Positions 1 through 64,000 of a DNA stretch of 64,000 bases are shown in pieces (the stretch's first letter is position 1; each line of letters opens with the position of its first letter). Position numbers and translations under genes: made by a program. The DNA is taken from the NCBI GenBank assembly GCA_001771815.1, contig MEPU01000004.1, forward strand, positions 310,001-374,000, written 5' to 3'. The notes under the pieces are model-generated. The model saw nothing but the letters and a program-made list of their open reading frames with translations. It had not been told where the DNA came from and did not search any database. This DNA comes from Bdellovibrionales bacterium RIFCSPHIGHO2_01_FULL_40_29. GTDB lineage: Bacteria; Bdellovibrionota; Bdellovibrionia; Bdellovibrionales; Bdellovibrionaceae.

Positions 1-68
1 GCATAAAATGCAGCCGCTTTGCTTGCTTCACCGTGGTCGAACCAAATGCAGGTCACAAAATCCGCCAT
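1..68 (-). CDS. VOC/PhnB-like glyoxalase-fold protein, N-terminus only
   Basis: Only the first 22 codons lie in the window; the gene continues beyond the left edge. The reverse strand reads MADFVTCIWFDHGEASKAAA and then FY, which is how proteins of the 3-demethylubiquinone-9 3-methyltransferase-like branch of the VOC superfamily begin (a beta strand ending in W-F-D, then a helix with E-A-x-x-F-Y). An AGGAG ribosome site lies about 7 bases upstream of the ATG. The function cannot be narrowed further; these proteins bind metals or small molecules in one half of a two-module fold. Confidence 0.7.
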   Translation of the reverse strand, partial: MADFVTCIWFDHGEASKAAAFY

Positions 69-119
69 GAACTAACTCCTCATTTTTTATAAGTTAGCAT
101 TTTCATTCAGCGAACTCAT

Positions 120-674
120 CTAAAATTTTGAAAGCTTCTTGGGAGCTCCGGCAGTGACTTCTTTTTTATGTGCGGCAAATGCTGCCAGAACTTCGCTTTT
201 CTCGCGACTGGGTATCTTGAAGTAATCAAGAGTGCGCCCAAGCTCTGCAGCGACTTCATCAAATTCTTCCGACGAAATTTTTAGCTCACGATGTGCTTCT
301 TCAAGACCTAAATTGGTTTTTCCTGGCTTGGTCGCCGTGTATTTTAACGGGCCCCCTGTAGCCTTACTGACCCAAAGAGTTCGCATGAACTTAAGACCAG
401 GCAATCTATCTAAACTCTCGGTATGCCATTTTTTGAGAGCAGGATTTTGCGAATTTTTTCCGACCATAGGGTTTTCTATAAGCGCATCGCTAAAGTGATC
501 AATCACTGCAGCAATGGCATATACACCGCCCAATCTTTCGTAAAGACTTTTTTCTCCTTTTGCTAGAGCTAAAGCCGGTTGCGAAAACGCACTAAAAAAA
601 GTGATGAGCGCAGCGGCAAGTGCAAAAGATTTAAGTGACGATTTCATTTTTTTTATCAGAATTTGTGTAGGCAT
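120..674 (-). CDS. Secreted group 1 truncated haemoglobin
   Basis: A 184-residue protein. The N-terminus holds a signal peptide (KSSLKSF, a hydrophobic run, then an ALA-type cleavage site), followed by a truncated-globin domain: LYERLGGVYAIAAVIDHF at the start, the motif AHRELKISSEEFD carrying the proximal His, and a final helix. Truncated globins bind haem and handle O2 or NO. Export of one is less common than a cytoplasmic location and suggests a periplasmic role, perhaps NO detoxification (inference). I chose the ATG at 674 because a GGGG run precedes it; a longer in-frame start exists at 725, and the ATG at 647 is also possible. Confidence 0.85.
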   Translation of the reverse strand: MPTQILIKKMKSSLKSFALAAALITFFSAFSQPALALAKGEKSLYERLGGVYAIAAVIDHFSDALIENPMVGKNSQNPALKKWHTESLDRLPGLKFMRTLWVSKATGGPLKYTATKPGKTNLGLEEAHRELKISSEEFDEVAAELGRTLDYFKIPSREKSEVLAAFAAHKKEVTAGAPKKLSKF

Positions 675-850
675 TTTTTCCCCTTTTAAAATAGTGGTGT
701 CGTTTCCGACAGTAGGTTGCACCACTTATGCCACTGTGTTAAATGTATGAAGAGCATTAGATCACCGGTTTTTAGATAAAAAGTCTATAATATGGGGAAA
801 TTGTCATGGGTATGGGAAGTCTCGCCCCAAGTTTAAATTAGGACGGCAGC

Positions 851-1158
851 ATGAATACAAAAATTCAAGATCTAATGAAACAAATCAATTCGCTCCAAGA
901 AGAAGTCGAAAGAGAATACCGACATGCGCGAGAAGAATTCGTAACTCGAAAAGTTCTGTTAGCAGAGAATTTTTTAGCTCAACAACGTCGACACAAAATT
1001 GGAATTCTACGATTTATATTACAATCCAGAATTCTGGTTATCCTGAAGGAAACCACGACTATTATCCCAAATTCTTTGATTACGGAGATGGTGCGACATA
1101 CAGGTCGGGCCTTGCCAGACTTCGTAAGCAATATGGTCAAACGGAGAATACTCCCTAA
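851..1158 (+). pseudogene. Internally deleted remnant of a conserved coiled-coil/membrane protein family
   Basis: The first frame (from ATG 851, after an AGGACGG ribosome site) starts with a coiled-coil segment (IQDLMKQINSLQEEVEREY) and runs to RFILQSRILVIL. In a family of about 190-200 residues that I recall from proteobacteria, this point is followed by TAPxIYS membrane segments and a Cys-rich core. Here the core is missing. From about 1048 a different frame encodes HDYYPKFFDYGDGATYRSGL and then ARLRKQYGQTENTP with a stop at 1156-1158, which matches that family's C-terminal pattern. The gene therefore looks like two ends joined out of frame after loss of about 100 codons. Unshifted translation would run to 1210 with an unrelated tail. 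Confidence 0.6.
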
Positions 1159-1179
1159 CAAAGCCGCTCACTTTTCTGT

Positions 1180-1683
1180 TTACGAAGAAAAAAGTTCTTT
1201 GAATTTTTGAATATCAATGGATTTGTTTTTTGGAATTTCAGCAAAATAATTTAATTGCCATTTTTGCGTTTTCGCCGCCAGTTTGCTATCCACCACATCC
1301 CAAATTGGATAGACTCTTATAGCGCGTTTACCGCCTTTTCCATTTACAGAAAATACGCCCTGCTTAACTAATACTTCCTTAGGAAACACAAAATATCCCT
1401 GGCGACTTTTTGTTTTCACCATCACCACAAATAAGTCGACATGATCTGATTCATCATAGGGTTGAATGGACTCGCCAGTGGTTCGTTTCCAAATCGTTAC
1501 AAATTGTCCAATTTTAGTCGGTGTGATTTTGGCCTGACGATACCGAACTGATCTTTCATTTATTTTAAAGCTACAGGCGTGATATTCGGAGCTTTCCAAT
1601 TCTTTTTTTGGAAGAGTGCACTTGAAACTGCATACTTCAAATACATGTTCACGCAAAAGATTAAAATCATCTAAAAAATTCAT
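1180..1683 (-). CDS. MepB family protein
   Basis: A 167-residue protein with the MepB pattern: RYRQAKITPTKIGQFVTIWK near residue 70, then FVFPKEVLVKQGVFS, then RVYPIWD and TQKWQLNYF near the C-terminus. MepB proteins are small soluble proteins of unknown biochemical role; the name comes from a gene beside the mepA multidrug exporter of Staphylococcus, but no exporter is present here. I chose the ATG at 1683, where family similarity begins; the frame is open back to 1734. It is monocistronic and convergent with the pseudogene at 851-1158. Confidence 0.85.
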   Translation of the reverse strand: MNFLDDFNLLREHVFEVCSFKCTLPKKELESSEYHACSFKINERSVRYRQAKITPTKIGQFVTIWKRTTGESIQPYDESDHVDLFVVMVKTKSRQGYFVFPKEVLVKQGVFSVNGKGGKRAIRVYPIWDVVDSKLAAKTQKWQLNYFAEIPKNKSIDIQKFKELFSS

Positions 1684-1873
1684 TTTCTTAACATAGTACA
1701 AATTGAATAGGACGTCACTGACAGCTATATGCAATCAAAGCAATCCAGCAAGGAATAAATAACAAGCCGCATTTTGACCTAGTACCAGGTTTGTAGAAAT
1801 CAATATCCAAAAATAAATCGATCTACTATATTTTTAAAACGCAATCAAGCGTACTTAAAACCAAGGAAATCCC

Positions 1874-2362
1874 ATGATTACATTAGGACGTCGCCTCGTC
1901 GCAATTGCCATTATCACATCAGCATGTTGGGCCCAAGCCACAACACAAGATCAAAAAGCAGCCGCGGCTATCACTCTCAGAAATAACCAATTTCGAACAG
2001 CCGTAATGGCTCATGATGCTGCTGCAGCATCTAACATCTATCACGCCGATGTTGTTTTTATGGCTCCTGATATTCCCACACTTCAAGGCAAAGTAGCAGT
2101 TCAAGCTTACCTTGAACAGCAAATCATGGCTGGCGCTGTCGACATTCAACTGACGACTCAATCTATCCGCGCGCTTAAATCCAAAAGCCCTAGAAATATT
2201 CAGTATGAAGAAATCGGAACAAATGTGATCACTTTCAATTTTGGTGGAACCCTCGTTCAAATTCCTGGAAAATATATGGTCATTTGGGATTTCCATCATG
2301 GACTCAATCACCCACCAAAAGTTTTCCGCGATGCCTTTAGCTTCAGTGTACCGACTAAGTAG
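1874..2362 (+). CDS. Secreted NTF2-like (SnoaL/DUF4440-type) protein
   Basis: A 162-residue protein with a signal peptide (hydrophobic run to about residue 19, cleavage near AQA at 20-22). The rest fits a cone-shaped NTF2-like domain: a long first helix (AAITLRNNQFRTAVMAHDAA), then YHADVVFMAPDIPTLQGKVA, the usual D-x-x-x-M-x-P-x-x-x-x-x-G pattern of DUF4440 proteins, and C-terminal beta strands ending in YMVIWDF. Such domains bind small ligands or act as enzymes, and the substrate cannot be told from the sequence. An AAGGAA ribosome site precedes the ATG. Confidence 0.75.
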   Translation: MITLGRRLVAIAIITSACWAQATTQDQKAAAAITLRNNQFRTAVMAHDAAAASNIYHADVVFMAPDIPTLQGKVAVQAYLEQQIMAGAVDIQLTTQSIRALKSKSPRNIQYEEIGTNVITFNFGGTLVQIPGKYMVIWDFHHGLNHPPKVFRDAFSFSVPTK

Positions 2363-2415
2363 TTTTTGAGTTCTTTCTATATCATCTTGAACTGATACTT
2401 CGCTATAGTTTTCTT

Positions 2416-2453
2416 CATATTTTGATAGTATCAAATGATACTATCAAAATATG
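2416..2453. repeat. Perfect 17-bp inverted repeat, 4-base loop
   Basis: Left arm 2416-2432 and right arm 2437-2453 are exact reverse complements around the loop AAAT. It lies 54 bases after the NTF2-like gene. No T-run follows on the + strand, so a standard intrinsic terminator is not clearly met. The A/T-rich arms could form a terminator-like hairpin or a protein-binding site. Confidence 0.7.
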
Positions 2454-2606
2454 GCTCATTTGGACCGCAAGCTTTGTAATTCCTAGTGATTTCATTTTTT
2501 CGACACCTTTTGGGACATTATTCTGGTCAAAATAAATTGATTAAAGTCATTTTCTAAACTTCCGAAGAGTTCTCATCAAAAGAACAAAATAACCCACGGA
2601 GGAAAA

Positions 2607-4445
2607 TTGAAAAACACAGTACGTACGCACCACACGCTTTGGAAATTATTAATCGGAAGTGCGCTGATCAGTAGCTTCGGTTGCTCGGCAGGAACGGATT
2701 CATCAGATTCGACCGCAGCATCACTGAGCTTATCCGGAAGCTTAAGCCTTTCGAGCACAACTCAAAGTTTTGCAGCGCAAAAGTTAGGAGTCAATCCCAT
2801 CACCAGTTTGGGGAAAATCACGGACGAACAAGTTTCAGCTATGTCGCTGGATTTAACGACGTTTACCGTATCCTGCGTAACAACCAGTACGCCGATTCGT
2901 TCGGGCACGGGTGCTGTTGCTGCTGATGGATCGTTCTCGATATCTATTGAAGGCGGAACCAATCAACCACTGTCATGCTCCCTTGTTGATGCTCAAGGTG
3001 ATCGCCAAGCCGACTTTATTATTTCAGATTCATCTAAAAAAGATCTCAACGGTGCCAGTCAAATTTCTGGAACAACAACTTATACTCGCGATGCAAACTT
3101 AGGAAGCGTCACTTTTGATCCTAACGCGGGTGAAGTCACTGTCCCAAAATCTAACATTGCTGATGCCGTAAATGATACCGCTCCCTCGTCTGCAAGCGTC
3201 TTTGATCCAACAGGAACATGGACAATCAGTGCTGTGGATTTCACCCTTCCTTCTGGAGTTAAAGGGCCTTGTACTGGCGGAGGCGGTGGTGGCGGCGGCT
3301 GCCAAGGTCCACCAGACGGTCAGGCTATTTATCTGAAACTGTGGCAAGGTCTACAAACAGCCACGGGTGCTGATATCCATGGTTTACAAGTTTGGGAAAG
3401 TCCATCTCAGTTTGCTTCGTGCGGAAGTAAAATCGGATTAACTTCGGCAATAAAAACTGAAATCGGTGTGGATTTTAGTGCAAATGGCTCTGCGGATGCT
3501 CCATTTTCTTTTGTGAGCTCTGTGGCCAGCTTTAACGATCAGATTACCTCAGCAACAGGTACCGTTAATTTAACGGATAATTGGAAAATGGACACGGCAA
3601 CAGCCCAATGGAATATCAATCCCAACTGTGGACCGCGCGATATCACAATTGGTGGCATCAGTTACAACAATGCTTGGATCTGTGGACCTGACTTGGCCAA
3701 CAACTATCAAATGCAACTGGGGGGAGGATGCGTTCAAGACTCCAATGGAAGCCCTGTTCAATTGAATGATTGGAGCGGAATATCTTGCGGATCCATGTCA
3801 GTTGATGGTGACGGCATTCGCACCATGTCGTGCACAGGAAGCGCTATGATCAATTCCGTATCGACCGCTGTCACATGCTCTAATAAATGGGTCGTAACAG
3901 ATTCTGCATACGCTGTTATTTCATCATCAGGAACAAACTTTAATTGGAATGACATGAATGCAAGTCAAATTTCTTCCGGTACTTTATGTTCGGCAATTCC
4001 TTCTGGCACCGAATCTGGACGTATCGCTCAATTGCAATGTTATGCGCACTACTACTATATGTCTGGAATGGAGCGCGCCTCGGCGTGCTTACCGCGAATT
4101 GATATGGACTGGTCTGCAACCACCTCCGCTAACTTTGTGATCGTTGATGAAATTCGTCCCAGTGGACTTATTTTCTTTGAACAGTATAAACCTTTTGCTG
4201 ATGGCAATGGTGGAACGATGATCACTCGCCAAGAGCATTACAATGGCGTGCAGGTTAATGGCAACAGCTGGGTCAATTGCCGTGTAATCGAAATCGGAGG
4301 ACTCACCATCAAGAAAATATCAGATACGAAAATGCTTGCGACCTATCAGCAATCAACAGTTACCACCAGCACCACAAAACCAGCCTGCATGGCCGAGTTC
4401 ACTGGCGCTCGTGAAACTTTTGTTTTCTATATTAATAAAAACTAG
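2607..4445 (+). CDS. Large outer-surface lipoprotein, function unknown
   Basis: A 612-residue predicted lipoprotein. The start is a TTG preceded by a near-perfect GGAGG at correct spacing. The signal sequence ends in the lipobox SFGC, with the lipidated Cys at residue 26, followed by a Ser/Thr/Asp-rich linker. The middle holds a Gly run of eight flanked by Cys (residues about 223-232), and the mature part has more than ten Cys, suggesting disulfides after export. No known domain is recognised. The composition (many Ser, Thr, Asn, Gly) is typical of surface lipoproteins in predatory and other Gram-negative bacteria. A strong terminator follows at 4479-4510, so it is probably transcribed alone. 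Confidence 0.75.
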   Translation: MKNTVRTHHTLWKLLIGSALISSFGCSAGTDSSDSTAASLSLSGSLSLSSTTQSFAAQKLGVNPITSLGKITDEQVSAMSLDLTTFTVSCVTTSTPIRSGTGAVAADGSFSISIEGGTNQPLSCSLVDAQGDRQADFIISDSSKKDLNGASQISGTTTYTRDANLGSVTFDPNAGEVTVPKSNIADAVNDTAPSSASVFDPTGTWTISAVDFTLPSGVKGPCTGGGGGGGGCQGPPDGQAIYLKLWQGLQTATGADIHGLQVWESPSQFASCGSKIGLTSAIKTEIGVDFSANGSADAPFSFVSSVASFNDQITSATGTVNLTDNWKMDTATAQWNINPNCGPRDITIGGISYNNAWICGPDLANNYQMQLGGGCVQDSNGSPVQLNDWSGISCGSMSVDGDGIRTMSCTGSAMINSVSTAVTCSNKWVVTDSAYAVISSSGTNFNWNDMNASQISSGTLCSAIPSGTESGRIAQLQCYAHYYYMSGMERASACLPRIDMDWSATTSANFVIVDEIRPSGLIFFEQYKPFADGNGGTMITRQEHYNGVQVNGNSWVNCRVIEIGGLTIKKISDTKMLATYQQSTVTTSTTKPACMAEFTGARETFVFYINKN

Positions 4446-4478
4446 AGACCCTAAGAGCTAAAACCCAATTTTCTTCCG

Positions 4479-4510
4479 AAGCGGATATGATCTAAGTCAT
4501 ATCCGCTTTT
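4479..4510 (+). terminator. Intrinsic terminator after the 2607-4445 lipoprotein gene
   Basis: A 12-bp perfect stem (4479-4490 with 4497-4508), a 6-base loop and a short T-run. It lies 33 bases past the stop codon. It separates the lipoprotein gene from the U32/chorismate mutase operon. Confidence 0.85.
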
Positions 4511-4576
4511 CAGCATTATGATGCATTTTATGATGTTTGATTAAATCCATATAAATGCTGAAAAAAAGGACACTCG

Positions 4577-5851
4577 ATGAAACCGTCTCTTGAATTACTT
4601 ATGCCCGCAGGTTCCACCAATAAAATGAAACTGGCATTGGAATACGGGGCGGATGCAGTTTACTTGGGACCACCCCTTTTCAGTTTGCGCGCACGTGAAA
4701 ATCATTTCAATAATTTGGAACTGAACCAAGCCATCGCTGACGTTCACGCTCGAGGCAAAAAAGCCTACATGACTTTGAATATTTTTTCACGAAATCGAAA
4801 ACTCAAACCCTTTTCCGAAGCCGTTGTTGAGTTTGCAAAAATGAAACCCGATGCGTTTATTATGAGTGATCCGGGAATGGCTTCTATCGCGCGCAACCTG
4901 GCGCCAGAAATTCCCATTCACCTGTCTGTGCAGGCCAATTGCATGAACTGGGAAAGTGTGAAGTTTTGGAAAAAATCGCTTGGTATTGAGCGCGTGATAC
5001 TCAGTCGAGAACTATCTATTTATGAAATTACAGAAATCAAACAACGCGTTCCCGATATTGAATTGGAAGCCTTTGTCCACGGATCCATCTGTATTGCTTA
5101 TTCTGGCCGCTGTCTGATGTCATCTTATATGGATAATCGCGATGCCAATCAAGGCGTCTGCGACAATTCATGCCGAGAAAGTTTTAAAGTTTTTGAAAAA
5201 GATTATTTTATTGAAGATGCCAAAAATAATCCGGGTGAACTTTATCAAATTGATGAAGATGAACATGGAACCTATATTTTAAATGCCAAAGATCTTTGTA
5301 TGATCGAGCATTTAGATAAACTGGTCGCGGCAGGAGTGATTTCATTCAAAGTCGAGGGACGCACGAAATCTGAATTTTATGCGGCGATGGTGGCCAGATC
5401 GTATCGTGGTGCCTTGGATGATGTCATCGCCGGTCGGCCCATCAATACTGAGTGGTCTCGGTCGCTTGATAAGTTAACCAATCGAGGCTATCACACCGCC
5501 TTTATGCTGGAAAACCCAGGATCAACAGGACAAAATTACAAAGCCAGCACCCAATATCAGGAACAGTATAAATTTTTAGGTTATAACGATGACACCTGCG
5601 AGCAGGCCTTGGCTGACGGTGACGTTTCCATACACGTTAAAAATAAAATTCACTTGGGTCAAACTGTCGAAGTATTACGGCCGGGAGCTTCTCCATTGGT
5701 AGCGAAAGTGATCTCGATTCAAAATCAAAAAGGCGAGTTCAAAGATCAAGTTCATTCCGGAAGCGGTATTCATCGTTGCCACCTGGATATCACCCAAAAA
5801 ATACCGCCCTTCGCGCTGCTGATCACAGATTTGCAATCCGAGGCAAAATGA
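4577..5851 (+). CDS. U32 family RNA-hydroxylation protein (TrhP/YegQ- or RlhA-like)
   Basis: A 424-residue member of 'peptidase family U32'. It starts with LELLMPAGSTNKMKLALEYGADAVYLG, a TIM-barrel-like opening. The family signature EAFVHGSIC is at residues 164-172, and four Cys at 172, 179, 195 and 199 match the iron-sulfur-binding cluster of this family. E. coli members TrhP and RlhA are needed for 5-hydroxylation of tRNA wobble uridine and of a 23S rRNA cytidine; the peptidase label is historical. The length (about 424, with a C-terminal beta domain) is closer to TrhP/YegQ than to longer RlhA. The stop overlaps the start of a chorismate mutase gene, which fits the known dependence of these reactions on prephenate. 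Confidence 0.8.
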   Translation: MKPSLELLMPAGSTNKMKLALEYGADAVYLGPPLFSLRARENHFNNLELNQAIADVHARGKKAYMTLNIFSRNRKLKPFSEAVVEFAKMKPDAFIMSDPGMASIARNLAPEIPIHLSVQANCMNWESVKFWKKSLGIERVILSRELSIYEITEIKQRVPDIELEAFVHGSICIAYSGRCLMSSYMDNRDANQGVCDNSCRESFKVFEKDYFIEDAKNNPGELYQIDEDEHGTYILNAKDLCMIEHLDKLVAAGVISFKVEGRTKSEFYAAMVARSYRGALDDVIAGRPINTEWSRSLDKLTNRGYHTAFMLENPGSTGQNYKASTQYQEQYKFLGYNDDTCEQALADGDVSIHVKNKIHLGQTVEVLRPGASPLVAKVISIQNQKGEFKDQVHSGSGIHRCHLDITQKIPPFALLITDLQSEAK

Positions 5852-6123
5852 AACAACGCACTCTTAGTGATCAAATAGAAATCAATCGAAAAAAAATTGA
5901 TCATATTGATCGCGAGCTTTCTGCTTTACTGCGCCAACGAATTCTAGTGGCTCAAAAAATTATTGCCGCTAAAAAAATGATGAATAAAAAACAAGTGGAC
6001 CCTGATCGCGAAGAGCACATCCTTAAAAAGTATCAAAAAAAATTAAAAAGCGTCAGCACTCCGAAACGTCTTAAAGCATTGGTCATTGCGATTCTACGGT
6101 CGAATCAAAAATATAAAAGTTAA
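5848..6123 (+). CDS. Stand-alone AroQ-type chorismate mutase
   Basis: A 91-residue all-helical protein starting at an ATG that overlaps the previous stop (ATGA), so translation is coupled. The AroQ pattern is clear: NRKKIDHIDRELSALLRQR (helix 1 with active-site Arg), then AAKK, then VDPDREEHIL, which carries the Asp-x-x-Arg-Glu group lining the active site. It would convert chorismate to prephenate. It is not fused to prephenate dehydratase or dehydrogenase, and no other aromatic-pathway gene is nearby. Its only neighbour is a U32 protein whose reaction is known to need prephenate. The frame is open upstream to 5776, but that part lies inside the U32 gene and is not family-like. Confidence 0.85.
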   Translation: MKQRTLSDQIEINRKKIDHIDRELSALLRQRILVAQKIIAAKKMMNKKQVDPDREEHILKKYQKKLKSVSTPKRLKALVIAILRSNQKYKS

Positions 6124-6179
6124 GATACCTCAATCAACAATTTTGGAATCGATCTTGCTGTCATTATCTTGATAATGGA

Positions 6180-7391
6180 GTGTTTTTGAAAAATGAATCT
6201 GAAAAAACAGTGCTCAACCCCACAGTCATCAAACTTGGACTGATTTCTTTATTTGCGGATATCGCCAGTGAAATGCTGTACCCTATCACCCCTATTTTTT
6301 TAACAACTGTCATTGGAGCCTCCATGGCTTCAGTTGGATTTATCGAGGGTTTTGCTGAAGCCACAGCAAGTCTTTTAAAAACATTCGCTGGAATGTGGTC
6401 AGATCAAATTTTAAAACGTAAGCCATTTATTATTATTGGATATCTATTCTCAGCACTAAGTAAACCCTTGATCGGTTTTGCCAGCACGTGGCCCCATGTT
6501 TTATTCGCACGCAGTTTAGACCGCATAGGCAAAGGTCTCCGAACTCCACCTCGTGATGCACTTCTGGCCGAGGCTGTTTCTGAAAAAAAACGTGGTGCTG
6601 CCTTTGGCTGGCATCGCGCGATGGACACCATGGGTGCCGTTATTGGACCATTGCTTGCGATTTTATATCTTTCGCTATCAAATGATCTGCGAATCATTTT
6701 TTACTGGGCACTTGTGCCTGGTTTGATTTCTGTTGGAATTGCTTTTTTAATCTCAGATAAAAAAACACACCTTCCATCAGCAAACCGACAGAAAATTCAA
6801 TTTTTTGAATTTCGTTCGCTCTCGCCGTCTTTCAAATCCTATCTCATTGCATGGACTGTATTTGCCATGACCAACTCAAGTGATGCTTTTTTATTAATGA
6901 AAGCCAAATCTGTTGGCATCCCATTGATTGAAGTGATTTTGCTTTATTGTTTTTATAATTTAGTTTACGCCTGGCTAAGTCCCTACTTCGGTCATCTATC
7001 GGATCGAATCGGTCGAAAGCCCGTACTGATTCTGGGACTACTGGTGTTTGCGGCGGTCTATGTTGGATTTTCAATAGCCACAGACAGATGGCATTTTTGG
7101 ATTCTTTTTGGAGTCTACGGATTTTACATGTCAGCAACAGATGGTGTCGGCAAGGCCTTCGCTGTTGATCTTGTTGATCCAAAGAAAAAAGCCACAGGGC
7201 TTGGCCTATTTGGAACGCTGACTGGAGTCGCCACATTGATCGCCAGCACTGTTTCAGGAGTTCTATGGGATCAGTTCGGATCAACAATTTCATTTCTATA
7301 TGGATCCCTTGGCGCTGTACTGAGCGTTGTCCTTTTATTGATATTTGTCAGAACTGATTCTAAGTCTAGCATGTTAAAATTCAATCAATAA
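6180..7391 (+). CDS. MFS transporter
   Basis: A 403-residue protein with about 12 membrane segments. It shows MFS features: GLISLFADIASEMLYPI in TM1, a loop 2-3 signature (WSDQILKRKPFIIIGY) and RSLDRIGKGLRTPPRDAL in TM4. The second half repeats the loop signature as GHLSDRIGRKPVLILGL. The subfamily is common in proteobacteria, but its substrate is unknown to me. The annotated start is GTG 6180; TTG 6186 is an equally good start because GGAG at 6177-6180 would sit at normal spacing before it. It lies 57 bases after the chorismate mutase gene and may be in the same transcript. Confidence 0.8.
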   Translation: MFLKNESEKTVLNPTVIKLGLISLFADIASEMLYPITPIFLTTVIGASMASVGFIEGFAEATASLLKTFAGMWSDQILKRKPFIIIGYLFSALSKPLIGFASTWPHVLFARSLDRIGKGLRTPPRDALLAEAVSEKKRGAAFGWHRAMDTMGAVIGPLLAILYLSLSNDLRIIFYWALVPGLISVGIAFLISDKKTHLPSANRQKIQFFEFRSLSPSFKSYLIAWTVFAMTNSSDAFLLMKAKSVGIPLIEVILLYCFYNLVYAWLSPYFGHLSDRIGRKPVLILGLLVFAAVYVGFSIATDRWHFWILFGVYGFYMSATDGVGKAFAVDLVDPKKKATGLGLFGTLTGVATLIASTVSGVLWDQFGSTISFLYGSLGAVLSVVLLLIFVRTDSKSSMLKFNQ

Positions 7392-7486
7392 ACTTTAACT
7401 CTTAAAGCCTCACTCCTTATGTTGTGACAATTTTTCTCAATGTTTTTTCATAAGTTGCTAATGTCTCAATTATTGAATACGAATCG

Positions 7487-10400
7487 ATGATGCCTCAGAT
7501 TTTACCGACGACTTTGGAAAATTCTATTAGAACGTCCGCCTCCACAGATATGGATCTGGCCCATCACTGTATTCGGATTTCCAAGATGCTCTGTTTTTTG
7601 GTGCCCGTTTTTTTACTGACTGTGGGTATTGGCTGGATACTGGAAATTCCTTTTTTGCGACAAGGTCACTTGAGCTTACCCATGATGAGACCCAACACAG
7701 CTGTGTTTCTGATTCTGGCCTCCGTTGCTATCTTTTTAAATCAAAAACAACCAAAAATTTTCTGGAGAACGACACTATCTCGTGTCCTCAGTGTTTTTAT
7801 TTTTATTTTTGGTCTATTGGTTTTTAGTGAATATGTTTTAGCGATTGATTTAGGTATTGATCAATTTTTTCTAGGAACAGTTTTTAATGAAAGTGATTCG
7901 CATCCCGGGCGCCCAGCACCTCAAGCTGCCGTCAATTTTTTATTTCTTGGAGCGGCTATTCTTTTTTATAGTTTGCCATCAGTTTCAATCCAAATCGGGC
8001 AAGCCTTTGCATTGATTACGGCCATCAATTCGATACTGGTTTTGATTGGCTATATTTTTAACAGCAATCAATTCTATGGATTTCCAAAATACGACAATGT
8101 CACAGGCATGGCTATCTTGACCGCTATTTCTTTTATCACACTAGTCGCAGCACTGTTATTCGGCCGCCCCCATGAGGGCCTGATTTCTGTTTTGATCAGC
8201 AAAAGTTCCAGCGTGAGATTGGCCCGTCGTATTTTTTTGACAGCAACAATCGGGCCCCTTGTTGTTGGAGTCATCACACGCGTTGGAGTCATCACACGCG
8301 TTGGAGTGACACTCGGTTGGTATGGCATCGAAGAGCATGTGTCTTTGTTTTCGATAATACTTATTGGACTCATACTGCGTTCAACTTGGAATGCCGCGCG
8401 TATTTCCGAAAAAGCTGAACTTGAAGCCCTAAATTATTATAATGCGGCTCAAGAGGCCACAAGGAAACTAAAAATTGCTGAAGCCAAATCATCAGGTATT
8501 CTATCTATTTCTGCTGATGCTATTATTTGTATCGATGAAAATCAATCCATCACACTATTTAATGAAGGAGCTGAGAAAATATTTGGATATTCGAAAGAGG
8601 AAATGATTGGCACCTCGTTTAATCTACTTATTCCGGAAATCCATCGAGCACATCATCAAAAAGAAGTCACTCAATTTGCCCAAGGCGACCCCATATCCCG
8701 TCACATGGGGAAACGAGAAACACCTATCTATGGAAAACGCAAGAATGGCGAAGAATTCCCCGTGGATGCTTCGATTTCAAAACTTGAAATCAACGGTCAA
8801 AAAATTCTGACTGTAGTTTTGCGAGACATTACAGAATCCAAACGCATTGAAAACGAGAAAAAATTCCTAGCTGATGTCGGAACAGTTCTTTCCTCAACTC
8901 TGGATTACGACTGCACACTTGAAAATATTGCTCAATTGACCACTCGCAATCTGGCAGATTTCTGTATTATTTATGCCATTCAGCCCAACGGAAAAATTAA
9001 ACGTTCTAAAGCTGTTAGTCGTGAATCTGGTAAAGCATGGGTCTGTGATTTACTGATGCAAATACCCATCGACAGTAAAAGTCCTGGACCAATAGGTCAA
9101 GCTCTGACAACTCGGCAATCGGTTCTCATCGAAAATCTTTCAGATGAAATTATCAAAAGTTTTTCTTATGATGAAGATCATCATCAAACACTTCGCACTG
9201 CCGAATTGAAATCTATGATTATTTCACCACTTTTGATTCACGGAGAACTGATGGGAGTCATTGGTTTATTCAAGGCCTCTCCGTCACGTCATTACAAACA
9301 TGATGATCTTCAATTGATCGAAGAACTCGCGCAACGATCTTCAATTGCCATGAATAATGCCCGTCTTTATCGCGAAGCCCAACGTGCAAAATTGATTGCC
9401 GACAATCTTCCAGCCATGATTTCCTACTGGGATCGAGATGAAAGGTGTCTTTTCGCCAACCATACCTATCTTGAAGTCTTCGAAAACCAACCCGAGAATC
9501 TTTATGGCTACACCATGTTGGAACTATTAGGACCAGAGCTCTATGAAAAAAATCGACCGTTTATCCAAGCCGCTTTTCGTGGAGAAAAACAAACTTTTGA
9601 AATTGATATTCCCTTTAAATCCAGTGGAGATATTCGTCACACCAACACCACATTTGTCCCGGAAATTAGTCACAATCAGGTCAATGGATTTTTTGCTATG
9701 GTTATGGATGTGACGGAACTAAAAGATGCACAGCTCAAAGCCCTTGAAGCCGTTCGCACTCGTGAAGATGTTCTAGCCATCGTTTCTCATGATTTAAAAA
9801 ATCCACTTACAACGATGGGACTTATTTCAGATATGTTGGACAAGGTTGATGATCTTTCAAAAGTTCATATTTTTTCAAAAAAAATAAAAAACTCTGTTGA
9901 TCGCATGCACCAACTTGTTGGCGATCTTTTAGATTTTGCTAAAATCGAAAGTGGAACTTTCTCAGTGGATCTTCATGCGGCTCAACTGAGCGAAGTCATC
10001 CACCCGATTCTTGATGGCACCAAGTTGCTTGTGGAATCTAAAAACTTAACCTTGAACACCAATATCCCCGATCAACTGCCTGAAATTGCCGTGGATATCA
10101 ATCGCCTTGGTCAAGCGTTCACAAATCTCTTGAGCAATGCAATTAAATTTACTCCACAAAATGGATCGATCACGATTTCTGTACAACCACTTGAAAATGA
10201 GGTGCAGGTGGCTATTACCGACACCGGACCTGGAATTTCAGACGAAAACCTGCATCGGGTTTTTGATCGGTTTTGGCAGGCTAAAAATACCAAAAAATTA
10301 GGAAGTGGACTGGGTCTTTCAATTGCTAAAGGTATTATTGATGCCCACGGCGGAAAAATTTGGGTCGAAAGTCAGCTTGGTCAAGGCAGCACCTTTAAAT

Positions 10401-10891
10401 TCACTGTCCCTCGAACCACATCCACACTGAAGCGTCGAGATTCGGCCAGCCCCGCACAGCACTTGTTTCAAAATCCCACCCATAATCAGTCTCTTCCATT
10501 ATTTGGAATTCACGTCTTACTGGTTGATGACTCACAAGATTTATTAAATCTGCTAAATATTATTTTAGAAAATGCCGGAGCCCGAGTTAGCACAGCCACC
10601 TCTGTCCAAGAAGCTCTTCAGAAATTTAGTCAACAAAAGCCGGATGTTCTAGTCACAGATATCGAAATGCCCGACGAAGATGGATATGAGCTGATCGATA
10701 AAATTCACCACATGACACCAGCTGAAGGCCGAAACACCCCGATTGCAGCCATGACAGCACACAGCCAAGAGCGCGATCGTCAAAAAATAGCTCTAGCCGG
10801 ATTTGATACTTACCTGACAAAACCTATTCAAATTGATAAGACCGTCGAAGCGATTAAAAGTCTGGCGAACAAATCACATTTGCTTCACTAG
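7487..10891 (+). CDS. Membrane hybrid sensor histidine kinase (MASE-like TM, PAS, GAF, PAS, HK, REC)
   Basis: 1134 residues. Order: seven or eight membrane helices (about 35-295), PAS (about 336-455, ending in VVLRDITESKR), GAF (about 459-625), second PAS (about 634-755), HisKA with phospho-acceptor His768 in IVSHDLKNPL, HATPase with TNLLSNAIKFTP, DTGPGIS and GSGLGLSIAKG, and a C-terminal receiver whose acceptor Asp is about 1058 (VTDIEMPDEDGYE), ending in the KP pair. All catalytic motifs are intact. The membrane part carries an in-frame tandem duplication (GVITRV twice). No dedicated response regulator lies beside it, so output probably goes through an unlinked phosphotransfer protein. Confidence 0.9.
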   Translation: MMPQILPTTLENSIRTSASTDMDLAHHCIRISKMLCFLVPVFLLTVGIGWILEIPFLRQGHLSLPMMRPNTAVFLILASVAIFLNQKQPKIFWRTTLSRVLSVFIFIFGLLVFSEYVLAIDLGIDQFFLGTVFNESDSHPGRPAPQAAVNFLFLGAAILFYSLPSVSIQIGQAFALITAINSILVLIGYIFNSNQFYGFPKYDNVTGMAILTAISFITLVAALLFGRPHEGLISVLISKSSSVRLARRIFLTATIGPLVVGVITRVGVITRVGVTLGWYGIEEHVSLFSIILIGLILRSTWNAARISEKAELEALNYYNAAQEATRKLKIAEAKSSGILSISADAIICIDENQSITLFNEGAEKIFGYSKEEMIGTSFNLLIPEIHRAHHQKEVTQFAQGDPISRHMGKRETPIYGKRKNGEEFPVDASISKLEINGQKILTVVLRDITESKRIENEKKFLADVGTVLSSTLDYDCTLENIAQLTTRNLADFCIIYAIQPNGKIKRSKAVSRESGKAWVCDLLMQIPIDSKSPGPIGQALTTRQSVLIENLSDEIIKSFSYDEDHHQTLRTAELKSMIISPLLIHGELMGVIGLFKASPSRHYKHDDLQLIEELAQRSSIAMNNARLYREAQRAKLIADNLPAMISYWDRDERCLFANHTYLEVFENQPENLYGYTMLELLGPELYEKNRPFIQAAFRGEKQTFEIDIPFKSSGDIRHTNTTFVPEISHNQVNGFFAMVMDVTELKDAQLKALEAVRTREDVLAIVSHDLKNPLTTMGLISDMLDKVDDLSKVHIFSKKIKNSVDRMHQLVGDLLDFAKIESGTFSVDLHAAQLSEVIHPILDGTKLLVESKNLTLNTNIPDQLPEIAVDINRLGQAFTNLLSNAIKFTPQNGSITISVQPLENEVQVAITDTGPGISDENLHRVFDRFWQAKNTKKLGSGLGLSIAKGIIDAHGGKIWVESQLGQGSTFKFTVPRTTSTLKRRDSASPAQHLFQNPTHNQSLPLFGIHVLLVDDSQDLLNLLNIILENAGARVSTATSVQEALQKFSQQKPDVLVTDIEMPDEDGYELIDKIHHMTPAEGRNTPIAAMTAHSQERDRQKIALAGFDTYLTKPIQIDKTVEAIKSLANKSHLLH
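8265..8300 (+). repeat. 18-bp tandem duplication inside the sensor kinase gene
   Basis: Two perfect 18-base copies (8265-8282 and 8283-8300) lie head to tail and are followed by seven more matching bases. They encode GVITRV twice at the entry to the last membrane helix. Being a multiple of three, the duplication keeps the frame. Confidence 0.95.
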
Positions 10892-10928
10892 AATGACTAA
10901 ATTATTTGAAATATAATCTTTTGAAAAA

Positions 10929-12434
10929 TCACACCTTGTTAAAATTTAGAATAACTTGGCAACCACCCAAATCAGTGTTTTTTAGTTCAAACGAGCCACC
11001 ATAAATTTCCATAAAACTGCGAATTTGAATAAGCCCCAGTCCCGTCCCGTATTCTCCGAGGGTTCCTATTCCGCCACCATGGTCTTCGATATAAAGCTGA
11101 ACCGTTGCGGATGAATCACGAATATAAATTTCAACGACCTCGCCCACTGGCGAAAATTTTATAGCATTTGCTAAAACATTGGCCATCACATTATGAATCA
11201 ATGTGATAGGCTCTGCCAATACATTGATTCCACGAAGATCCGACTCAATATTAAACTTAACTTTCTTGGCCTGAGCCTGATCATTAACAATTGTGATAGA
11301 ATCTTGAATCACTTTCACCAAAGATACCGATTGGTTTTTTATACGGTTAAACCCCATCTCTTCAGCGTGAAGCATTTTCGCACTTTTAAGCATTTCATCA
11401 ATAGTCTTGAGTGATTTTGTAGCTCGCTCTTGATTGATCGCAGAAAGAGGTTGATTATTTTGAATTGCAGCCTGCAAGCTCATCCGCAGCGTGTAAATAG
11501 GACTAGAGATATCATAAGTCAATGAGCTCAAGAGATTATTCTTAAGAATCATATTTCTGCTAATATTCACATATTTCATTCGTGCTAAATTTAATTTGAT
11601 TGCTAACAATAAAGACACCAACAAAAGGGCACAGCCTAAACCAATTATCAATAAAAAATATTTGCGTTTAATAAGTTCTAAATCAGATGGCGCAAAACCA
11701 ATTTCAATTTCTAATCTTTGATTGAGAATTTCGTAACTGTATTTGAAATTGTACACCAGATTCTTAGACCCTCGTTCAATAATTTGACTGTTGGGATGAT
11801 CCCAGCGAATCAACACACGAGCATCCAACAGGTTATTCACATCCAAATACTCAATAATCCAACTGTCAAAATCAACAACAGCATTCAACCACCCTTGAAA
11901 TTGACCACTAAAACTGTGTAAAGGAATATAAAGCGTGTACCCCGCAACTTTTTGATAGGTCATCAATTTGTGTGACATCCGAGGTTCACCATCTGATTTT
12001 GAATCGATGAGGTAGTCTCGAATATCGACGCGGTCGAGTAAATTTTTACCCAAGGCCAACTTATTCGATTCATAAGGGAACACTTTTTTAATAGTTCCCT
12101 CTGAATCTATTAAATTCACAGCAAACATTCCGGGAAATTCTTTAATCAAGGAACTCGCCAGTGCATCAAAGGAAACTTTTTTAAAATCGGCCTGTTCCTT
12201 TCCGACAATTTTTAATACAGCAATATGATTATTAATTTCATTCTTAAGATTGAGAACAATCGCATTAGCCACTTGTTCTGATTTTTTATATCGATAGTAC
12301 GAATCATTTCTTTCAAATAAGAAAAACGATGTGCTTGTAAAAACAACCAATCCCACTAGCAAAAATGTTGGGATAAGCCAATTCATTAGTTTGTTTTTAA
12401 GTGAAAATTCAGAGTCTTTTTTTTTAAAATTCAT
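10929..12434 (-). CDS. Degenerate sensor histidine kinase (Tyr at the phospho-acceptor site)
   Basis: 501 residues. An N-terminal TM (about 15-38), a periplasmic sensor of about 220 residues resembling CHASE1/Cache (GMFAVNLIDSEGTIKKVFP), a second TM (about 262-285), a dimerisation helix pair and an ATPase domain. The H-box reads LTYDISSPI: residue 307 is Tyr (codon TAT) where active kinases have His. The ATPase motifs remain: ANVLANAIKFSP (N box), EDHGGGIG (G1) and GTGLGL (G2). The protein may therefore bind ATP and dimerise but not autophosphorylate in the usual way. Its start overlaps the stop of the MEDS hybrid kinase by ATGA, so the two are made together. A regulatory or allosteric role toward that partner is an inference. 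Confidence 0.85.
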   Translation of the reverse strand: MNFKKKDSEFSLKNKLMNWLIPTFLLVGLVVFTSTSFFLFERNDSYYRYKKSEQVANAIVLNLKNEINNHIAVLKIVGKEQADFKKVSFDALASSLIKEFPGMFAVNLIDSEGTIKKVFPYESNKLALGKNLLDRVDIRDYLIDSKSDGEPRMSHKLMTYQKVAGYTLYIPLHSFSGQFQGWLNAVVDFDSWIIEYLDVNNLLDARVLIRWDHPNSQIIERGSKNLVYNFKYSYEILNQRLEIEIGFAPSDLELIKRKYFLLIIGLGCALLLVSLLLAIKLNLARMKYVNISRNMILKNNLLSSLTYDISSPIYTLRMSLQAAIQNNQPLSAINQERATKSLKTIDEMLKSAKMLHAEEMGFNRIKNQSVSLVKVIQDSITIVNDQAQAKKVKFNIESDLRGINVLAEPITLIHNVMANVLANAIKFSPVGEVVEIYIRDSSATVQLYIEDHGGGIGTLGEYGTGLGLIQIRSFMEIYGGSFELKNTDLGGCQVILNFNKV

Positions 12435-14329
12435 GATTTAAAAACAAACTTTGAAATAGTTGAAACTAATAGCTGACGATTGATGGGTTTTGTTAAATGC
12501 TCATTACATCCTTCTGCAAAAGATCGCTCGCGCTCTTGACGAAGAGCATGAGCTGTCAAAGCAACAATTGGTTTTTTGTAACCCGTTGATCGCAATCGCT
12601 TCGTCGCTTCGTATCCATCACAAACAGGCATCATGACATCCATTAAAATCAGTTGATAATTCCCACGTAGAGCCATCTCAACAGCAATCAATCCGTTCTC
12701 GGCGATATCAACAAGGGCTCCTTCTTTTTCGAGATAGCGTCGAATCAAAATCTGATTGTCCAAAGAATCTTCAGCAATCAGTATGCGAATATTTTCAAGT
12801 CCCTTTTCGTTTTCGTTAGCTTGAGGATGGAACTCGTTCTGGGTAGTGACATCCGCTGCAGACATCGCTTCAAGCACTTCGATATTGGATTTAAGATTGA
12901 CTAAAAATCGACTCCCCCGATTTTGTTCCGTGAAAAGCAATTGCAAATCTCCCCCCAACGCTTTTGATAATTTTTTAGATAATGTGAGTCCCAATCCCGT
13001 TCCACCATACTTACGCGTTGTGGATGAATCCGCCTGCATAAATGGTTGAAATATTTTTTCTTGCTGCTCGTCTGTCATACCGATTCCAGTATCTTCGACG
13101 ATCAAATCCACAAAAGAATCGGCACTGGATTTATTCAACTGAAATGTGATTCGAATTTCACCTGCCGAAGTGAATTTGATCGCATTCCCCACTAGATTTG
13201 TTAAAATTTGATGGATCCGTGTCGGATCAGAACAAATTCGCGATGGAAAATCCGAAGGCGTCGGACTGATCACAAGCTTCAAACCTTTTGCCGCAGCCTC
13301 TTGTTGAAATAAGTTGGTCACATCATGAATCAATAGCGGAAGAGACATGGGAACCAATTCAATATCCAGTTTTCCAGCCTCAACCTTAGATAAATCCAAA
13401 ATATCGTTAATCAAAGTGGATAATTGTCGCCCATTGCGGCTGACAATATCTGCATAACTTGCTCGCTGAACTGCGGACAAGGTGGGGTCTTTCATCAGTT
13501 CTGTGAAACCTAAAACTGCCGTCAATGGGCTTCTAATTTCATGAGACATATTGGCCAGAAAGCGACTTTTTGTATAACTGGCTGCTTCCGCAAAATCTTT
13601 CGCAATCTTGAGTTCTTTATGACTTTTTCGGAGCGCGGCTTCAATGGATCGGCGCTCGGAAATCTCAGTTTGCAATGCCATTGTCTTTTGCTGCAATTCC
13701 GCAATAAGCCGTCGGTACTCATCGTTTTCAAATTCCGAAATTCCATTCTCTGCCGGATAGACATGAACATGACAATTGCAAACATCTGTAAACGCGACTC
13801 CGTGGATTTCACGACGAAAATTCTCCATCGAATAGCCGCAGAGTAAGGAAAACCGAAAACGTTGGGAAAGCTCGCTCCAAAGCTTTTCCAATTCAATCGT
13901 TCCTTTTAAATTGCCATCCTCCCACAGAATATTAACCAGCTCTCCATAAGCCCGCACTTCTGGAAATAGTTTTGTCATTCGCATAATGTGAGAACTAAAA
14001 AATTTCTTAAAAAGCACGGGATCAGGAGTTTCATCCACCATAAACTCAGATAATATTTCTTGAGCATTCAGAATGAGCAATTGCTGATTTGCAATGACTC
14101 GGACCACGTCAATATTCTCTCTTAAAATATCCAAAAGCATTTTTGAATGGATGGCTGACGCAATAATGACGGCGCCCTCGCCCTTTTTAAGACCCACCTC
14201 AATATACTCGGCAACTTTTTTAATCAGTAAGTTTTCATTTTGATAGAACTGAACAGAATGATCTCGTAAGCCTCGGCCAGGAGCAGCCTCGAGAACTTCG
14301 AAAGAATTGTTAATAAAACTAAGTTCCAT
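12431..14329 (-). CDS. Soluble hybrid histidine kinase with MEDS sensor domain
   Basis: 632 residues from the ATG at 14329, chosen because GGAGG lies just upstream; the frame is open to 14401. Residues about 20-180 match the MEDS (DcmR-type) sensor domain: DHSVQFYQNENLLIKKVAEY, then GEGAVIIAS, LWEDGN and LCGYSMENF. A coiled coil (about 205-245) leads to HisKA with His263 (MSHEIRSPL), then HATPase (NLVGNAIKFTS, EDTGIGM, GGTGLGL) and a receiver with Asp564 (LILMDVMMP). There is no membrane segment. MEDS domains are thought to sense small hydrocarbon-type ligands in methanogens and methylotrophs, but the ligand here is unknown. It is the first gene of a two-gene operon with the Tyr-box kinase. 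Confidence 0.88.
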   Translation of the reverse strand: MELSFINNSFEVLEAAPGRGLRDHSVQFYQNENLLIKKVAEYIEVGLKKGEGAVIIASAIHSKMLLDILRENIDVVRVIANQQLLILNAQEILSEFMVDETPDPVLFKKFFSSHIMRMTKLFPEVRAYGELVNILWEDGNLKGTIELEKLWSELSQRFRFSLLCGYSMENFRREIHGVAFTDVCNCHVHVYPAENGISEFENDEYRRLIAELQQKTMALQTEISERRSIEAALRKSHKELKIAKDFAEAASYTKSRFLANMSHEIRSPLTAVLGFTELMKDPTLSAVQRASYADIVSRNGRQLSTLINDILDLSKVEAGKLDIELVPMSLPLLIHDVTNLFQQEAAAKGLKLVISPTPSDFPSRICSDPTRIHQILTNLVGNAIKFTSAGEIRITFQLNKSSADSFVDLIVEDTGIGMTDEQQEKIFQPFMQADSSTTRKYGGTGLGLTLSKKLSKALGGDLQLLFTEQNRGSRFLVNLKSNIEVLEAMSAADVTTQNEFHPQANENEKGLENIRILIAEDSLDNQILIRRYLEKEGALVDIAENGLIAVEMALRGNYQLILMDVMMPVCDGYEATKRLRSTGYKKPIVALTAHALRQERERSFAEGCNEHLTKPINRQLLVSTISKFVFKS

Positions 14330-14352
14330 GAAGCCTCCTCTTTCTCTTTTGT

Positions 14353-14377
14353 CCACTGCTGCCGTAAGCAGCAGTGG
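14353..14377 (-). promoter_or_regulatory. Leader hairpin before the MEDS kinase gene
   Basis: A perfect 10-bp stem (14353-14362 with 14368-14377) with a 5-base loop, 24 bases upstream of the chosen start codon at 14329. There is no T-run after it on the minus strand, so it is more likely a structured leader or binding site than a terminator. Confidence 0.5.
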
Positions 14378-14453
14378 TAACAAATATATTGTAGGAGGCA
14401 AAAATGAATGGAATCAAAGATTCCACGATAGAATCAGCAGATGTTAAGAAGTC

Positions 14454-14831
14454 TCAATGAATGGAAACACCCGAAGTTGTTTTGTTAATACCCATTTTTT
14501 CTTTTGCAGCTTCAATTCCACGATCCAGCGAATCAAAAGCTTGCGTTGCCTGAGGTGGCAATACTCCTTTTTGATTTAATATTCGCAGGCCATAGTATGC
14601 AGCCACGCCAACCGCCAACCAACGAAGACGAATTCGTGCTAGCACCGCTGGTACTATAATTCCAATGGCTAAATTGCGAATCGTCGGAGTCATGAATGAT
14701 TCCAACGAAGAACTCTCCTCGTAGGAGACTCTTGATGGTGAAGAACCCACAGCTGAATTTGTGAATCCCGGTGCAGCTTCAACTGATGTTCCCGCTTTAT
14801 TAGAACCAGATCCTGGTGATGAATTATCCAT
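14454..14831 (-). CDS. Small membrane-associated protein, unknown
   Basis: 125 residues from the ATG at 14831, which has GGAGG upstream at correct spacing (the frame is open to 14876). The first 50 residues are Ser/Gly-rich and probably disordered. One or two hydrophobic segments follow (RNLAIGIIVPAVLARIRLRW and a run before YYGLRILN). The C-terminus is a short amphipathic helix (QAFDSLDRGIEAAKEKMG). The layout resembles small stress-induced membrane proteins, but I do not recognise the family. It lies 67 bases after the next minus-strand gene upstream, which encodes another Ser/Thr-rich exported protein, and the two may be cotranscribed. Confidence 0.65.
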   Translation of the reverse strand: MDNSSPGSGSNKAGTSVEAAPGFTNSAVGSSPSRVSYEESSSLESFMTPTIRNLAIGIIVPAVLARIRLRWLAVGVAAYYGLRILNQKGVLPPQATQAFDSLDRGIEAAKEKMGINKTTSGVSIH

Positions 14832-14897
14832 GCCTACCTCCATAGTATATGTCGTGTTGTATAATGTGATTACCATCTAGTGCATATTTCTTGCCAA

Positions 14898-15296
14898 TCA
14901 ACGCGTTGAGGAATCTGAATTTTGTCTTTCTAAACATTCCGTATCTGTTGGTTCACAACTTTCATACATCCGTGCTCGGCGTTGATCTTCAGTTTCCTCA
15001 ATATCGACTTCTACACCTGGAGCGGTTTGGGTTGATCTCGTGGTAGAATCATACGCAGTATCCGGAGCAGTGCCTCGTGCGGAGTCCGCACTGGTTCCAG
15101 TTGCCGCGTCTCTTGTGATATCTGTAGATTCCATGGGAGTAACTGTTGTGCTCCCGGTTGTGTAAGTGCTGGGAGAACTTACGGCCCCAGATTTATCACC
15201 CTTGTTTCGCGAATCTGTCATCGCTAAAGTGCTCACAGAAAATAAAAATGCTGCACAGAGTGTGGTTATCATTCTTCGATTGGCTTGATTTCTCAT
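14898..15296 (-). CDS. Small secreted low-complexity protein
   Basis: 132 residues with a signal peptide (MRNQANRRM, a hydrophobic run, cleavage near residue 25) and an AGGAG ribosome site. The mature protein is rich in Ser, Thr, Ala and Asp with little predicted structure. Its end (RARMYESCEPTDTECLERQN) has two Cys eight residues apart that could form a disulfide. No family is recognised. It is probably upstream in a transcript with the small membrane protein at 14454-14831. Confidence 0.6.
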   Translation of the reverse strand: MRNQANRRMITTLCAAFLFSVSTLAMTDSRNKGDKSGAVSSPSTYTTGSTTVTPMESTDITRDAATGTSADSARGTAPDTAYDSTTRSTQTAPGVEVDIEETEDQRRARMYESCEPTDTECLERQNSDSSTR

Positions 15297-15331
15297 TTGC
15301 TTCTCCTTGTTAATCAGCAGGTGCTGTTTTT

Positions 15332-15368
15332 AAGTTGGTTCTGTTATTAACTTTATAACAACCAACTT
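15332..15368. repeat. Interrupted palindrome upstream of the 132-residue secreted protein gene
   Basis: Outer arms of 9 bp (15332-15340 with 15360-15368) and inner arms of 5 bp (15343-15347 with 15355-15359), separated by a 2-base bulge and a 7-base loop. It lies 36 bases before the start at 15296, a promoter-like position. No T-run follows on either strand, so an operator is more likely than a terminator. Confidence 0.4.
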
Positions 15369-15468
15369 CCTAGCAACCTCAAGACCAACTCTGAAAACCA
15401 AATCTCCGGGCAATGCTGCCTCCACCAGGCAATTCTGCCCCATTGCTCCCACGGATCCTAAATAAATC

Positions 15469-16308
15469 TCAGTCATCACTCCAGGCCGCTCCGGCCGAGG
15501 CCATGATCACGCAAGTGATCGCAATTATTTGCGTGATGTTCAAAACTTCTTTTAAATTTAAATATCCCATCAATGCCGCTGTGGCTGGCTCAAGGCTCAT
15601 CAAAATACCAAATGTTTTTGTTGGAATTTTTCGGAGCGCCACCATTTCAAGGGAATACGGAAGGGCACTGGAAAGCACAGCAATAAGAAAAGCCATCGGA
15701 ATTATTTTTAACGAAACAGTGGATGTATCTGAATAGAAAAAAGCAAATGGTAAAACAACCAGTGCTGCCACCATCATTCCAAGCGAAGTTACTGCTCCCA
15801 AATTTTCACTTTGCCCAGCAGTTCGCCCAAAATAAATATACAAGGCCCAGCACGCACCAGCACCCAATGCCAACAAAATCCCAATAATATCCAGTGGAGT
15901 GACTTGATCAGTGACTGGCAAAATTAAATAAATCCCAGCGGTGGCCAAAATAGCCCATAAAAAATCAAGCGGCTTTCGAGACTGCAAAAGTGAAATGGAT
16001 AATGGTCCCGTAAACTCCAATGCCACCGCAATTCCTAATGGAATACGATCCAGTGAGAGATAAAAAAGCAAGTTCATGGCTCCTAACGAAGCCCCGTAAA
16101 GCACAATTTTTCGATAGGAACTCTTTTGCAACGGAGTTCGCCACGGACGCCAGATCACCAACAAAATCGCTGCTGCAAATATCAATCGTAAACCACTCAT
16201 GGCCGCTGGCCCCACCACAAGAAATAATTCTTTGGCAAAGGATGCTCCCCATTGAATGGAAATCATAGCCATCAGAATCATCAAGATGGGAAAGGAAATA
16301 AAACTCAT
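15469..16308 (-). CDS. rhtA: RhtA-like amino-acid exporter (EamA/DMT family)
   Basis: 279 residues and about ten membrane helices in two EamA repeats. Similarity to E. coli RhtA, the threonine/homoserine exporter, is visible along the whole length: SIQWGASFAKELF at the start, LGAMNLLFYLSLDRIPLGIA and VALEFTGPLSISLL in the middle, ALGAGACWALYI, then SSALPYSLEMVALRKIPTKT and FGILMSLEPA. It probably exports small neutral amino acids by proton exchange. Export would help an organism that takes in amino acids in excess (inference). Its start overlaps the upstream metallopeptidase stop by ATGA. Confidence 0.85.
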   Translation of the reverse strand: MSFISFPILMILMAMISIQWGASFAKELFLVVGPAAMSGLRLIFAAAILLVIWRPWRTPLQKSSYRKIVLYGASLGAMNLLFYLSLDRIPLGIAVALEFTGPLSISLLQSRKPLDFLWAILATAGIYLILPVTDQVTPLDIIGILLALGAGACWALYIYFGRTAGQSENLGAVTSLGMMVAALVVLPFAFFYSDTSTVSLKIIPMAFLIAVLSSALPYSLEMVALRKIPTKTFGILMSLEPATAALMGYLNLKEVLNITQIIAITCVIMASAGAAWSDD

Positions 16309-17024
16309 TTTGGATGATCCAAAAAATTCCCAAGATAAACTTGATCTTGTAAAACTTTTTCAATCACTTGGTAATCTGGCAAGTGCGATTCAACCAAATT
16401 CCAAAACTGAGTTGAGTGATTCAAATGCTGAAGATGACACAGTTCATGCACAATGACATAGTCAATTAATGCCGGTGATTGGCAAATCAGTTTCCAATTT
16501 AATGAAATATGTTTTTGAGAACTGCAACTGCCCCATCGGCTTCGAGGAGAGCGAAATTGCAACTGATTGGGATACAACCCCGTCACGTCGGACCAATAAG
16601 AAACCCGAGTCTCCAAATACTGCATTGCCTGAGTCTTGTAAAATTTAATCAATTGCCGTTGAATCTCTGTCGAAGAAGACTGTAAAGCTTGAGCGACATA
16701 ACAAATTAAAAATCCATCTTCAATTTTAAATTGAACTTTTTGTTTTTTAGATTCCGCAAATTGAAAGTACTTACGTTCACCCAGCCATGGATAGTGCGAG
16801 CCATTTTGCAATGTCGGCTTAGGAAATTGAGTCTGTCTGATTTTGATTTGATTTAAATGCTTTGCAATCCAATTTTCTTTTGAATTTAAAAAAGCTAAGA
16901 TTTGATCTGTTTTTACTTGTTGATTTGTCAGAACACGAAGTGAACTTTCCTGAACCTTGATCGTTAAGGTTCGACGACGAGCACGTCTTACAATTTCAAC
17001 GGGATGTCCTAAAAAATACAGCAT
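16305..17024 (-). CDS. YgjP-type (DUF45) metallopeptidase-like protein
   Basis: 239 residues. The C-terminal half carries the zinc motif VHELCHLQHLNHSTQFW, where HExxH and a third His or Glu downstream bind zinc, preceded by SRWGSCSSQKHISLNWKLI, the strand signature of this family. The N-terminal half (VRRARRRTLTIKVQESSLRV) is the usual beta region that precedes it. These proteins resemble SprT and are often found near restriction or DNA genes, but their substrate is unknown. No signal peptide is present. It shares a four-base overlap with rhtA downstream. Confidence 0.85.
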   Translation of the reverse strand: MLYFLGHPVEIVRRARRRTLTIKVQESSLRVLTNQQVKTDQILAFLNSKENWIAKHLNQIKIRQTQFPKPTLQNGSHYPWLGERKYFQFAESKKQKVQFKIEDGFLICYVAQALQSSSTEIQRQLIKFYKTQAMQYLETRVSYWSDVTGLYPNQLQFRSPRSRWGSCSSQKHISLNWKLICQSPALIDYVIVHELCHLQHLNHSTQFWNLVESHLPDYQVIEKVLQDQVYLGNFLDHPK

Positions 17025-17084
17025 CGCCCAAGACTACTGAACGTTGCCACAGCTTGCAAGCTTCACAGAAAAAGTTGTGTCTCT

Positions 17085-19298
17085 TTAGGCTGCTTTTTTG
17101 GCCGTTACTTTGATGTCAGTTGATTCTAAACTTGTCGATTCTAACTTTGGGGGCTGGATCATGCTTTGTATAATATCCATTAAAATCTTGGTATCGACAG
17201 GCTTTTCGCAGTACCTAATATTGGGTTGAGACAGAAATTCATCCGTTTCCGAAGTGAAGCTACCTCCGGTCATAAATACAATCTTGCTCAAGTATTGAGG
17301 AGCGACCTCTTTGAGCATCGAGTAAAATTGCATTCCACTCATTGTGGGCATCATGAGATCACAAATGATTCCATCAAAAGAATCATTGTTGTGCAATGTA
17401 TCCAATGCCATTCGCGCATCTGTAAAACCGACACAATCATGCTTTGTTGAAATCACTTCCTGAAGAACAGCCAAAAGATCACTGTCATCATCAATCAATA
17501 GAATTTGCCCCTGTTGCATTTTGCGAGATTCAACATCGACAGACTCTGTCGTCTGAGGCAACTCAAGATGAGCCGAGATCGGAAATAAAACTCGAAATTT
17601 TGTTCCCTCTCCGACTTTACTTTCAAACTCCATGTGACCCTTGAATTGATTCACAATATTCTGACAAATAGGCAGCCCCAGGCCTGTCCCCGTACCAATG
17701 GGCTTTGTTGTAAAGAACGGTTCGAAAACTCGTTTCTGAACCTCTGGGCTCATTCCCGCACCCGTATCGCTAATTTCAATGCACACTTGTTGGTTCTCAT
17801 TAATACTTGTTTTGATTTCAATGGAGTTGTTCTCGATATCGCCTGGTTCGATGGCCTGAGCCGCATTCACTAGTAGATTCAGCAAAACCTGAGCCAAACG
17901 TGTTTCATCAATCCAGATCGGAGGCACGTCACCGCGCTCAAAGTTACACAAGGCTCGTTGCTGAATTTCATTTTTGGCCATACTCAGAACTGAGTCCAAA
18001 ACAGTATTAACATCAACATTAGTCAATGATTCCTCTTCTGAATACCGAGAAACTTTTTTAAGATCTTTGACCACTGAACGAATTCTCTCGAGCCCTTTTT
18101 GAATAGCCGCAAGCTGTTTTTCATATCCTGTAATATGATCTGATGTCATCATATTGGTCAGCATTTCTAAGTTCATCATGACATAAGTTAATGGATTATT
18201 GATCTCATGCCCGACTCCTGCCGCCAACTGGCCGAGAGCCGTCATTCGATCGGTTGTCATCAGATGCGCCTGCAATTTTTTTCGATCGGACAAATCTCGC
18301 ACTGTCACAGCAACACATCGCTGGCCTTGAAAAGTAATCGGCACGGCAGTTGCTTCGGAGTTAAATTTTCCACCAGATTTAGTAATGAACTGAATTTCGA
18401 CCGGTGGATTTGAAATATTTTGCTCTGAACTCGACATCAAATGCATCATGCGCACTTGCACCATTTCAACATTTTCCGGGGGAATAATTTTTTCAAAAAT
18501 ACTGTGTCCGACCAGTTCGAGATTGTGTTCATAACCCAAAAATTCAACGATTTTAGGATTGGCATAACGGATTTCACCGAAGCAGTGAATAAAAACCCCA
18601 TCTTGAAAATTTTCAATTAAGTTTTGAAATTCTCCTTGACGTTTTAAAAGTGCTAAACTTTTTTCGCTGATTTCTTCTTGCTGTATCGTGAGTTCTCGCA
18701 GTAAAGAATTCATATAAAAGACACCCACAATCCGACGCCATAACCAGAGCAGTACGGATTGCTCCTGCGGGATTACAATATTATAAACCACACCCCGCGG
18801 AGTGGGGTTCATTTCAACATGAGCGGGCTTCAATCCAAAAACTTTTTCAGGCATTGCAGCCAGCATTCCCTGAAAAATTTGAAAAATCTGGATGCTATAA
18901 CGATGATGAGTAGCCAACTCGAGCTCTTCGATAACTTCTAATCCCTTAGCTTGAAAATTTTTGGTCTTTATTAATGGAAAGCTGGATTCACCCAACCACT
19001 TGGCCGCAATCCAATATGCCATTTTAACCGAATGGCTGCTGCCTAAAAGCCGCTTCACTATCGGCAGCGACGAAGATTCATGGCATTCTTCGCCCACCTT
19101 CAACCAATCCATGGCATAAGTTCGATCACACCATTCTAAAAAATCGACAAAATCGCTCCATTGCATATCGTGCTCTTGCAGCACGATAGAACGGCATTGT
19201 CGAGGAATGTTGGCCAATAGTTCATCAGAAGTGATGATATTCACCTTACATATGGCTTCAACAATCGCTGTTACGGCTCGCTTTGTGAGTTGTTGCAT
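17085..19298 (-). CDS. Soluble PAS hybrid histidine kinase with unrecognised N-terminal sensor
   Basis: 737 residues and no clear membrane segment. Residues 1-200 form a domain I do not recognise, with features (VFGLKPAHVEMNPTPRGVVY) loosely like ligand-binding regions of AraC-type regulators. A coiled coil (about 200-225) leads to a PAS domain (about 227-345, ending in VTVRDLSDRKK), then HisKA with His364 (AAGVGHEINNPL), HATPase (NLLVNAAQAI, DTGAGM, GTGTGLGLPI) and a receiver with Asp647 (GIICDLMMPTMSG). The HEINNPL box is typical of NtrB-like and Delta-proteobacterial kinases. A tail rich in Ser, Thr and Lys ends the protein. No partner regulator is adjacent. Confidence 0.87.
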   Translation of the reverse strand: MQQLTKRAVTAIVEAICKVNIITSDELLANIPRQCRSIVLQEHDMQWSDFVDFLEWCDRTYAMDWLKVGEECHESSSLPIVKRLLGSSHSVKMAYWIAAKWLGESSFPLIKTKNFQAKGLEVIEELELATHHRYSIQIFQIFQGMLAAMPEKVFGLKPAHVEMNPTPRGVVYNIVIPQEQSVLLWLWRRIVGVFYMNSLLRELTIQQEEISEKSLALLKRQGEFQNLIENFQDGVFIHCFGEIRYANPKIVEFLGYEHNLELVGHSIFEKIIPPENVEMVQVRMMHLMSSSEQNISNPPVEIQFITKSGGKFNSEATAVPITFQGQRCVAVTVRDLSDRKKLQAHLMTTDRMTALGQLAAGVGHEINNPLTYVMMNLEMLTNMMTSDHITGYEKQLAAIQKGLERIRSVVKDLKKVSRYSEEESLTNVDVNTVLDSVLSMAKNEIQQRALCNFERGDVPPIWIDETRLAQVLLNLLVNAAQAIEPGDIENNSIEIKTSINENQQVCIEISDTGAGMSPEVQKRVFEPFFTTKPIGTGTGLGLPICQNIVNQFKGHMEFESKVGEGTKFRVLFPISAHLELPQTTESVDVESRKMQQGQILLIDDDSDLLAVLQEVISTKHDCVGFTDARMALDTLHNNDSFDGIICDLMMPTMSGMQFYSMLKEVAPQYLSKIVFMTGGSFTSETDEFLSQPNIRYCEKPVDTKILMDIIQSMIQPPKLESTSLESTDIKVTAKKAA

Positions 19299-19438
19299 AC
19301 TCTTTCTTCGGTTCTTAGAATATTAAACTCAAGTGTTTTACTTGCGAAAATGGTCCTGATCACGAGGGTGTTTTTTAGCACGAATCCCACAATGAGACAC
19401 TTGACGAAAAACCTTCCCAAGTCGATAATGATCAGCTT

Positions 19439-21256
19439 ATGGCAACTCTTGTTTCTGCTCATTTACTCTCGAAAAGCTACGCGACAAAAACTCTTTTCAA
19501 CGGAATTTCATTTGCCATTGATGATGGAGATCATATTGGATTGATCGGTCCAAATGGAGCTGGTAAATCAACATTGCTATCACTGATTGCCAAACAACAG
19601 TCTCCTGATTCTGGAACTTTGTCTTTTGCCAATCATCTTCGTCTAGGATATCTGAAGCAAAAGCCTCTGTTTACTGCGGATGAAACTATTTATATGGCTC
19701 TGATGTCTGCTTGCGATGACCCCTATGATTCAGAAAATATTGCTCTGGCTTATGAGTTGATTGCTCGATTTGAATTGGACCAGTTTCCGGATGCAGAACA
19801 TAAGCAATCCCTTGAACTTTCTGGTGGATGGCAAAAAAAATTAGCTCTTGCGCGCGAATTGATGAAGCGACCTAATCTTTTACTTTTAGATGAGCCAACA
19901 AATCATCTGGACTTAGAAAGCATTCTTTGGCTTGAAGATTATATCAATCGCGAAAAACAAATTGCATTTCTAACTGTCACTCATGATCGACGCTTTTTAC
20001 AGAATACGTGCAAAGTTATTTTTGATTTGGATCCCCGCCTGCCTAATGGGTTACTCCGAACTAATGGCACCTACGCGGATCATTTAGAAAGTAAAATGCA
20101 GCTTCTTCAAGGACAAAAACGCCTTGAAGAAAAACGTCGGAACACCATGCAAATCGAAAAGGATTGGCTATCGCGCGGACCGCAAGCGCGACTGACAAAG
20201 CAAAAAGCCCGCATTGATCGCGCACATGAATTGATTGATGAGGTCTCAGGGCTCGAAAGTAAAAACAGACAAAACAAGATCAATCTTGATTTTGGCAAAA
20301 CGGATAGCTCACCCAAAAAACTAATCGCCGCCGAAAAAGTCACAAAAGCTTATGGAGGCCGAGTTCTTTTTAAAGATTTTACAGCGATGATCAGCCCGGG
20401 ACATCGCTATGGATTGATTGGCACCAATGGGTGTGGAAAATCCACGCTGCTTAAATGCTTGATTGGTCAAGGCTCTGTGGATTCTGGATTGGCTTTTGTT
20501 AATGAAGACATTCAGATTTGTTATTTTGAACAAGGCAAAGATAGCTTAAAACCTGAAGTCTCCGTCCTGAAAACAATTTGCCCAGAAGGCGACTATGTTC
20601 ATTTGCACGGAAATCCGGTGTATGCAAAATCTTATTTAAGTCGATTTTATTTTCGCTCGGAACAATTCGACATGCCTGTGGTCCAACTTTCTGGTGGCGA
20701 GCAAAGTCGTCTGATTTTAGCAAAACTGATGCTGCAGTCCTCGCATGTACTTATTCTGGATGAGCCCACAAATGATTTGGATGTGGAAACTCTTGATGCT
20801 TTAACAGAAACACTTCAGGAATATCGTGGCGCCATCATCATTGTCAGTCATGATCGTTTTTTTATGGATCAAAACTGCAATGCGATCTGGTCATTCGGTG
20901 ATCCTGATGGGCTGATTCAAAATTTTGCCGACACCTTTCAATGGGAAGAATGGCACCATTCAAAAAAAATAAATGATAAACAAAATTTAAAGCAAGCTGC
21001 GAAAGCAGATGCTGGAAAATCAATATCGAAAGTCAAACTTTCAAATAAAGAAAAATTTGAACTCGATTCCATGGAAAAAAATATTGCTGACACGGAAAAA
21101 ATATTAAGTGACTTACAAGTTGAACTGGCGGATCCCAAAACTCAAGTAAACTATGCCCGCCTGGGTGAGTTGACGACGCAAATCTCTGCTGCGGAGGAAA
21201 AATTAGAATCTCTTTTTAGTCGCTGGGAAATTTTAAACCAAAAAGCGGGTCTTTAG
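19439..21256 (+). CDS. uup: ABC-F ATPase, Uup-like
   Basis: 605 residues with two complete ATP-binding cassettes and no membrane segment. Cassette 1: Walker A GPNGAGKST, signature LSGGWQKK, Walker B LLLLDEPTNHLD. Cassette 2: GTNGCGKST, LSGGEQSR, LILDEPTNDLD. The linker WLSRGPQARLTKQKARIDRA is the usual Uup inter-cassette segment, and the C-terminus is the DNA-binding-type coiled coil (SMEKNIADTEKILSDLQVEL). ABC-F proteins act on ribosomes or nucleic acids; E. coli Uup affects transposon precise excision and ribosome assembly. Its stop overlaps the stop of the convergent gene at 21253 by three bases. Confidence 0.88.
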   Translation: MATLVSAHLLSKSYATKTLFNGISFAIDDGDHIGLIGPNGAGKSTLLSLIAKQQSPDSGTLSFANHLRLGYLKQKPLFTADETIYMALMSACDDPYDSENIALAYELIARFELDQFPDAEHKQSLELSGGWQKKLALARELMKRPNLLLLDEPTNHLDLESILWLEDYINREKQIAFLTVTHDRRFLQNTCKVIFDLDPRLPNGLLRTNGTYADHLESKMQLLQGQKRLEEKRRNTMQIEKDWLSRGPQARLTKQKARIDRAHELIDEVSGLESKNRQNKINLDFGKTDSSPKKLIAAEKVTKAYGGRVLFKDFTAMISPGHRYGLIGTNGCGKSTLLKCLIGQGSVDSGLAFVNEDIQICYFEQGKDSLKPEVSVLKTICPEGDYVHLHGNPVYAKSYLSRFYFRSEQFDMPVVQLSGGEQSRLILAKLMLQSSHVLILDEPTNDLDVETLDALTETLQEYRGAIIIVSHDRFFMDQNCNAIWSFGDPDGLIQNFADTFQWEEWHHSKKINDKQNLKQAAKADAGKSISKVKLSNKEKFELDSMEKNIADTEKILSDLQVELADPKTQVNYARLGELTTQISAAEEKLESLFSRWEILNQKAGL

Positions 21257-21735
21257 GGATCTCGCTGGCAATATGTTTCGCGAAACCATGTTTGAATATC
21301 AATCGCTTCAAATTCCAATGATTCATCATTCAAATCATATTTTTGATACTGAGATTGAACATAATGAGCCAGCTCGTGCGCCAATGAATCATCAATGCAG
21401 CGCTGATGCTTCTTGTAGTACCCAGCATTGTCTCCGATAAAAACTTCATTTTTAGCAACAGAATACGCATTCGAAAAATCTTGCGGAACGAGCCCCCACT
21501 GCGGACTCATTGTCTCTTGGAAATATTTAAGATCTGTTTGGCTTTCCATGGACACTTTTGGAATGGCGATTTCTGGTCGAAATTCCTTATTTTTGCGCGC
21601 CAACACCTGTTGTAAAATAAAGTCCACGCTAAACTGCAATTGAGCTGTTGGCTTCACTCTTTTACCACCTGCAAAAACGGACTGTGAAGTCCCTAGAAAC
21701 ACAACACAACTCAGAGCCAATATAATCGTTTTCAT
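21253..21735 (-). CDS. Secreted HExxH-containing protein, putative zinc peptidase
   Basis: 160 residues from the ATG at 21735, chosen for its AGGAG site and because a signal peptide (MKTIILALSCVVFLGTSQSVFAG) begins there; the frame is open to 21792. The mature part carries DDSLAHELAHYVQ near residue 120, an HExxH zinc motif on a helix, with a downstream acidic helix (NDESLEFEAIDIQTWF) that may supply the third ligand. Two Cys flank the motif. The short length and this arrangement fit a family of small exported proteins with a peptidase-like core; activity is unproven. Confidence 0.7.
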   Translation of the reverse strand: MKTIILALSCVVFLGTSQSVFAGGKRVKPTAQLQFSVDFILQQVLARKNKEFRPEIAIPKVSMESQTDLKYFQETMSPQWGLVPQDFSNAYSVAKNEVFIGDNAGYYKKHQRCIDDSLAHELAHYVQSQYQKYDLNDESLEFEAIDIQTWFRETYCQRDP

Positions 21736-21842
21736 TGTCAATCTCCTAGTCCCTAGTGACAAAAATAAGTACACTTTTAAAAGTTTTTCCACCGCTATCG
21801 TTTAGCCAACTCTTATTTGCAGAGTGTGATAAAACGGCATCC

Positions 21843-22517
21843 GTGAGAACAAAAGTATTCATTCTTATTCTTGGCTTTGTTGTGATGGGGTGCAAAGGGC
21901 AGACCAGCTCTCTTGCATTTGATCCAAATCATACACCAGCAACATTTGAAGAACCACTTGAATTGCCAGGGCCTCAACCTGATGACAATGACATTGTCGA
22001 CACCAGTCCAACGCCTGATATCCCCCTAAAAATTGCTGATCCTGTTGCTGCGGTTGAAACCAATATCCTGAAACCTTCTGCCTTTATATTGAATGCTGAA
22101 CGTGTCATGATTAAAGAGGGAAAAAAAATTGGAACTCCGTGCAATTTTTATTTAATGCGAGTTCTCCAAGTTTCGGGTTATTCATCAGAAACTTTTTTGG
22201 CGAATGATTTTGACCTGTACGCCAAGAGACATTTAAAATCAGCTCAAGTGGTGCATTTTGTAAATGATGGAAAAGAGGCTGAAAGCAGTCGCCTGAAGCA
22301 CCACCTTTGGTCTTATCCAGAGCGAACACCATTTATCATGCAGTGGAGTCGACTGGGAGTTCGAGGCCATGTGGCTATTGTAGAACGCATAAATGATCGC
22401 CTTATCATTTACCAAGCTAGTTATAAAAAATATTTTCCTCGCAAAGATCAAATCACGGCTGATCGCCTACTCTCAGGTTTCAACCGCCGCACACTTTCTG
22501 TCTATTCAGAATTTTAA
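21843..22517 (+). CDS. Lipoprotein with NlpC/P60- or CHAP-like C-terminal domain
   Basis: 224 residues from GTG 21843, chosen because a lipoprotein signal (VRTKVFILILGFVVMGC) starts exactly there; the frame is open upstream to 21756 without signal-like sequence. The lipobox is VMGC. A Pro/Asp-rich linker follows, then a domain with GTPCNFYLMRVLQVSGY (candidate catalytic Cys at a helix start) and RGHVAIVERINDRLIIYQAS (candidate His before a strand). The Cys-then-His spacing is that of papain-like NlpC/P60 and CHAP peptidoglycan hydrolases. This assignment is from pattern only. The start codon is not firmly fixed. Confidence 0.6.
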   Translation: MRTKVFILILGFVVMGCKGQTSSLAFDPNHTPATFEEPLELPGPQPDDNDIVDTSPTPDIPLKIADPVAAVETNILKPSAFILNAERVMIKEGKKIGTPCNFYLMRVLQVSGYSSETFLANDFDLYAKRHLKSAQVVHFVNDGKEAESSRLKHHLWSYPERTPFIMQWSRLGVRGHVAIVERINDRLIIYQASYKKYFPRKDQITADRLLSGFNRRTLSVYSEF

Positions 22518-22625
22518 TATAGACATAATTAAACACAAGAGAACTTACTAAGGCGATGCGTTGTTGACCAACCTCAAGAGAATCGGTGCAATGATAGTTA
22601 TGAATTTCACTCAAGGAGAGTGTTT

Positions 22626-24089
22626 ATGAAGTCATTCCTTATTGTACTCTTAATGTCGACGACAGTTTTTTCTATCGGTTGCTCAAAGGACAAAGGCGAA
22701 TCACCTAAGTCCGATATAGCCCGCTTTCTTTGGCTCCCCCCCAGCGAGTCCTTTGCTCAAATAAAAATTTTGAATGCCTTTAGCGAACCCATCGTTGGCG
22801 CAAAAGTTCTAATTGGCTCTGCAGAGGGAATTCCCTTCGAGAAAAATTTTTTAACAACCGATGAGTCCGGCACTGTTAGGGTTTATGCAGATTGGACAAC
22901 CACTGCTCATGTGACTGTTGATGCTCCTGGATTTATCCGCCAGACTTTATTGAATCAACACCCTGGTGATATCACTCTGAAAATGAATCCTCTTTATCAA
23001 GCCACGCGTCCCGAAGTTAAGGGACAAGTTACAGGATTACCTGTCGTCAACGGAGACAAACAAATTGATTTTGCACTTGTGACTCCGGCAATGAGTCGGC
23101 AGGATTTACTGAACTTCGATATGAATACCGTGATCAGCCCATATGTGGATACCATTTCCATCATTGGGCAAAAGGCCTCCATTCCGGGGAATGTCTCATT
23201 ACCGACTCAAAAAGAAAGCTATATTATCGGAATTACTCTTTCGAAGCCTGTCTACCGATTAACGACACCCACTTATGGAGCCAAACGATTTTTTGCTGTC
23301 CGCGGTCAGTTTCCATTTAAAAAAGTTCTGGATGAAATGAAAAATGGAAAACCTTTTTATGAATTGGTGAATCACTTTTCAATTCAGGGAGGCGGAATGC
23401 ATGATGTGATACTGACCAACCCGCTCACCAACATCGACATACCTGGCAATGAACTGCTTTTCTCGTCTAAAATAAAAACCCAACCAGCAAACTCTGCAGC
23501 GGATGAAGTTCTTATGGTTGTTGCCGTCAGTGAAGTCGCAGACTCTTTAGTCCCAACTGATATTAAGAAATTTTCTGGGGAAACAGTTCTGAACATGTCT
23601 TCGCTGCCAAATCGTCCAGCCTATATTGTGAATGTGATCAAACGCCAAGCTGATTTTGATGCCACATTAGCTCCGGGATCTGATCGTCTGAGCGCAAGCA
23701 TTTCACCACATCTTGAGACAGTAAAACCATTGCTTTTGCCATTGATTGAGAATCCTGTGATATCATCAACGAATGGATACAAAATCACTTTACCTCCAAA
23801 ACCTGAAAAAGTAGGAATTTTTGGAATTGCAACTTCGGCATCCATTTCTGACTTAATAGAAACACAAAATGGTGACGAACAGGTCCTCAGTGTTAATCGA
23901 CGTTGGGAAATTTTGGGTCTGGGATGGGAATCTCAGATTGATCTTCCGCAATGGCCTTTAGGTAAATCCACTTCTCGCCAACGCGTTGAAGTCAATTATC
24001 TCGGTAGCACAACTCACCAATCCGTTCATCTTGACGACCAGCTTATTAACGCAACAACACACGTGACTCATGCCTCTGCTGATTTCTAA
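22626..24089 (+). CDS. Lipoprotein with carboxypeptidase-regulatory-like domain
   Basis: 487 residues from ATG 22626, which has AAGGAGA at ideal spacing (a GTG six bases upstream is less likely). The lipobox is SIGC at about residue 19. Residues about 40-110 look like a beta-sandwich of the carboxypeptidase regulatory type (NAFSEPIVGAKVLIG, TDESGTVRVYA, VTVDAPGFIRQTL). The remaining 370 residues are beta-rich and not recognised. It is the first gene of a pair: the next lipoprotein gene starts 20 bases before this one ends. Confidence 0.7.
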   Translation: MKSFLIVLLMSTTVFSIGCSKDKGESPKSDIARFLWLPPSESFAQIKILNAFSEPIVGAKVLIGSAEGIPFEKNFLTTDESGTVRVYADWTTTAHVTVDAPGFIRQTLLNQHPGDITLKMNPLYQATRPEVKGQVTGLPVVNGDKQIDFALVTPAMSRQDLLNFDMNTVISPYVDTISIIGQKASIPGNVSLPTQKESYIIGITLSKPVYRLTTPTYGAKRFFAVRGQFPFKKVLDEMKNGKPFYELVNHFSIQGGGMHDVILTNPLTNIDIPGNELLFSSKIKTQPANSAADEVLMVVAVSEVADSLVPTDIKKFSGETVLNMSSLPNRPAYIVNVIKRQADFDATLAPGSDRLSASISPHLETVKPLLLPLIENPVISSTNGYKITLPPKPEKVGIFGIATSASISDLIETQNGDEQVLSVNRRWEILGLGWESQIDLPQWPLGKSTSRQRVEVNYLGSTTHQSVHLDDQLINATTHVTHASADF

Positions 24090-24597
24090 ATCTCTGATCC
24101 TCCCTTTCCTCATGCTTATCATTTCTGGATGCGGGTTGTTTGAAAAACAACTCGAATCCGCTGATAAAATTATTCAGAAAGCTTCAAAGCAAAAGATTTT
24201 TTTTGCTCCCTATGATTTAGTTTGGAAAGCGGCACATCATTCCATTAAGTACACCATAGCCTCCGAAAACCAAGATTTTGGAGTCATAGAAACAGATTAT
24301 ATCAAAGCTGTGGATGGATGGCTTCCACCAAACAAAACGAAACCTGACTATAAAAGTGCTCGCTATAAATTGATTTTCACTTTTGCAAAAGGCAAAATTG
24401 ATGGGCGAGATTCAACCCGTGTCACCATAGATAAAAAAATCGAGATCTTCCGGGATTTCATTTCTGAAAAACAAGTTATCTCGAGTGATGGTTTAGAGGA
24501 GCTGGCGCTATTTTACCGCATTGAACGCGAAATTATTATTGAACAGGCTTTAAAGAAAGCCTCTGAATCACCACAATCACCGGCTGGACGTTTATAG
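24070..24597 (+). CDS. Small lipoprotein, possibly BamC-like fold
   Basis: 175 residues with a lipoprotein signal (ISKSLILPFLMLIISGC, lipobox ISGC). The mature region has APYDLVWKAAHHSIKYTIAS and then DFGVIETDYI, a helix followed by a strand with G-x-I-x-T-D, as in lipoproteins with helix-grip domains such as BamC/NlpB repeats. A strand-rich part follows (ARYKLIFTF, STRVTIDKKIEI). The similarity is weak and the role unknown. It overlaps the preceding lipoprotein gene by 20 bases, indicating coupling, and its end overlaps the convergent HEAT gene by six bases. Confidence 0.6.
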   Translation: MPLLISKSLILPFLMLIISGCGLFEKQLESADKIIQKASKQKIFFAPYDLVWKAAHHSIKYTIASENQDFGVIETDYIKAVDGWLPPNKTKPDYKSARYKLIFTFAKGKIDGRDSTRVTIDKKIEIFRDFISEKQVISSDGLEELALFYRIEREIIIEQALKKASESPQSPAGRL

Positions 24598-25224
24598 CCA
24601 ACCGTTTTCTTTCACATAATTTTGCCACTGCTCTATTTTTTTTGGTCCTGAAAATTGAATCAGACTCATTTTCTCTAAAGCTTCTGCTGAGTAACCAGCC
24701 ACCTTTTTATCAGAATCAAACAGATGCTGAGCCAGAAATTGACGATCACCCGACATGGCCATTTTAGCGATTTGTTTCATAATCTGAGGACGAATCCATA
24801 AACTTTGCTTTCCACTAAAATTGTAAGGTTTTGCCAGTTCATTTGCTAATAATCGACGAACCTCTAAGGTATTTTTCTTAACCAATACCGAAACCGCAGC
24901 AGAACGCACAACCAACGCTTTGTCTTGGACTAACTTTTTTGCTTGCTCCAAAGCCTCGACTGAATGATTTGATTCCAAAGAAACCAAAGATGCATTTCGC
25001 ATATACCACTCGGAACTGTCTGCAAATTTCTTAATTTCATCGAGCTGACTGACTTTTGCAATTTCTCCTGCACGGATTAAGGCTTGCCAACGCTCTGTCA
25101 TTGGTAAAGATGCATTTCGCGCTGACTTTATAAGGGATTCAAAATCTTTTTGTTCCATTCTTGGAATGGCAGCAAATAGAGATGTCGATATCAATAAAAA
25201 TAGACCCAGGATGACCGATTTCAT
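24592..25224 (-). CDS. Secreted HEAT-repeat protein
   Basis: 210 residues with a signal peptide (MKSVILGLFLLISTSLFAA) and an AAGGAAAA ribosome site. The mature protein is a series of helical pairs of HEAT type: WQALIRAGEIAKVSQLDEIK, WYMRNASLVSLESNHSVEAL, ALVVRSAAVSVLVKKNTLEV and VAGYSAEALEKMSLIQF. Such folds are protein-binding scaffolds. It follows a membrane-anchored coiled-coil gene with a four-base overlap (ATGA), so the two probably act together at the periplasmic side of the inner membrane (inference). Confidence 0.75.
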   Translation of the reverse strand: MKSVILGLFLLISTSLFAAIPRMEQKDFESLIKSARNASLPMTERWQALIRAGEIAKVSQLDEIKKFADSSEWYMRNASLVSLESNHSVEALEQAKKLVQDKALVVRSAAVSVLVKKNTLEVRRLLANELAKPYNFSGKQSLWIRPQIMKQIAKMAMSGDRQFLAQHLFDSDKKVAGYSAEALEKMSLIQFSGPKKIEQWQNYVKENGWL

Positions 25225-25904
25225 TCGTTTTCCTTTTTTGTTATAGTGGCTTCAAATTCATTTAGTAAATTTTGATCCTGGACGGGAACGTCGACTTCAA
25301 TGACTTCATTTGCTACGTCACCACTTACTGCTTCATTCGCTGCATCACGAGGTGCTGCTGCCGTCTCGCCACCTGCAAGTTGGGCCTTCAAGCGCGCGTT
25401 GTCCGTTCGCAATTGGCTGAGCTCTGCAATATCATCGGCTATAATTTCATATTCGGCCAAGCGTGCTTCAAGCTCTTTGATTTTGCCAGTCAGCGCTGAT
25501 GTGTCTTCGGTGCCTTCAGAAGATGAATTTTCAGCTGGTCGAACTTCAGAATCAGATGTCGGAGCCTCGAATACTTTTTTTTCAGCATCATTGAGTTGCT
25601 GACGAAGATTATAAATCTCGGCTTTGAGTTTATCGATTTCTTCATCCGCCGAGTCACTGCGATCCACAGACGATACTGCGGAGGTCGCTCCGGTTGTTGA
25701 TCGAATTTTTTGTTGCTCTAAAATTTGATTCAATTTCTGCTCAATCGCAGGCGAATGTGAGAGGTCTGTTGTTTCAACATCCGCACCACCAGCCATAAAG
25801 AACAACCGGTAGACATAAACAATGATCAAGAGAAATACAATCGCAAATCCAGTTTGAATTATCTGAGGATTGTAATGATCTAGAAACTGAAGTGCATTTT
25901 CCAT
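25221..25904 (-). CDS. Membrane-anchored coiled-coil protein
   Basis: 227 residues: one membrane helix (IIQTGFAIVFLLIIVYVYRLFF, residues about 14-35), then a Ser/Asp/Glu-rich region with two coiled coils (DEEIDKLKAEIYNLRQQLND and IKELEARLAEYEIIADDIAEL) and an acidic tail. Lys/Arg distribution is ambiguous, so I cannot tell which side of the membrane holds the coil. It is first in an operon with the HEAT-repeat protein. No family is recognised. Confidence 0.65.
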   Translation of the reverse strand: MENALQFLDHYNPQIIQTGFAIVFLLIIVYVYRLFFMAGGADVETTDLSHSPAIEQKLNQILEQQKIRSTTGATSAVSSVDRSDSADEEIDKLKAEIYNLRQQLNDAEKKVFEAPTSDSEVRPAENSSSEGTEDTSALTGKIKELEARLAEYEIIADDIAELSQLRTDNARLKAQLAGGETAAAPRDAANEAVSGDVANEVIEVDVPVQDQNLLNEFEATITKKENE

Positions 25905-25938
25905 TCAGTATAGTGTCTCAAAGTAATAGGAATACTGG

Positions 25939-25966
25939 CAAGCTGGACACCTGCAGCAAGCTGGAC
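25939..25966. repeat. Two 10-bp direct repeats upstream of pyrC
   Basis: CAAGCTGGAC at 25939-25948 is repeated exactly at 25957-25966, an 18-base period, in the gap between the divergent coiled-coil gene and pyrC. Direct repeats at this position could be a regulator site, but no known pyrimidine-control motif is seen. Confidence 0.5.
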
Positions 25967-26014
25967 TTAAAGCTAGAAAAACAGTACAGTTTTTAGAAGC
26001 ACCAATTTCTAGGG

Positions 26015-27370
26015 ATGGGAAACATGACTATGGAAATTCACGATCTTGTTCTCAAAAATGCAGAGGTCCTTGTTTTTGATGAATCCCAAAACAAAGTGAC
26101 CAGAGTCGCAACAAATTTAGCTGTTACAGATGGACGGATCTCAGCAATTTCAAACTCAGCACAACTGAATGGAAAAATTGAAAAAGATCTGAAAAACCTA
26201 ACCATTCTGCCCGGCGTGATTGACTCGCAGGTTCACTTTCGAGAGCCTGGTTTCACACACAAAGAAGATTTAGAAAGCGGTACTCGCGCGGCTTTATTAG
26301 GTGGCGTCACATCCATTTTTGAAATGCCAAATACCAATCCCATCACAACAACGACAGAAGCTTTTCAAGATAAACTTGATCGCGCGAAAGGCCGCGCCCA
26401 CTGCCACTACGCATTCTATATTGGTGGCAGCAGTGATAATTTTTTTCAGCTAAATACTCTTGAAAATTTACCTCATTGTTCCGGTGTAAAAATATTTTTA
26501 GGCAGCTCTTTTGGAACATTACTTGTTAATAACGATCAGCTTTTGGAATCCATACTGCAAAATGGAAAACGACGTGTCATCATCCATTCAGAAGACGAAG
26601 ATCGACTCAATGCTCGTAAACATATAGCCATTGAAATGGGACACCCCAAAGCACATCCCATTTGGCGCGATGAAGAAAGTGCTCTGATATCAACAAAAAA
26701 AGCCGTGCACTTTGCAACAAAGTACAATCGACCGATTCATATCTTGCATGTTTCCTCCAGTGAAGAAATGGCCTTTTTGAAAAATCACAAAGACATCGCT
26801 TCCGTGGAAATGCTGCCTCAGTATCTGACTTTATCATCCCCAGAATGCTATGAACGCCTTGGCACATTAGCTCAACAGAATCCTCCTATCCGTGATCAAC
26901 GTCATATGAAATTTTTATGGCAAGCGATGCGTGATGGAACAGTGGATATTATCGGATCCGATCATGCACCGCACACCCTTGAAGAAAAAAATAAACCTTA
27001 CCCTCAATCACCATCTGGTGTACCGGGTGTGCAAACATTAGTTCCCCTAATGCTGGATCATGTCAGCAAAGGTCAATTCTCACTGGAACAATTTGTCACA
27101 ATGGTCAGTGAAAATCCACGACGCCTTCTGCAAGTCAAAAATAAAGGCCGTATTCAAGTCGGTTTTGATGCGGACTTCACCATCGTCGATTTAAATAAAA
27201 CTATGAGAATATCGAATTCCTGGATTGCTTCAAAATGTGGTTGGACTCCTTATGATGGTATGATCGTGAAAGGCTGGCCAACGCAGGTTTATCTTAAAGG
27301 AAACCTGACCATGCAGGATGATACCATCATTCAACCACACCGTGGAGAACCAGTTGAATTTACCATCTAA
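26015..27370 (+). CDS. pyrC: Dihydroorotase
   Basis: 451 residues of the amidohydrolase superfamily, class I (PyrC of the type found with aspartate transcarbamoylase). It closes the ring of carbamoyl aspartate in pyrimidine synthesis. Zinc-site features: QVHFREPGFTHKEDLESG (first His pair, substrate-binding Arg), GVKIFLGSS (Lys that is carbamylated in many class I members), IIHSED and HILHVSS (His ligands), and IIGSDHAPHT (catalytic Asp). The C-terminal strand module is also present. The start may be ATG 26015 or ATG 26024, which has GGGA better placed. Its end overlaps the next gene. Confidence 0.88.
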   Translation: MGNMTMEIHDLVLKNAEVLVFDESQNKVTRVATNLAVTDGRISAISNSAQLNGKIEKDLKNLTILPGVIDSQVHFREPGFTHKEDLESGTRAALLGGVTSIFEMPNTNPITTTTEAFQDKLDRAKGRAHCHYAFYIGGSSDNFFQLNTLENLPHCSGVKIFLGSSFGTLLVNNDQLLESILQNGKRRVIIHSEDEDRLNARKHIAIEMGHPKAHPIWRDEESALISTKKAVHFATKYNRPIHILHVSSSEEMAFLKNHKDIASVEMLPQYLTLSSPECYERLGTLAQQNPPIRDQRHMKFLWQAMRDGTVDIIGSDHAPHTLEEKNKPYPQSPSGVPGVQTLVPLMLDHVSKGQFSLEQFVTMVSENPRRLLQVKNKGRIQVGFDADFTIVDLNKTMRISNSWIASKCGWTPYDGMIVKGWPTQVYLKGNLTMQDDTIIQPHRGEPVEFTI

Positions 27371-27950
27371 TCCCACTCCAAAATCAGCCGCATTAGCCCT
27401 GGTTTTCGGTGGCATCCTACCCATTATTGCTTTCACGATTATCGAAGAAAAATATGGGACGATGGCCGGCCTTATTGCCGGTATGGTGTTGGGTGTTGCA
27501 GAAATCATTTATGAAACTGTGCGATACCGAAAAGTCAGCACGATGACTTGGATTGGGAATGGAATGCTTTTGAGTTTGGGAATTATTTCACTGATTTCCA
27601 GCGAAGGTATTTGGTTTAAGCTTCAACCCGCATTGCTTGAATTTGGTTTTTTTATTTTTCTGTCCGGAAGTTGGCTCATGAAAAAACCTTTTATGAAACT
27701 GATGATTGAAAAACAAAATCCAACAGCGCCTGATTTTCTAAAAGACCGCATGAGCGGTATGACATTGCGACTGGGGATTTTCTTTCTACTGCATGCCATG
27801 ATTGCAACATGGGCGGCTTTTTTCTGGTCCACGGAACACTGGGCTTTACTGAAGGGTGTTGGGATCACGATTTCAATGATCGTCTATATGGCTGCAGAAA
27901 TTATTTGGATGCGCCGACAATTACGGAAGCTCAACAACCTCCACAAATGA
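27318..27950 (+). CDS. YciB/septation-protein-A-like membrane protein
   Basis: 210 residues, five or six membrane helices. Similarity to E. coli YciB (intracellular septation protein A) is visible in YETVRYRKVSTMTWIGNGML, SGSWLMKKPFMKLMI and the spacing of helices. YciB affects envelope synthesis and cell length. ATG 27318 lies 53 bases inside pyrC; TTG 27354 has GGAG at usable spacing and is the alternative start. Its 3' end overlaps the convergent secreted-protein gene by 30 bases. Length is slightly above that of YciB (179). Confidence 0.7.
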   Translation: MIPSFNHTVENQLNLPSNPTPKSAALALVFGGILPIIAFTIIEEKYGTMAGLIAGMVLGVAEIIYETVRYRKVSTMTWIGNGMLLSLGIISLISSEGIWFKLQPALLEFGFFIFLSGSWLMKKPFMKLMIEKQNPTAPDFLKDRMSGMTLRLGIFFLLHAMIATWAAFFWSTEHWALLKGVGITISMIVYMAAEIIWMRRQLRKLNNLHK

Positions 27951-29183
27951 TCCCGCTTTAATAATTACATTCACCGCATTTGTTTCACTGGCTGCACGCA
28001 ACTGAACTGTTCCCGAAGCTGATGGGATGATCACTCCATCAATATATCCAAACATCAATGCGGGAGCTGCTGCCGCTGTTGCCGTTGACATCACCGAGTC
28101 TCCGCTTGAATTGATCAATCCATTAAACTGACTGGCCGCTCCGTCAGCTCCTGACATCAACCCCACCATTGCTGATGCTGCCGTTACAGCTGGGTAAGTC
28201 AAACCAACACGCATCCCAGTTCCTGTGGCTGCCGACGTATAAAGAATTGTGAACTTGTACTTATATGATTTTCCAGCAACAACTGGAAATGACAACGCCG
28301 TTACATTCGCAACTGCTGTCACTGAAAAAGTTTGATCTGCAGTGGCTTTCACATAGGCTGGCAATCCATTAGCCGGAGCCCACGCCGTTCCATTATAGGC
28401 CATAACCTGACCAGATGCTGGGACAGTAGCACTCACATCAACACCTTTAATTTTATCAACACTAACTGCTGATTGCGAGCCACTGATATCACCACTGAGA
28501 GCACCAGTAAAATTCACAGCACTTACTGCATTCGTTGCATTCACTGCATTTGTAGCATTCGTTGCTGAGCTTGCACTGCCAGAAGCCGCAAGTGCTAAAA
28601 TATTATTTACAAACGTTGTGTTGGCAAAAACCGCTTCAAGATTAGATTGATTCAATTGAGTTGTTCCATTTTGTACCAGGATATCTGATCCTGATTTTCC
28701 ACCCACAGACTCTGCATGAATGGCATAAGGAACGGACTTCATCGGAAAATCAACTTGAACAAAATCACCAGAAACAGTCGCTTTAAATCGTACAATACGC
28801 TGATCTTCTAAACTTGGAGTATAAACCTGGTTCGTGCCTGTGACGTTTCCACTGGAATCAACACATGTTAAATTTAACTTTGGAACACTATTATCAAAAA
28901 CTTGCTTCAATGAAATGTTAGGATCAAAACCATCACGCACACCACTACCAATACTAAGCGAAACTGATCCACTGGTCATACTTTGCCCAGAAAAACTTTC
29001 TTCTCGTAAAACACACCCTGAGCCTGCACTTAAAATTTGAATGATCATCGTAACGTTGGACTCTGTCGGGTAAGTTCCCGATGGAGATTTAAGTCGTAAC
29101 TGCAATGGGATTCCCATTTCAGCCGCTTGAACGGAAGCTATAAATAAAAAAGTGATCCAAAGTACTTGAAAACTTTTACTCAT
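27921..29183 (-). CDS. Secreted repeat-bearing surface protein, tail-fibre/cell-wall-anchor style
   Basis: 420 residues with a signal peptide (hydrophobic run, cleavage near VQAA). The N-terminal half is beta-rich (LQLRLKSPSGTYPTESNVTM) with a conserved VPYAIHAE segment. The middle carries short repeats (SSATNATNAVNATNAVSAV) and GDISGSQSAVSVDKIKGV, a pattern seen in phage tail-fibre-like and predatory-bacterium surface proteins, followed by AYNGTAWAP. The last 140 residues look like a beta-sandwich with TYPAVTAASAMVG and GTVQLRAAS. It may be a trimeric fibrous adhesin (inference). Coupled to the upstream lipoprotein gene by an 8-base overlap. Confidence 0.65.
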   Translation of the reverse strand: MSKSFQVLWITFLFIASVQAAEMGIPLQLRLKSPSGTYPTESNVTMIIQILSAGSGCVLREESFSGQSMTSGSVSLSIGSGVRDGFDPNISLKQVFDNSVPKLNLTCVDSSGNVTGTNQVYTPSLEDQRIVRFKATVSGDFVQVDFPMKSVPYAIHAESVGGKSGSDILVQNGTTQLNQSNLEAVFANTTFVNNILALAASGSASSATNATNAVNATNAVSAVNFTGALSGDISGSQSAVSVDKIKGVDVSATVPASGQVMAYNGTAWAPANGLPAYVKATADQTFSVTAVANVTALSFPVVAGKSYKYKFTILYTSAATGTGMRVGLTYPAVTAASAMVGLMSGADGAASQFNGLINSSGDSVMSTATAAAAPALMFGYIDGVIIPSASGTVQLRAASETNAVNVIIKAGSFVEVVELP

Positions 29184-29466
29184 ATTTTACCTCCACAGTC
29201 CACCCATTGGTGGCAGCCGTTGATTGCACAGGATCGGCATGGTCAGCATTGATTGTCCAACCATTACCACTTGTTACCTGAGAACCAATTTTCATTTGAG
29301 AATCTGTCATTTCATTTGATGACGGAGGAGTTGTCGTGGTTGCACCACCATCTTCGGCACCAACACCAGGCGCAAAACCATCGCCTTCTTTTGAGCAGCC
29401 CACACTTGCGATTGCCGCAATCACGAAAATAAATTTTACGATCTTGTTTTTGAAAACTCTTCCCAC
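29176..29466 (-). CDS. Small lipoprotein
   Basis: 96 residues starting at GTG 29466 with AGAGG upstream. The signal ends in ASVGC (lipidated Cys at about residue 24). The mature part is Gly/Thr/Pro-rich (GGATTTTPPSSNE), then NGWTINADHADPV and NGWTVEVKYE, two similar short beta segments. It overlaps the following secreted repeat protein gene by eight bases, so the two form an operon and may form a surface complex (inference). Confidence 0.7.
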   Translation of the reverse strand: MGRVFKNKIVKFIFVIAAIASVGCSKEGDGFAPGVGAEDGGATTTTPPSSNEMTDSQMKIGSQVTSGNGWTINADHADPVQSTAATNGWTVEVKYE

Positions 29467-29587
29467 TAAACGTACCTCTGATTAAAACACTATCACGTTA
29501 TCAAGGAATGTTAAAAAAAATAACAAGATGGTGTTAAAGACGTTTCAGAGCAAGACAACTTCAAAGCCAAACTCAATTTACAAAAGC

Positions 29588-29612
29588 AAAAGGCCTCATC
29601 CTGAGGCCCTTG
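29588..29612 (-). terminator. Intrinsic terminator after the subtilase gene
   Basis: Perfect 7-bp stem (29592-29598 with 29602-29608) with a 3-base loop; on the minus strand it is followed by TTTT. It lies about 50 bases past the stop of the subtilase gene. Confidence 0.85.
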
Positions 29613-29659
29613 TCTTCAAACTTTATAAAAGTTTTAACGAATTAAAATGAGACTTAAAA

Positions 29660-31192
29660 CTATCGAGTACACCATGGAGCATCAGGCATAATCTGACAGA
29701 TGATTCCGCAAAGTGCAGGATCTCCCAATGGACACTCGCCTGGATTTCCAGGCTGTCCAGGTTCACCAGGGCTTGAAGCCACTGCTCCAATATTGATATC
29801 CAATGATGTTGCTGTATTTCCAGAAGCATCAGTTGCCTTAACAGTCACTGTTCCTTTAGTCACAGCTGTTAACAAACCTTGCTCTGATACAGTTGCAACA
29901 GCTGGGTTGGAAGATTCAAACTTCACAGCTCCTGAAGCATTTTTCATAGCGATTTGCAAAGTGCCTTGCTCAGCAATAGTCGCTGCAGCTGGAACAATCC
30001 AAGCTTTTTTAGATAATAACGTATCAACAGCTGCAAAAGCATCAACACGGCAATTACATGCTGTCTCAATTTGAACTTTAGCACCAGTTACTTGCATCAA
30101 TGAACGCACTTCAGCACCTGTTAATGTTGGGTCTTGAGCTTTCAAGAAAGCCACTAAACCAGCCACTAGAGGAGTCGCCATAGATGTACCAGAAAGATTT
30201 GAGTATTTGTTTCCAGGTAATGTTGAGATGATTGCTTCGCCCGGAGCTGCTAAAGCCACTTTAGCTTTTCCATAATTTGACCAGCTTGGCTTAGAATCAG
30301 AATTTCCTGAAGCCGCAACAGTCATCATATTTGGAGTCCCAGCATTTGCAGGGTAAACCTCAGTCACATCGTTATTTTTTCCATCATTTGCCGCAGCAGT
30401 AACAAAAATAATTCCGGCTTTTTCAGCTCGCTCGATTGCTTCGATCAAAGGCTGTGCTGTAGATTTTGGAACTGATGCGCCCCAAGAAGCAGAAATCACA
30501 GAGACTTTCTTTTCAATTGCATAATCGATCGCTTTGATCGCGTTATTCAAATCACCAGAACCGTCAGCTCCTAAAAAGCGAAGTGGCATGATAGAAACTT
30601 CAGGACTCATTCCAGAAATTCCGCCATCAACAACACCTGTTGCTCCAACAATACCAGCACAGTGAGTTCCGTGACCTGGATTTTGAGCAGAAGTTAAATC
30701 TTGAGGATCTGCATCGTTATCACGGAAATCATAACCCGCAACCATATTTGCTGCTAAGCTTTGGTGAGTGTAATCAACACCTGTATCAATAACGGCTAAT
30801 AAAACAGACTTGCTGCCTTTGTTACCAGCACGCTTCCAAGCTTGTTCTGCGTTTACTTTAGCCAAAGAGTATTGCTCTTTTAATGCTGAGGCATCAACAG
30901 GCGCTGTGAATGCATGAATTTTAAAGTTCGGTACCACATACTGAACATTCTTGTCCGCATACAAGGCCGCCAAAGTTTTAGCTTCGTTAGCTTTTTCAAT
31001 GCCGACTAAGATTAACTTTGCTGGACGCTGGATTTCTTTCATTTGAAGCCCGAACGACTCAGTCTGCATTCCGACGATCTTGTTGATCGTTGATGCATCT
31101 TTGTACTTCACTAAGTATGTTTTTTGAGCTGCGTTTGCTGTTGCTGTCGCTACTAAAATCGACAGCAATAAGCCGATGGTGGTTTTCTTCAT
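29660..31192 (-). CDS. Secreted subtilisin-family serine protease
   Basis: 510 residues. Signal peptide (MKKTTIGLLLSILVATATANA), inhibitor I9-like propeptide (about 24-100, ending VQYVVPNFKIHAF), then a peptidase S8 domain with catalytic Asp136 (VIDTGVDY), His174 (GHGTHCAG) and Ser337 (SGTSMATP), plus the oxyanion Asn in TAAANDG. After residue 400 a bacterial Ig-like domain (EQGTLQIAMKNASGAVKFES, AVATVSEQGLLTAVTKGT) and a tail rich in Pro and Gly (GEPGQPGNPG) with four Cys. It is a complete, probably active extracellular protease suited to protein feeding. Monocistronic, ended by the terminator at 29588-29612. Confidence 0.92.
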   Translation of the reverse strand: MKKTTIGLLLSILVATATANAAQKTYLVKYKDASTINKIVGMQTESFGLQMKEIQRPAKLILVGIEKANEAKTLAALYADKNVQYVVPNFKIHAFTAPVDASALKEQYSLAKVNAEQAWKRAGNKGSKSVLLAVIDTGVDYTHQSLAANMVAGYDFRDNDADPQDLTSAQNPGHGTHCAGIVGATGVVDGGISGMSPEVSIMPLRFLGADGSGDLNNAIKAIDYAIEKKVSVISASWGASVPKSTAQPLIEAIERAEKAGIIFVTAAANDGKNNDVTEVYPANAGTPNMMTVAASGNSDSKPSWSNYGKAKVALAAPGEAIISTLPGNKYSNLSGTSMATPLVAGLVAFLKAQDPTLTGAEVRSLMQVTGAKVQIETACNCRVDAFAAVDTLLSKKAWIVPAAATIAEQGTLQIAMKNASGAVKFESSNPAVATVSEQGLLTAVTKGTVTVKATDASGNTATSLDINIGAVASSPGEPGQPGNPGECPLGDPALCGIICQIMPDAPWCTR

Positions 31193-31363
31193 AAGTTTTC
31201 CTCCGTGAAAAACTGGTTAAAAATATGGGTAGTTCCAACTTGGAACTTTTTTCTTACAAAAAAGCCTAACCTGATTAAATAATGATTAAAAAGAAAATAA
31301 TTCGTTTTACGCATACGGACTTTGGTTGAGTAGCGATCTTTTTAGACAAATCCTTATGACACT

Positions 31364-32128
31364 ATGCCGTTTCTCCACATACTCATCTTATCCGTTGTCG
31401 AAGGCTTAACAGAATTCTTACCAATTTCTTCAACCGGCCATCTGATCCTGACGTCCGCATTTTTAAATATTGAAAGCACAGAATATTTAAAAGCATTCGA
31501 AATCATCATTCAGTTTGGTGCAATACTCGCAGTTGTTGTTTTATACCGCGAACGACTTCGTTGGAATTTCGAATACTATAAAAAAGTTTTCTATGCGTTC
31601 CTTCCCGCCGCAGGAATTGGATTTTTATTTAAAGACTATCTTTCGGCTCTTATGGACAGCACGGTGGTGGTGGCCTGGGCCCTGATTGTTGGTGGAATTA
31701 TTTTACTTTTTATAGATTCTGTTTTTAAAGGTGAAGCCGAAGAATTGACTCCAGCAAAAGCTTGGCTCGTCGGAGTTTTACAATGCACGGCATTTATTCC
31801 AGGAGTATCGCGCTCAGCAGCAACTATCATTGGTTCACAAATCGCAGGCCTGACTCGAGAGAAAGCTGCAGAGTTCTCATTTATTTTGGCAATCCCCACA
31901 CTGACCGCAGCCACAGGCTACAAGCTTTGGAAGATCCGAAACATTCTCGATATTTCCCAATCATTTAATTTAGCTTTGGGAATTATACTTTCTTTTGTCT
32001 TTGCCATCTTGGCGATACAGTTTTTTATTTCCATTCTAAATAAGTATGGACTGAAATATTTTGGAGTGTACCGCATTCTCTTAGGCGGCATTGTCTTATA
32101 CGTTCACTGGAAAGGTTTAAACCCATGA
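31364..32128 (+). CDS. uppP: Undecaprenyl-diphosphatase
   Basis: 254 residues, about eight membrane helices. The two family motifs are intact: EGLTEFLPISSTGHL near the N-terminus (catalytic Glu and Ser/His) and PGVSRSAATI near residue 150 (Arg). It recycles the lipid carrier for peptidoglycan synthesis by removing a phosphate at the periplasmic face, and it gives bacitracin tolerance. Length is close to the usual 265-275. Its stop overlaps the mscS start by ATGA, so the two are cotranscribed. Confidence 0.92.
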   Translation: MPFLHILILSVVEGLTEFLPISSTGHLILTSAFLNIESTEYLKAFEIIIQFGAILAVVVLYRERLRWNFEYYKKVFYAFLPAAGIGFLFKDYLSALMDSTVVVAWALIVGGIILLFIDSVFKGEAEELTPAKAWLVGVLQCTAFIPGVSRSAATIIGSQIAGLTREKAAEFSFILAIPTLTAATGYKLWKIRNILDISQSFNLALGIILSFVFAILAIQFFISILNKYGLKYFGVYRILLGGIVLYVHWKGLNP

Positions 32129-33258
32129 AGTCCACAGATTTTAATCTTGAAGCCAGCGCTCGTTTCGTATCCAGTGAAGTTGAAAATATTTTTGAGACAG
32201 TGGCCTTCCTCATTCCAAACTGGAAATGGTTGGCCCTGATTGGGATTTTTGCCGGGCTCTATTTTTTTCAAATGGGAATCAAGTGGACCTTGAATCGCAT
32301 CAAAATAAACCAGAACTACTTCAAAGAAAAAACATTCATGCAGTTTTTCCTTCGCCTAGAAATTGAAAAAAGTATCAGCTGGATTTTGACTTTAATTCTG
32401 GGCACCGTGCTGATTGAATCGCTTGAGCTCACCCTAAACTTAGAAAAATATTTAATATTATTTTTCAAACTGATTTTGGCCTTTTATTTTATTCGCATTT
32501 GTTATTTGGCGGCAGAAGCTTTTGGCGACCTCTTGCATCAATGGGCCAAAAATGCAAAAACAGTCATCGACGATCAACTGGCCTATTTTGTAAGTCGCAC
32601 AATCAAAGTTTTCGTTGTGGTTATTGGTTGCCTTATCGCCTTGCAAAACTTTGGAATCAACGTCACCGCATTGTTAGCCGGATTAGGAATTGGTGGAATA
32701 GCTTTGGCCTTTGCGGCTCAGGATACCGTCGCCAATGTCTTTGGAACAATCACGATTCTTTTAGATAGCCCTTTCAAAATTGGCGATCGCATCAAAATTG
32801 GGGACACCGAGGGGACCGTTGAAGAACTCGGTTTTCGTTCAACTCGAATTCGCACATTCTACAATTCACTGATCATTATTCCAAACTCCACAGTGGCTAA
32901 AGAAAAAATTGATAACTTTGCCAGTCGTAATGGTTGGGTGCGCTTTCGACACACGATTGGCCTAACATACGAGACAACTCCTGAACTGATTCAACAGTTT
33001 TGCGATCAATTAAAATCAACATTGACCCAGGACCCCACAATTGATCGAGATCGATTTGCTGTCACATTCAATAGCTTTGGAGATTCCACCTTGAATATTG
33101 TTGTGAATTTTCACTTTCATATAGATACCCCCGAAGAAGAATTTATTCGTGCTCAAAAATATCTTCAGGTTATTCATCACATTGTGATTCAAATGAAATT
33201 GGATTTTGCATTCCCAACTCGAACAATGATTATCCAAAATAAACCTGCAACCACTTGA
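32125..33258 (+). CDS. MscS family mechanosensitive channel
   Basis: 377 residues with four or five membrane segments. The pore helix and MscS signature are clear: LLAGLGIGGIALAFAAQDTV then ANVFGTITILLDSPFKIGDR IKIGDTEGTVEELGFRSTRI, with the cytoplasmic beta domain (NSLIIIPNSTVAKE) and a C-terminal alpha/beta part. The N-terminus (about 90 residues before TM) is longer than E. coli MscS (286 residues), placing it with mid-size YnaI-like members. It releases solutes on osmotic downshift. Coupled to uppP. Confidence 0.9.
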   Translation: MKSTDFNLEASARFVSSEVENIFETVAFLIPNWKWLALIGIFAGLYFFQMGIKWTLNRIKINQNYFKEKTFMQFFLRLEIEKSISWILTLILGTVLIESLELTLNLEKYLILFFKLILAFYFIRICYLAAEAFGDLLHQWAKNAKTVIDDQLAYFVSRTIKVFVVVIGCLIALQNFGINVTALLAGLGIGGIALAFAAQDTVANVFGTITILLDSPFKIGDRIKIGDTEGTVEELGFRSTRIRTFYNSLIIIPNSTVAKEKIDNFASRNGWVRFRHTIGLTYETTPELIQQFCDQLKSTLTQDPTIDRDRFAVTFNSFGDSTLNIVVNFHFHIDTPEEEFIRAQKYLQVIHHIVIQMKLDFAFPTRTMIIQNKPATT

Positions 33259-33268
33259 TATCGCTGTT

Positions 33269-33847
33269 CTAGGGCAACGAACTCAACCAATGCCGATAGA
33301 GCATGTACTGAGGATCGGTGTCTTCTGAAACGATCTGAACGCGCTTCTTTTCTTTTTGATCCTCAACAAGTGAGCACATCAATTGCACTAAACCATTCGG
33401 AGTTGTCACACCCACAATAAAATAACCTGCAATCCAATCCGGCAAAAGGTCTTTAAACTGCAGACCACCCTCAGATAAGTTTACGGATTCTGTTTCAAAT
33501 GATTTATTTGTCGAAAAAAGAGTGCATGCAATTGTAACATCATAACGCTTATGCAACCGAGGCAATTGTTTTCGAGGCCGCACCACAAAGTAGTCGGTGT
33601 CTATTCCGGATGATGTTTTATCTTGGGGAATTGGCGGATAATTGTCTGCATTCTGCGTTTTTTTAAGAAAAAAATCAGGATTTTCTTGAGCACTTAAGGG
33701 CTTCCATTGAGCAGCTCCTCGACGGCAAACTTGAGTCAATTTGACTTCATTCGCGGACATGACTTGAATAAGCAATTGGACTTCGCTGATCGTTAGATCA
33801 TACAAAGTCCAACCTTTTAATGCATTATAAAGTGCCCATTCAGACAT
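33269..33847 (-). CDS. PilZ-domain protein with N-terminal GYF_2-like segment
   Basis: 192 residues. Residues 1-55 (MSEWALYNALKGWTLYDLT to RRGAAQWKPLS) resemble the GYF_2/DUF4339 module. The C-terminal part from about residue 95 carries a PilZ pattern: RLHKRYDVTIACTLF (RxxxR) and NLSEGGLQFKDLLPD (the [DN]xSxxG motif), which together bind cyclic di-GMP. This suggests a cyclic di-GMP effector, but the output partner is unknown. It is followed by no operon partner; the upstream neighbour is a secreted coiled-coil protein gene 23 bases away on the same strand. Confidence 0.78.
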   Translation of the reverse strand: MSEWALYNALKGWTLYDLTISEVQLLIQVMSANEVKLTQVCRRGAAQWKPLSAQENPDFFLKKTQNADNYPPIPQDKTSSGIDTDYFVVRPRKQLPRLHKRYDVTIACTLFSTNKSFETESVNLSEGGLQFKDLLPDWIAGYFIVGVTTPNGLVQLMCSLVEDQKEKKRVQIVSEDTDPQYMLYRHWLSSLP

Positions 33848-33870
33848 TTAAGATTTCTAGTCGCCCTATC

Positions 33871-35295
33871 TTATTGGTAGCATGATTTTTCAATATATCC
33901 CTCAGGAACAATTTTACCTTTAACAACTGATGACCACTGTCCACCTTTATCCAACACGCCGATGCGTCCACCTTTTTTTACTTTAAATAAATCTTTTCCT
34001 TGAGCTGATGGTTTGTCTTTAATGGGACAATCCTTTTTCATCGCAATTTGTTTTGGAGCTGCTGACGTTGAGGCTTTACCTGATTTCATCAACTTTGGAA
34101 CTGGCAAATTCTCACGCTTTAATCCCGCTGTTTCAGCCTTGATTTTTTCAGATTCCAACTTAATTTTCTCTGTTTCGTGCTCGGCTCTTACCGTTTCCAT
34201 TTTGATCTTGGCTTCTTCCGCAGAAGATTTCATTTTATCAGTCACTCCGGCTAATTGCTCACGCTCTTGCTTCAAACGATCGCCTTCTGTTTTCATACGT
34301 TCAGCTTCTGACTCATACTTTTTCAATTCAGCTTCTGCAAATGACTGAGATCGCTTCAACTGAGCCACTTCCATATTTAATTTGGCCGTTTCTTTTTGAA
34401 ACTGAACGCGTGTTTTTTCATAATCTTTTCGCGCAGCAGCCGCTTGATCTTTAACCTTATCTTCTTCTTTTTTCAAATCTGATAGTTTCTTCTGTTCTTC
34501 ATCCAATGTAGCTTTCAATTGTTTGCTTTGATCAATCACTTTCTGATTTTCTTCAGAAATTTTTGCAAATGCCTTCCCTGTCACTTCTGCCTGCGCCTTG
34601 ATCCGAGCGATCTCAGCTTCTGTTCTCTTCATTTCCGATTCGGCACGAACTTTTTCCTGGTTCAAGCGGGCTTCTGCAATTTTAGCTTCGGCTTGGGCTT
34701 TTTGTGTTTGCGCCTGAGCTTTTGTTAAATTTAGCTGTGCTTGTTTTTGTTGATTTTGCGCTTCCAGCATTTCTTTTTGAGACCGTACAATTTCATCAGC
34801 CGCTTTTTCCGACGCGCGCTCAGCATCTTTCAACTGATTCGCATAATCAGATGCAATTTTTTCAGCTGCTTTTTTCTTGTCGAGAGCTTCATTGCGAGTC
34901 ACTTCGCTCTTTTTGATCTTTTCTTTTAAAGATTTAATTTTTGCGTCAAAATCAGCAGTGGCTTTCTCAGCCTGCTTCTGCATTTTCTCAGCCTCAGCAG
35001 TCTCTAATTTTAGCAGAGCCATTTCTTTTTCTGCTTGAGCCATTTCTTTTTTAGCAGTTTCCTCAGCCAGTCGAGCTTTATCTGTTGCTTTTTTAGCTTC
35101 AGCTTTTGCCTGTTCGCGACGTTTGCGATCCTCTTCGGCACGTTTTTTAGAATCCGTGGCTTCTGCTCGAGCAGCTTCTGAATCAGCAATGGCCTCTTCA
35201 GCCTCGATTTGAGCATTTTCCACTTCGGCGGCAAACACTGTTATTCCGGAAAAATACCCACAAGCAATAAGACTAATCACTAATTTTTTTAACAT
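33871..35295 (-). CDS. Secreted long coiled-coil protein with C-terminal SH3-like domain
   Basis: 474 residues. Signal peptide (MLKKLVISLIACGYFSGITVFA), then about 370 residues of nearly uninterrupted Ala/Glu/Lys/Gln-rich helix with heptad features, then a bacterial SH3 (SH3b) domain at the C-terminus (DCPIKDKPSAQGKDLFKVKK then GGRIGVLDKGGQWSSVV and EGYIEKSCYQ). SH3b domains commonly bind cell wall. The layout suggests a periplasmic spacer tied to peptidoglycan (inference). AGGAG precedes the ATG. Part of the helix has dense local repeats such as AEAKIAEARLNQ. Confidence 0.8.
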   Translation of the reverse strand: MLKKLVISLIACGYFSGITVFAAEVENAQIEAEEAIADSEAARAEATDSKKRAEEDRKRREQAKAEAKKATDKARLAEETAKKEMAQAEKEMALLKLETAEAEKMQKQAEKATADFDAKIKSLKEKIKKSEVTRNEALDKKKAAEKIASDYANQLKDAERASEKAADEIVRSQKEMLEAQNQQKQAQLNLTKAQAQTQKAQAEAKIAEARLNQEKVRAESEMKRTEAEIARIKAQAEVTGKAFAKISEENQKVIDQSKQLKATLDEEQKKLSDLKKEEDKVKDQAAAARKDYEKTRVQFQKETAKLNMEVAQLKRSQSFAEAELKKYESEAERMKTEGDRLKQEREQLAGVTDKMKSSAEEAKIKMETVRAEHETEKIKLESEKIKAETAGLKRENLPVPKLMKSGKASTSAAPKQIAMKKDCPIKDKPSAQGKDLFKVKKGGRIGVLDKGGQWSSVVKGKIVPEGYIEKSCYQ

Positions 35296-35598
35296 AGAAA
35301 TCTCCTCTAAGATCTCTGAAGTTTAATACGGCTTGCGCAATAAGAGAACGATATCAGCTCCACTCTAAACCTCCGTCGAGGTCGAGTGCCCCTGTTCGAC
35401 ACATAATGCATCCTCATGGTTACCAAAACGCGCCACTGTCTAGCTCCTGAACACCTCATCTGTAATCTAACAGCTTTTAAAGTTGGCGAACTCCTTGCTT
35501 TAGATACAAGTACCCCCCATGGCGGCTAGGACTCTCCCCCCAATACCTGGCCGTCTTTTTTTTTCTTTTCTCTTCAAAAATCTATTATCCTTTGAATC
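35296..35598. other. Intergenic region between divergent coiled-coil and amidase genes
   Basis: About 300 bases without a coding frame, between genes pointing away from each other. It must hold both promoters. It is richer in G+C than the flanks and contains a C-run (35512-35518 area) and a hairpin followed by a nine-T run on the + strand (35524-35564). I tested it for a tRNA shape and see none. Confidence 0.6.
35524..35564 (+). terminator. Terminator-like hairpin upstream of the amidase gene
   Basis: Seven-bp stem with one G-T pair (35524-35530 with 35546-35552), a 15-base loop, then TC and nine T. It ends 35 bases before the amidase start codon. It could be an attenuator of the amidase gene or the end of a short transcript from the intergenic region. 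Confidence 0.5.
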
Positions 35599-36300
35599 AT
35601 GATCTCAATATTTGCACTTTTCCTTATTCCATTTCAGACGCTGGCTTTTTCTGTGGCTATTGACCCTGGTCATGGTGGTGTTGATGTCGGTACGAGTCGT
35701 GGAACCTTTGTTGAATCCAAAATTGTCTATCAAATTGCCGAAAGGATTCAGCAAAATTTAAGCGCTGATAAAGATATCACGATTCACCTCACACGGACGG
35801 AACGGGGTGGAAAATCCCTAGAAGAACGAGTTCTTTTTGCCCATCAGAAAAATGTGGACCTGTTTTTAAGTCTTCATGCCAACTCATCCACCTCGGCTCA
35901 AGTCAGCGGAATGGAGTACTACTTCAGCGCTAAACAACCGGGCCGAGTGTTATTAAAAAGAAAAACCCATTCCCCCTCAGGAATTGTTGATACCATCACA
36001 ACAGATTTGGTCGACTTTGGAAAAATGAAACACAGTCTTGAGTTTAGTAAAAAAATTCAAATGGCCGCCCGTCCATTTTTGAATGCAAATACCTTTGGCA
36101 AACACCGCTCGCCCTCGAGTAAAATTCGTCGTGCGCCATTCTATGTGATTGAAAATACCAGCATGCCTGCTGTTTTAGTGGAAGTTGGCTTTATTTCTAA
36201 TCAACGTGAAGCTCGAAAACTGGTCACACCTGAATACCAGGCCGAATTGGCCCGCGCGTTGAGCGACGCGATCACCAGTTACAAGATGTCTCCATTCTGA
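35599..36300 (+). CDS. N-acetylmuramoyl-L-alanine amidase (Amidase_3)
   Basis: 233 residues with a short signal peptide (MISIFALFLIPFQTLAF). The zinc-site motifs are VAIDPGHGG (first His), FVESK (Glu), LFLSLHANSS (second His) and PAVLVEVGFISN (catalytic Glu). It cleaves the bond between muramic acid and the peptide stem. Length fits a minimal AmiC-type enzyme without AMIN or LysM domain, so targeting must come from partners. The segment between His2 and Glu (KQPGRVLLKRKTHSPSGIVD) is the variable lid region. Confidence 0.92.
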   Translation: MISIFALFLIPFQTLAFSVAIDPGHGGVDVGTSRGTFVESKIVYQIAERIQQNLSADKDITIHLTRTERGGKSLEERVLFAHQKNVDLFLSLHANSSTSAQVSGMEYYFSAKQPGRVLLKRKTHSPSGIVDTITTDLVDFGKMKHSLEFSKKIQMAARPFLNANTFGKHRSPSSKIRRAPFYVIENTSMPAVLVEVGFISNQREARKLVTPEYQAELARALSDAITSYKMSPF

Positions 36301-36370
36301 AGCGCGGCTATTCGATGCAATTCCAAAGAAAAGAGTGACAAATTCCCCCTGTTTAACAAATATGGATGTC

Positions 36371-37114
36371 ATGAAAAGATCCGATCAACGAGAAGCCAAT
36401 CAACTGCGCACTGTAAAAATAACTCCTCACATTTTAGACTACGCCGAAGGCTCCGTAATGGTTGAGTTCGGAAAAACGCGCGTGCTGTGTTCAGCTAGCT
36501 ACGAAGCTAAAACGCCTCCGTGGCTTTCAAATACTGGCGCCGGTTGGGTGACTGCAGAATATGGAATGTTGCCTCGCTCTACCCACACCCGTATGAAGCG
36601 TGAAAAAACTCAATCTGGTGGTCGCACTCAAGAAATTTCTCGACTGATTGGGCGCGCCTTGCGCTCATGTGTTGATCTTCGGGCTATGGGTGAAAAACAA
36701 ATTCTCATCGATTGTGATGTGATCAATGCTGATGGCGGAACTCGCACAGCTGCTGTGACTGGTGGATTTGTGGCATTGGCTTTAGCTTTAAAAAAATTAA
36801 ATACATTATCTGAAATTAAATCGATTCCATTGAAACATTATGTTTCAGCAGTCTCTGTTGGGCTTCAAGAACAAAATGGTCAGAAATCACCTTTGCTGGA
36901 TTTAAACTACGAAGAAGACAGTGAAATTGGCACGGATATGAATTTTGTGATGACGGATAAAAATGAATTCATTGAAATTCAAGGCACTGCCGAAGAAGGC
37001 ACTTTTTCGCGACTGCAATTGATGGACATGATGACAATGGCAGAAATTGGTTGCTCTCAATTATTTCTAGAACAAGAAAAATGGATTGGATCTTTTTTTC
37101 CGCTCAAACGATAA
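36371..37114 (+). CDS. rph: Ribonuclease PH
   Basis: 247 residues from ATG 36371 (ATG 36362 and GTG 36335 are in frame). Phosphate-dependent 3'-exonuclease trimming tRNA ends. Features: MKRSDQREANQLRTVKIT at the start, GAGWVTAEYGMLPRSTHTR, RTQEISRLIGRALRSCVDLR, the phosphate-binding DADGGTRTAA-like segment (here NADGGTRTAAVTGGFVAL) and DLNYEEDSEIGTDMNFVMT with catalytic Asp pair. Length is standard (about 240). It is the first gene of a housekeeping run: rph, rdgB, prs, rplY. Confidence 0.93.
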   Translation: MKRSDQREANQLRTVKITPHILDYAEGSVMVEFGKTRVLCSASYEAKTPPWLSNTGAGWVTAEYGMLPRSTHTRMKREKTQSGGRTQEISRLIGRALRSCVDLRAMGEKQILIDCDVINADGGTRTAAVTGGFVALALALKKLNTLSEIKSIPLKHYVSAVSVGLQEQNGQKSPLLDLNYEEDSEIGTDMNFVMTDKNEFIEIQGTAEEGTFSRLQLMDMMTMAEIGCSQLFLEQEKWIGSFFPLKR

Positions 37115-37145
37115 TGAACTGGTCACGTCAGATAAGGTAAGTAAA

Positions 37146-37745
37146 ATGGAACTGTGGATTGCAACAGGAAATAAAGGGAAACTTGAAGAGTACAAACTCA
37201 CTCTCAATAAAATTCCTTCGCTCGCTGTATTTTCGCAGGCAGACCTACCATCTTTTACTCCTCGCCCCGAAGATGGAACCACTTTTTTAGAAAATGCGCG
37301 CATCAAAGCCAAATCTGTTAAAGCTTTAAAATCAGCAGCTTATGTTTTGGGTGAAGATGCCGGTCTTGAAGTTGAAGGCTTGGGGAATCTTCCAGGGATT
37401 CACTCGGCGAGATACGCAGGCCCCCATGCCCGTGATTCTGAAAATGTCGCAAAACTTTTAAAGATGATGCAAATTCGAAATATCAATCCTCGTACAGCTC
37501 AATTCAAATGTGTCACGGTGGTGCTGACACCAGATAATGAAGAATGGATATTTGAGGGTGTTATGAAGGGCACGATTAGCACTAAAGTCAGTGGCCTGAT
37601 GGGATTTGGTTATGATCCGGTTTTTATCCCTGAAGGTGAAACAAAAACTTTGGCTGAACTTGGCCCTGGTTACAAAATTCAAAAATCGCACCGCGCTCAA
37701 GCGCTTTCTCAATTTTTAACCCAACTCAACAAAAAAGGACTGTAA
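37146..37745 (+). CDS. rdgB: dITP/XTP pyrophosphatase (HAM1 family)
   Basis: 199 residues from ATG 37146, where family similarity starts (MELWIATGNKGKLEEYKLTL); the frame is open to 37086 inside rph. It removes non-canonical purine nucleotides (ITP, dITP, XTP) as monophosphates. Motifs: GEDAGLEVEGLGNLPGIHSA (catalytic Asp), RYAG, and GFGYDPVFIPEGETKTLAEL; SHRAQAL near the end matches the usual SHRxxA. Two bases separate its stop from the prs start. Confidence 0.93.
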   Translation: MELWIATGNKGKLEEYKLTLNKIPSLAVFSQADLPSFTPRPEDGTTFLENARIKAKSVKALKSAAYVLGEDAGLEVEGLGNLPGIHSARYAGPHARDSENVAKLLKMMQIRNINPRTAQFKCVTVVLTPDNEEWIFEGVMKGTISTKVSGLMGFGYDPVFIPEGETKTLAELGPGYKIQKSHRAQALSQFLTQLNKKGL

Positions 37746-37747
37746 CA

Positions 37748-38698
37748 ATGTCTTTAAAAAATCTCAAAATTTTTGCAAGCAGTTCCAATACCGCCCTGGC
37801 TAACGATGTCTGCAAACTCCTCGGAGTTGAACTTGGCCGCAGCAAAGTTGGTACTTTCGCCGATGGTGAAATTAATGTTGAGATCAAAGAGAGTGTTCGC
37901 GGAAAACATGTCTTTGTGATTCACTCGACTTGCCCTCCAGTAAATCATAATTACATGGAATTATTTATTATGCTGGATGCGCTAAAGCGAGCTTCGTCAG
38001 CCGATGTCACCGCCGTGATTCCTTATTATGGCTATGCTCGCCAAGATCGTAAAGTGGCGCCTCGCGCTCCGATTTCTGCTAAATGTATGGCTGATTTACT
38101 CACGACGGCAGGTGCGGACCGCGTGGTTTCCGTGGATCTGCATGCCGCCCAAATTCAAGGCTTTTTCAACTGCCCTTTTGATCACTTATTTGCTATCCCT
38201 ACCTTGGCCCGCTCATGGATTGAAAATTTTGGAAAAGGTCCTGAGTTTGTCACAGTGAGTCCAGACGCTGGCGGAGTTGAACGGGCTCGTGCCTTTGCAA
38301 AACGAATAGATTCTTCACTAGCCATTATTGATAAACGTCGATCTGGGCCAAACGAAGCTAAAGCCATGCATTTAATCGGTGATGTTGCTGGTAAAACAGC
38401 GATCATTGTCGATGACATGATCGATACGGCCGGAACTCTTACACAAGGGGTTGACAGCCTATTGAAAAATGGGGCAAAACGAGTGTTCGCCGTTGCAACG
38501 CATCCTGTGCTTTCTGGTCCTGCGATTAGTCGCATTATAGAAAGTGCTATTGAAAAGGTTTTTGTGGCTGACACGATCCCTTTAAGCGAAGCTGCGGTTC
38601 GTTCTGGAAAAATTCAGGTGGTTACAGTCGCCCCTGTTTTAGCCGAAGCGATTAAGCGAATTCACGATCATGACTCTGTCAGTTCGTTATTCGACTAA
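37748..38698 (+). CDS. prs: Ribose-phosphate pyrophosphokinase
   Basis: 316 residues, standard length. It makes PRPP from ribose 5-phosphate and ATP. Features: KIFASSSNTALANDVCKLLG, GEINVEIKESVRGK, IPYYGYARQDRKVAPRAPIS (ATP and flexible loop), VSVDLHAAQIQGFF, VSPDAGGVERARAFAKRI and the PRPP loop IIVDDMIDTAGTL. It follows rdgB directly, and rplY comes 105 bases later. Confidence 0.95.
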   Translation: MSLKNLKIFASSSNTALANDVCKLLGVELGRSKVGTFADGEINVEIKESVRGKHVFVIHSTCPPVNHNYMELFIMLDALKRASSADVTAVIPYYGYARQDRKVAPRAPISAKCMADLLTTAGADRVVSVDLHAAQIQGFFNCPFDHLFAIPTLARSWIENFGKGPEFVTVSPDAGGVERARAFAKRIDSSLAIIDKRRSGPNEAKAMHLIGDVAGKTAIIVDDMIDTAGTLTQGVDSLLKNGAKRVFAVATHPVLSGPAISRIIESAIEKVFVADTIPLSEAAVRSGKIQVVTVAPVLAEAIKRIHDHDSVSSLFD

Positions 38699-38757
38699 GA
38701 AAAAAGTCTGCCAAAAACAGACCTCAAGTTAAAAACCAAAAAGACAATGGCCTCATA

Positions 38758-38774
38758 CTCGACATGGTGTCGAG
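38758..38774 (+). promoter_or_regulatory. Leader hairpin before rplY
   Basis: Perfect 7-bp stem CTCGACA/TGTCGAG with a 3-base loop, 30 bases before the rplY start; outer CCTC (38751-38754) and GAGG (38781-38784) could extend it. The position suits an autogenous control site for a ribosomal protein, but no known L25 leader motif is recognised. Confidence 0.45.
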
Positions 38775-38803
38775 TTTCGCGAGGAAGTAGTCAGGAGAAA
38801 AAA

Positions 38804-39499
38804 ATGAAACAAAGAATTGAATTAGCAGTCGAAAAACGTGAAGCAGGACGTGCCGGAGCTCGTGGCTTGCGTTTAAACAAAATGGTTCCAGGCGTTATCT
38901 ACGGAGCAACAGAAACAGTTTCTGTCCAATTGCACGTTAATGACGTTTTAAAATACAACTCTCGCGCGTATGAAAATGCGTTATTAAATATTAAATCTGG
39001 CGACTCTAAATTAAATGGAAAAGTGGCTTTATTCAAAGAAGTTGTTGTTCATCCACTTTCTCGTCGTCCAGAACATGTTGATCTTTTCGCATTGGATTTA
39101 ACAAAATCTGTTCGCGTTTCGGTTGAGGTTCGAGTTGAAGGAAAACCAATCGGTCTTGCTGAAGGCGGATTACTGAATATTGTTCTTCGTCAGATTGAAG
39201 TTGAATGTTTACCAACAGCAATCCCAGATTTCGTCGTTGCTGATGTAACAAACTTAGGCGTTGGTGATTCTCTTCACGTGTCTGATGTTGTTGTTCCAGA
39301 AGGTGTTAAAATGATTTCTCGTCCAGAATTAACAATCGCAGCGGTTGTTGTTCAGGAAGAAGAAGTTGTTGCAACTCCTGAAGCCGCAGCCGCAGCTCCT
39401 GCTGCCGCAGCTGGCGCTAAAGCTGCTCCTGGAGCAGCTCCTGCCGCTGCTGCCGGTAAAGCAGCTCCAGCAGCCGCAAAACCAGCAGCTAAAAAGTAA
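38804..39499 (+). CDS. rplY: 50S ribosomal protein bL25, CTC type with Ala-rich tail
   Basis: 231 residues from ATG 38804 (AGGAG upstream); the frame is open to 38747 but that part is not family-like. N-terminal 5S-rRNA-binding domain: REAGRAGARGLRLNKMVPGV IYGATE. C-terminal beta domain of the longer CTC form: VRVEGKPIGLAEGGLLNIVL and LGVGDSLHVSDVVVPEGVKM. The last 45 residues are an Ala/Pro/Gly/Lys tail, probably disordered. It is ended by a strong terminator. Confidence 0.93.
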   Translation: MKQRIELAVEKREAGRAGARGLRLNKMVPGVIYGATETVSVQLHVNDVLKYNSRAYENALLNIKSGDSKLNGKVALFKEVVVHPLSRRPEHVDLFALDLTKSVRVSVEVRVEGKPIGLAEGGLLNIVLRQIEVECLPTAIPDFVVADVTNLGVGDSLHVSDVVVPEGVKMISRPELTIAAVVVQEEEVVATPEAAAAAPAAAAGAKAAPGAAPAAAAGKAAPAAAKPAAKK

Positions 39500-39532
39500 A
39501 TTCTATTTTTGTTCCCAAAAAGTATTTGTATT

Positions 39533-39563
39533 AAGGCGATTTGAAAAAATCGCCTTTTTTTTT
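39533..39563 (+). terminator. Intrinsic terminator after rplY
   Basis: Perfect 10-bp stem (39533-39542 with 39547-39556), GAAA loop, then a T-run. Separates the rph-rdgB-prs-rplY run from pth. Confidence 0.95.
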
Positions 39564-39616
39564 GAGATTTGCGAAGTCAGTGACAACACAGACTCGTTCG
39601 CGGTACAAATCAGATT

Positions 39617-40195
39617 ATGTGGTTGATTGTCGGTCTCGGAAATCCTGGTAAACAATATCAAATGACTCGTCATAATATTGGCTTTATGTGCGTCGATTAT
39701 TGGTTAAAATCTTTATCAGGAAATACCCCTGATTACCGCGACGAGCACAAAGCTTTGACAAAAAAATTTAAACTTGAAGGCGAAGAAATTCTGGTTGCTA
39801 AACCGCAAACCTATATGAATAAGTCCGGTGAAGCCGTGCAGTCCTTGATGAGTTTTTATAAAATTCCACGTGAAAAAATGCTGATCATCCACGATGACAT
39901 TGACCAAGGATTTGGCTCCTTGCGCTTTCACAAGAATCGCGGTCATGGTGGTCAGAATGGCGTCCGAAATATCACCGAGCTTTTGGGATCTATGGAGTAT
40001 TCACGTTTAAAAATAGGAATTGGCAGACCCACTCATCCCGATTTTGATATTGGTGATTATGTCCTTAGTGGCTTCAGCAAAGAGGAAACATTGCTATTAC
40101 CAAAAATATTTGAAAAAGCCTGTAACGGTATTGAATGCTTTATTTCAAAGGGCTTTGATCGTGCGTGCACTGACTTTAATGGAAATGCGCTTTAG
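39617..40195 (+). CDS. pth: Peptidyl-tRNA hydrolase
   Basis: 192 residues. Frees tRNA from prematurely released peptidyl-tRNA. Motifs: LIVGLGNPGKQYQMTRHNIG (catalytic His), KPQTYMNKSGEAV (Asn), IIHDDIDQGFGSLRFHKNRG (Asp), GHGGQNGVRNI and LKIGIGRP. Length is standard. The neighbours rplY and ychF are usual for this gene in many bacteria. There is no clear ribosome-binding site in the bases before the ATG. Confidence 0.95.
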   Translation: MWLIVGLGNPGKQYQMTRHNIGFMCVDYWLKSLSGNTPDYRDEHKALTKKFKLEGEEILVAKPQTYMNKSGEAVQSLMSFYKIPREKMLIIHDDIDQGFGSLRFHKNRGHGGQNGVRNITELLGSMEYSRLKIGIGRPTHPDFDIGDYVLSGFSKEETLLLPKIFEKACNGIECFISKGFDRACTDFNGNAL

Positions 40196-40226
40196 TTTTA
40201 TATTATTATTTTTAAAGGGAGTTTAA

Positions 40227-41327
40227 ATGGCATTACAAGTTGGAATCGTAGGTTTACCGAATGTTGGAAAATCAACATTATTTAACGCTTTAACGTCAGC
40301 AAAAGCTGAAGCTGCAAATTATCCATTCTGCACGATTGATCCCAATGTGGGTGTTGTCACAGTTCCAGATCCTCGATTAGATCAAATCACGGCATTTGTA
40401 AAACCTCAGTCTGTTGTACCAACGACAATAGAATTTGTGGATATTGCCGGAATTGTTAAGGGCGCCAGTCAGGGTGAAGGTTTAGGAAATCAGTTCTTAG
40501 GACATATCAAGCAAACGGATGCGATCGTTCACGTTGTGCGTTGCTTTGATGACCCCAATATCATTCACGTTGCCGGCAGCGTGGATCCCATTCGTGACAT
40601 GGATATTATCAACACAGAATTGATGTTGGCGGATTACGATACGTCAGAAAAAAAATTAAAACGCATTGAAAAAATGGCCAAAACTTCTGCCGATCCAAAA
40701 GTAAAAATGGAACTTGATGTGACTCAGCGGATCCACAAAGCGCTGGGCGAAGGCAAGCCCGCTCGCTCTGTGACATTGACTGACCTGGAAGCTCCATTTG
40801 CGGCAGATATGCATTTATTAACCAGCAAACCTGTGCTTTATGCGTGTAACGTTTCAGATACAGATTTTGCTGCTGGCGGAAATGACTGGGTTCGCTCAGT
40901 TGAAAAGCGTGCCAAAGAAGAGAACAATAAAACCATCACTATTTGCTCTGCCATGGAAGCTGAAATTGCTCAGCTTCCCCCCGAAGAGCGTGTGGAGTTT
41001 TTATCGAGCATGAATGCCACTGAACCTGGATTAAATCGTCTGATTCGCGAAGCTTATAACTTGCTAGGACTAGCAACGTATTTTACCTCTGGAGAAAAAG
41101 AAGTTCGAGCTTGGACCATTAAAACTGGATTCAAAGCTCCGCAAGCAGCTGGTGTGATCCACACGGATTTTGAAAAAGGTTTTATCCGCGCTGAAGCTTA
41201 TCACTGTGAAGACTTATTTGCGCTTAAATCTGAAGCCGCCGTTAAAGATGCTGGCAAGTATCGCTCGGAAGGCAAAGAATATGTCGTTAAAGACGGCGAT
41301 ATTTTATTCTTTAAGTTTAACGTTTAG
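40227..41327 (+). CDS. ychF: YchF/OLA1-type redox-regulated ATPase
   Basis: 366 residues, standard. Obg-like P-loop protein that prefers ATP: GIVGLPNVGKSTLFNALT (P-loop), ANYPFCTIDPNVG, DIAGIVKGASQGEGLGN (switch), a NVSD element in place of NKxD, a central coiled coil and the C-terminal TGS domain (RAWTIKTGFKAPQAAGVIHT). It binds ribosomes and affects stress responses. A good GGGAG site precedes the ATG. It follows pth by 31 bases. Confidence 0.95.
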   Translation: MALQVGIVGLPNVGKSTLFNALTSAKAEAANYPFCTIDPNVGVVTVPDPRLDQITAFVKPQSVVPTTIEFVDIAGIVKGASQGEGLGNQFLGHIKQTDAIVHVVRCFDDPNIIHVAGSVDPIRDMDIINTELMLADYDTSEKKLKRIEKMAKTSADPKVKMELDVTQRIHKALGEGKPARSVTLTDLEAPFAADMHLLTSKPVLYACNVSDTDFAAGGNDWVRSVEKRAKEENNKTITICSAMEAEIAQLPPEERVEFLSSMNATEPGLNRLIREAYNLLGLATYFTSGEKEVRAWTIKTGFKAPQAAGVIHTDFEKGFIRAEAYHCEDLFALKSEAAVKDAGKYRSEGKEYVVKDGDILFFKFNV

Positions 41328-41352
41328 CTTTGTGAACGATTCATTCAAAGCT
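41326..41352 (+). terminator. Weak terminator-like hairpin after ychF
   Basis: Seven-bp stem (41326-41332 with 41346-41352) beginning inside the stop codon, with a further TGA/TCA pair in the loop. Only TTAA follows directly, and a T5 run comes later, so the call is tentative. Confidence 0.3.
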
Positions 41353-41386
41353 TTAACATTGAACTTTTTAATTGAACATTGAATCC

Positions 41387-42592
41387 TTAAAAAACTGGCG
41401 GTTGCATATCAGAATTACCAAGTACCAAAGCAAATAGCACTGTATACTTGGTAAATGAATTGGAATGCAGAAAACTCAACCGCGTATCAATCACATCTTT
41501 TTCAGTATGAATATAGTGATTCATCGTACTGGTCGTGGCCTCAAAGGGCGTTACAGCATGATAACCCTGGCGATGCCACGAAGCATGATCACTGCAACCA
41601 TAACCACACTTATCATCAACTAAACGCGCCTTTACATAGGTGCTATTAATCGACGTTAAAATATCACGCAACCATGGGCTGGTGTAATCTGTAATAAGCC
41701 CCACAACATGTTCGCCACTGCCTGGAAATAAAGTCATGTCCAATTGCAGGACCGCAATGACATTTTTTGATTGCTCCTTAGCTAATTTTGAAATTTCTGC
41801 CGAGCCCAACAATCCACTTTCCTCACCGGCATACCAATAGAATTCCCATGTGCGCTCCGGCTGCTCTGAATTTTTAAGTATTTTCAAGGCTTCAATCAAG
41901 TTTGCAGAACCAGATGCATTGTCATCAGCCCCTGGCGACAGATCACCACTAAAATAACCTTGATTAATCGAATCAAAATGTCCACCCATGACAATCACTT
42001 CCTGGGGTCTTGATTTACCCGGAATTGTAACACGTAATGTTTTTTGCTTTGTTGAATGATGATCAATGGTTTCTATTTGAAAATTCCATTTTGCACCTTG
42101 CAACCACTGCTGAAGACGATTCTTTAAATCATCAACATGCTGATTTGGATTTGGTGCCTTGTTATAACGACTGGGATAAGATGAAATCCAAGCTACGGTT
42201 TCTTGTAACTGATTTGGATTTGCTAAGTCGGCCATTTTTTGGAAATCTTCATTCCATGTCAAAATTGTTTTCTTTGCTAAGGATAGTGTTTTAATTTTTA
42301 AATCTGCTGTTGCAAGATTTGACAGTATCACGCCTGGTTGATTGGCTTCGGTTGCCGTTAATCTTTCAAACCCAGCGCACTTTCCTTGAGAATGATTCAA
42401 AATAGATAACTGATTGAGCTGCAACTGTGTTAAATAGGCTACCGCTAAATTTGTAACTACATCCTGAGATAAAATAACTCCACCAACAGCTCGCGCCTGA
42501 TCTAAATTTGTTAAAACAGTTTCCGATTTAGTTGAAACATCATGAGCTTGTGTGAACAATACAACGACGTTAAAAATCAAAAATGAAAGCAT
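41387..42592 (-). CDS. Secreted M28-family aminopeptidase
   Basis: 401 residues from the ATG at 42592, where a signal peptide begins (MLSFLIFNVVVLFTQAHD) behind an AAGGG site; the frame is open to 42649. The C-terminal zinc peptidase domain shows all metal-site elements: VMGGHFDSIN (His), SPGADDNASGSANL (bridging Asp), YAGEESGLLGS (catalytic Glu and ligand Glu), VLQLDMT (Asp) and, near the end, a His in MNHYIHTEKD. A Cys pair (DDKCGYGCSDH) is as in Vibrio/Aeromonas-type leucyl aminopeptidases. It would release N-terminal residues from peptides made by secreted proteases. Confidence 0.9.
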   Translation of the reverse strand: MLSFLIFNVVVLFTQAHDVSTKSETVLTNLDQARAVGGVILSQDVVTNLAVAYLTQLQLNQLSILNHSQGKCAGFERLTATEANQPGVILSNLATADLKIKTLSLAKKTILTWNEDFQKMADLANPNQLQETVAWISSYPSRYNKAPNPNQHVDDLKNRLQQWLQGAKWNFQIETIDHHSTKQKTLRVTIPGKSRPQEVIVMGGHFDSINQGYFSGDLSPGADDNASGSANLIEALKILKNSEQPERTWEFYWYAGEESGLLGSAEISKLAKEQSKNVIAVLQLDMTLFPGSGEHVVGLITDYTSPWLRDILTSINSTYVKARLVDDKCGYGCSDHASWHRQGYHAVTPFEATTSTMNHYIHTEKDVIDTRLSFLHSNSFTKYTVLFALVLGNSDMQPPVF

Positions 42593-42688
42593 CTCAATAC
42601 CCTTGCCTGAATTGGTTGACCTAACTATTTTGCCCATTAACAGCATCACAAATCATAAAATTCCACAACATAAACTACAAAAATTAGA

Positions 42689-42704
42689 CCAATTAACGAA
42701 TTGG
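42689..42704 (-). terminator. Possible weak terminator overlapping the slt stop
   Basis: Six-bp stem CCAATT/AATTGG (42689-42694 with 42699-42704) with a 4-base loop, spanning the stop codon of slt; on the minus strand TCTAATTTTT follows. It is short and A/T-rich. Confidence 0.35.
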
Positions 42705-45281
42705 AATATCCCATTCTTCTTTAAGAGATATAGGCTCTTTGATCTGATAAGGATTTTTTTCAGTCAAAAACATTACTTTTTTAATATCTATTTTCTCATC
42801 ATAGATTTTCTGGTATGTAACAAAAAAATTCAAAACCCTTTTGACATAGGTTCGCGTTTCACCAAAAGGGATATGTTCGATAAAAGTATCAAAATCAATT
42901 GCACCAAAATTACGAAGCCATAGCTTCACGCGATGCGGGCCACCATTGTAAGCGGCAGCAATCAATGGCAATTGATCATCAAATTCAACTGAAAGTTTTT
43001 TTAAATAAGCTGCACCATACTGAATCGCTACCTCTGGCTGAAACAAGCGATGCAGTTCGTGATCCTCTCTCATCAAAGTGGCCACTTTTTGAGATGTGTA
43101 GGGCATAAACTGCATCAGGCCAACTGCTCCCACTGGTGAAATTGCATCATGCTTATACTGAGTTTCCGCTTTCATGATGGCCCAAATCAAATTGGGACTG
43201 ATTCGACGATTCAAAGACTCGGCGCTGACATTCAATTGATAAGCGCGAGGATAGATTGATTTCCACAAAAGATCATCATCCCTTAATGAAATCTTTTTTT
43301 GTTGAGTCGACGTTAGTTTTTGCATCAACGACAGAGCTCGATTATGAAGTTTTCGGTCAATATAATGTTGAATTAATGGGTCTGCAACATGACGTTTTTT
43401 CAATGATTTTTCGACTTCATATAAATGCCACTTCGCAAAGTCAGGGTATCCCCATTTTACCAAAGCATCAGCCCATTTCATTTGCTTACGCAGATCAGCC
43501 GTTCCTTCAATTGCAATTTCGCTTTCAGATTGTGCTGCAACAACAGTGTCCTGATTGACAATTTGAATATCACCTTCATCTGTTTGCGAAAGATCTTCAA
43601 AATAGGTTCGATACTCAGAAACAATGCGCAGTGGATTCGTCAAATCGTCTGGTAAAAAATAAAGCCCTCGACCCGATTTCATAATCGAGATTTGATTGGC
43701 CAAGATATTACTTTTAACAAAAGTTTTGTAGGATTCAAATCTCAACCATCCCAGCAGATTGTAGTAATTAAAAAACTCACCCTTCAATAGAGGTTGTGCC
43801 AGCTGCTTAAAATAATCCAAAGAATCAAACTGATTATCCAGCGCCCACTCTGTTTGTGCGAGCCAATATAAATTTCTGGCTTTATCCCGAGTCCACGCTT
43901 TATTCGCAATGAATTCAATTTTTGCCTCAGCATAATTTTTATCTAAATACAGGCACCATGATTTGAGCCAGGTCAAATCATCATACTGAGAATTTTTGCG
44001 ACGGGCTTTATGAGATGGATGCGTTTTTATCAGTCTGTCAAATAATGCTATGGCCTGCTTGTATTTTCGTGTTTGATAATACAAAAATCCTTTTTGAAAA
44101 AGATTCTCTCTTTTTTCTTTCACCGTTACGGTCTGTTCAATAATTTTATTTATCAGATCTTCTGCTTTTTCAAGTTCTCCTGCGCGTTGTGCAATATAGA
44201 ACAAATTATTACGATAATCTTCACTGGCGAGTAATTCTTTTTCAAAATCCTTAACTTGTTTGAATGCAGATATTGGATCACCAATGTTGGAATAAAAAAT
44301 AGCCTGCAAATAGGCTTTCTGCCAATCTTTCATTGGATTTTTGGTCGAGCTATTAACAGACTTATCCGCTGCTTTATCCGATGATTTCGCTGCTAATTTT
44401 TCAGAGGATTCTTCGGTCGATTCTTCCGGGGACTTTCCTACTGATTTATCAGCTGTTTTTTGCAATGCTTTCTCGGTCGATTCTTCCGAAAGCTTATCAG
44501 TTGTTTTATCAGCAATAAAAGAATTCAGTTCAGCTTGAGCTTTTTTCTCTTCACCTGAAAAAATAAGCATTCTCATTCGATATAAAAAATCATCAAAATC
44601 AATAGGACATTCAGCTAATGCTGATGCGATTTCACTGTAATCAAGACTTACTTGAGCCAACCAACGATTTCTCTCGGGTTTGCACAACTCCGAATTGACT
44701 TGGTACTTACGAATCCACTGAAGATACTTTAATTCAAAATCTAAGCCCTCTGGCAAACTGTTCATACGACGAACTAATATTTTAGCTTCTTTTTTAAAAA
44801 TAGGAATAGGTACAGCTGTTTTCTTTGAATCAGCATTGGCCAGATCGAATTCTAAAATGGCTTTCAATGACTCCAACTGCACTCTGGAAAGTTTTTTACT
44901 CTTTTTTAATGTCTTATATAGTTCCCAAAAATCTTTTGGCGAATTTTTCAATTGTGCCAAAAAAAAGTTTTTATAATAACCCTCTTCTGGTTTCTTAGGT
45001 TTCCATTCACCCATTTTCTGAATCGCTAATTCTGGATGATTCTTTTTGATCTCAAAAAAATCATCCACAATTTTAATTTCAACAGACCCATCATCAATAA
45101 TTTTCTCTTTTACAATTTTCTCCGAACTCCCCGCCTCCCGAATTTCAGATTTTGCTCGAATTTCAGATTTAGATAAAGTTTCATTTTTAATTTGCGCAAA
45201 AGCCTGCGGCACTGAAATCAGCAAAATAGAATAGAAAATAAAAACCGCAAAATTGAGTTTGAGTAGGGTTCTATACAACAT
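42693..45281 (-). CDS. slt: Soluble lytic murein transglycosylase
   Basis: 862 residues. A signal peptide (ending PQAFAQ), a variable N-terminal part with the repeat KSEIRAKSEIRE, a superhelical ring of tetratricopeptide-like helices (for example KGFLYYQTRKYKQAIALFDR), and a C-terminal lysozyme-like domain: NLIWAIMKAETQYKHDAISP (catalytic Glu), VGAVGLMQFMP, AIQYGAAYLKKL and AAAYNGGPHRVKLWL. It cleaves glycan strands to anhydro-muropeptides. It is longer than E. coli Slt70 (645), mainly through an inserted Lys/Ser/Glu/Thr-rich stretch (about residues 250-315). A repeat tract lies upstream at 45416-45490. Confidence 0.9.
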   Translation of the reverse strand: MLYRTLLKLNFAVFIFYSILLISVPQAFAQIKNETLSKSEIRAKSEIREAGSSEKIVKEKIIDDGSVEIKIVDDFFEIKKNHPELAIQKMGEWKPKKPEEGYYKNFFLAQLKNSPKDFWELYKTLKKSKKLSRVQLESLKAILEFDLANADSKKTAVPIPIFKKEAKILVRRMNSLPEGLDFELKYLQWIRKYQVNSELCKPERNRWLAQVSLDYSEIASALAECPIDFDDFLYRMRMLIFSGEEKKAQAELNSFIADKTTDKLSEESTEKALQKTADKSVGKSPEESTEESSEKLAAKSSDKAADKSVNSSTKNPMKDWQKAYLQAIFYSNIGDPISAFKQVKDFEKELLASEDYRNNLFYIAQRAGELEKAEDLINKIIEQTVTVKEKRENLFQKGFLYYQTRKYKQAIALFDRLIKTHPSHKARRKNSQYDDLTWLKSWCLYLDKNYAEAKIEFIANKAWTRDKARNLYWLAQTEWALDNQFDSLDYFKQLAQPLLKGEFFNYYNLLGWLRFESYKTFVKSNILANQISIMKSGRGLYFLPDDLTNPLRIVSEYRTYFEDLSQTDEGDIQIVNQDTVVAAQSESEIAIEGTADLRKQMKWADALVKWGYPDFAKWHLYEVEKSLKKRHVADPLIQHYIDRKLHNRALSLMQKLTSTQQKKISLRDDDLLWKSIYPRAYQLNVSAESLNRRISPNLIWAIMKAETQYKHDAISPVGAVGLMQFMPYTSQKVATLMREDHELHRLFQPEVAIQYGAAYLKKLSVEFDDQLPLIAAAYNGGPHRVKLWLRNFGAIDFDTFIEHIPFGETRTYVKRVLNFFVTYQKIYDEKIDIKKVMFLTEKNPYQIKEPISLKEEWDIPIR

Positions 45282-45415
45282 GGCTCTGCCATATTAACCC
45301 GCTTGTTTATCAAAAGCGAATCGCATTGAGAGTGCTCGACTCGACCATAGTCCCAACAGTTATTGAAAGGCAATTTCATAATACAACACTGATCTGTGTT
45401 AGTGCTGTACCTTTA

Positions 45416-45490
45416 CTCAACTCAACTCAACTCAACTCAACTCAACTCAACTCAACTTAACTTAACTTAACTTAACTTAACTGGACTAGA
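45416..45490. repeat. Pentanucleotide tandem repeat: (CTCAA)8 (CTTAA)5 and decayed units
   Basis: Eight exact CTCAA units (45416-45455) followed by five CTTAA units (45456-45480) and degenerate CTGGA, CTAGA. It lies in the 370-base gap between the divergent slt (start 45281) and cNMP-binding (start 45652) genes. No frame crosses it, so length changes could affect promoter spacing but not coding. Confidence 0.98.
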
Positions 45491-45651
45491 CTAATTTCAA
45501 CTGATTTGGAACTCAGTAAAATCAAATTTTGCTTTTTAAGCAAACCATTAAGTATCAGGACTCTCAAGAAAAAATCGTGTGAATTATTTATTTTTTGTGC
45601 ATGATTTATCTAGTACTTTCAAAATATAAAACTTCATATCAAGGGGTTTCC
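45491..45651. other. Remaining intergenic segment before the cNMP-binding gene
   Basis: Contains an inverted repeat TTTGCTT/AAGCAAA with a 3-base loop (45528-45544) about 110 bases before the start codon, and an A/T-rich segment that could hold the promoter. No coding frame and no RNA gene is seen. Confidence 0.4.
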
Positions 45652-46029
45652 ATGAGCTCAATCACAAAAGAAACTTTTAAAGCTGGCGAGTTCATTTTTT
45701 TTGAAGGTGATATTGAATCGCATTTTTATATTATCGAATCAGGTGAAATTCTTATTTTTACAAAAGATAAAACTGGAAAAAAAATAGAAATAGCCCGTTT
45801 AAAATCTGGAGAAACTTTTGGCGAATTTGCCCTTATCGACAAAGGCGCCAGAACCGCATCTGCGCAGGCACTCACCGATTGCAAAATGATGAAAATTTCA
45901 AGTGAAGGTTACGAACTCATGCTGAATGACCTTCCCACTTGGGCCAGCTCTATGCTGACCAGTTTTTCAAGTCGTCTCAAACAAATGAACCATGCCCTAA
46001 AAGAAATTAAAGCCTCTCAAAAAAACTAA
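45652..46029 (+). CDS. Stand-alone cyclic-nucleotide-binding domain protein
   Basis: 125 residues from ATG 45652, which has AAGGGG at correct spacing (the frame is open to 45595). It is a single CAP-type ligand-binding domain: FKAGEFIFFEGDIESHFYII, IARLKSGETFGEFALIDKGA RTASAQALTDC, where GEFAL and RTASA match the phosphate-binding cassette. There is no DNA-binding domain, so it cannot act as a classical Crp regulator. It probably binds cAMP or cGMP and acts on a protein partner (inference). Confidence 0.85.
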   Translation: MSSITKETFKAGEFIFFEGDIESHFYIIESGEILIFTKDKTGKKIEIARLKSGETFGEFALIDKGARTASAQALTDCKMMKISSEGYELMLNDLPTWASSMLTSFSSRLKQMNHALKEIKASQKN

Positions 46030-46206
46030 CTGCATATCTAAATCAATAAATAATGTAAAGATTTCAGATCTCCCATGCCAAAAGTTTAACCCGCGCATCC
46101 AGAGTGACACGTCCCCGAACCTCAATGCTTCTTACATTTTTTCTTTCATTCGAGACTCGGACACCCCTTCAGCTTTTGAACTTCTTTTTAGGGTATCGGT
46201 CACTCT

Positions 46207-46806
46207 ATGAAATTTGCATTCAAAATCAGAATGAAATTAAATCGCTCGAAACAACAAAACTTCTTAGAATCTATGACCAGATTGAATCTAAGCTACGGGG
46301 GAGAACTTCGCAAAAAACGAAGTGGACGAGGGGCCCGTCCACTTTCAAGCAAGTGCTCGCACCATATTGTTTTCAAAATCAATAGAAACGTCCTTTCAAA
46401 TAAAAGTTTTCGTCACCCACGAAACTTTCAGGTTATCCAAAAGCTGACTACTCGTTATTCAAAAAAATTTTTTGTTAAAATTGAACAGGTTTCATATCAA
46501 CATGATCATATCCATTTTATTGCACGATCCAGTCGGCGGTCATTTATGCACTCATTCTTCAGAGTTTTTGCCGGTCAAGTTGCACAACTTTTAAAGGTGA
46601 CCGATACCAAAACTGACATCACAAATAAAGTCGCCTTTTGGAAATATCGCCCATTTAGTCGCATAATAAAAGGCTGGAAAAATTTTAAAATGACTCAAGC
46701 CTATGTGCAGCTTAATGAACTGGAAATTCTCGGGAAAATTCCATACCGCAAGGAGAGGCTCAAAGGGCTTTTTTTGAATGAATGGTCACTTCTTTCGAGT
46801 TTATGA
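46207..46806 (+). CDS. REP-associated tyrosine transposase (RAYT)-like protein
   Basis: 199 residues of the Y1/HUH transposase superfamily. The N-terminal SYGGELRKKRSGRGARPLSS leads to the conserved strand HHIVFKINRN; the metal-binding HUH motif is YQHDHIHFIAR; the candidate catalytic Tyr lies in the helix TQAYVQLNE. The form resembles single-copy chromosomal RAYTs that I recall as common in Bdellovibrio relatives. Such proteins nick and move short palindromic REP sequences. It is full-length, so activity is possible. The start is uncertain: ATG 46207 or 46231. A hairpin inside the gene (46319-46345) and repeats just downstream may be its targets. Confidence 0.78.
   Translation: MKFAFKIRMKLNRSKQQNFLESMTRLNLSYGGELRKKRSGRGARPLSSKCSHHIVFKINRNVLSNKSFRHPRNFQVIQKLTTRYSKKFFVKIEQVSYQHDHIHFIARSSRRSFMHSFFRVFAGQVAQLLKVTDTKTDITNKVAFWKYRPFSRIIKGWKNFKMTQAYVQLNELEILGKIPYRKERLKGLFLNEWSLLSSL
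46319..46345 (+). repeat. Hairpin inside the RAYT gene
   Basis: Ten-bp stem (46319-46328 with 46336-46345, one G-T pair) with a G/C-rich 7-base loop, in the codons for RSGRGARP. It is more G+C-rich than its surroundings. Confidence 0.6.
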
Positions 46807-46898
46807 TCTAAATTTAATTAGAAATCTACTCATCATCAAAGACCTACTCAAAGATGCGACTTCCTAAATATTTCTAGGCATCAAATAGACTTGAGTAA

Positions 46899-46917
46899 GA
46901 GACTATTAAATAGTCTC
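46899..46917. repeat. 19-base near-perfect palindrome downstream of the RAYT gene
   Basis: GAGACTATT (46899-46907) and its exact reverse complement (46909-46917) around one A. It lies 93 bases after the RAYT stop. It is REP-like in position, though shorter and more A/T-rich than classical REPs. Confidence 0.75.
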
Positions 46918-46940
46918 AACTGAAAAAAAGCTAATTCACA

Positions 46941-47026
46941 CTCATAACCTAGATTACACTCACTCGTACATACACAGATTCTTCTCATAACCTAGATCAC
47001 ACTCACTCGCATTTACATGGATTCTT
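46941..47026. repeat. Two tandem 43-bp direct repeats
   Basis: Copies 46941-46983 and 46984-47026 lie head to tail and share the first 14 bases exactly, with about seven mismatches overall. They sit between the RAYT palindrome and the glpK stop, eight bases from the latter, and end with GGATTCTT or AGATTCTT. Confidence 0.85.
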
Positions 47027-47033
47027 ACTCAAT

Positions 47034-48518
47034 CTAAACTTTAGCTTTTTTAATTGCTTTGTTCCATTTATTCAATCTTGTGGATAAGTCTTTTTTTGAA
47101 ATGTGAGGCTTAAACTCTGAATCTTTTTTCCATATTTTTTTAATATCTTTGATAGATTTCCAGTGGCCACAGCCTAAACCTGCTAAGTAGGCGGCTCCGA
47201 TAGCTGTTGTTTCAATTTGTTGGGGTCGATCGACTCGTGCTTGCAGATAGTTGGCCTGCAACTGCATAAGTAAGTTATTTGCAGATCCGCCGCCGTCCAC
47301 TCGCAGAATTTTTATTTTCCTTTTTAAATCGGATTCCATGGCTTTTAAAATATCGGCATTCTGCAATGCCATCGCTTCTAAAGTGGCTCGTGCAATATGA
47401 GCTTTTGTTGATCCGCGTGTTAATCCTGTGATTTCACCACGCGCATCAGGCGCCCAGTGCGGAGCACCTAATCCCGCCAGAGCGGGTACAAACTCCACAC
47501 CACCGGTATCGGTCACCTGCAAAGCCAGATTTTCGACTGCTGAGCTTGTTGGAATAATACCTAATCCATCTCGAAGCCAACTGACGGCCGCTCCGCAAAT
47601 GAATGCACCGCCCTCAAGTGCATACTGAGTTTTTTGATTTCCAATTTTCCATGCAACTGTTGTTAAAAGTCCGGACTTGGAATGAATCAATTTTTCACCC
47701 GAGTTCATCAAAATAAAACTACCCGTTCCAAACGTACACTTGCTTTCACCGGTAGAAAAACATGTTTGACCAAAAAGTGCTGCCTGCTGATCACCAGCCA
47801 CACCCGTTATAGATGTTCCTTGATTCGCAAACGAATGATACTGGGTTAAGCCAAATAGCCCAGAAGAAGGTTTTATTTCCGCTAATGCAGATAGCGGAAC
47901 TTTAAAAAGTTTCAAAAGTTCCAAATCCCATGCGCCGGTTTTTAAATTCATCAACATCGTACGAGACGCATTACTCACATCCGTTGCAAAAATATTTCCT
48001 GCCGAGAGCTTCCACATCAAGTACGTATCTATTGTTCCCAAACAGAGATCATTGTCTTTCAGAGCATTCTGAACATCTTTTACATTTTCAATAAGCCAAC
48101 GCATTTTACTTGCAGAAAAGTAAGGATCTAAAACCAATCCAGTCTTGGTTTTTATTTTTTTGGCCCACTTTGACTTTAAAGAATCACACATTTTGGTAGT
48201 CCGACGACATTGCCATACAATGGCATTGTGTAGAACTTCACCGGTTGAACGTCTCCACGCAATAACAGTTTCACGCTGATTTGTAATTCCAATTGTTAAG
48301 ATATCTTGAGAAGTTGCTTTCACTAATGCCAGTGCTTTTTCTGCAGACTCTTTAACAGAATTCCAAATATCACTAGGATTGTGCTCAACCCAGCCAGGTT
48401 GAGGATAGATTTGAGGATAGTCGACCCCCGCTTGCGCAACAAGACTTCCGACGTGGTCTAGCAAAATGACAGTTGATCCGGTTGTTCCTTGGTCAATAGA
48501 CATGATATATTTTTTCAT
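47034..48518 (-). CDS. glpK: Glycerol kinase
   Basis: 494 residues from the ATG at 48518, where family similarity begins (MKKYIMSIDQGTTGSTVILL); the frame is open to 48578. FGGY family: phosphorylates glycerol to glycerol 3-phosphate. Features: IGITNQRETVIAW (substrate Arg/Glu), WQCRRTTKMCDSLK, GVAGDQQAALFGQTCF (catalytic Asp-Gln), GTGSFILMN and LRVDGGGSANNLLMQLQA. No glycerol facilitator or glycerol-3-phosphate dehydrogenase is adjacent. Its start faces that of the acyltransferase gene only nine bases away. Confidence 0.95.
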   Translation of the reverse strand: MKKYIMSIDQGTTGSTVILLDHVGSLVAQAGVDYPQIYPQPGWVEHNPSDIWNSVKESAEKALALVKATSQDILTIGITNQRETVIAWRRSTGEVLHNAIVWQCRRTTKMCDSLKSKWAKKIKTKTGLVLDPYFSASKMRWLIENVKDVQNALKDNDLCLGTIDTYLMWKLSAGNIFATDVSNASRTMLMNLKTGAWDLELLKLFKVPLSALAEIKPSSGLFGLTQYHSFANQGTSITGVAGDQQAALFGQTCFSTGESKCTFGTGSFILMNSGEKLIHSKSGLLTTVAWKIGNQKTQYALEGGAFICGAAVSWLRDGLGIIPTSSAVENLALQVTDTGGVEFVPALAGLGAPHWAPDARGEITGLTRGSTKAHIARATLEAMALQNADILKAMESDLKRKIKILRVDGGGSANNLLMQLQANYLQARVDRPQQIETTAIGAAYLAGLGCGHWKSIKDIKKIWKKDSEFKPHISKKDLSTRLNKWNKAIKKAKV

Positions 48519-48527
48519 AAGAATATC

Positions 48528-49781
48528 ATGATCAATTTTTTTAAAAAACCCAAAGAAAAAGTTTTCAATTTGCATCATCTCGACGCTGATGCCTTACTTT
48601 ACAGAGTCTTCCCGCGCTTATTTATGGAACTCATGAAAAAATATTTTCGCTTGGAAATTGAGGGGTTAGAAAATATTCCAACAAAAGGCCCAGTCATCAT
48701 TGCTCCAAATCATTCTGGCTTTTCTGGATTTGATGCCATGATTTTGGCCTATATTTTACAGCAGAATACGAAGCGCATTCCTCGAGTAATGACCCATCAT
48801 TTATGGTTTTTAACTGAAAAAACGGCTCTACCGGCTCAAAAACTTGGTTTCATTGAAGCCACTTTCGAAAATGGAATAGCACTGCTTAAGAAAAACAATC
48901 TCGTGGTCCTTTTTCCTGAGGGCGCGAACGGAAACTTTAAAGCATCAACAAAAAAGTATCAGCTTCAAGAATTTAAGCGCGGCTTTGTTCGCATGGCTCT
49001 TAAATCCGGAGCCATCATTGTCCCAACTCTTATTATCGGAGCCGAAGAAACGCATATCAACTTACAAAAACTGAAATTTACAAAATTTTTACGGGGTTTA
49101 TTTTTACCTTTACCACTTAATATCATTCCGCTTCCCGCGAAGTGGAAAATTGTTTTTACAAAACCAATTCAATTACCGTTCGGACCAGAAAAATTACAAG
49201 ACAATGAACTGTGTCACGATTTAGCCAATGAAATTCAGGAGTCTATGCAAAAAAAATTAAACAAAGAAGTTAAGAAACGAGGCTCTGCCTACTTACCTGT
49301 TCTTTTTGGCATACTGATGTTAACAAGCTTTCGAGCTCAAGCTGTTCAAGGATTTCGCTGTTTTCCCTCTATGCGTGAAACGAGACTGCAGGTTTTAGTC
49401 AAAGACAATACTATCGAAGCTCTTATCAGCAATCCAATGGGATACGAGTTTATGCCTCAGTTTGATGGAACAAGCTCTGCCTTTCAACTGGCATTTCACA
49501 AAATGCAGGCCGATGATTTAAAATCACTGGGCGAACAATTCTCGATAACTTGGCCAAAGGATAAATGCCAGTTAGATGTGAACACCTTTAATCTAGATTG
49601 TGATGGAACTTCAGAAATTTCCAAATCCGATGTGAAATCCTATGGCGTGTCCACAACTCAAATTTCTGAAACCTATGCCGAGGATTCTTATCAAAAAAGA
49701 AAATTTCGCTTTTCACTCGAGAAAGATAATTTTTATTTTGTGAGTCTTCAATTTGATATCAAATCATGTGAAAAATTTTAA
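48528..49781 (+). CDS. PlsC-like acyltransferase fused to a secreted-type domain
   Basis: 417 residues from ATG 48528 (the frame is open to 48489). Residues about 1-250 form a lysophospholipid acyltransferase: EGLENIPTKGPVIIAPNHSG (NHxxxxD-type motif, completed by FSGFDAM) and VVLFPEGANGNFK. After KKEVKKRGSAYLPV a hydrophobic run and SFRAQA look exactly like the end of a signal peptide, followed by about 145 residues of beta-rich sequence with four Cys that I do not recognise. The join has no internal ATG, so it reads as one protein: a cytoplasmic enzyme tethered to a periplasmic domain, or two ancestral genes fused by loss of a stop. The stop overlaps the prepilin stop by four bases. Confidence 0.72.
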   Translation: MINFFKKPKEKVFNLHHLDADALLYRVFPRLFMELMKKYFRLEIEGLENIPTKGPVIIAPNHSGFSGFDAMILAYILQQNTKRIPRVMTHHLWFLTEKTALPAQKLGFIEATFENGIALLKKNNLVVLFPEGANGNFKASTKKYQLQEFKRGFVRMALKSGAIIVPTLIIGAEETHINLQKLKFTKFLRGLFLPLPLNIIPLPAKWKIVFTKPIQLPFGPEKLQDNELCHDLANEIQESMQKKLNKEVKKRGSAYLPVLFGILMLTSFRAQAVQGFRCFPSMRETRLQVLVKDNTIEALISNPMGYEFMPQFDGTSSAFQLAFHKMQADDLKSLGEQFSITWPKDKCQLDVNTFNLDCDGTSEISKSDVKSYGVSTTQISETYAEDSYQKRKFRFSLEKDNFYFVSLQFDIKSCEKF

Positions 49782-50014
49782 GGCGGACAATTCGCATTAT
49801 TAAAATCAGTTTGATTTGCACAATCTGGAACATCATTGCCTATGGTTTTAATAATTCTATCCCAGACCCTGATGATATGCCCTTGATTTGAAGCATCTGA
49901 GCCTCGACCAATTAATTGTTTTGTTAAAATCGTCGCACAGGTGATTGCAATAACCATCAACAATAAGTATTCGACTAAAATTTGGCCCTTATTATTTCGA
50001 AAATTCGACATCAT
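49778..50014 (-). CDS. Flp/Tad-type prepilin-like small protein
   Basis: 78 residues. A basic leader ending in NNKG is followed by QILVEYLLLMVIAITCATIL, the prepilin pattern of G then a hydrophobic helix with Glu at position +5 and a Tyr. The rest (about 45 residues) has one Cys pair (DCANQTDFNNANC). It looks like a class III type IV pilin, but no secretion ATPase, prepilin peptidase or other tad gene lies in the window, so its assembly system must be elsewhere. Coupled by a 23-base overlap to the gene upstream. Confidence 0.7.
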   Translation of the reverse strand: MMSNFRNNKGQILVEYLLLMVIAITCATILTKQLIGRGSDASNQGHIIRVWDRIIKTIGNDVPDCANQTDFNNANCPP

Positions 50015-50435
50015 GAGAATCTAACAAACTTTGACGCCGAATCCAAGTTGAGAGGTGCTTACTGATATCTTGCAGTTGAATCGTTAAATCAACTTGCTCA
50101 CTGGGCTGAACCAATCCAACAGCTAATCCCTCATCCCAATCCTGCATAAAAATTTCAGGTTGTCCCGGCAAGCATTTGATTGAGTCAAAAATCATTTGCA
50201 CTGATTGAGCATCAGGATAGATCAACAAGAAAACATGCTCTTTACTTTGCAGAGACCATTTTCGAACATCGTTCCACAGCTCAACATACTCGGTCTGCAA
50301 AAGATGATAAATCTTCAATGCCGAGGTTTCATATGTCTGTGAAAAATAAATTCGAAAAGCACCATCAAATAGGGCTGTGTTAAATACTGGACTGTAAAAC
50401 CGCGTCGTCATAAAGGATGAATATGTTGCTGCCAT
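49992..50435 (-). CDS. Unknown protein upstream of the prepilin
   Basis: 147 residues and no signal peptide or membrane segment. It holds VFNTALFDGAFRIYFSQTYE and HVFLLIYPDAQSVQMIFDSI, an alternating helix/strand composition. No family is recognised. The strict overlap with the prepilin gene (23 bases) implies a shared transcript and related function. Start ATG 50435 has AGGG nearby; ATG 50411 is possible. Confidence 0.55.
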   Translation of the reverse strand: MAATYSSFMTTRFYSPVFNTALFDGAFRIYFSQTYETSALKIYHLLQTEYVELWNDVRKWSLQSKEHVFLLIYPDAQSVQMIFDSIKCLPGQPEIFMQDWDEGLAVGLVQPSEQVDLTIQLQDISKHLSTWIRRQSLLDSHDVEFSK

Positions 50436-50528
50436 GTCCCTAGCCTAGAAAGGCTTGACCTACTTTAACAAGTGAAAATGTAAGAATCTTAAATTTATAA
50501 CATCATGCGCTATTTGAGGCCGGTAAAA

Positions 50529-51755
50529 TTATATTTTTACTGCCAGACCACGAATGAAAAGTGTATGCCTCGGCATGTTCCCAATAGAATAGAAAAAATC
50601 CGACAACTCAGCATCTGTGCAAATAAAATTTGCTTCTTTTCCAAGAGCTAAATCACCCTGACTTTGCTCTATTCCCAATGCTTTGGCAGCACCTGACGTG
50701 TAGGCCTGAAATACTTCTGCCAATGTCATTTTCATTTCAAGTCGTGCTAAAAATCCAACTAATGATAAATCTTGTGTTGGAGATGTCCCGGGATTGAAAT
50801 CCGTCGCCAGCGCTACGGTTGCACCGGCATCAATCAATTGGCGTGCTGGTGGATAAGCACATTTCATATATAAATCTGCTGCAGGCAAAAGAACCGCCAC
50901 AGTTTTAGATTTTCCGTAGCGCTGAATTGTTTTCTCATTCAGATGAATAACATGATCCGCCGACTGAGCACCTAATTCGAGCGCCAACTCGGCGCCACCC
51001 GACATCGACAATTGATTCGCATGAATCGTGATTTGAAAACCTAACGTCTGCGCTTGTTTTAAAAAAGCTTGCGCAGGACCAGATTCAAAAAATTTAGTTT
51101 CAATATAGATATCCACTCGGTTTGACAGTTTCTTTTTTCGTATCACTGGCAAAACCTTCGTGCCCAAATAGGTCAGATACTCAGAATGAGTCTTAAATTC
51201 TGGCGGCAAAGCATGAGCCCCTAAAAATGTTGAAATAATCTGAGGCCCTTTTAATTTTTGAATGGTCTCTAGAAGTTTGATTTCATTTTTCAAATCCAGT
51301 GCATAACCAGATTTAATTTCTAAAGTCGAAACACCCTGAGCTAAAAAACCATCCACAAGAGGCTGCGTCTTCTCAAGTAATTGCTTTACTGATGCAGATC
51401 TAGTTTTTTTCATCGTTGATAAAATTCCACCACCAGATGTGGCAATCTCTAAATACGATTTTCCCTGATTTCGCATTTCAAATTCGTCAGCTCTCGAACC
51501 AGCAAATACGGTATGCGTGTGACATTCTATAAACGAGGGCATAACTAACTGCCCCTTTAAATCAAACTCATCCTTTGGTTTCAAACCTTTTGGAATTTTA
51601 GATTGTGATCCCATCCAAATTAAATGGCCATCCTCGACAATAAAAGCCATCTTGGCTTGATGGCCTGAATAATCTGATTTCACTAATTTCAAATTTCGAA
51701 ATAATCTTTTCTGGCCCACGGACAAAATTATGGTCCTTTTAGATGATGATTTCAA
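50529..51755 (-). CDS. hutI: Imidazolonepropionase
   Basis: 408 residues, third step of histidine degradation: hydrolyses imidazolonepropionate to N-formimino-glutamate. Amidohydrolase metal motifs: MPSFIECHTHTVFAGSRADE (His-x-His), TIHANQLSMSGGAELALELG (His), SADHVIHL (His) and ATDFNPGTSP (Asp). ATSGGGILSTM and EIKSGYALDL match the substrate pocket. The start is unsure: TTG 51755 as given, or TTG 51725 with AAAGGA upstream, or GTG 51719. It lies about 8 kb from hutU-hutH and is apparently transcribed alone. Confidence 0.9.
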   Translation of the reverse strand: MKSSSKRTIILSVGQKRLFRNLKLVKSDYSGHQAKMAFIVEDGHLIWMGSQSKIPKGLKPKDEFDLKGQLVMPSFIECHTHTVFAGSRADEFEMRNQGKSYLEIATSGGGILSTMKKTRSASVKQLLEKTQPLVDGFLAQGVSTLEIKSGYALDLKNEIKLLETIQKLKGPQIISTFLGAHALPPEFKTHSEYLTYLGTKVLPVIRKKKLSNRVDIYIETKFFESGPAQAFLKQAQTLGFQITIHANQLSMSGGAELALELGAQSADHVIHLNEKTIQRYGKSKTVAVLLPAADLYMKCAYPPARQLIDAGATVALATDFNPGTSPTQDLSLVGFLARLEMKMTLAEVFQAYTSGAAKALGIEQSQGDLALGKEANFICTDAELSDFFYSIGNMPRHTLFIRGLAVKI

Positions 51756-51947
51756 TCTGAGTTTTAACGTCCCACTTTTGTTCTGCAGTGTTCATTCACT
51801 AGACATATCGAAAATTACTGGTGTTCTATTTTGAGTCAATGTCGATGTGTTTCCACCAGCCCTGAATTACCGAAGCCGCTATCTCAAAATTTCAACCTTG
51901 GCCAACCTCTTGCACTTTAAGTCCTAAACTAAGGAGCCTTTGGTATT

Positions 51948-53444
51948 ATGAAAAAGCATTCCATCACCACTACCACATTCTGTTTCTATGCGTCCTTAAT
52001 GCTTGCTATTGGTTGCCAGAAAGCCCCGAATAATGATTTTAAGACGACACTTCCACATGATGCTCAAGGCGCCGTTGCTGAAAAATTGACTGCACGCTCT
52101 GCTTCTGTTTGTTCGGATGATTTTTTAAAAATGGCTCAAGACCTTAAAAAAATGCAACATCAAGCAACTGCCATGCATGATAAAATAACTCGACAAAAAA
52201 AAGACAACTCGTTGATTCAAGACTACAGTCAGTTAGCAAAACAACAAGTCACCAAATGCACAGAGCTTTTACAACAAATGGACGATGAAAAAATAACTTC
52301 TTGCCTGAAATCAAAAGATGATAAATCGCCCGAGAATACAATTTTCAGAACGACACTTGATTCCACATGCAATTCGGTGAAGACTTGGGAAAAAACCATC
52401 AATCAAGACAAAGAACCAACCGTCACGACACCTTTAAAAGCAACTCGCATTCAGTTCACACACCAGGGTATGAAGTTAATTCAGGTGCAGAATTCTAACG
52501 AGTTTCATTATCTTTCACGCCAGCAAGTCCTAAGTGGTCAAGATCAATTCAAACTGGATGTGACTGCAGGCCACACTGCCTGCGTTTTTTCAACTCAATC
52601 CAAGAATGCAACCGATACCATTGAAAACACAGCCTATAAGTTTGTCATTGAAACCAAAAGTCTCTCAAGCGACTTTGGATTTGATTTACCTGGTGATGCC
52701 ACCGAGTCTACCTTTCAAGATCAAAATGGCGCCATCATTTCGATGCAATGCTTAAATAAAACTGTTAGCTCCGAAGCAAATCTACTTCAAAATCTAATCA
52801 AACTTTTTGGCCATCATGCCAAAGTTGAAACTGTTTCCAAGAGTGATCCCTTTTTGAATCTGGATGTGACACCGGCTCCAGCTGCTTCTCCAACGAAAAT
52901 AAATTCAAAAACCCACGACAGTATAGAAAAAGAAAAAGCTTTAGAACAAACCATTCAAAAGGCACGTGAAACACTGGACTCCGTCGTGAAAGAAACGTTA
53001 GAAACCACAAAGAAAACAGCACTTGAAACCGTGAATGAATCCATCATCGAAGCTCAAAAAGCCTCGACAGCTATAATCACGCAGTCCATTGCCGATGCTA
53101 AAACCGCGGCACAAGAAGTGATCAAAGAATCTTTAGATGAAGCCAAAGGAACCGCGGAAATTGTTGTTAAAAATTCTATCCAAGAGGCCCAAATAGCGAC
53201 ACGAGAAGTGGTCAAAGAATCCATTCAACAGGCTCAAGCTGCCGCCAACGACACAGTCGATAAGAGTATAGCCAAAGTCAAAACAGCAACTCAAGAGACC
53301 GTTACTGAAACTGTTAAATCATTAAATCCAATCCCATGGATTGCTGAAAAATCTGCAGCTGCTTATGATGGAATTAAAAACTTTTTCACATCTTCAGATG
53401 AAAAATCTATAGAAACCAAAGCGATAGTTGAAAACAAAAAATAA
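51948..53444 (+). CDS. Lipoprotein with eight 15-residue helical repeats
   Basis: 498 residues. The signal ends in AIGC (Cys at about 23). A Cys-containing helical part (DDFLKMAQDLKKMQHQATAM) and a beta-rich middle (about 160-275) follow. Residues 332-451 are eight consecutive 15-residue units such as VNESIIEAQKASTAI, ITQSIADAKTAAQEV, IKESLDEAKGTAEIV and VKNSIQEAQIATREV, giving one long amphipathic helix. AAGGAG precedes the ATG. The end (SLNPIPWIAEKSAAAYDGIK) may be a short membrane-interacting helix. Function unknown; the fold suggests an envelope-spanning rod (inference). Confidence 0.7.
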   Translation: MKKHSITTTTFCFYASLMLAIGCQKAPNNDFKTTLPHDAQGAVAEKLTARSASVCSDDFLKMAQDLKKMQHQATAMHDKITRQKKDNSLIQDYSQLAKQQVTKCTELLQQMDDEKITSCLKSKDDKSPENTIFRTTLDSTCNSVKTWEKTINQDKEPTVTTPLKATRIQFTHQGMKLIQVQNSNEFHYLSRQQVLSGQDQFKLDVTAGHTACVFSTQSKNATDTIENTAYKFVIETKSLSSDFGFDLPGDATESTFQDQNGAIISMQCLNKTVSSEANLLQNLIKLFGHHAKVETVSKSDPFLNLDVTPAPAASPTKINSKTHDSIEKEKALEQTIQKARETLDSVVKETLETTKKTALETVNESIIEAQKASTAIITQSIADAKTAAQEVIKESLDEAKGTAEIVVKNSIQEAQIATREVVKESIQQAQAAANDTVDKSIAKVKTATQETVTETVKSLNPIPWIAEKSAAAYDGIKNFFTSSDEKSIETKAIVENKK

Positions 53445-53445
53445 T

Positions 53446-54174
53446 CTATTCTAAATACTTCTTCTGGATCACCTTTAAATCGTGATCCAACTCATAAACC
53501 AGCGGCACTCCCGTTGGCACATTGACTTCCATAATTTCTGCAGGTGACAGACTTTCTAAATACTGAATCAATGCTCGAATTGAATTTCCATGCGCTGCAA
53601 TCAAAACTTTTTTTCCAGAAAGAATATCTTTTGAAATTTTCTGATTCCAAAGTGGCAAGACTCGCGCAACCGTGTCTTTCAAAGACTCTCCACTGGGCAT
53701 TTCATTCATTGGGATATCACTATAACGTTTATCTTGGCTGGGATGCCCTGGATCTTCAGGTGCCATTTGTGGTGGAGGCGTATCATAGCTTCGTCTCCAA
53801 ATTTTAACTTGGTCGTCCCCATGCTTTGCTGCCGTTTCGGCTTTATCTAGACCTTGCAATGCACCATAGTGACGCTCATTCAATCGCCATTCTTTAACAA
53901 CTGGAATCCAATTCAAATTCATCTGATCCAACACCAAATTCAAAGTCTTGATAGCGCGTGTTAGCCGACTGGTGTAGGCCACATCAAATACAAACCCATA
54001 ATCTTTTAATGTTTTGCCTGCTTTTTGAGCTTCAGCAATCCCTTTCTCGGCCAGGTCGACATCCTTCCAGCCGGTAAAACGATTTTCTTGGTTCCAAACA
54101 GATTCACCGTGTCTTATTAACACAAGTTTAAAAGTCTTTTTGTCGGTTGAATTTGCATCTGATTTTTTCATCAA
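53446..54174 (-). CDS. gpmA: 2,3-bisphosphoglycerate-dependent phosphoglycerate mutase
   Basis: 242 residues. Interconverts 3- and 2-phosphoglycerate. Motifs: [20 protein letters not shown] (phospho-His), [48 protein letters not shown] and [17 protein letters not shown] (second His). A dozen extra residues precede the usual start, so the exact start (54174 or 54171) is uncertain. It is divergent from sucA, and its stop lies one base after the stop of the lipoprotein gene. Confidence 0.95.
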
Positions 54175-54253
54175 TGACCTCGGCTTTTTGATTCATTCTA
54201 TACTTATTTTATGAGAGGATCATCCTTGAAATCACAGTCGAGGTCAAAACATT

Positions 54254-56965
54254 ATGAATCACCTGAATTTGGATTATTTAGAGTCTCTCTACTCACAATT
54301 TAAAACGTCACCAGACTCCGTTGGTCTCGAGTGGAAACGTTTTTTCGAAGGCGTTGAGTTTTCAAAAGACCTCAGCGCTGGCGGAGTCTCTGAAAAGGAG
54401 CTTTATGTTTATAATCTTATTTCAGCTTACCGTAATTATGGTCACTATGAAGCTGATCTTGACCCTTTGACAAACACGCCTTCGCCAAGTGATCAACTTC
54501 ATCTTAAGAAATTCAATCTGACTGAAAAAGATCTCGACTCAAAATTTAAAATTGGCTCGCTTGTTGGCAAACCCAATGCTCCTCTGAAAGAAATTATTGC
54601 CCATCTTAAAAATGCTTATTGTGGAAAATTGACTGTTCAATGTGCTGAAGCGCTACCCGAAATTCGCAATTGGTTTATTAAAGAATTTGAACAACCACAA
54701 AATCAATTTTCTACAGATCACAAAAAAGAAATATTAAAATCTTTAACGGACGCCGAATCCATTGAAAAATTCATCCACACTCGCTATGTCGGCACAAAAC
54801 GATTTTCCGTTGAAGGTGGCGATTCCTTATTGCCCATGCTCGATCACTTAGTCACAAAAGGCTCTGCCCTCAAAATGGAGGAAGTTATCATCGGCATGTC
54901 GCATCGAGGTCGCATCAATGTCTTGGCCAATTTTATGGGTAAAGATGTCGGTTCGATGTTTGCTGATTTCAATGGACCAACGGAACTTGAAACACCTCTT
55001 GAAGATTTTGATGGAGATGTGAAATATCACTTAGGTTATCAAAAAGTAAAGAAAACAGCACACGGTGAAGTATTAGCTCAGTTGGCATTCAATCCATCAC
55101 ATCTCGAAGCTGTTAATCCAGTCGTTTTAGGAATGGCGCGCGCGGCTCAACGCCGTCGCAATGATATTGTTGAACGCCAAAAAGTTGTTCCACTTTTGAT
55201 TCATGGTGACGCGGCCTTTGCAGGCCAAGGTGTCGTGATGGAGACTTTTCAAATGGCGCACGTCCGCGGCTACACTGTCGGCGGCACAGTTCATATTGTT
55301 ATTGATAATCAAGTTGGCTTTACCACAAATCCAGAAAGCGGTCGGTCAGCTCATTACTCATCAGATGTTGCAAAAGTTTTAGCAATACCCGTTTTACATT
55401 GCAATGGCGATGATGTTGAAGCTTGTGTGCGTGCCATGGATATCGCTATTCGCTATCGTCAAGAATACAGTCGAGATATTGTTATTAACTTAACGTGCTA
55501 CCGTCGCTTTGGCCACAACGAGGGCGATGAGCCCGCTTACACTCAACCGCTGATGTATGATATTATTCGAAAGCATCCCACTCCACGCGAACTCTACTCC
55601 AAAAGTTTAGTTCAATCTGGCGTGTGCGATCAGACGTTCGCCGATGGTTTGCTCAGCACTCGCATGAGTGATTTGCAAAAAATTTATGAAGACACGAAAG
55701 CCACACCACCTAAAATTAAAACTTTTAGCTTTGAAGGCGCTTGGAAAGGCCTTAAGAAAGCCACCCAAGCCGATATCGAAAAACCTGTAAATACCAAAGT
55801 TGATTTGGCTGCATTAAAAAAAGTAGGCCAATTTATTTCCGAAGTTCCTGCCGGTTTTAACATTCATCCTAAATTGGTGAAGTTACTTGAAACTCGAAAA
55901 GCAATGGCCAACGGCACCGAACCCATCGACTGGGGAATGGGTGAACTTCTAGCCTATGGCTCCTTGCTTAATGAAAATATTTCTGTTCGATTGACAGGAC
56001 AAGACTGTGTGCGTGGAACATTCACTCATCGCCATTCTGGTTTTTATGATTCAAAAACAGGGGAAGCTTTTTTTGGACTAAAAAAATTCGATAATGATCC
56101 AGTCCTTTATTTTTGTGTTTACGATTCAATTCTTTCTGAATATGCCGTGATGGGATTTGAATATGGAAATTCAATTCAAGACCCTACATTTTTAACTATG
56201 TGGGAAGCCCAATTCGGAGACTTCGGCAACGGAGCCCAAATCATGATTGATCAGTTTATTGCTGCTGGTGAATCAAAGTGGCAACAGATGAGCGGCCTTG
56301 TTTTATTGCTACCTCATGGCTACGAAGGCCAAGGGCCAGAGCATTCTTCAGCCCGACTGGAGCGATTTTTACAACTGTCTGCACAAAATAATATCCAAGT
56401 CGCTAATTTAACAACTCCGGCGCAAATTTTCCACGCTTTACGTCGCCAGATGAAACGCGATTTTAGAAAACCATTAGTGATTATGTCGCCGAAGTCATTG
56501 CTTCGTCATCCAAGAGCTACCAGCAGCTTGGATGATTTAGCTAATGGAACATTTCAAGAAGTCATTCAAGACCCCTTCATCTCAAATCCAGAAAAGGTTA
56601 AGAAAATAGTTTTGGTCTCTGGAAAACTCTATTATGAACTTTTGGAAGAACGTGAAAAAACACGCGATCTGACCACAGCATTGGTTCGCGTTGAACAAAT
56701 CTCTCCATTTCCGGCTTGGAAAATAAAAGAAATCCTGGCCCTGTACAGCAATGCTCAGAAAATTGTATGGACTCAAGAAGAACCTAAAAATATGGGAAGC
56801 TTTCAGTTCGTGTATTTCCGCTTGGCTGAGTTGCTGCAACAATTGAAATCCAAATTGGAATTCAGTTATGTTGGACGCACCGAAAGGTCATCTCCTGCAA
56901 CAGGTTCAATCTATCGACACAAAGTGGAACAACAAAAAATCATTACAGACGTTTTTAAAGTTTAA
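54254..56965 (+). CDS. sucA: 2-oxoglutarate dehydrogenase E1 component
   Basis: 903 residues, standard for E1o (about 930). It decarboxylates 2-oxoglutarate with thiamine diphosphate. The N-terminal tether (NLDYLESLYSQFKTSPDSVG), the TPP-binding half (SHRGRINVLANFMGK, HGDAAFAGQGVVMETFQMAH, CYRRFGHNEGDEPAYTQPLM) and the C-terminal pyrimidine-domain half (SGFYDSKTGEAFFGL, EYAVMGFEYGNS, WEAQFGDF, HGYEGQGPEHSSARLERFLQ) are all present. First gene of sucA-sucB-lpdA; the next gene begins 40 bases downstream. Confidence 0.96.
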   Translation: MNHLNLDYLESLYSQFKTSPDSVGLEWKRFFEGVEFSKDLSAGGVSEKELYVYNLISAYRNYGHYEADLDPLTNTPSPSDQLHLKKFNLTEKDLDSKFKIGSLVGKPNAPLKEIIAHLKNAYCGKLTVQCAEALPEIRNWFIKEFEQPQNQFSTDHKKEILKSLTDAESIEKFIHTRYVGTKRFSVEGGDSLLPMLDHLVTKGSALKMEEVIIGMSHRGRINVLANFMGKDVGSMFADFNGPTELETPLEDFDGDVKYHLGYQKVKKTAHGEVLAQLAFNPSHLEAVNPVVLGMARAAQRRRNDIVERQKVVPLLIHGDAAFAGQGVVMETFQMAHVRGYTVGGTVHIVIDNQVGFTTNPESGRSAHYSSDVAKVLAIPVLHCNGDDVEACVRAMDIAIRYRQEYSRDIVINLTCYRRFGHNEGDEPAYTQPLMYDIIRKHPTPRELYSKSLVQSGVCDQTFADGLLSTRMSDLQKIYEDTKATPPKIKTFSFEGAWKGLKKATQADIEKPVNTKVDLAALKKVGQFISEVPAGFNIHPKLVKLLETRKAMANGTEPIDWGMGELLAYGSLLNENISVRLTGQDCVRGTFTHRHSGFYDSKTGEAFFGLKKFDNDPVLYFCVYDSILSEYAVMGFEYGNSIQDPTFLTMWEAQFGDFGNGAQIMIDQFIAAGESKWQQMSGLVLLLPHGYEGQGPEHSSARLERFLQLSAQNNIQVANLTTPAQIFHALRRQMKRDFRKPLVIMSPKSLLRHPRATSSLDDLANGTFQEVIQDPFISNPEKVKKIVLVSGKLYYELLEEREKTRDLTTALVRVEQISPFPAWKIKEILALYSNAQKIVWTQEEPKNMGSFQFVYFRLAELLQQLKSKLEFSYVGRTERSSPATGSIYRHKVEQQKIITDVFKV

Positions 56966-57005
56966 TTGAATTTGATTTATTTTTTTTAACGAAAGGTACC
57001 ACATC

Positions 57006-58250
57006 ATGAAATTAGAAGTAAAAGTTCCCGCAGTCGGAGAATCAATAACAGAGGCAGTCATTGGCAGCTGGACAAAAAAATCTGGGGAATTTGTCAAAAT
57101 GAATGATGTTATTCTTTTGCTCGAAACCGACAAGGCCTCGGTCGAAGTGGTCGCCGAAAAAGATGGCGTCCTCACAACAACAGCACAAGCTGGTGATACA
57201 GTAAAAATTGGCTCCATCATTGGCTCCATTGATACCGATGGAAAACCCTCTGCTGCAGCAACTCCCGCAGCTCCATCAACCTCTGCCACAGCGCCCGCTG
57301 CAGCAACTCCAGCAACGGGTGCCACACGTACAACTCATCCAGATCTGACGGCTCATCTTTCACCAGCGACTCAACGAGCTGTTAATGAAACCGGAATCGA
57401 TCCTGCCAGCATTTCTGGTACGGGATTGGGGGGGCGCTTAACAAAATCAGATGTCCTAAATGCGCCTGCGACTTCAGGAAAATCTCCAGCTGCACCTGCT
57501 GCTGTGGCAAAGTCAACAACAGCTCCAACAGTCTCTGGCCCTTCCAAACAAGGCGATATCAAACGTGTGCCGATGACCACTATTCGCAAAAAAATTGCTG
57601 AGCGTTTAGTTCAAGCACAACACAATGCTGCGATCTTAACGACATTCAATGAAATCGATATGACCAAAGTGATTGAACTGCGCGGTAAGTATAAAGATAA
57701 ATTCAAAGAAAAGTACGGCGTGAATTTAGGTTTTAACGGATTTTTTGTTAAAGCTGCAATCGAAGCTCTTAAAGCCACTCCGGCAGTCAATGCCTGGATC
57801 ACTGGTGATGAAATTGAATACCATAATTACTACAATATTGGAATTGCGGTCTCGACAGAGCGTGGTTTGATGGTTCCTGTTATCAAAGATGCTGACACTC
57901 TATCCGTTGCCGGAATTGAATTGGCTGTTCGCGATTTGGCTCTGAAAGGGCGTGATGGAAAAATCACTCCGGATGATCTGATGGGTGGAACTTTTTCGAT
58001 CACCAATGGCGGAGTTTTTGGCTCTTTGTTATCAACTCCAATTTTAAATGCTCCGCAAAGTGCTATTTTAGGTTTACATAAAATCGAAGAGCGCGCTGTT
58101 GTGATTAATGGAAAAATCGAAGTTCGCTCTATGATGTATGTCGCCATGTCCTATGATCACCGCATTATTGATGGCAAAGAAGCTGTTGGTTTTCTTGTGA
58201 AGATCAAAGAAGGTGTTGAAGATCCTGAGCGTTTGTTAATTGAAGTTTAA
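57006..58250 (+). CDS. sucB: Dihydrolipoyl succinyltransferase (E2o)
   Basis: 414 residues. Lipoyl domain with lipoyl-Lys43 (LLETDKASVEVVAEK), an Ala/Thr/Pro linker, a peripheral-subunit-binding domain (SPATQRAVNETGIDPASISG), a second linker and the catalytic core with His385 and Asp389 (SYDHRIIDGKEAV). KRVPMTTIRKKIAERLVQAQ marks the start of the core. Good AAAGG site upstream. It links E1 (sucA) and E3 (lpdA). Confidence 0.96.
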   Translation: MKLEVKVPAVGESITEAVIGSWTKKSGEFVKMNDVILLLETDKASVEVVAEKDGVLTTTAQAGDTVKIGSIIGSIDTDGKPSAAATPAAPSTSATAPAAATPATGATRTTHPDLTAHLSPATQRAVNETGIDPASISGTGLGGRLTKSDVLNAPATSGKSPAAPAAVAKSTTAPTVSGPSKQGDIKRVPMTTIRKKIAERLVQAQHNAAILTTFNEIDMTKVIELRGKYKDKFKEKYGVNLGFNGFFVKAAIEALKATPAVNAWITGDEIEYHNYYNIGIAVSTERGLMVPVIKDADTLSVAGIELAVRDLALKGRDGKITPDDLMGGTFSITNGGVFGSLLSTPILNAPQSAILGLHKIEERAVVINGKIEVRSMMYVAMSYDHRIIDGKEAVGFLVKIKEGVEDPERLLIEV

Positions 58251-58296
58251 TTTTAATAATTAGTTTTTTTAGTCGTTCAATTTTTTGGAGCAAATT

Positions 58297-59700
58297 ATGG
58301 AATCTTTTGATCTTGTAGTAATAGGTGCTGGTCCCGGTGGTTATGTTGGTGCGATTCGTGGTGCCCAGCTGGGTTTAAAAACCGCGGTGATTGAAAAAGA
58401 TAAAACCCTTGGTGGAACGTGTTTGAATGTTGGCTGCATTCCATCGAAAGCATTATTACAAAGTTCTGAATTTTATCACGAGGCTCAAAATGATTTTGCA
58501 GATCATGGCATTGTTTTGGATTCTGTAAAGTTGGATCTTGCCAAAATGATGGCCCGAAAAGACAAAATTGTTAAAGATCTGACGGGCGGTATCGAATTTC
58601 TGTTCAAAAAAAATAAAATCACTTCACTTAAGGGATATGGCAAAATCATCAACGCCAATACTGTGGAAATTTTAGCGGCTGACGGAACAAAGACCCAAGT
58701 TCAAGCCAAAAATATTATGATTGCGACAGGGTCTGTTCCGGTTGAACTGCCCTTTTTGAAGTTTGATGAAAAGAAAATTCTTTCTTCAACTGGCGCATTG
58801 GCTTTGGATTATGTTCCCAAGGAAATGATTGTTGTAGGAGGCGGAGTTATTGGTCTTGAGATGGGTTCTGTTTGGGCTCGACTTGGTACGAAAGTTACTG
58901 TGATCGAATTTTCTGATAAAATTTGTTCTTTAATTGACCAAGATTGCATAAATGTTCTGATCCGATCTTTGAAAAAATTGAAAATGACATTCCTAACATC
59001 CACCAAAGTCACGGCTTCTCGCAGTATTGGTGGCCGCGTTGAGCTTGATTATGAAACCCTCACAGATGGAAAAAAATCCTCGATTCAAAGCGATGTTGTG
59101 CTGGTATCCACTGGGCGAAAACCATTCACAGATGGTGTCGGATTAGAAAATGTAGGAATTGAAAAAGACGAGCGTGGACGAATTAAAATCAATGCTCACT
59201 ATCAAACCAATCTTCCCAATATTTATGCCGTCGGTGATGTGACCGTTGGCCCGATGCTAGCACACAAAGCCGAAGAAGAAGGCGTTGCTGTTGCCGAGCT
59301 GATCGCAACAGGACATGGTCATGTGAATTATCAAACTGTTCCTTCAATTATTTACACTCATCCTGAAGTTTCATGCGTTGGTCTGACTGAGCAACAAGCT
59401 CAAGAACAAGGTATCGAAGTTGCCGTTGGAAAATTTTTATTTGCAGCCAATGGACGCGCGAAAGCCAGAGGCGCTACAGAAGGATTTGTGAAAATTATTG
59501 CTGATAAGCGCACAGATCGCATTATTGGTGGACATATTGTTGGTGCTAATTCCTCTGAAATCTTAGGTGAAATCGTTGTTGCAATGGAATTTGGTGGATC
59601 CAGCGAAGATTTAGCCCGAAGCTTTCATTCACACCCAACAATGAGCGAAGTGATTCGAGAAGCGGCTCTGAATGTTGATAAACGTGCCCGCCAGGGCTAG
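58297..59700 (+). CDS. lpdA: Dihydrolipoamide dehydrogenase (E3)
   Basis: 467 residues from ATG 58297, which has GGAG at proper spacing (an in-frame start is also at 58285). Features: FAD site VVIGAGPGGYVGAIRGAQLG, redox pair Cys42 and Cys47 (GGTCLNVGCIPSKALL), NAD site VVGGGVIGLEMG, and the C-terminal dimer active-site His in SFHSHPTMSE. It reoxidises lipoyl groups of SucB. Third gene of the operon. Its stop is four bases from the convergent hutU stop. Confidence 0.95.
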   Translation: MESFDLVVIGAGPGGYVGAIRGAQLGLKTAVIEKDKTLGGTCLNVGCIPSKALLQSSEFYHEAQNDFADHGIVLDSVKLDLAKMMARKDKIVKDLTGGIEFLFKKNKITSLKGYGKIINANTVEILAADGTKTQVQAKNIMIATGSVPVELPFLKFDEKKILSSTGALALDYVPKEMIVVGGGVIGLEMGSVWARLGTKVTVIEFSDKICSLIDQDCINVLIRSLKKLKMTFLTSTKVTASRSIGGRVELDYETLTDGKKSSIQSDVVLVSTGRKPFTDGVGLENVGIEKDERGRIKINAHYQTNLPNIYAVGDVTVGPMLAHKAEEEGVAVAELIATGHGHVNYQTVPSIIYTHPEVSCVGLTEQQAQEQGIEVAVGKFLFAANGRAKARGATEGFVKIIADKRTDRIIGGHIVGANSSEILGEIVVAMEFGGSSEDLARSFHSHPTMSEVIREAALNVDKRARQG

Positions 59701-59704
59701 TTTA

Positions 59705-61360
59705 TCAAAGCCAGCAACTCTTAACGCCCTTTTGTTCTGCTGTCTCATGAGCCAATTCATAACCTGCATCTAAATGCCGAAAGACTCCCATGGCAGGGTC
59801 CGTTGTCAGCGCGCGTTCAATTCGCTTTGCGGCCGCATCTGTACCATCGGCCACAATCACCTGACCTGAATGCTGTGAATAACCCATTCCCACACCACCT
59901 CCATGATGCAATGACACCCATGTTGAACCGCTTGCCACTAGCGCCATCGCGCTCAGCATTGGCCAGTCACTCACGGCATCGCTTCCATCTTTCATGGCTT
60001 CTGTTTCACGATTAGGGCTGGCCACGGATCCACAATCAAGATGATCCCGACCGATAACAATCGGAGCTTTTACTTTTCCTTCTTTTACGAGTTTATTAAA
60101 AAGTAAACCCGCCTGAGCGCGCTCGCCGTATTCAAGCCAACAAATTCGTGCCGGCAAACCTTGAAACTGAATGCGCTGCTCAGCCATATCCAACCATCGT
60201 AATAAATCTTTTTTGTGCGGGAAAAGTTCTCGAATAGCTTGATCCGTTACTTTGATATCATTGGGATCTCCAGATAGCGCCACCCACCGAAATGGTCCAC
60301 TCCCCTTACAAAAAAGTGGTCGAATATATGCGGGAACAAACCCCGGATAATCAAATGCATTTTGAACACCCGCCTCTTGAGCTCGGGCACGTAAATTATT
60401 TCCGTAATCAAAAGTGATAGCGCCTCGATCTTTCATCGCAAGCATTCCTTGAACGTGCTTAGCCATGGATTTGTAAGCCGCCGACAAATAAGCTTTTTGA
60501 TCTTCTTTTCGAAAAACAGCAGCTTGCTCGACACTGTACCCTTCCGGAATATATCCCACCAACGGATCATGAGCTGATGTTTGATCCGTCAATAAATCTG
60601 GAATGAAACCTTTCTCAAGCAGTTGATGGATAACTGTCGCCATATTCCCTTGAAGCGCGATAGATTTTGCTTCCTTGTTTGCCGCATACTTACGAGCCAA
60701 TGAAATAGCCTGATCTATATCAGTCACAGCTTCATCAACATACTTTGTGTCCAAACGTTTTTGAATACTGATCGGATCAACTTCTACAGCCAGCACAACA
60801 GCACCTGCAAAAACACCGGCTAACGGTTGCGCGCCACCCATGCCACCTAATCCCGCGGTTAAAATAATTCGTCCAGAAAGATCGCCACCAAAATGCTGTC
60901 GACCGGCCTCTACGAAAGTTTCGTAGGTTCCTTGAACAATCCCTTGGGTTCCAATATAAATCCAAGATCCAGCCGTCATCTGGCCATACATCATCAAACC
61001 CTTTTTATCGAGTTCATGAAAATGTTCCCACGTCGCCCACTTTGGAACTAAATTGGAATTGGCAATCAGCACCCGTGGCGCATCTTCATGAGTTTTTAAA
61101 ACTCCAATTGGTTTTCCCGACTGAACGAGCAATGTTTCATCATTTTCTAAATTTTTAAGTGCTTCTAAAATTTTATCGAAGCACTCCCAATTTCGAGCCG
61201 CTTTACCAATACCACCATAAACCACCAAGTCTTTTGGATTTTCGGCGACACTCGGATCTAAGTTATTCTGGATCATGCGGTAAGCCGCTTCTTGCAACCA
61301 ACCCTTGCAAGTCAATTTTGTTCCTGTTGGTGCTCTCACGACTCGGGATGTACTTAACAT
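59705..61360 (-). CDS. hutU: Urocanate hydratase
   Basis: 551 residues, standard (about 555). Converts urocanate to imidazolonepropionate. NAD-binding segment [20 protein letters not shown], active-site region [39 protein letters not shown], and the C-terminal [20 protein letters not shown] with the catalytic Cys. [14 protein letters not shown] is also conserved. Its start lies seven bases inside the end of hutH, so the two are coupled. Confidence 0.96.
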
Positions 61361-62904
61361 TCAAGCTCTCCAAATTGTTTTGTAATTTCATTGATTAAAC
61401 GACGACTGCTGATCAATTCATTAATCTTGGTGACATCTTTCGCAAAAATTCGATCCTCGCTTGCGAAGGGAACATCTTTTCGGATCAAATCAAATGCCAG
61501 ACTAACCGCGGCGGCCGGCTTCAAAGGAGCTATCAAATTCAAAGCCTGAGTCGAAGACAGCAATTCCATGGCAATAACATTCTGAACATTGTTCACAATG
61601 CTTTGAAATTTTCGAGCGGCGATTGTGCCCATTGAAACATGATCTTCTTTTTCTGCCGAAGTTGGAATGGAATCAACACTGGCTGGATGAGCCAACACTT
61701 TATTTTCGCTCACAAGACTAGCGGCCGCAACCTGCACAATCATATGTCCTGAATTCAATCCACCATTGGGTGCCAAAAACGGCGGAAGCTCACTCATCTG
61801 AGTCGAAATCAATTTAGAAATTCGCTCTTGAGAAATACTGGCAAGCGATGCCATCACGATTCCTGCAAAATCCAAAGCATGAGAAACCGGCATTCCGTGA
61901 AAATTTCCGCATGATAAAACTTTGTTCGCATCACTAAAAACCAATGGGTTATCTGTTGATGAATTAGCCTCAATTTCTAAAACTTTTTGCACATACTTCA
62001 AAGCCATTTTTACCGAACCATGAACGGCTGGCATACATCGTAGCGAATAAGCATCTTGAACACGCGGATCATTCACGGCATGACTTTCAGAAATTTCAGA
62101 AGTGCTTCCCATTAACTTCAGTAAATTTCGTGCTGTCGGTGCTTCGCCCGCATGGGGACGAACATCTGCAATCAATGGATCAAATGGTTTGCGCGATCCA
62201 CGTAGACCTTCCAGAGACATTGCTCCGGATAAATCTGCCAACCACATCAGATCACGGGCTTGATGGAGTGCTAATAATCCAACAGCATTCATGACCTGAC
62301 ATCCATTGATCAAAGACAAACCTTCTTTGGCTTTAAGTTCAAGTGGTGCAATTTTTTTAGCTGTCAAAATTTCGAATGCAGATTGAATTTTTCCATCCGC
62401 ACCCCAGATTTCGCCCTCTCCAATCAGAGCCAAAGCCAAATGAGACAGCGGAGCTAAATCTCCAGAGGCTCCAACACTGCCTTGTTCGGGAATCACTGGA
62501 ATTAAATCTGCATTTAAAAACTCGATGATTTTTTCAACAACAGCAACTCGAACTCCACTGTGACCTCGAGCCAAAGTGTTCGCCCGCAGAATCATCATTC
62601 CTTTGGACTGTTCTTTCGTGAATGGTTTTCCAATTCCAACACAATGAGAACGAATGAGATTTTTTTGGAGTTGTTCAATTTGAGAATCAGAAATACGAAC
62701 AGACGAAAAGGCACCAAATCCAGTATTCACACCATACATGACTTCACCCGTATCGATGCGAGTTTCAATATAGTCTCGTGATTTTTTCATCTTTATACGA
62801 GCATCTTCAGTTATTTCGAATCGCATTTCGGGATTCATAACAGCCGCATAAAAGTTATCCAGCCCAATGGAATTGCCATCTATTTTTAGTGTCGATAATT
62901 TCAT
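61354..62904 (-). CDS. hutH: Histidine ammonia-lyase
   Basis: 516 residues from the ATG at 62904 (frame open to 62916). Removes ammonia from histidine to give urocanate. The self-formed MIO cofactor triad Ala146-Ser147-Gly148 is in [17 protein letters not shown]. Other motifs: [16 protein letters not shown] (catalytic Tyr), [40 protein letters not shown], and [19 protein letters not shown]. No strong ribosome site is seen. First gene of hutH-hutU. Confidence 0.96.
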
Positions 62905-62995
62905 AGTAAACAACACTACTAAATGCCATGAAGTCCGTCGAGAAGAACACCTTACGCACAGTAGAATTTGCGATTAAAAATGCTCGAAAAATGGC

Positions 62996-63655
62996 CTAAC
63001 GCAGCTGACTCATGTTCAGTTTGTAATTTTGTTCCGTTTTCTCACCCTTAAATACGGCATTTCCAGCAACCAACACATCGGCTCCAGCTTCCACACAGGT
63101 GGGGGCTGTTTGTGAATTAACACCACCATCGATCTCAATTAAAAAATTTCCAAGCTTTTGCTGACGCCAAGAATTCAATACTCTGACTTTGTCCAATTGC
63201 TCGGACATAAATGATTGTCCCCCAAACCCGGGCTCCACCGTCATCACTAAAACCAAATCCACCAAATGCAAAAATGGCTTGATAAGCTCAATAGATGTTT
63301 TTGGACGAAGAGTTATTCCTGATTTGCAACCCAGCTCGCGAATTCGTAATAAAGATTTTTCTAAAACCGAAGTGGATTCAATATGAAGAGTCAGGTAATC
63401 TGCTCCAGCAGCTATAAATTCTTCGATATAACGCTCTGGTTTCTCGATCATCAAATGAACATCCATCGGAATTTTGCATTTTGGCTTCAATGATTTAATC
63501 ACGGGCATTCCCAAAGTTAAATTGGGAACAAAATTTCCATCCATCACATCAACATGAATCCAATCCGCACCCGCCTGAGTCACACGGTCAATTTCGGCGC
63601 CCAATTCTGAAAAATCTGCGGATAAAATACTGGGTGCAATTTTCACATTAGACAA
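62996..63655 (-). CDS. rpe: Ribulose-phosphate 3-epimerase
   Basis: 219 residues, standard TIM barrel. Interconverts ribulose 5-phosphate and xylulose 5-phosphate. Features: KIAPSILSADFSELGAEIDR, DWIHVDVMDGNFVPNLTLG (metal His/Asp), MDVHLMIEKPERYIEEFI, VLVMTVEPGFGGQSFM and IEIDGGVNSQTAP with the second catalytic Asp. Its start overlaps the fmt stop by eight bases, so they are cotranscribed. Confidence 0.95.
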   Translation of the reverse strand: MSNVKIAPSILSADFSELGAEIDRVTQAGADWIHVDVMDGNFVPNLTLGMPVIKSLKPKCKIPMDVHLMIEKPERYIEEFIAAGADYLTLHIESTSVLEKSLLRIRELGCKSGITLRPKTSIELIKPFLHLVDLVLVMTVEPGFGGQSFMSEQLDKVRVLNSWRQQKLGNFLIEIDGGVNSQTAPTCVEAGADVLVAGNAVFKGEKTEQNYKLNMSQLR

Positions 63656-64000
63656 ACAAATCCCCTTTATGAAGTTGATGCGATTTTAGAAAATCACCAA
63701 TAGCTAACTTTGATTTTGATTCAGGCTGCACTTCCAACAACGCCAACTGCCCAGATCCTGTTTGAATCACTAACCCGTCAGAATCAATTTTTTGAATACT
63801 TCCAGCAGGTGATTTCAATTCTGACTTGATGACTTTGGTTTTATGAATTTTTAATCGTTTCCCCTGAAACAGACAGTAGGTACCCGGCCCCATCGTAAAC
63901 GCTCTGATTTTATCATGAATTTTTTGAGCTGAAAGGGACCAATCAATGAGGCTTTCTTCTTTTTCAATCTTGGCCGCAAGTGTAACTTGAGTTTCGTCTT
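63648..64000 (-). CDS. fmt: Methionyl-tRNA formyltransferase, C-terminal part
   Basis: The frame is open to the right window edge, so this is the 3' end of a longer gene. Read on the minus strand up to the edge it gives QVTLAAKIEKEESLIDWSLS and then AQKIHDKIRAFTMGPGTY CLFQGKRLKIHK, the link between catalytic and C-terminal domains of Fmt (Lys-Ile, then a D-W, then IRAF with PG). The rest is the C-terminal OB-like tRNA-binding domain. It formylates initiator Met-tRNA. The ATG at 63893 is internal, not a start. Partner: rpe. Confidence 0.9.
   Translation of the reverse strand, partial: DETQVTLAAKIEKEESLIDWSLSAQKIHDKIRAFTMGPGTYCLFQGKRLKIHKTKVIKSELKSPAGSIQKIDSDGLVIQTGSGQLALLEVQPESKSKLAIGDFLKSHQLHKGDLFV

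Follow-up and report, generated by a model that had tools for sequence, protein, structure and literature searches.

Which reaction is served by a stand-alone chorismate mutase whose gene overlaps that of a U32 protein? In E. coli, formation of ho5U34 in tRNA by the U32 protein TrhP requires prephenate and is restored by a PheA with only its chorismate mutase (CM) activity or by added prephenate (Sakai et al., PMC6599085). Hydroxylation of C2501 of 23S rRNA by RlhA is likewise prephenate-dependent in this organism (PMC11574389, PMC10470549). Whether prephenate might supply the oxygen in reactions of the U32 family has been discussed, direct evidence being said to be missing (PMC11574389, PMC10470549), and whether prephenate acts as an oxygen donor, a cofactor or a mere precursor in O2-free RNA hydroxylation by U32 proteins remains open in the literature (PMC6599085, PMC11574389). 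For the locus studied here, the original prediction was that the mutase feeds the U32 reaction rather than, or as well as, Phe and Tyr synthesis.

The two-gene locus and its products

The window (the whole stretch of DNA analysed, 64,000 nucleotides) was said to hold a U32 gene and a stand-alone AroQ-type CM gene sharing an ATGA overlap. This claim held, as both open reading frames, their domains and the overlap were confirmed. The features of the locus are as follows.

4577..5851, + strand: TrhP-like U32 gene, 424 aa, domains PF01136 and PF16325; proposed prephenate-dependent tRNA U34 C5-hydroxylase
5848..6123, + strand: stand-alone AroQ-type CM gene, 91 aa from ATG; proposed dedicated prephenate source
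5848..5851, + strand: ATGA, overlap of the U32 stop and CM start (seen in the sequence; translational coupling inferred)
4566..4570, + strand: Shine-Dalgarno-like AAGGA before the U32 start (seen in the sequence)
5840..5843, + strand: Shine-Dalgarno-like GAGG lying in U32 at its 3' end, with 4 nt between it and the CM ATG (seen in the sequence)
4479..4508, + strand: 12-bp perfect inverted repeat with a 6-nt loop, followed by TT (sequence and RNA fold)

RNA folding of the inverted repeat gave −19.9 kcal/mol (z −6.45), and this hairpin is likely to be the terminator of the upstream gene; hence the operon probably begins at the U32 gene. The hairpin was absent from the output of a consensus terminator scan, for which its short T run is the probable reason, and a promoter scan of the locus gave only chance-level matches. 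An MFS transporter gene lies on the same strand 57 bp 3' of the CM gene (6180-7391). Read-through into it is possible; no evidence ties its function to the U32-CM pair.

The U32 protein matched Peptidase_U32 (PF01136) with 285.5 bits and U32_C (PF16325) with 34.7 bits. Among NCBIfam models TrhP (NF011996) ranked best at 463.5 bits, with UbiU well behind at 188.6 bits; the TrhP equivalog cut-off of 534 bits was missed, so we refer to the protein as TrhP-like. Residues E162, C170 and C177, which are essential in E. coli TrhP (PMC6599085), align with E164, C172 and C179 of the window protein, and the further cysteines C193 and C197 are likewise conserved as C195 and C199. The protein shares with E. 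coli TrhP (YegQ) the U32 and U32_C domains, the catalytic glutamate and cysteines and about 42-44% identity. It differs in its setting: in E. coli no CM lies next to trhP and prephenate is drawn from PheA/TyrA of the Phe/Tyr pathway, whereas the window gene is overlapped by a CM gene in a genome without PheA/TyrA activities and with no detectable CmoA. UbiU/UbiV belong to the same U32 Fe-S hydroxylation family, with prephenate under discussion as its oxygen source (PMC11574389, PMC10470549), but the window protein matches UbiU far more weakly than TrhP and the substrates of UbiU/UbiV are ubiquinone precursors. No sequence relative of the window U32 protein was found among solved structures.

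The 91-residue protein matched CM_2 (PF01817) with 46.4 bits, above the gathering cut-off of 27. Its R14, R31, K42 and R54 correspond to R11, R28, K39 and R51 of the E. coli CM domain (EcCM), the four cationic residues of the AroQ active site, and are invariant over 18 sequences sharing 17-34% identity with the window CM, both E. coli CM domains among them. The position of EcCM Gln88 is occupied by lysine, the C-terminal helix aligns poorly, and NCBIfam CM equivalog cut-offs were not reached. An AF2 model showed three helices of the lengths expected for AroQ, but with a mean pLDDT of only 69, and its structural comparison returned only generic helical bundles and was uninformative. CM activity is therefore inferred from sequence alone and is not certain, given the missing Gln88 equivalent and the sub-equivalog scores. 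The protein resembles monofunctional AroQ mutases (e.g. PDB 1ybz) and the CM domains of E. coli PheA/TyrA in its CM_2 family membership and key Arg/Lys active-site residues, and differs from them in its divergent third helix and in being neither fused to nor clustered with Phe/Tyr enzymes.

Prephenate-related genes in the source genome and its relatives

The source assembly (2.93 Mb, 99.99% complete) contains CM_2 once, namely the window CM. The question of another mutase in the genome is thus answered in the negative for AroQ-type enzymes; AroH-type mutases (PF07736) were outside the scope of this search. A second, weak CM_2 match proved to be a TonB-like protein. The genome has chorismate synthase and a single U32 gene of the TrhP type, with no RlhA-type U32. 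Profile searches found neither prephenate dehydratase (PDT) nor prephenate dehydrogenase (PDH), although the same searches were positive in 14/14 control genomes. As arogenate dehydratase and arogenate dehydrogenase are members of the PDT and PDH families, these negative searches extend to the arogenate route. CmoA, which uses prephenate (PMC6599085), was also undetected (best match 24.8 bits versus a cut-off of 193.3). Since PDT, PDH and CmoA all went undetected, the U32 protein is the sole recognised consumer of prephenate left in this genome.

The original prediction left the target open between tRNA and rRNA. As the single U32 protein is of the TrhP type and no RlhA type is present, we correct this to ho5U34 in tRNA rather than ho5C in 23S rRNA; RNA hydroxylation itself is inferred, without biochemistry. 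The lack of detectable CmoA makes cmo5U an improbable end product.

Among 60 relatives (source genome included), CM_2 was found in 20 and U32 above cut-off in 19. Both genes occurred together in 17 genomes, CM alone in 3, U32 alone in 2 and neither in 38 (Fisher p 4e-10). PDT was present in 3/60 and PDH in 6/60; in the relatives keeping either, the CM lies in a long frame with PDH or within a TyrA/DAHP-synthase cluster, and mostly does not directly adjoin U32. Fourteen CM-positive relatives lack both PDT and PDH, all with chorismate synthase, and in these the CM gene abuts U32 in 13 and a CmoA-like gene in one (G025). In all 14, therefore, the neighbour of CM is a gene of prephenate-dependent RNA modification, as far as function can be inferred.

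PDT and PDH are likewise missing from all 38 relatives that have neither CM nor U32. Being equally devoid of these two enzymes, these relatives show that loss of CM goes with loss of U32. When only PDT- and PDH-negative genomes were counted, both genes were present in 13, U32 only in 2, CM only in 1 and neither in 38 (13/2/1/38; p 1.3e-9). The same pattern is seen within the source genus, where 9 members lack both genes, 4 have both and one (G011) is truncated. In G011, which shows U32 without CM, the contig starts inside the U32 gene exactly where relatives of the same genus carry CM. The real exception is G042, with a TrhP-type U32 (L215 5164-6516), the only CmoA above cut-off in the 60 relatives (L216 4638-5381) and no detectable CM_2; either it has another CM or its U32 is able to work without one. 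The p-values overstate the association, as related genomes are not independent and shared ancestry was not corrected for. Nonetheless, CM and U32 are kept or lost together among these relatives.

Arrangements of the pair and change of U32 partner

Conserved adjacency of U32 and AroQ genes had been proposed as a check, and it was found in many relatives, with two U32 paralogues and in several arrangements. Across 241 genomes of the phylum, 115 have CM and U32, 8 only CM, 9 only U32 and 109 neither (Fisher p 6e-47, uncorrected for shared ancestry). Within the order, a stand-alone CM outside a Phe/Tyr gene cluster was found in 36 genomes and lies directly beside U32 in 29 of them, far more often than expected by chance. 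The arrangements seen are listed below.

TrhP then CM, same strand: G000, G020, G023, G027, G028, G041, G049, G106, G124, G201, G204, G215, G233, plus G111
CM then RlhA, same strand: G001, G006, G009, G017, G032, G202
Convergent, gap up to about 75 bp: G018, G110, G114, G138, G143, G148, G167, G173, G240, G255
Convergent or divergent, gap 0.5 to 1.7 kb, usually with one gene between: G157, G180, G198, G217, G246
CM away from U32: G025 (beside a CmoA-like gene), G251

The convergent layouts include CM facing RlhA, and in G251 the AroQ CM and U32 are on different contigs. Both gene orders include cases of overlapping stop and start codons, for example ATGA in the window (TrhP-CM) and in L013 (CM-RlhA). 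Given several layouts, this is not one locus passed down unchanged.

In the inspected families outside the order, CM lies mostly in Phe/Tyr clusters with PDT, TyrA or DAHP synthase, so a dedicated mutase would not be expected there; direct CM-U32 adjacency was not seen in them save for the TrhP-CM pair in G111 (family f24). In G149 the U32 gene follows a Phe/Tyr-type cluster, with DAHP synthase between CM and U32. For other phyla, a profile search of genome contigs with a TrhP alignment gave 80 loci, mainly from beta- and gammaproteobacteria, and none had an adjacent CM except L058 (Bdellovibrionales HKST-UBA04). L058 is not an independent case, being the same genome as G041 with an identical CM, and was counted once.

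Two other sets of loci were noted. TrhP genes on viral contigs (L233-L312) lie mainly at proviral contig ends and are probably host yegQ genes flanking prophages. Family f18 (L204-L208, L210) carries a divergent CM_2-like domain, encoded by ORFs of about 130-145 aa that precede a cytidylate-kinase-like gene and are not near U32.

A CM tree built on 98 columns left many forks unresolved but placed the family's RlhA-linked CMs in a supported clade (99/95). The CM of G124 is nested within the RlhA-linked clade (100/97), yet its gene directly follows that of TrhP, the only U32 of this genome. Hence G124 shows a partner switch, an RlhA-clade CM now standing beside TrhP. The grouping of the window CM with two RlhA-linked CMs is also supported (99/95), but the branches are long and may attract each other. 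It appears that the mutase goes with whatever U32 a genome retains.

The CM-linked RlhA-type proteins of the relatives resemble E. coli RlhA (YdcP) in having U32 and DUF3656 domains, all four U32-domain cysteines and 28-34% identity. They are longer (about 850 aa versus 653) and have CM upstream or convergent; this type is missing from the source genome. An RlmI/Rlm2499-like 23S rRNA m5C methyltransferase gene is found near CM-RlhA in five loci (L322 6560-7861, L226 4465-5679, L212 1728-2942, L228 5284-6498 and L327 5264-6478). In G001 the CM, RlhA and Rlm genes overlap on one strand, and in g6 genomes Rlm and CM are on one strand facing RlhA. This neighbourhood may be an rRNA-modification island.

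A putative RNA-hydroxylation module and its alternatives

Gene content, adjacency, co-occurrence, co-loss, the partner switch and the conserved catalytic residues are shown by our data. The reading we favour, and consider likely, is that U32 and CM are a minimal RNA-hydroxylation module in which the mutase is dedicated to U32; here CM activity, the RNA product and any functional coupling or channelling are inferred. The AroQ mutase would turn chorismate into prephenate, which the TrhP-like Fe-S U32 protein would use, possibly as an oxygen source, in hydroxylating C5 of tRNA U34. With the known branches to Phe and Tyr lost from the lineage, the mutase would be retained only to feed the hydroxylase, with which it would be co-translated. 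Where sister genomes have a mutase of this kind beside an RlhA-type U32, it would feed hydroxylation of 23S rRNA C2501. The predicted feeding of the U32 reaction is thus strongly supported by comparative genomics, with the biochemical link still an inference. In a genome without PDT and PDH the first option of the prediction, "rather than" Phe/Tyr synthesis, is a better fit than the second, "as well as".

The setting is one of relatives of predatory bacteria in which Phe/Tyr synthesis by the known route is lost. Genomes such as the source genome offer a natural dissection, as the Phe/Tyr branches and CmoA are gone and the prephenate step and U32 remain, an argument for prephenate itself as the compound required by U32. 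The pair also provides a two-gene cassette for reconstitution, and a CM gene in such genomes should not be counted as a sign of Phe/Tyr prototrophy. That U32 proteins depend on prephenate is known; their arrangement with a dedicated CM appears to be new within the open literature searched. The only open-access paper recovered on both protein families was PMC6599085, in which no description of the linkage was found, and description elsewhere is not excluded. A chorismate mutase in a Bdellovibrio proteome paper was considered as a precedent and rejected, as it concerns Bd3486, annotated as DAHPS/CM, with no mention of U32.

A bolder reading, which we regard only as a possibility, is that CM and U32 are a physical unit in which U32 activates the mutase or receives channelled, unstable prephenate. 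The pair would then be a minimal O2-independent machine running from chorismate through prephenate to oxygen transfer, established on separate occasions for tRNA (TrhP) and for rRNA (RlhA) among bacteria that lack the Phe/Tyr branches. If true, prephenate itself would be the co-substrate, and not a dehydratase or dehydrogenase product.

The alternative that survives best, although we consider it unlikely, takes the mutase for an ordinary enzyme of aromatic amino acid synthesis that lies here by accident, with Phe/Tyr made through an unrecognised dehydratase or dehydrogenase, or through spontaneous dehydration of prephenate to phenylpyruvate followed by transamination. Prephenate is chemically unstable, and the window CM is the only CM_2 of the genome, which the original prediction had feared would mark an ordinary Phe/Tyr enzyme. 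This concern is countered by the absence of PDT and PDH from the source genome and from 13/13 other CM-positive genomes of its class. Furthermore, in relatives that keep PDT/PDH the CM is either fused to PDH or clustered with TyrA/DAHP synthase, mostly not adjoining U32, and CM vanishes when U32 does in genomes all equally lacking PDT and PDH.

It is very unlikely that the AroQ-like protein has ceased to be a mutase and serves U32 as a structural or regulatory partner, for example by binding prephenate or chorismate: the lost Gln88 equivalent, the lost C-terminal helix similarity and the scores below CM equivalog cut-offs would favour this, as would the M. tuberculosis CM, an example showing that an AroQ domain may have low activity by itself and gain it through a partner, but the four cationic residues are invariant and the AroQ-type search found no other prephenate source in a genome whose U32 protein would need one.

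There is equally little to support a mutase making prephenate mainly for CmoA (carboxy-SAM for cmo5U), with the U32 linkage reflecting a shared cmo5U pathway. In its favour, the CM of G025 directly precedes a gene for a CmoA-like protein in a genome without U32. Against it, the one relative in 60 with an above-cut-off CmoA (G042) has no CM_2, the source genome has no such CmoA, and CM is also linked to RlhA-type U32, that is to rRNA hydroxylation, outside the cmo5U pathway. The dedicated module with U32 thus remains our preferred reading for the window. As a separate observation, at the G025 locus (L214 4222-5991) the gene after CM encodes 490 aa with two methyltransferase domains; the C-terminal half of this protein is CmoA-like (TIGR00740, 96.8 bits, under the model cut-off of 193.3), and the pair could be a second kind of prephenate-for-RNA module.
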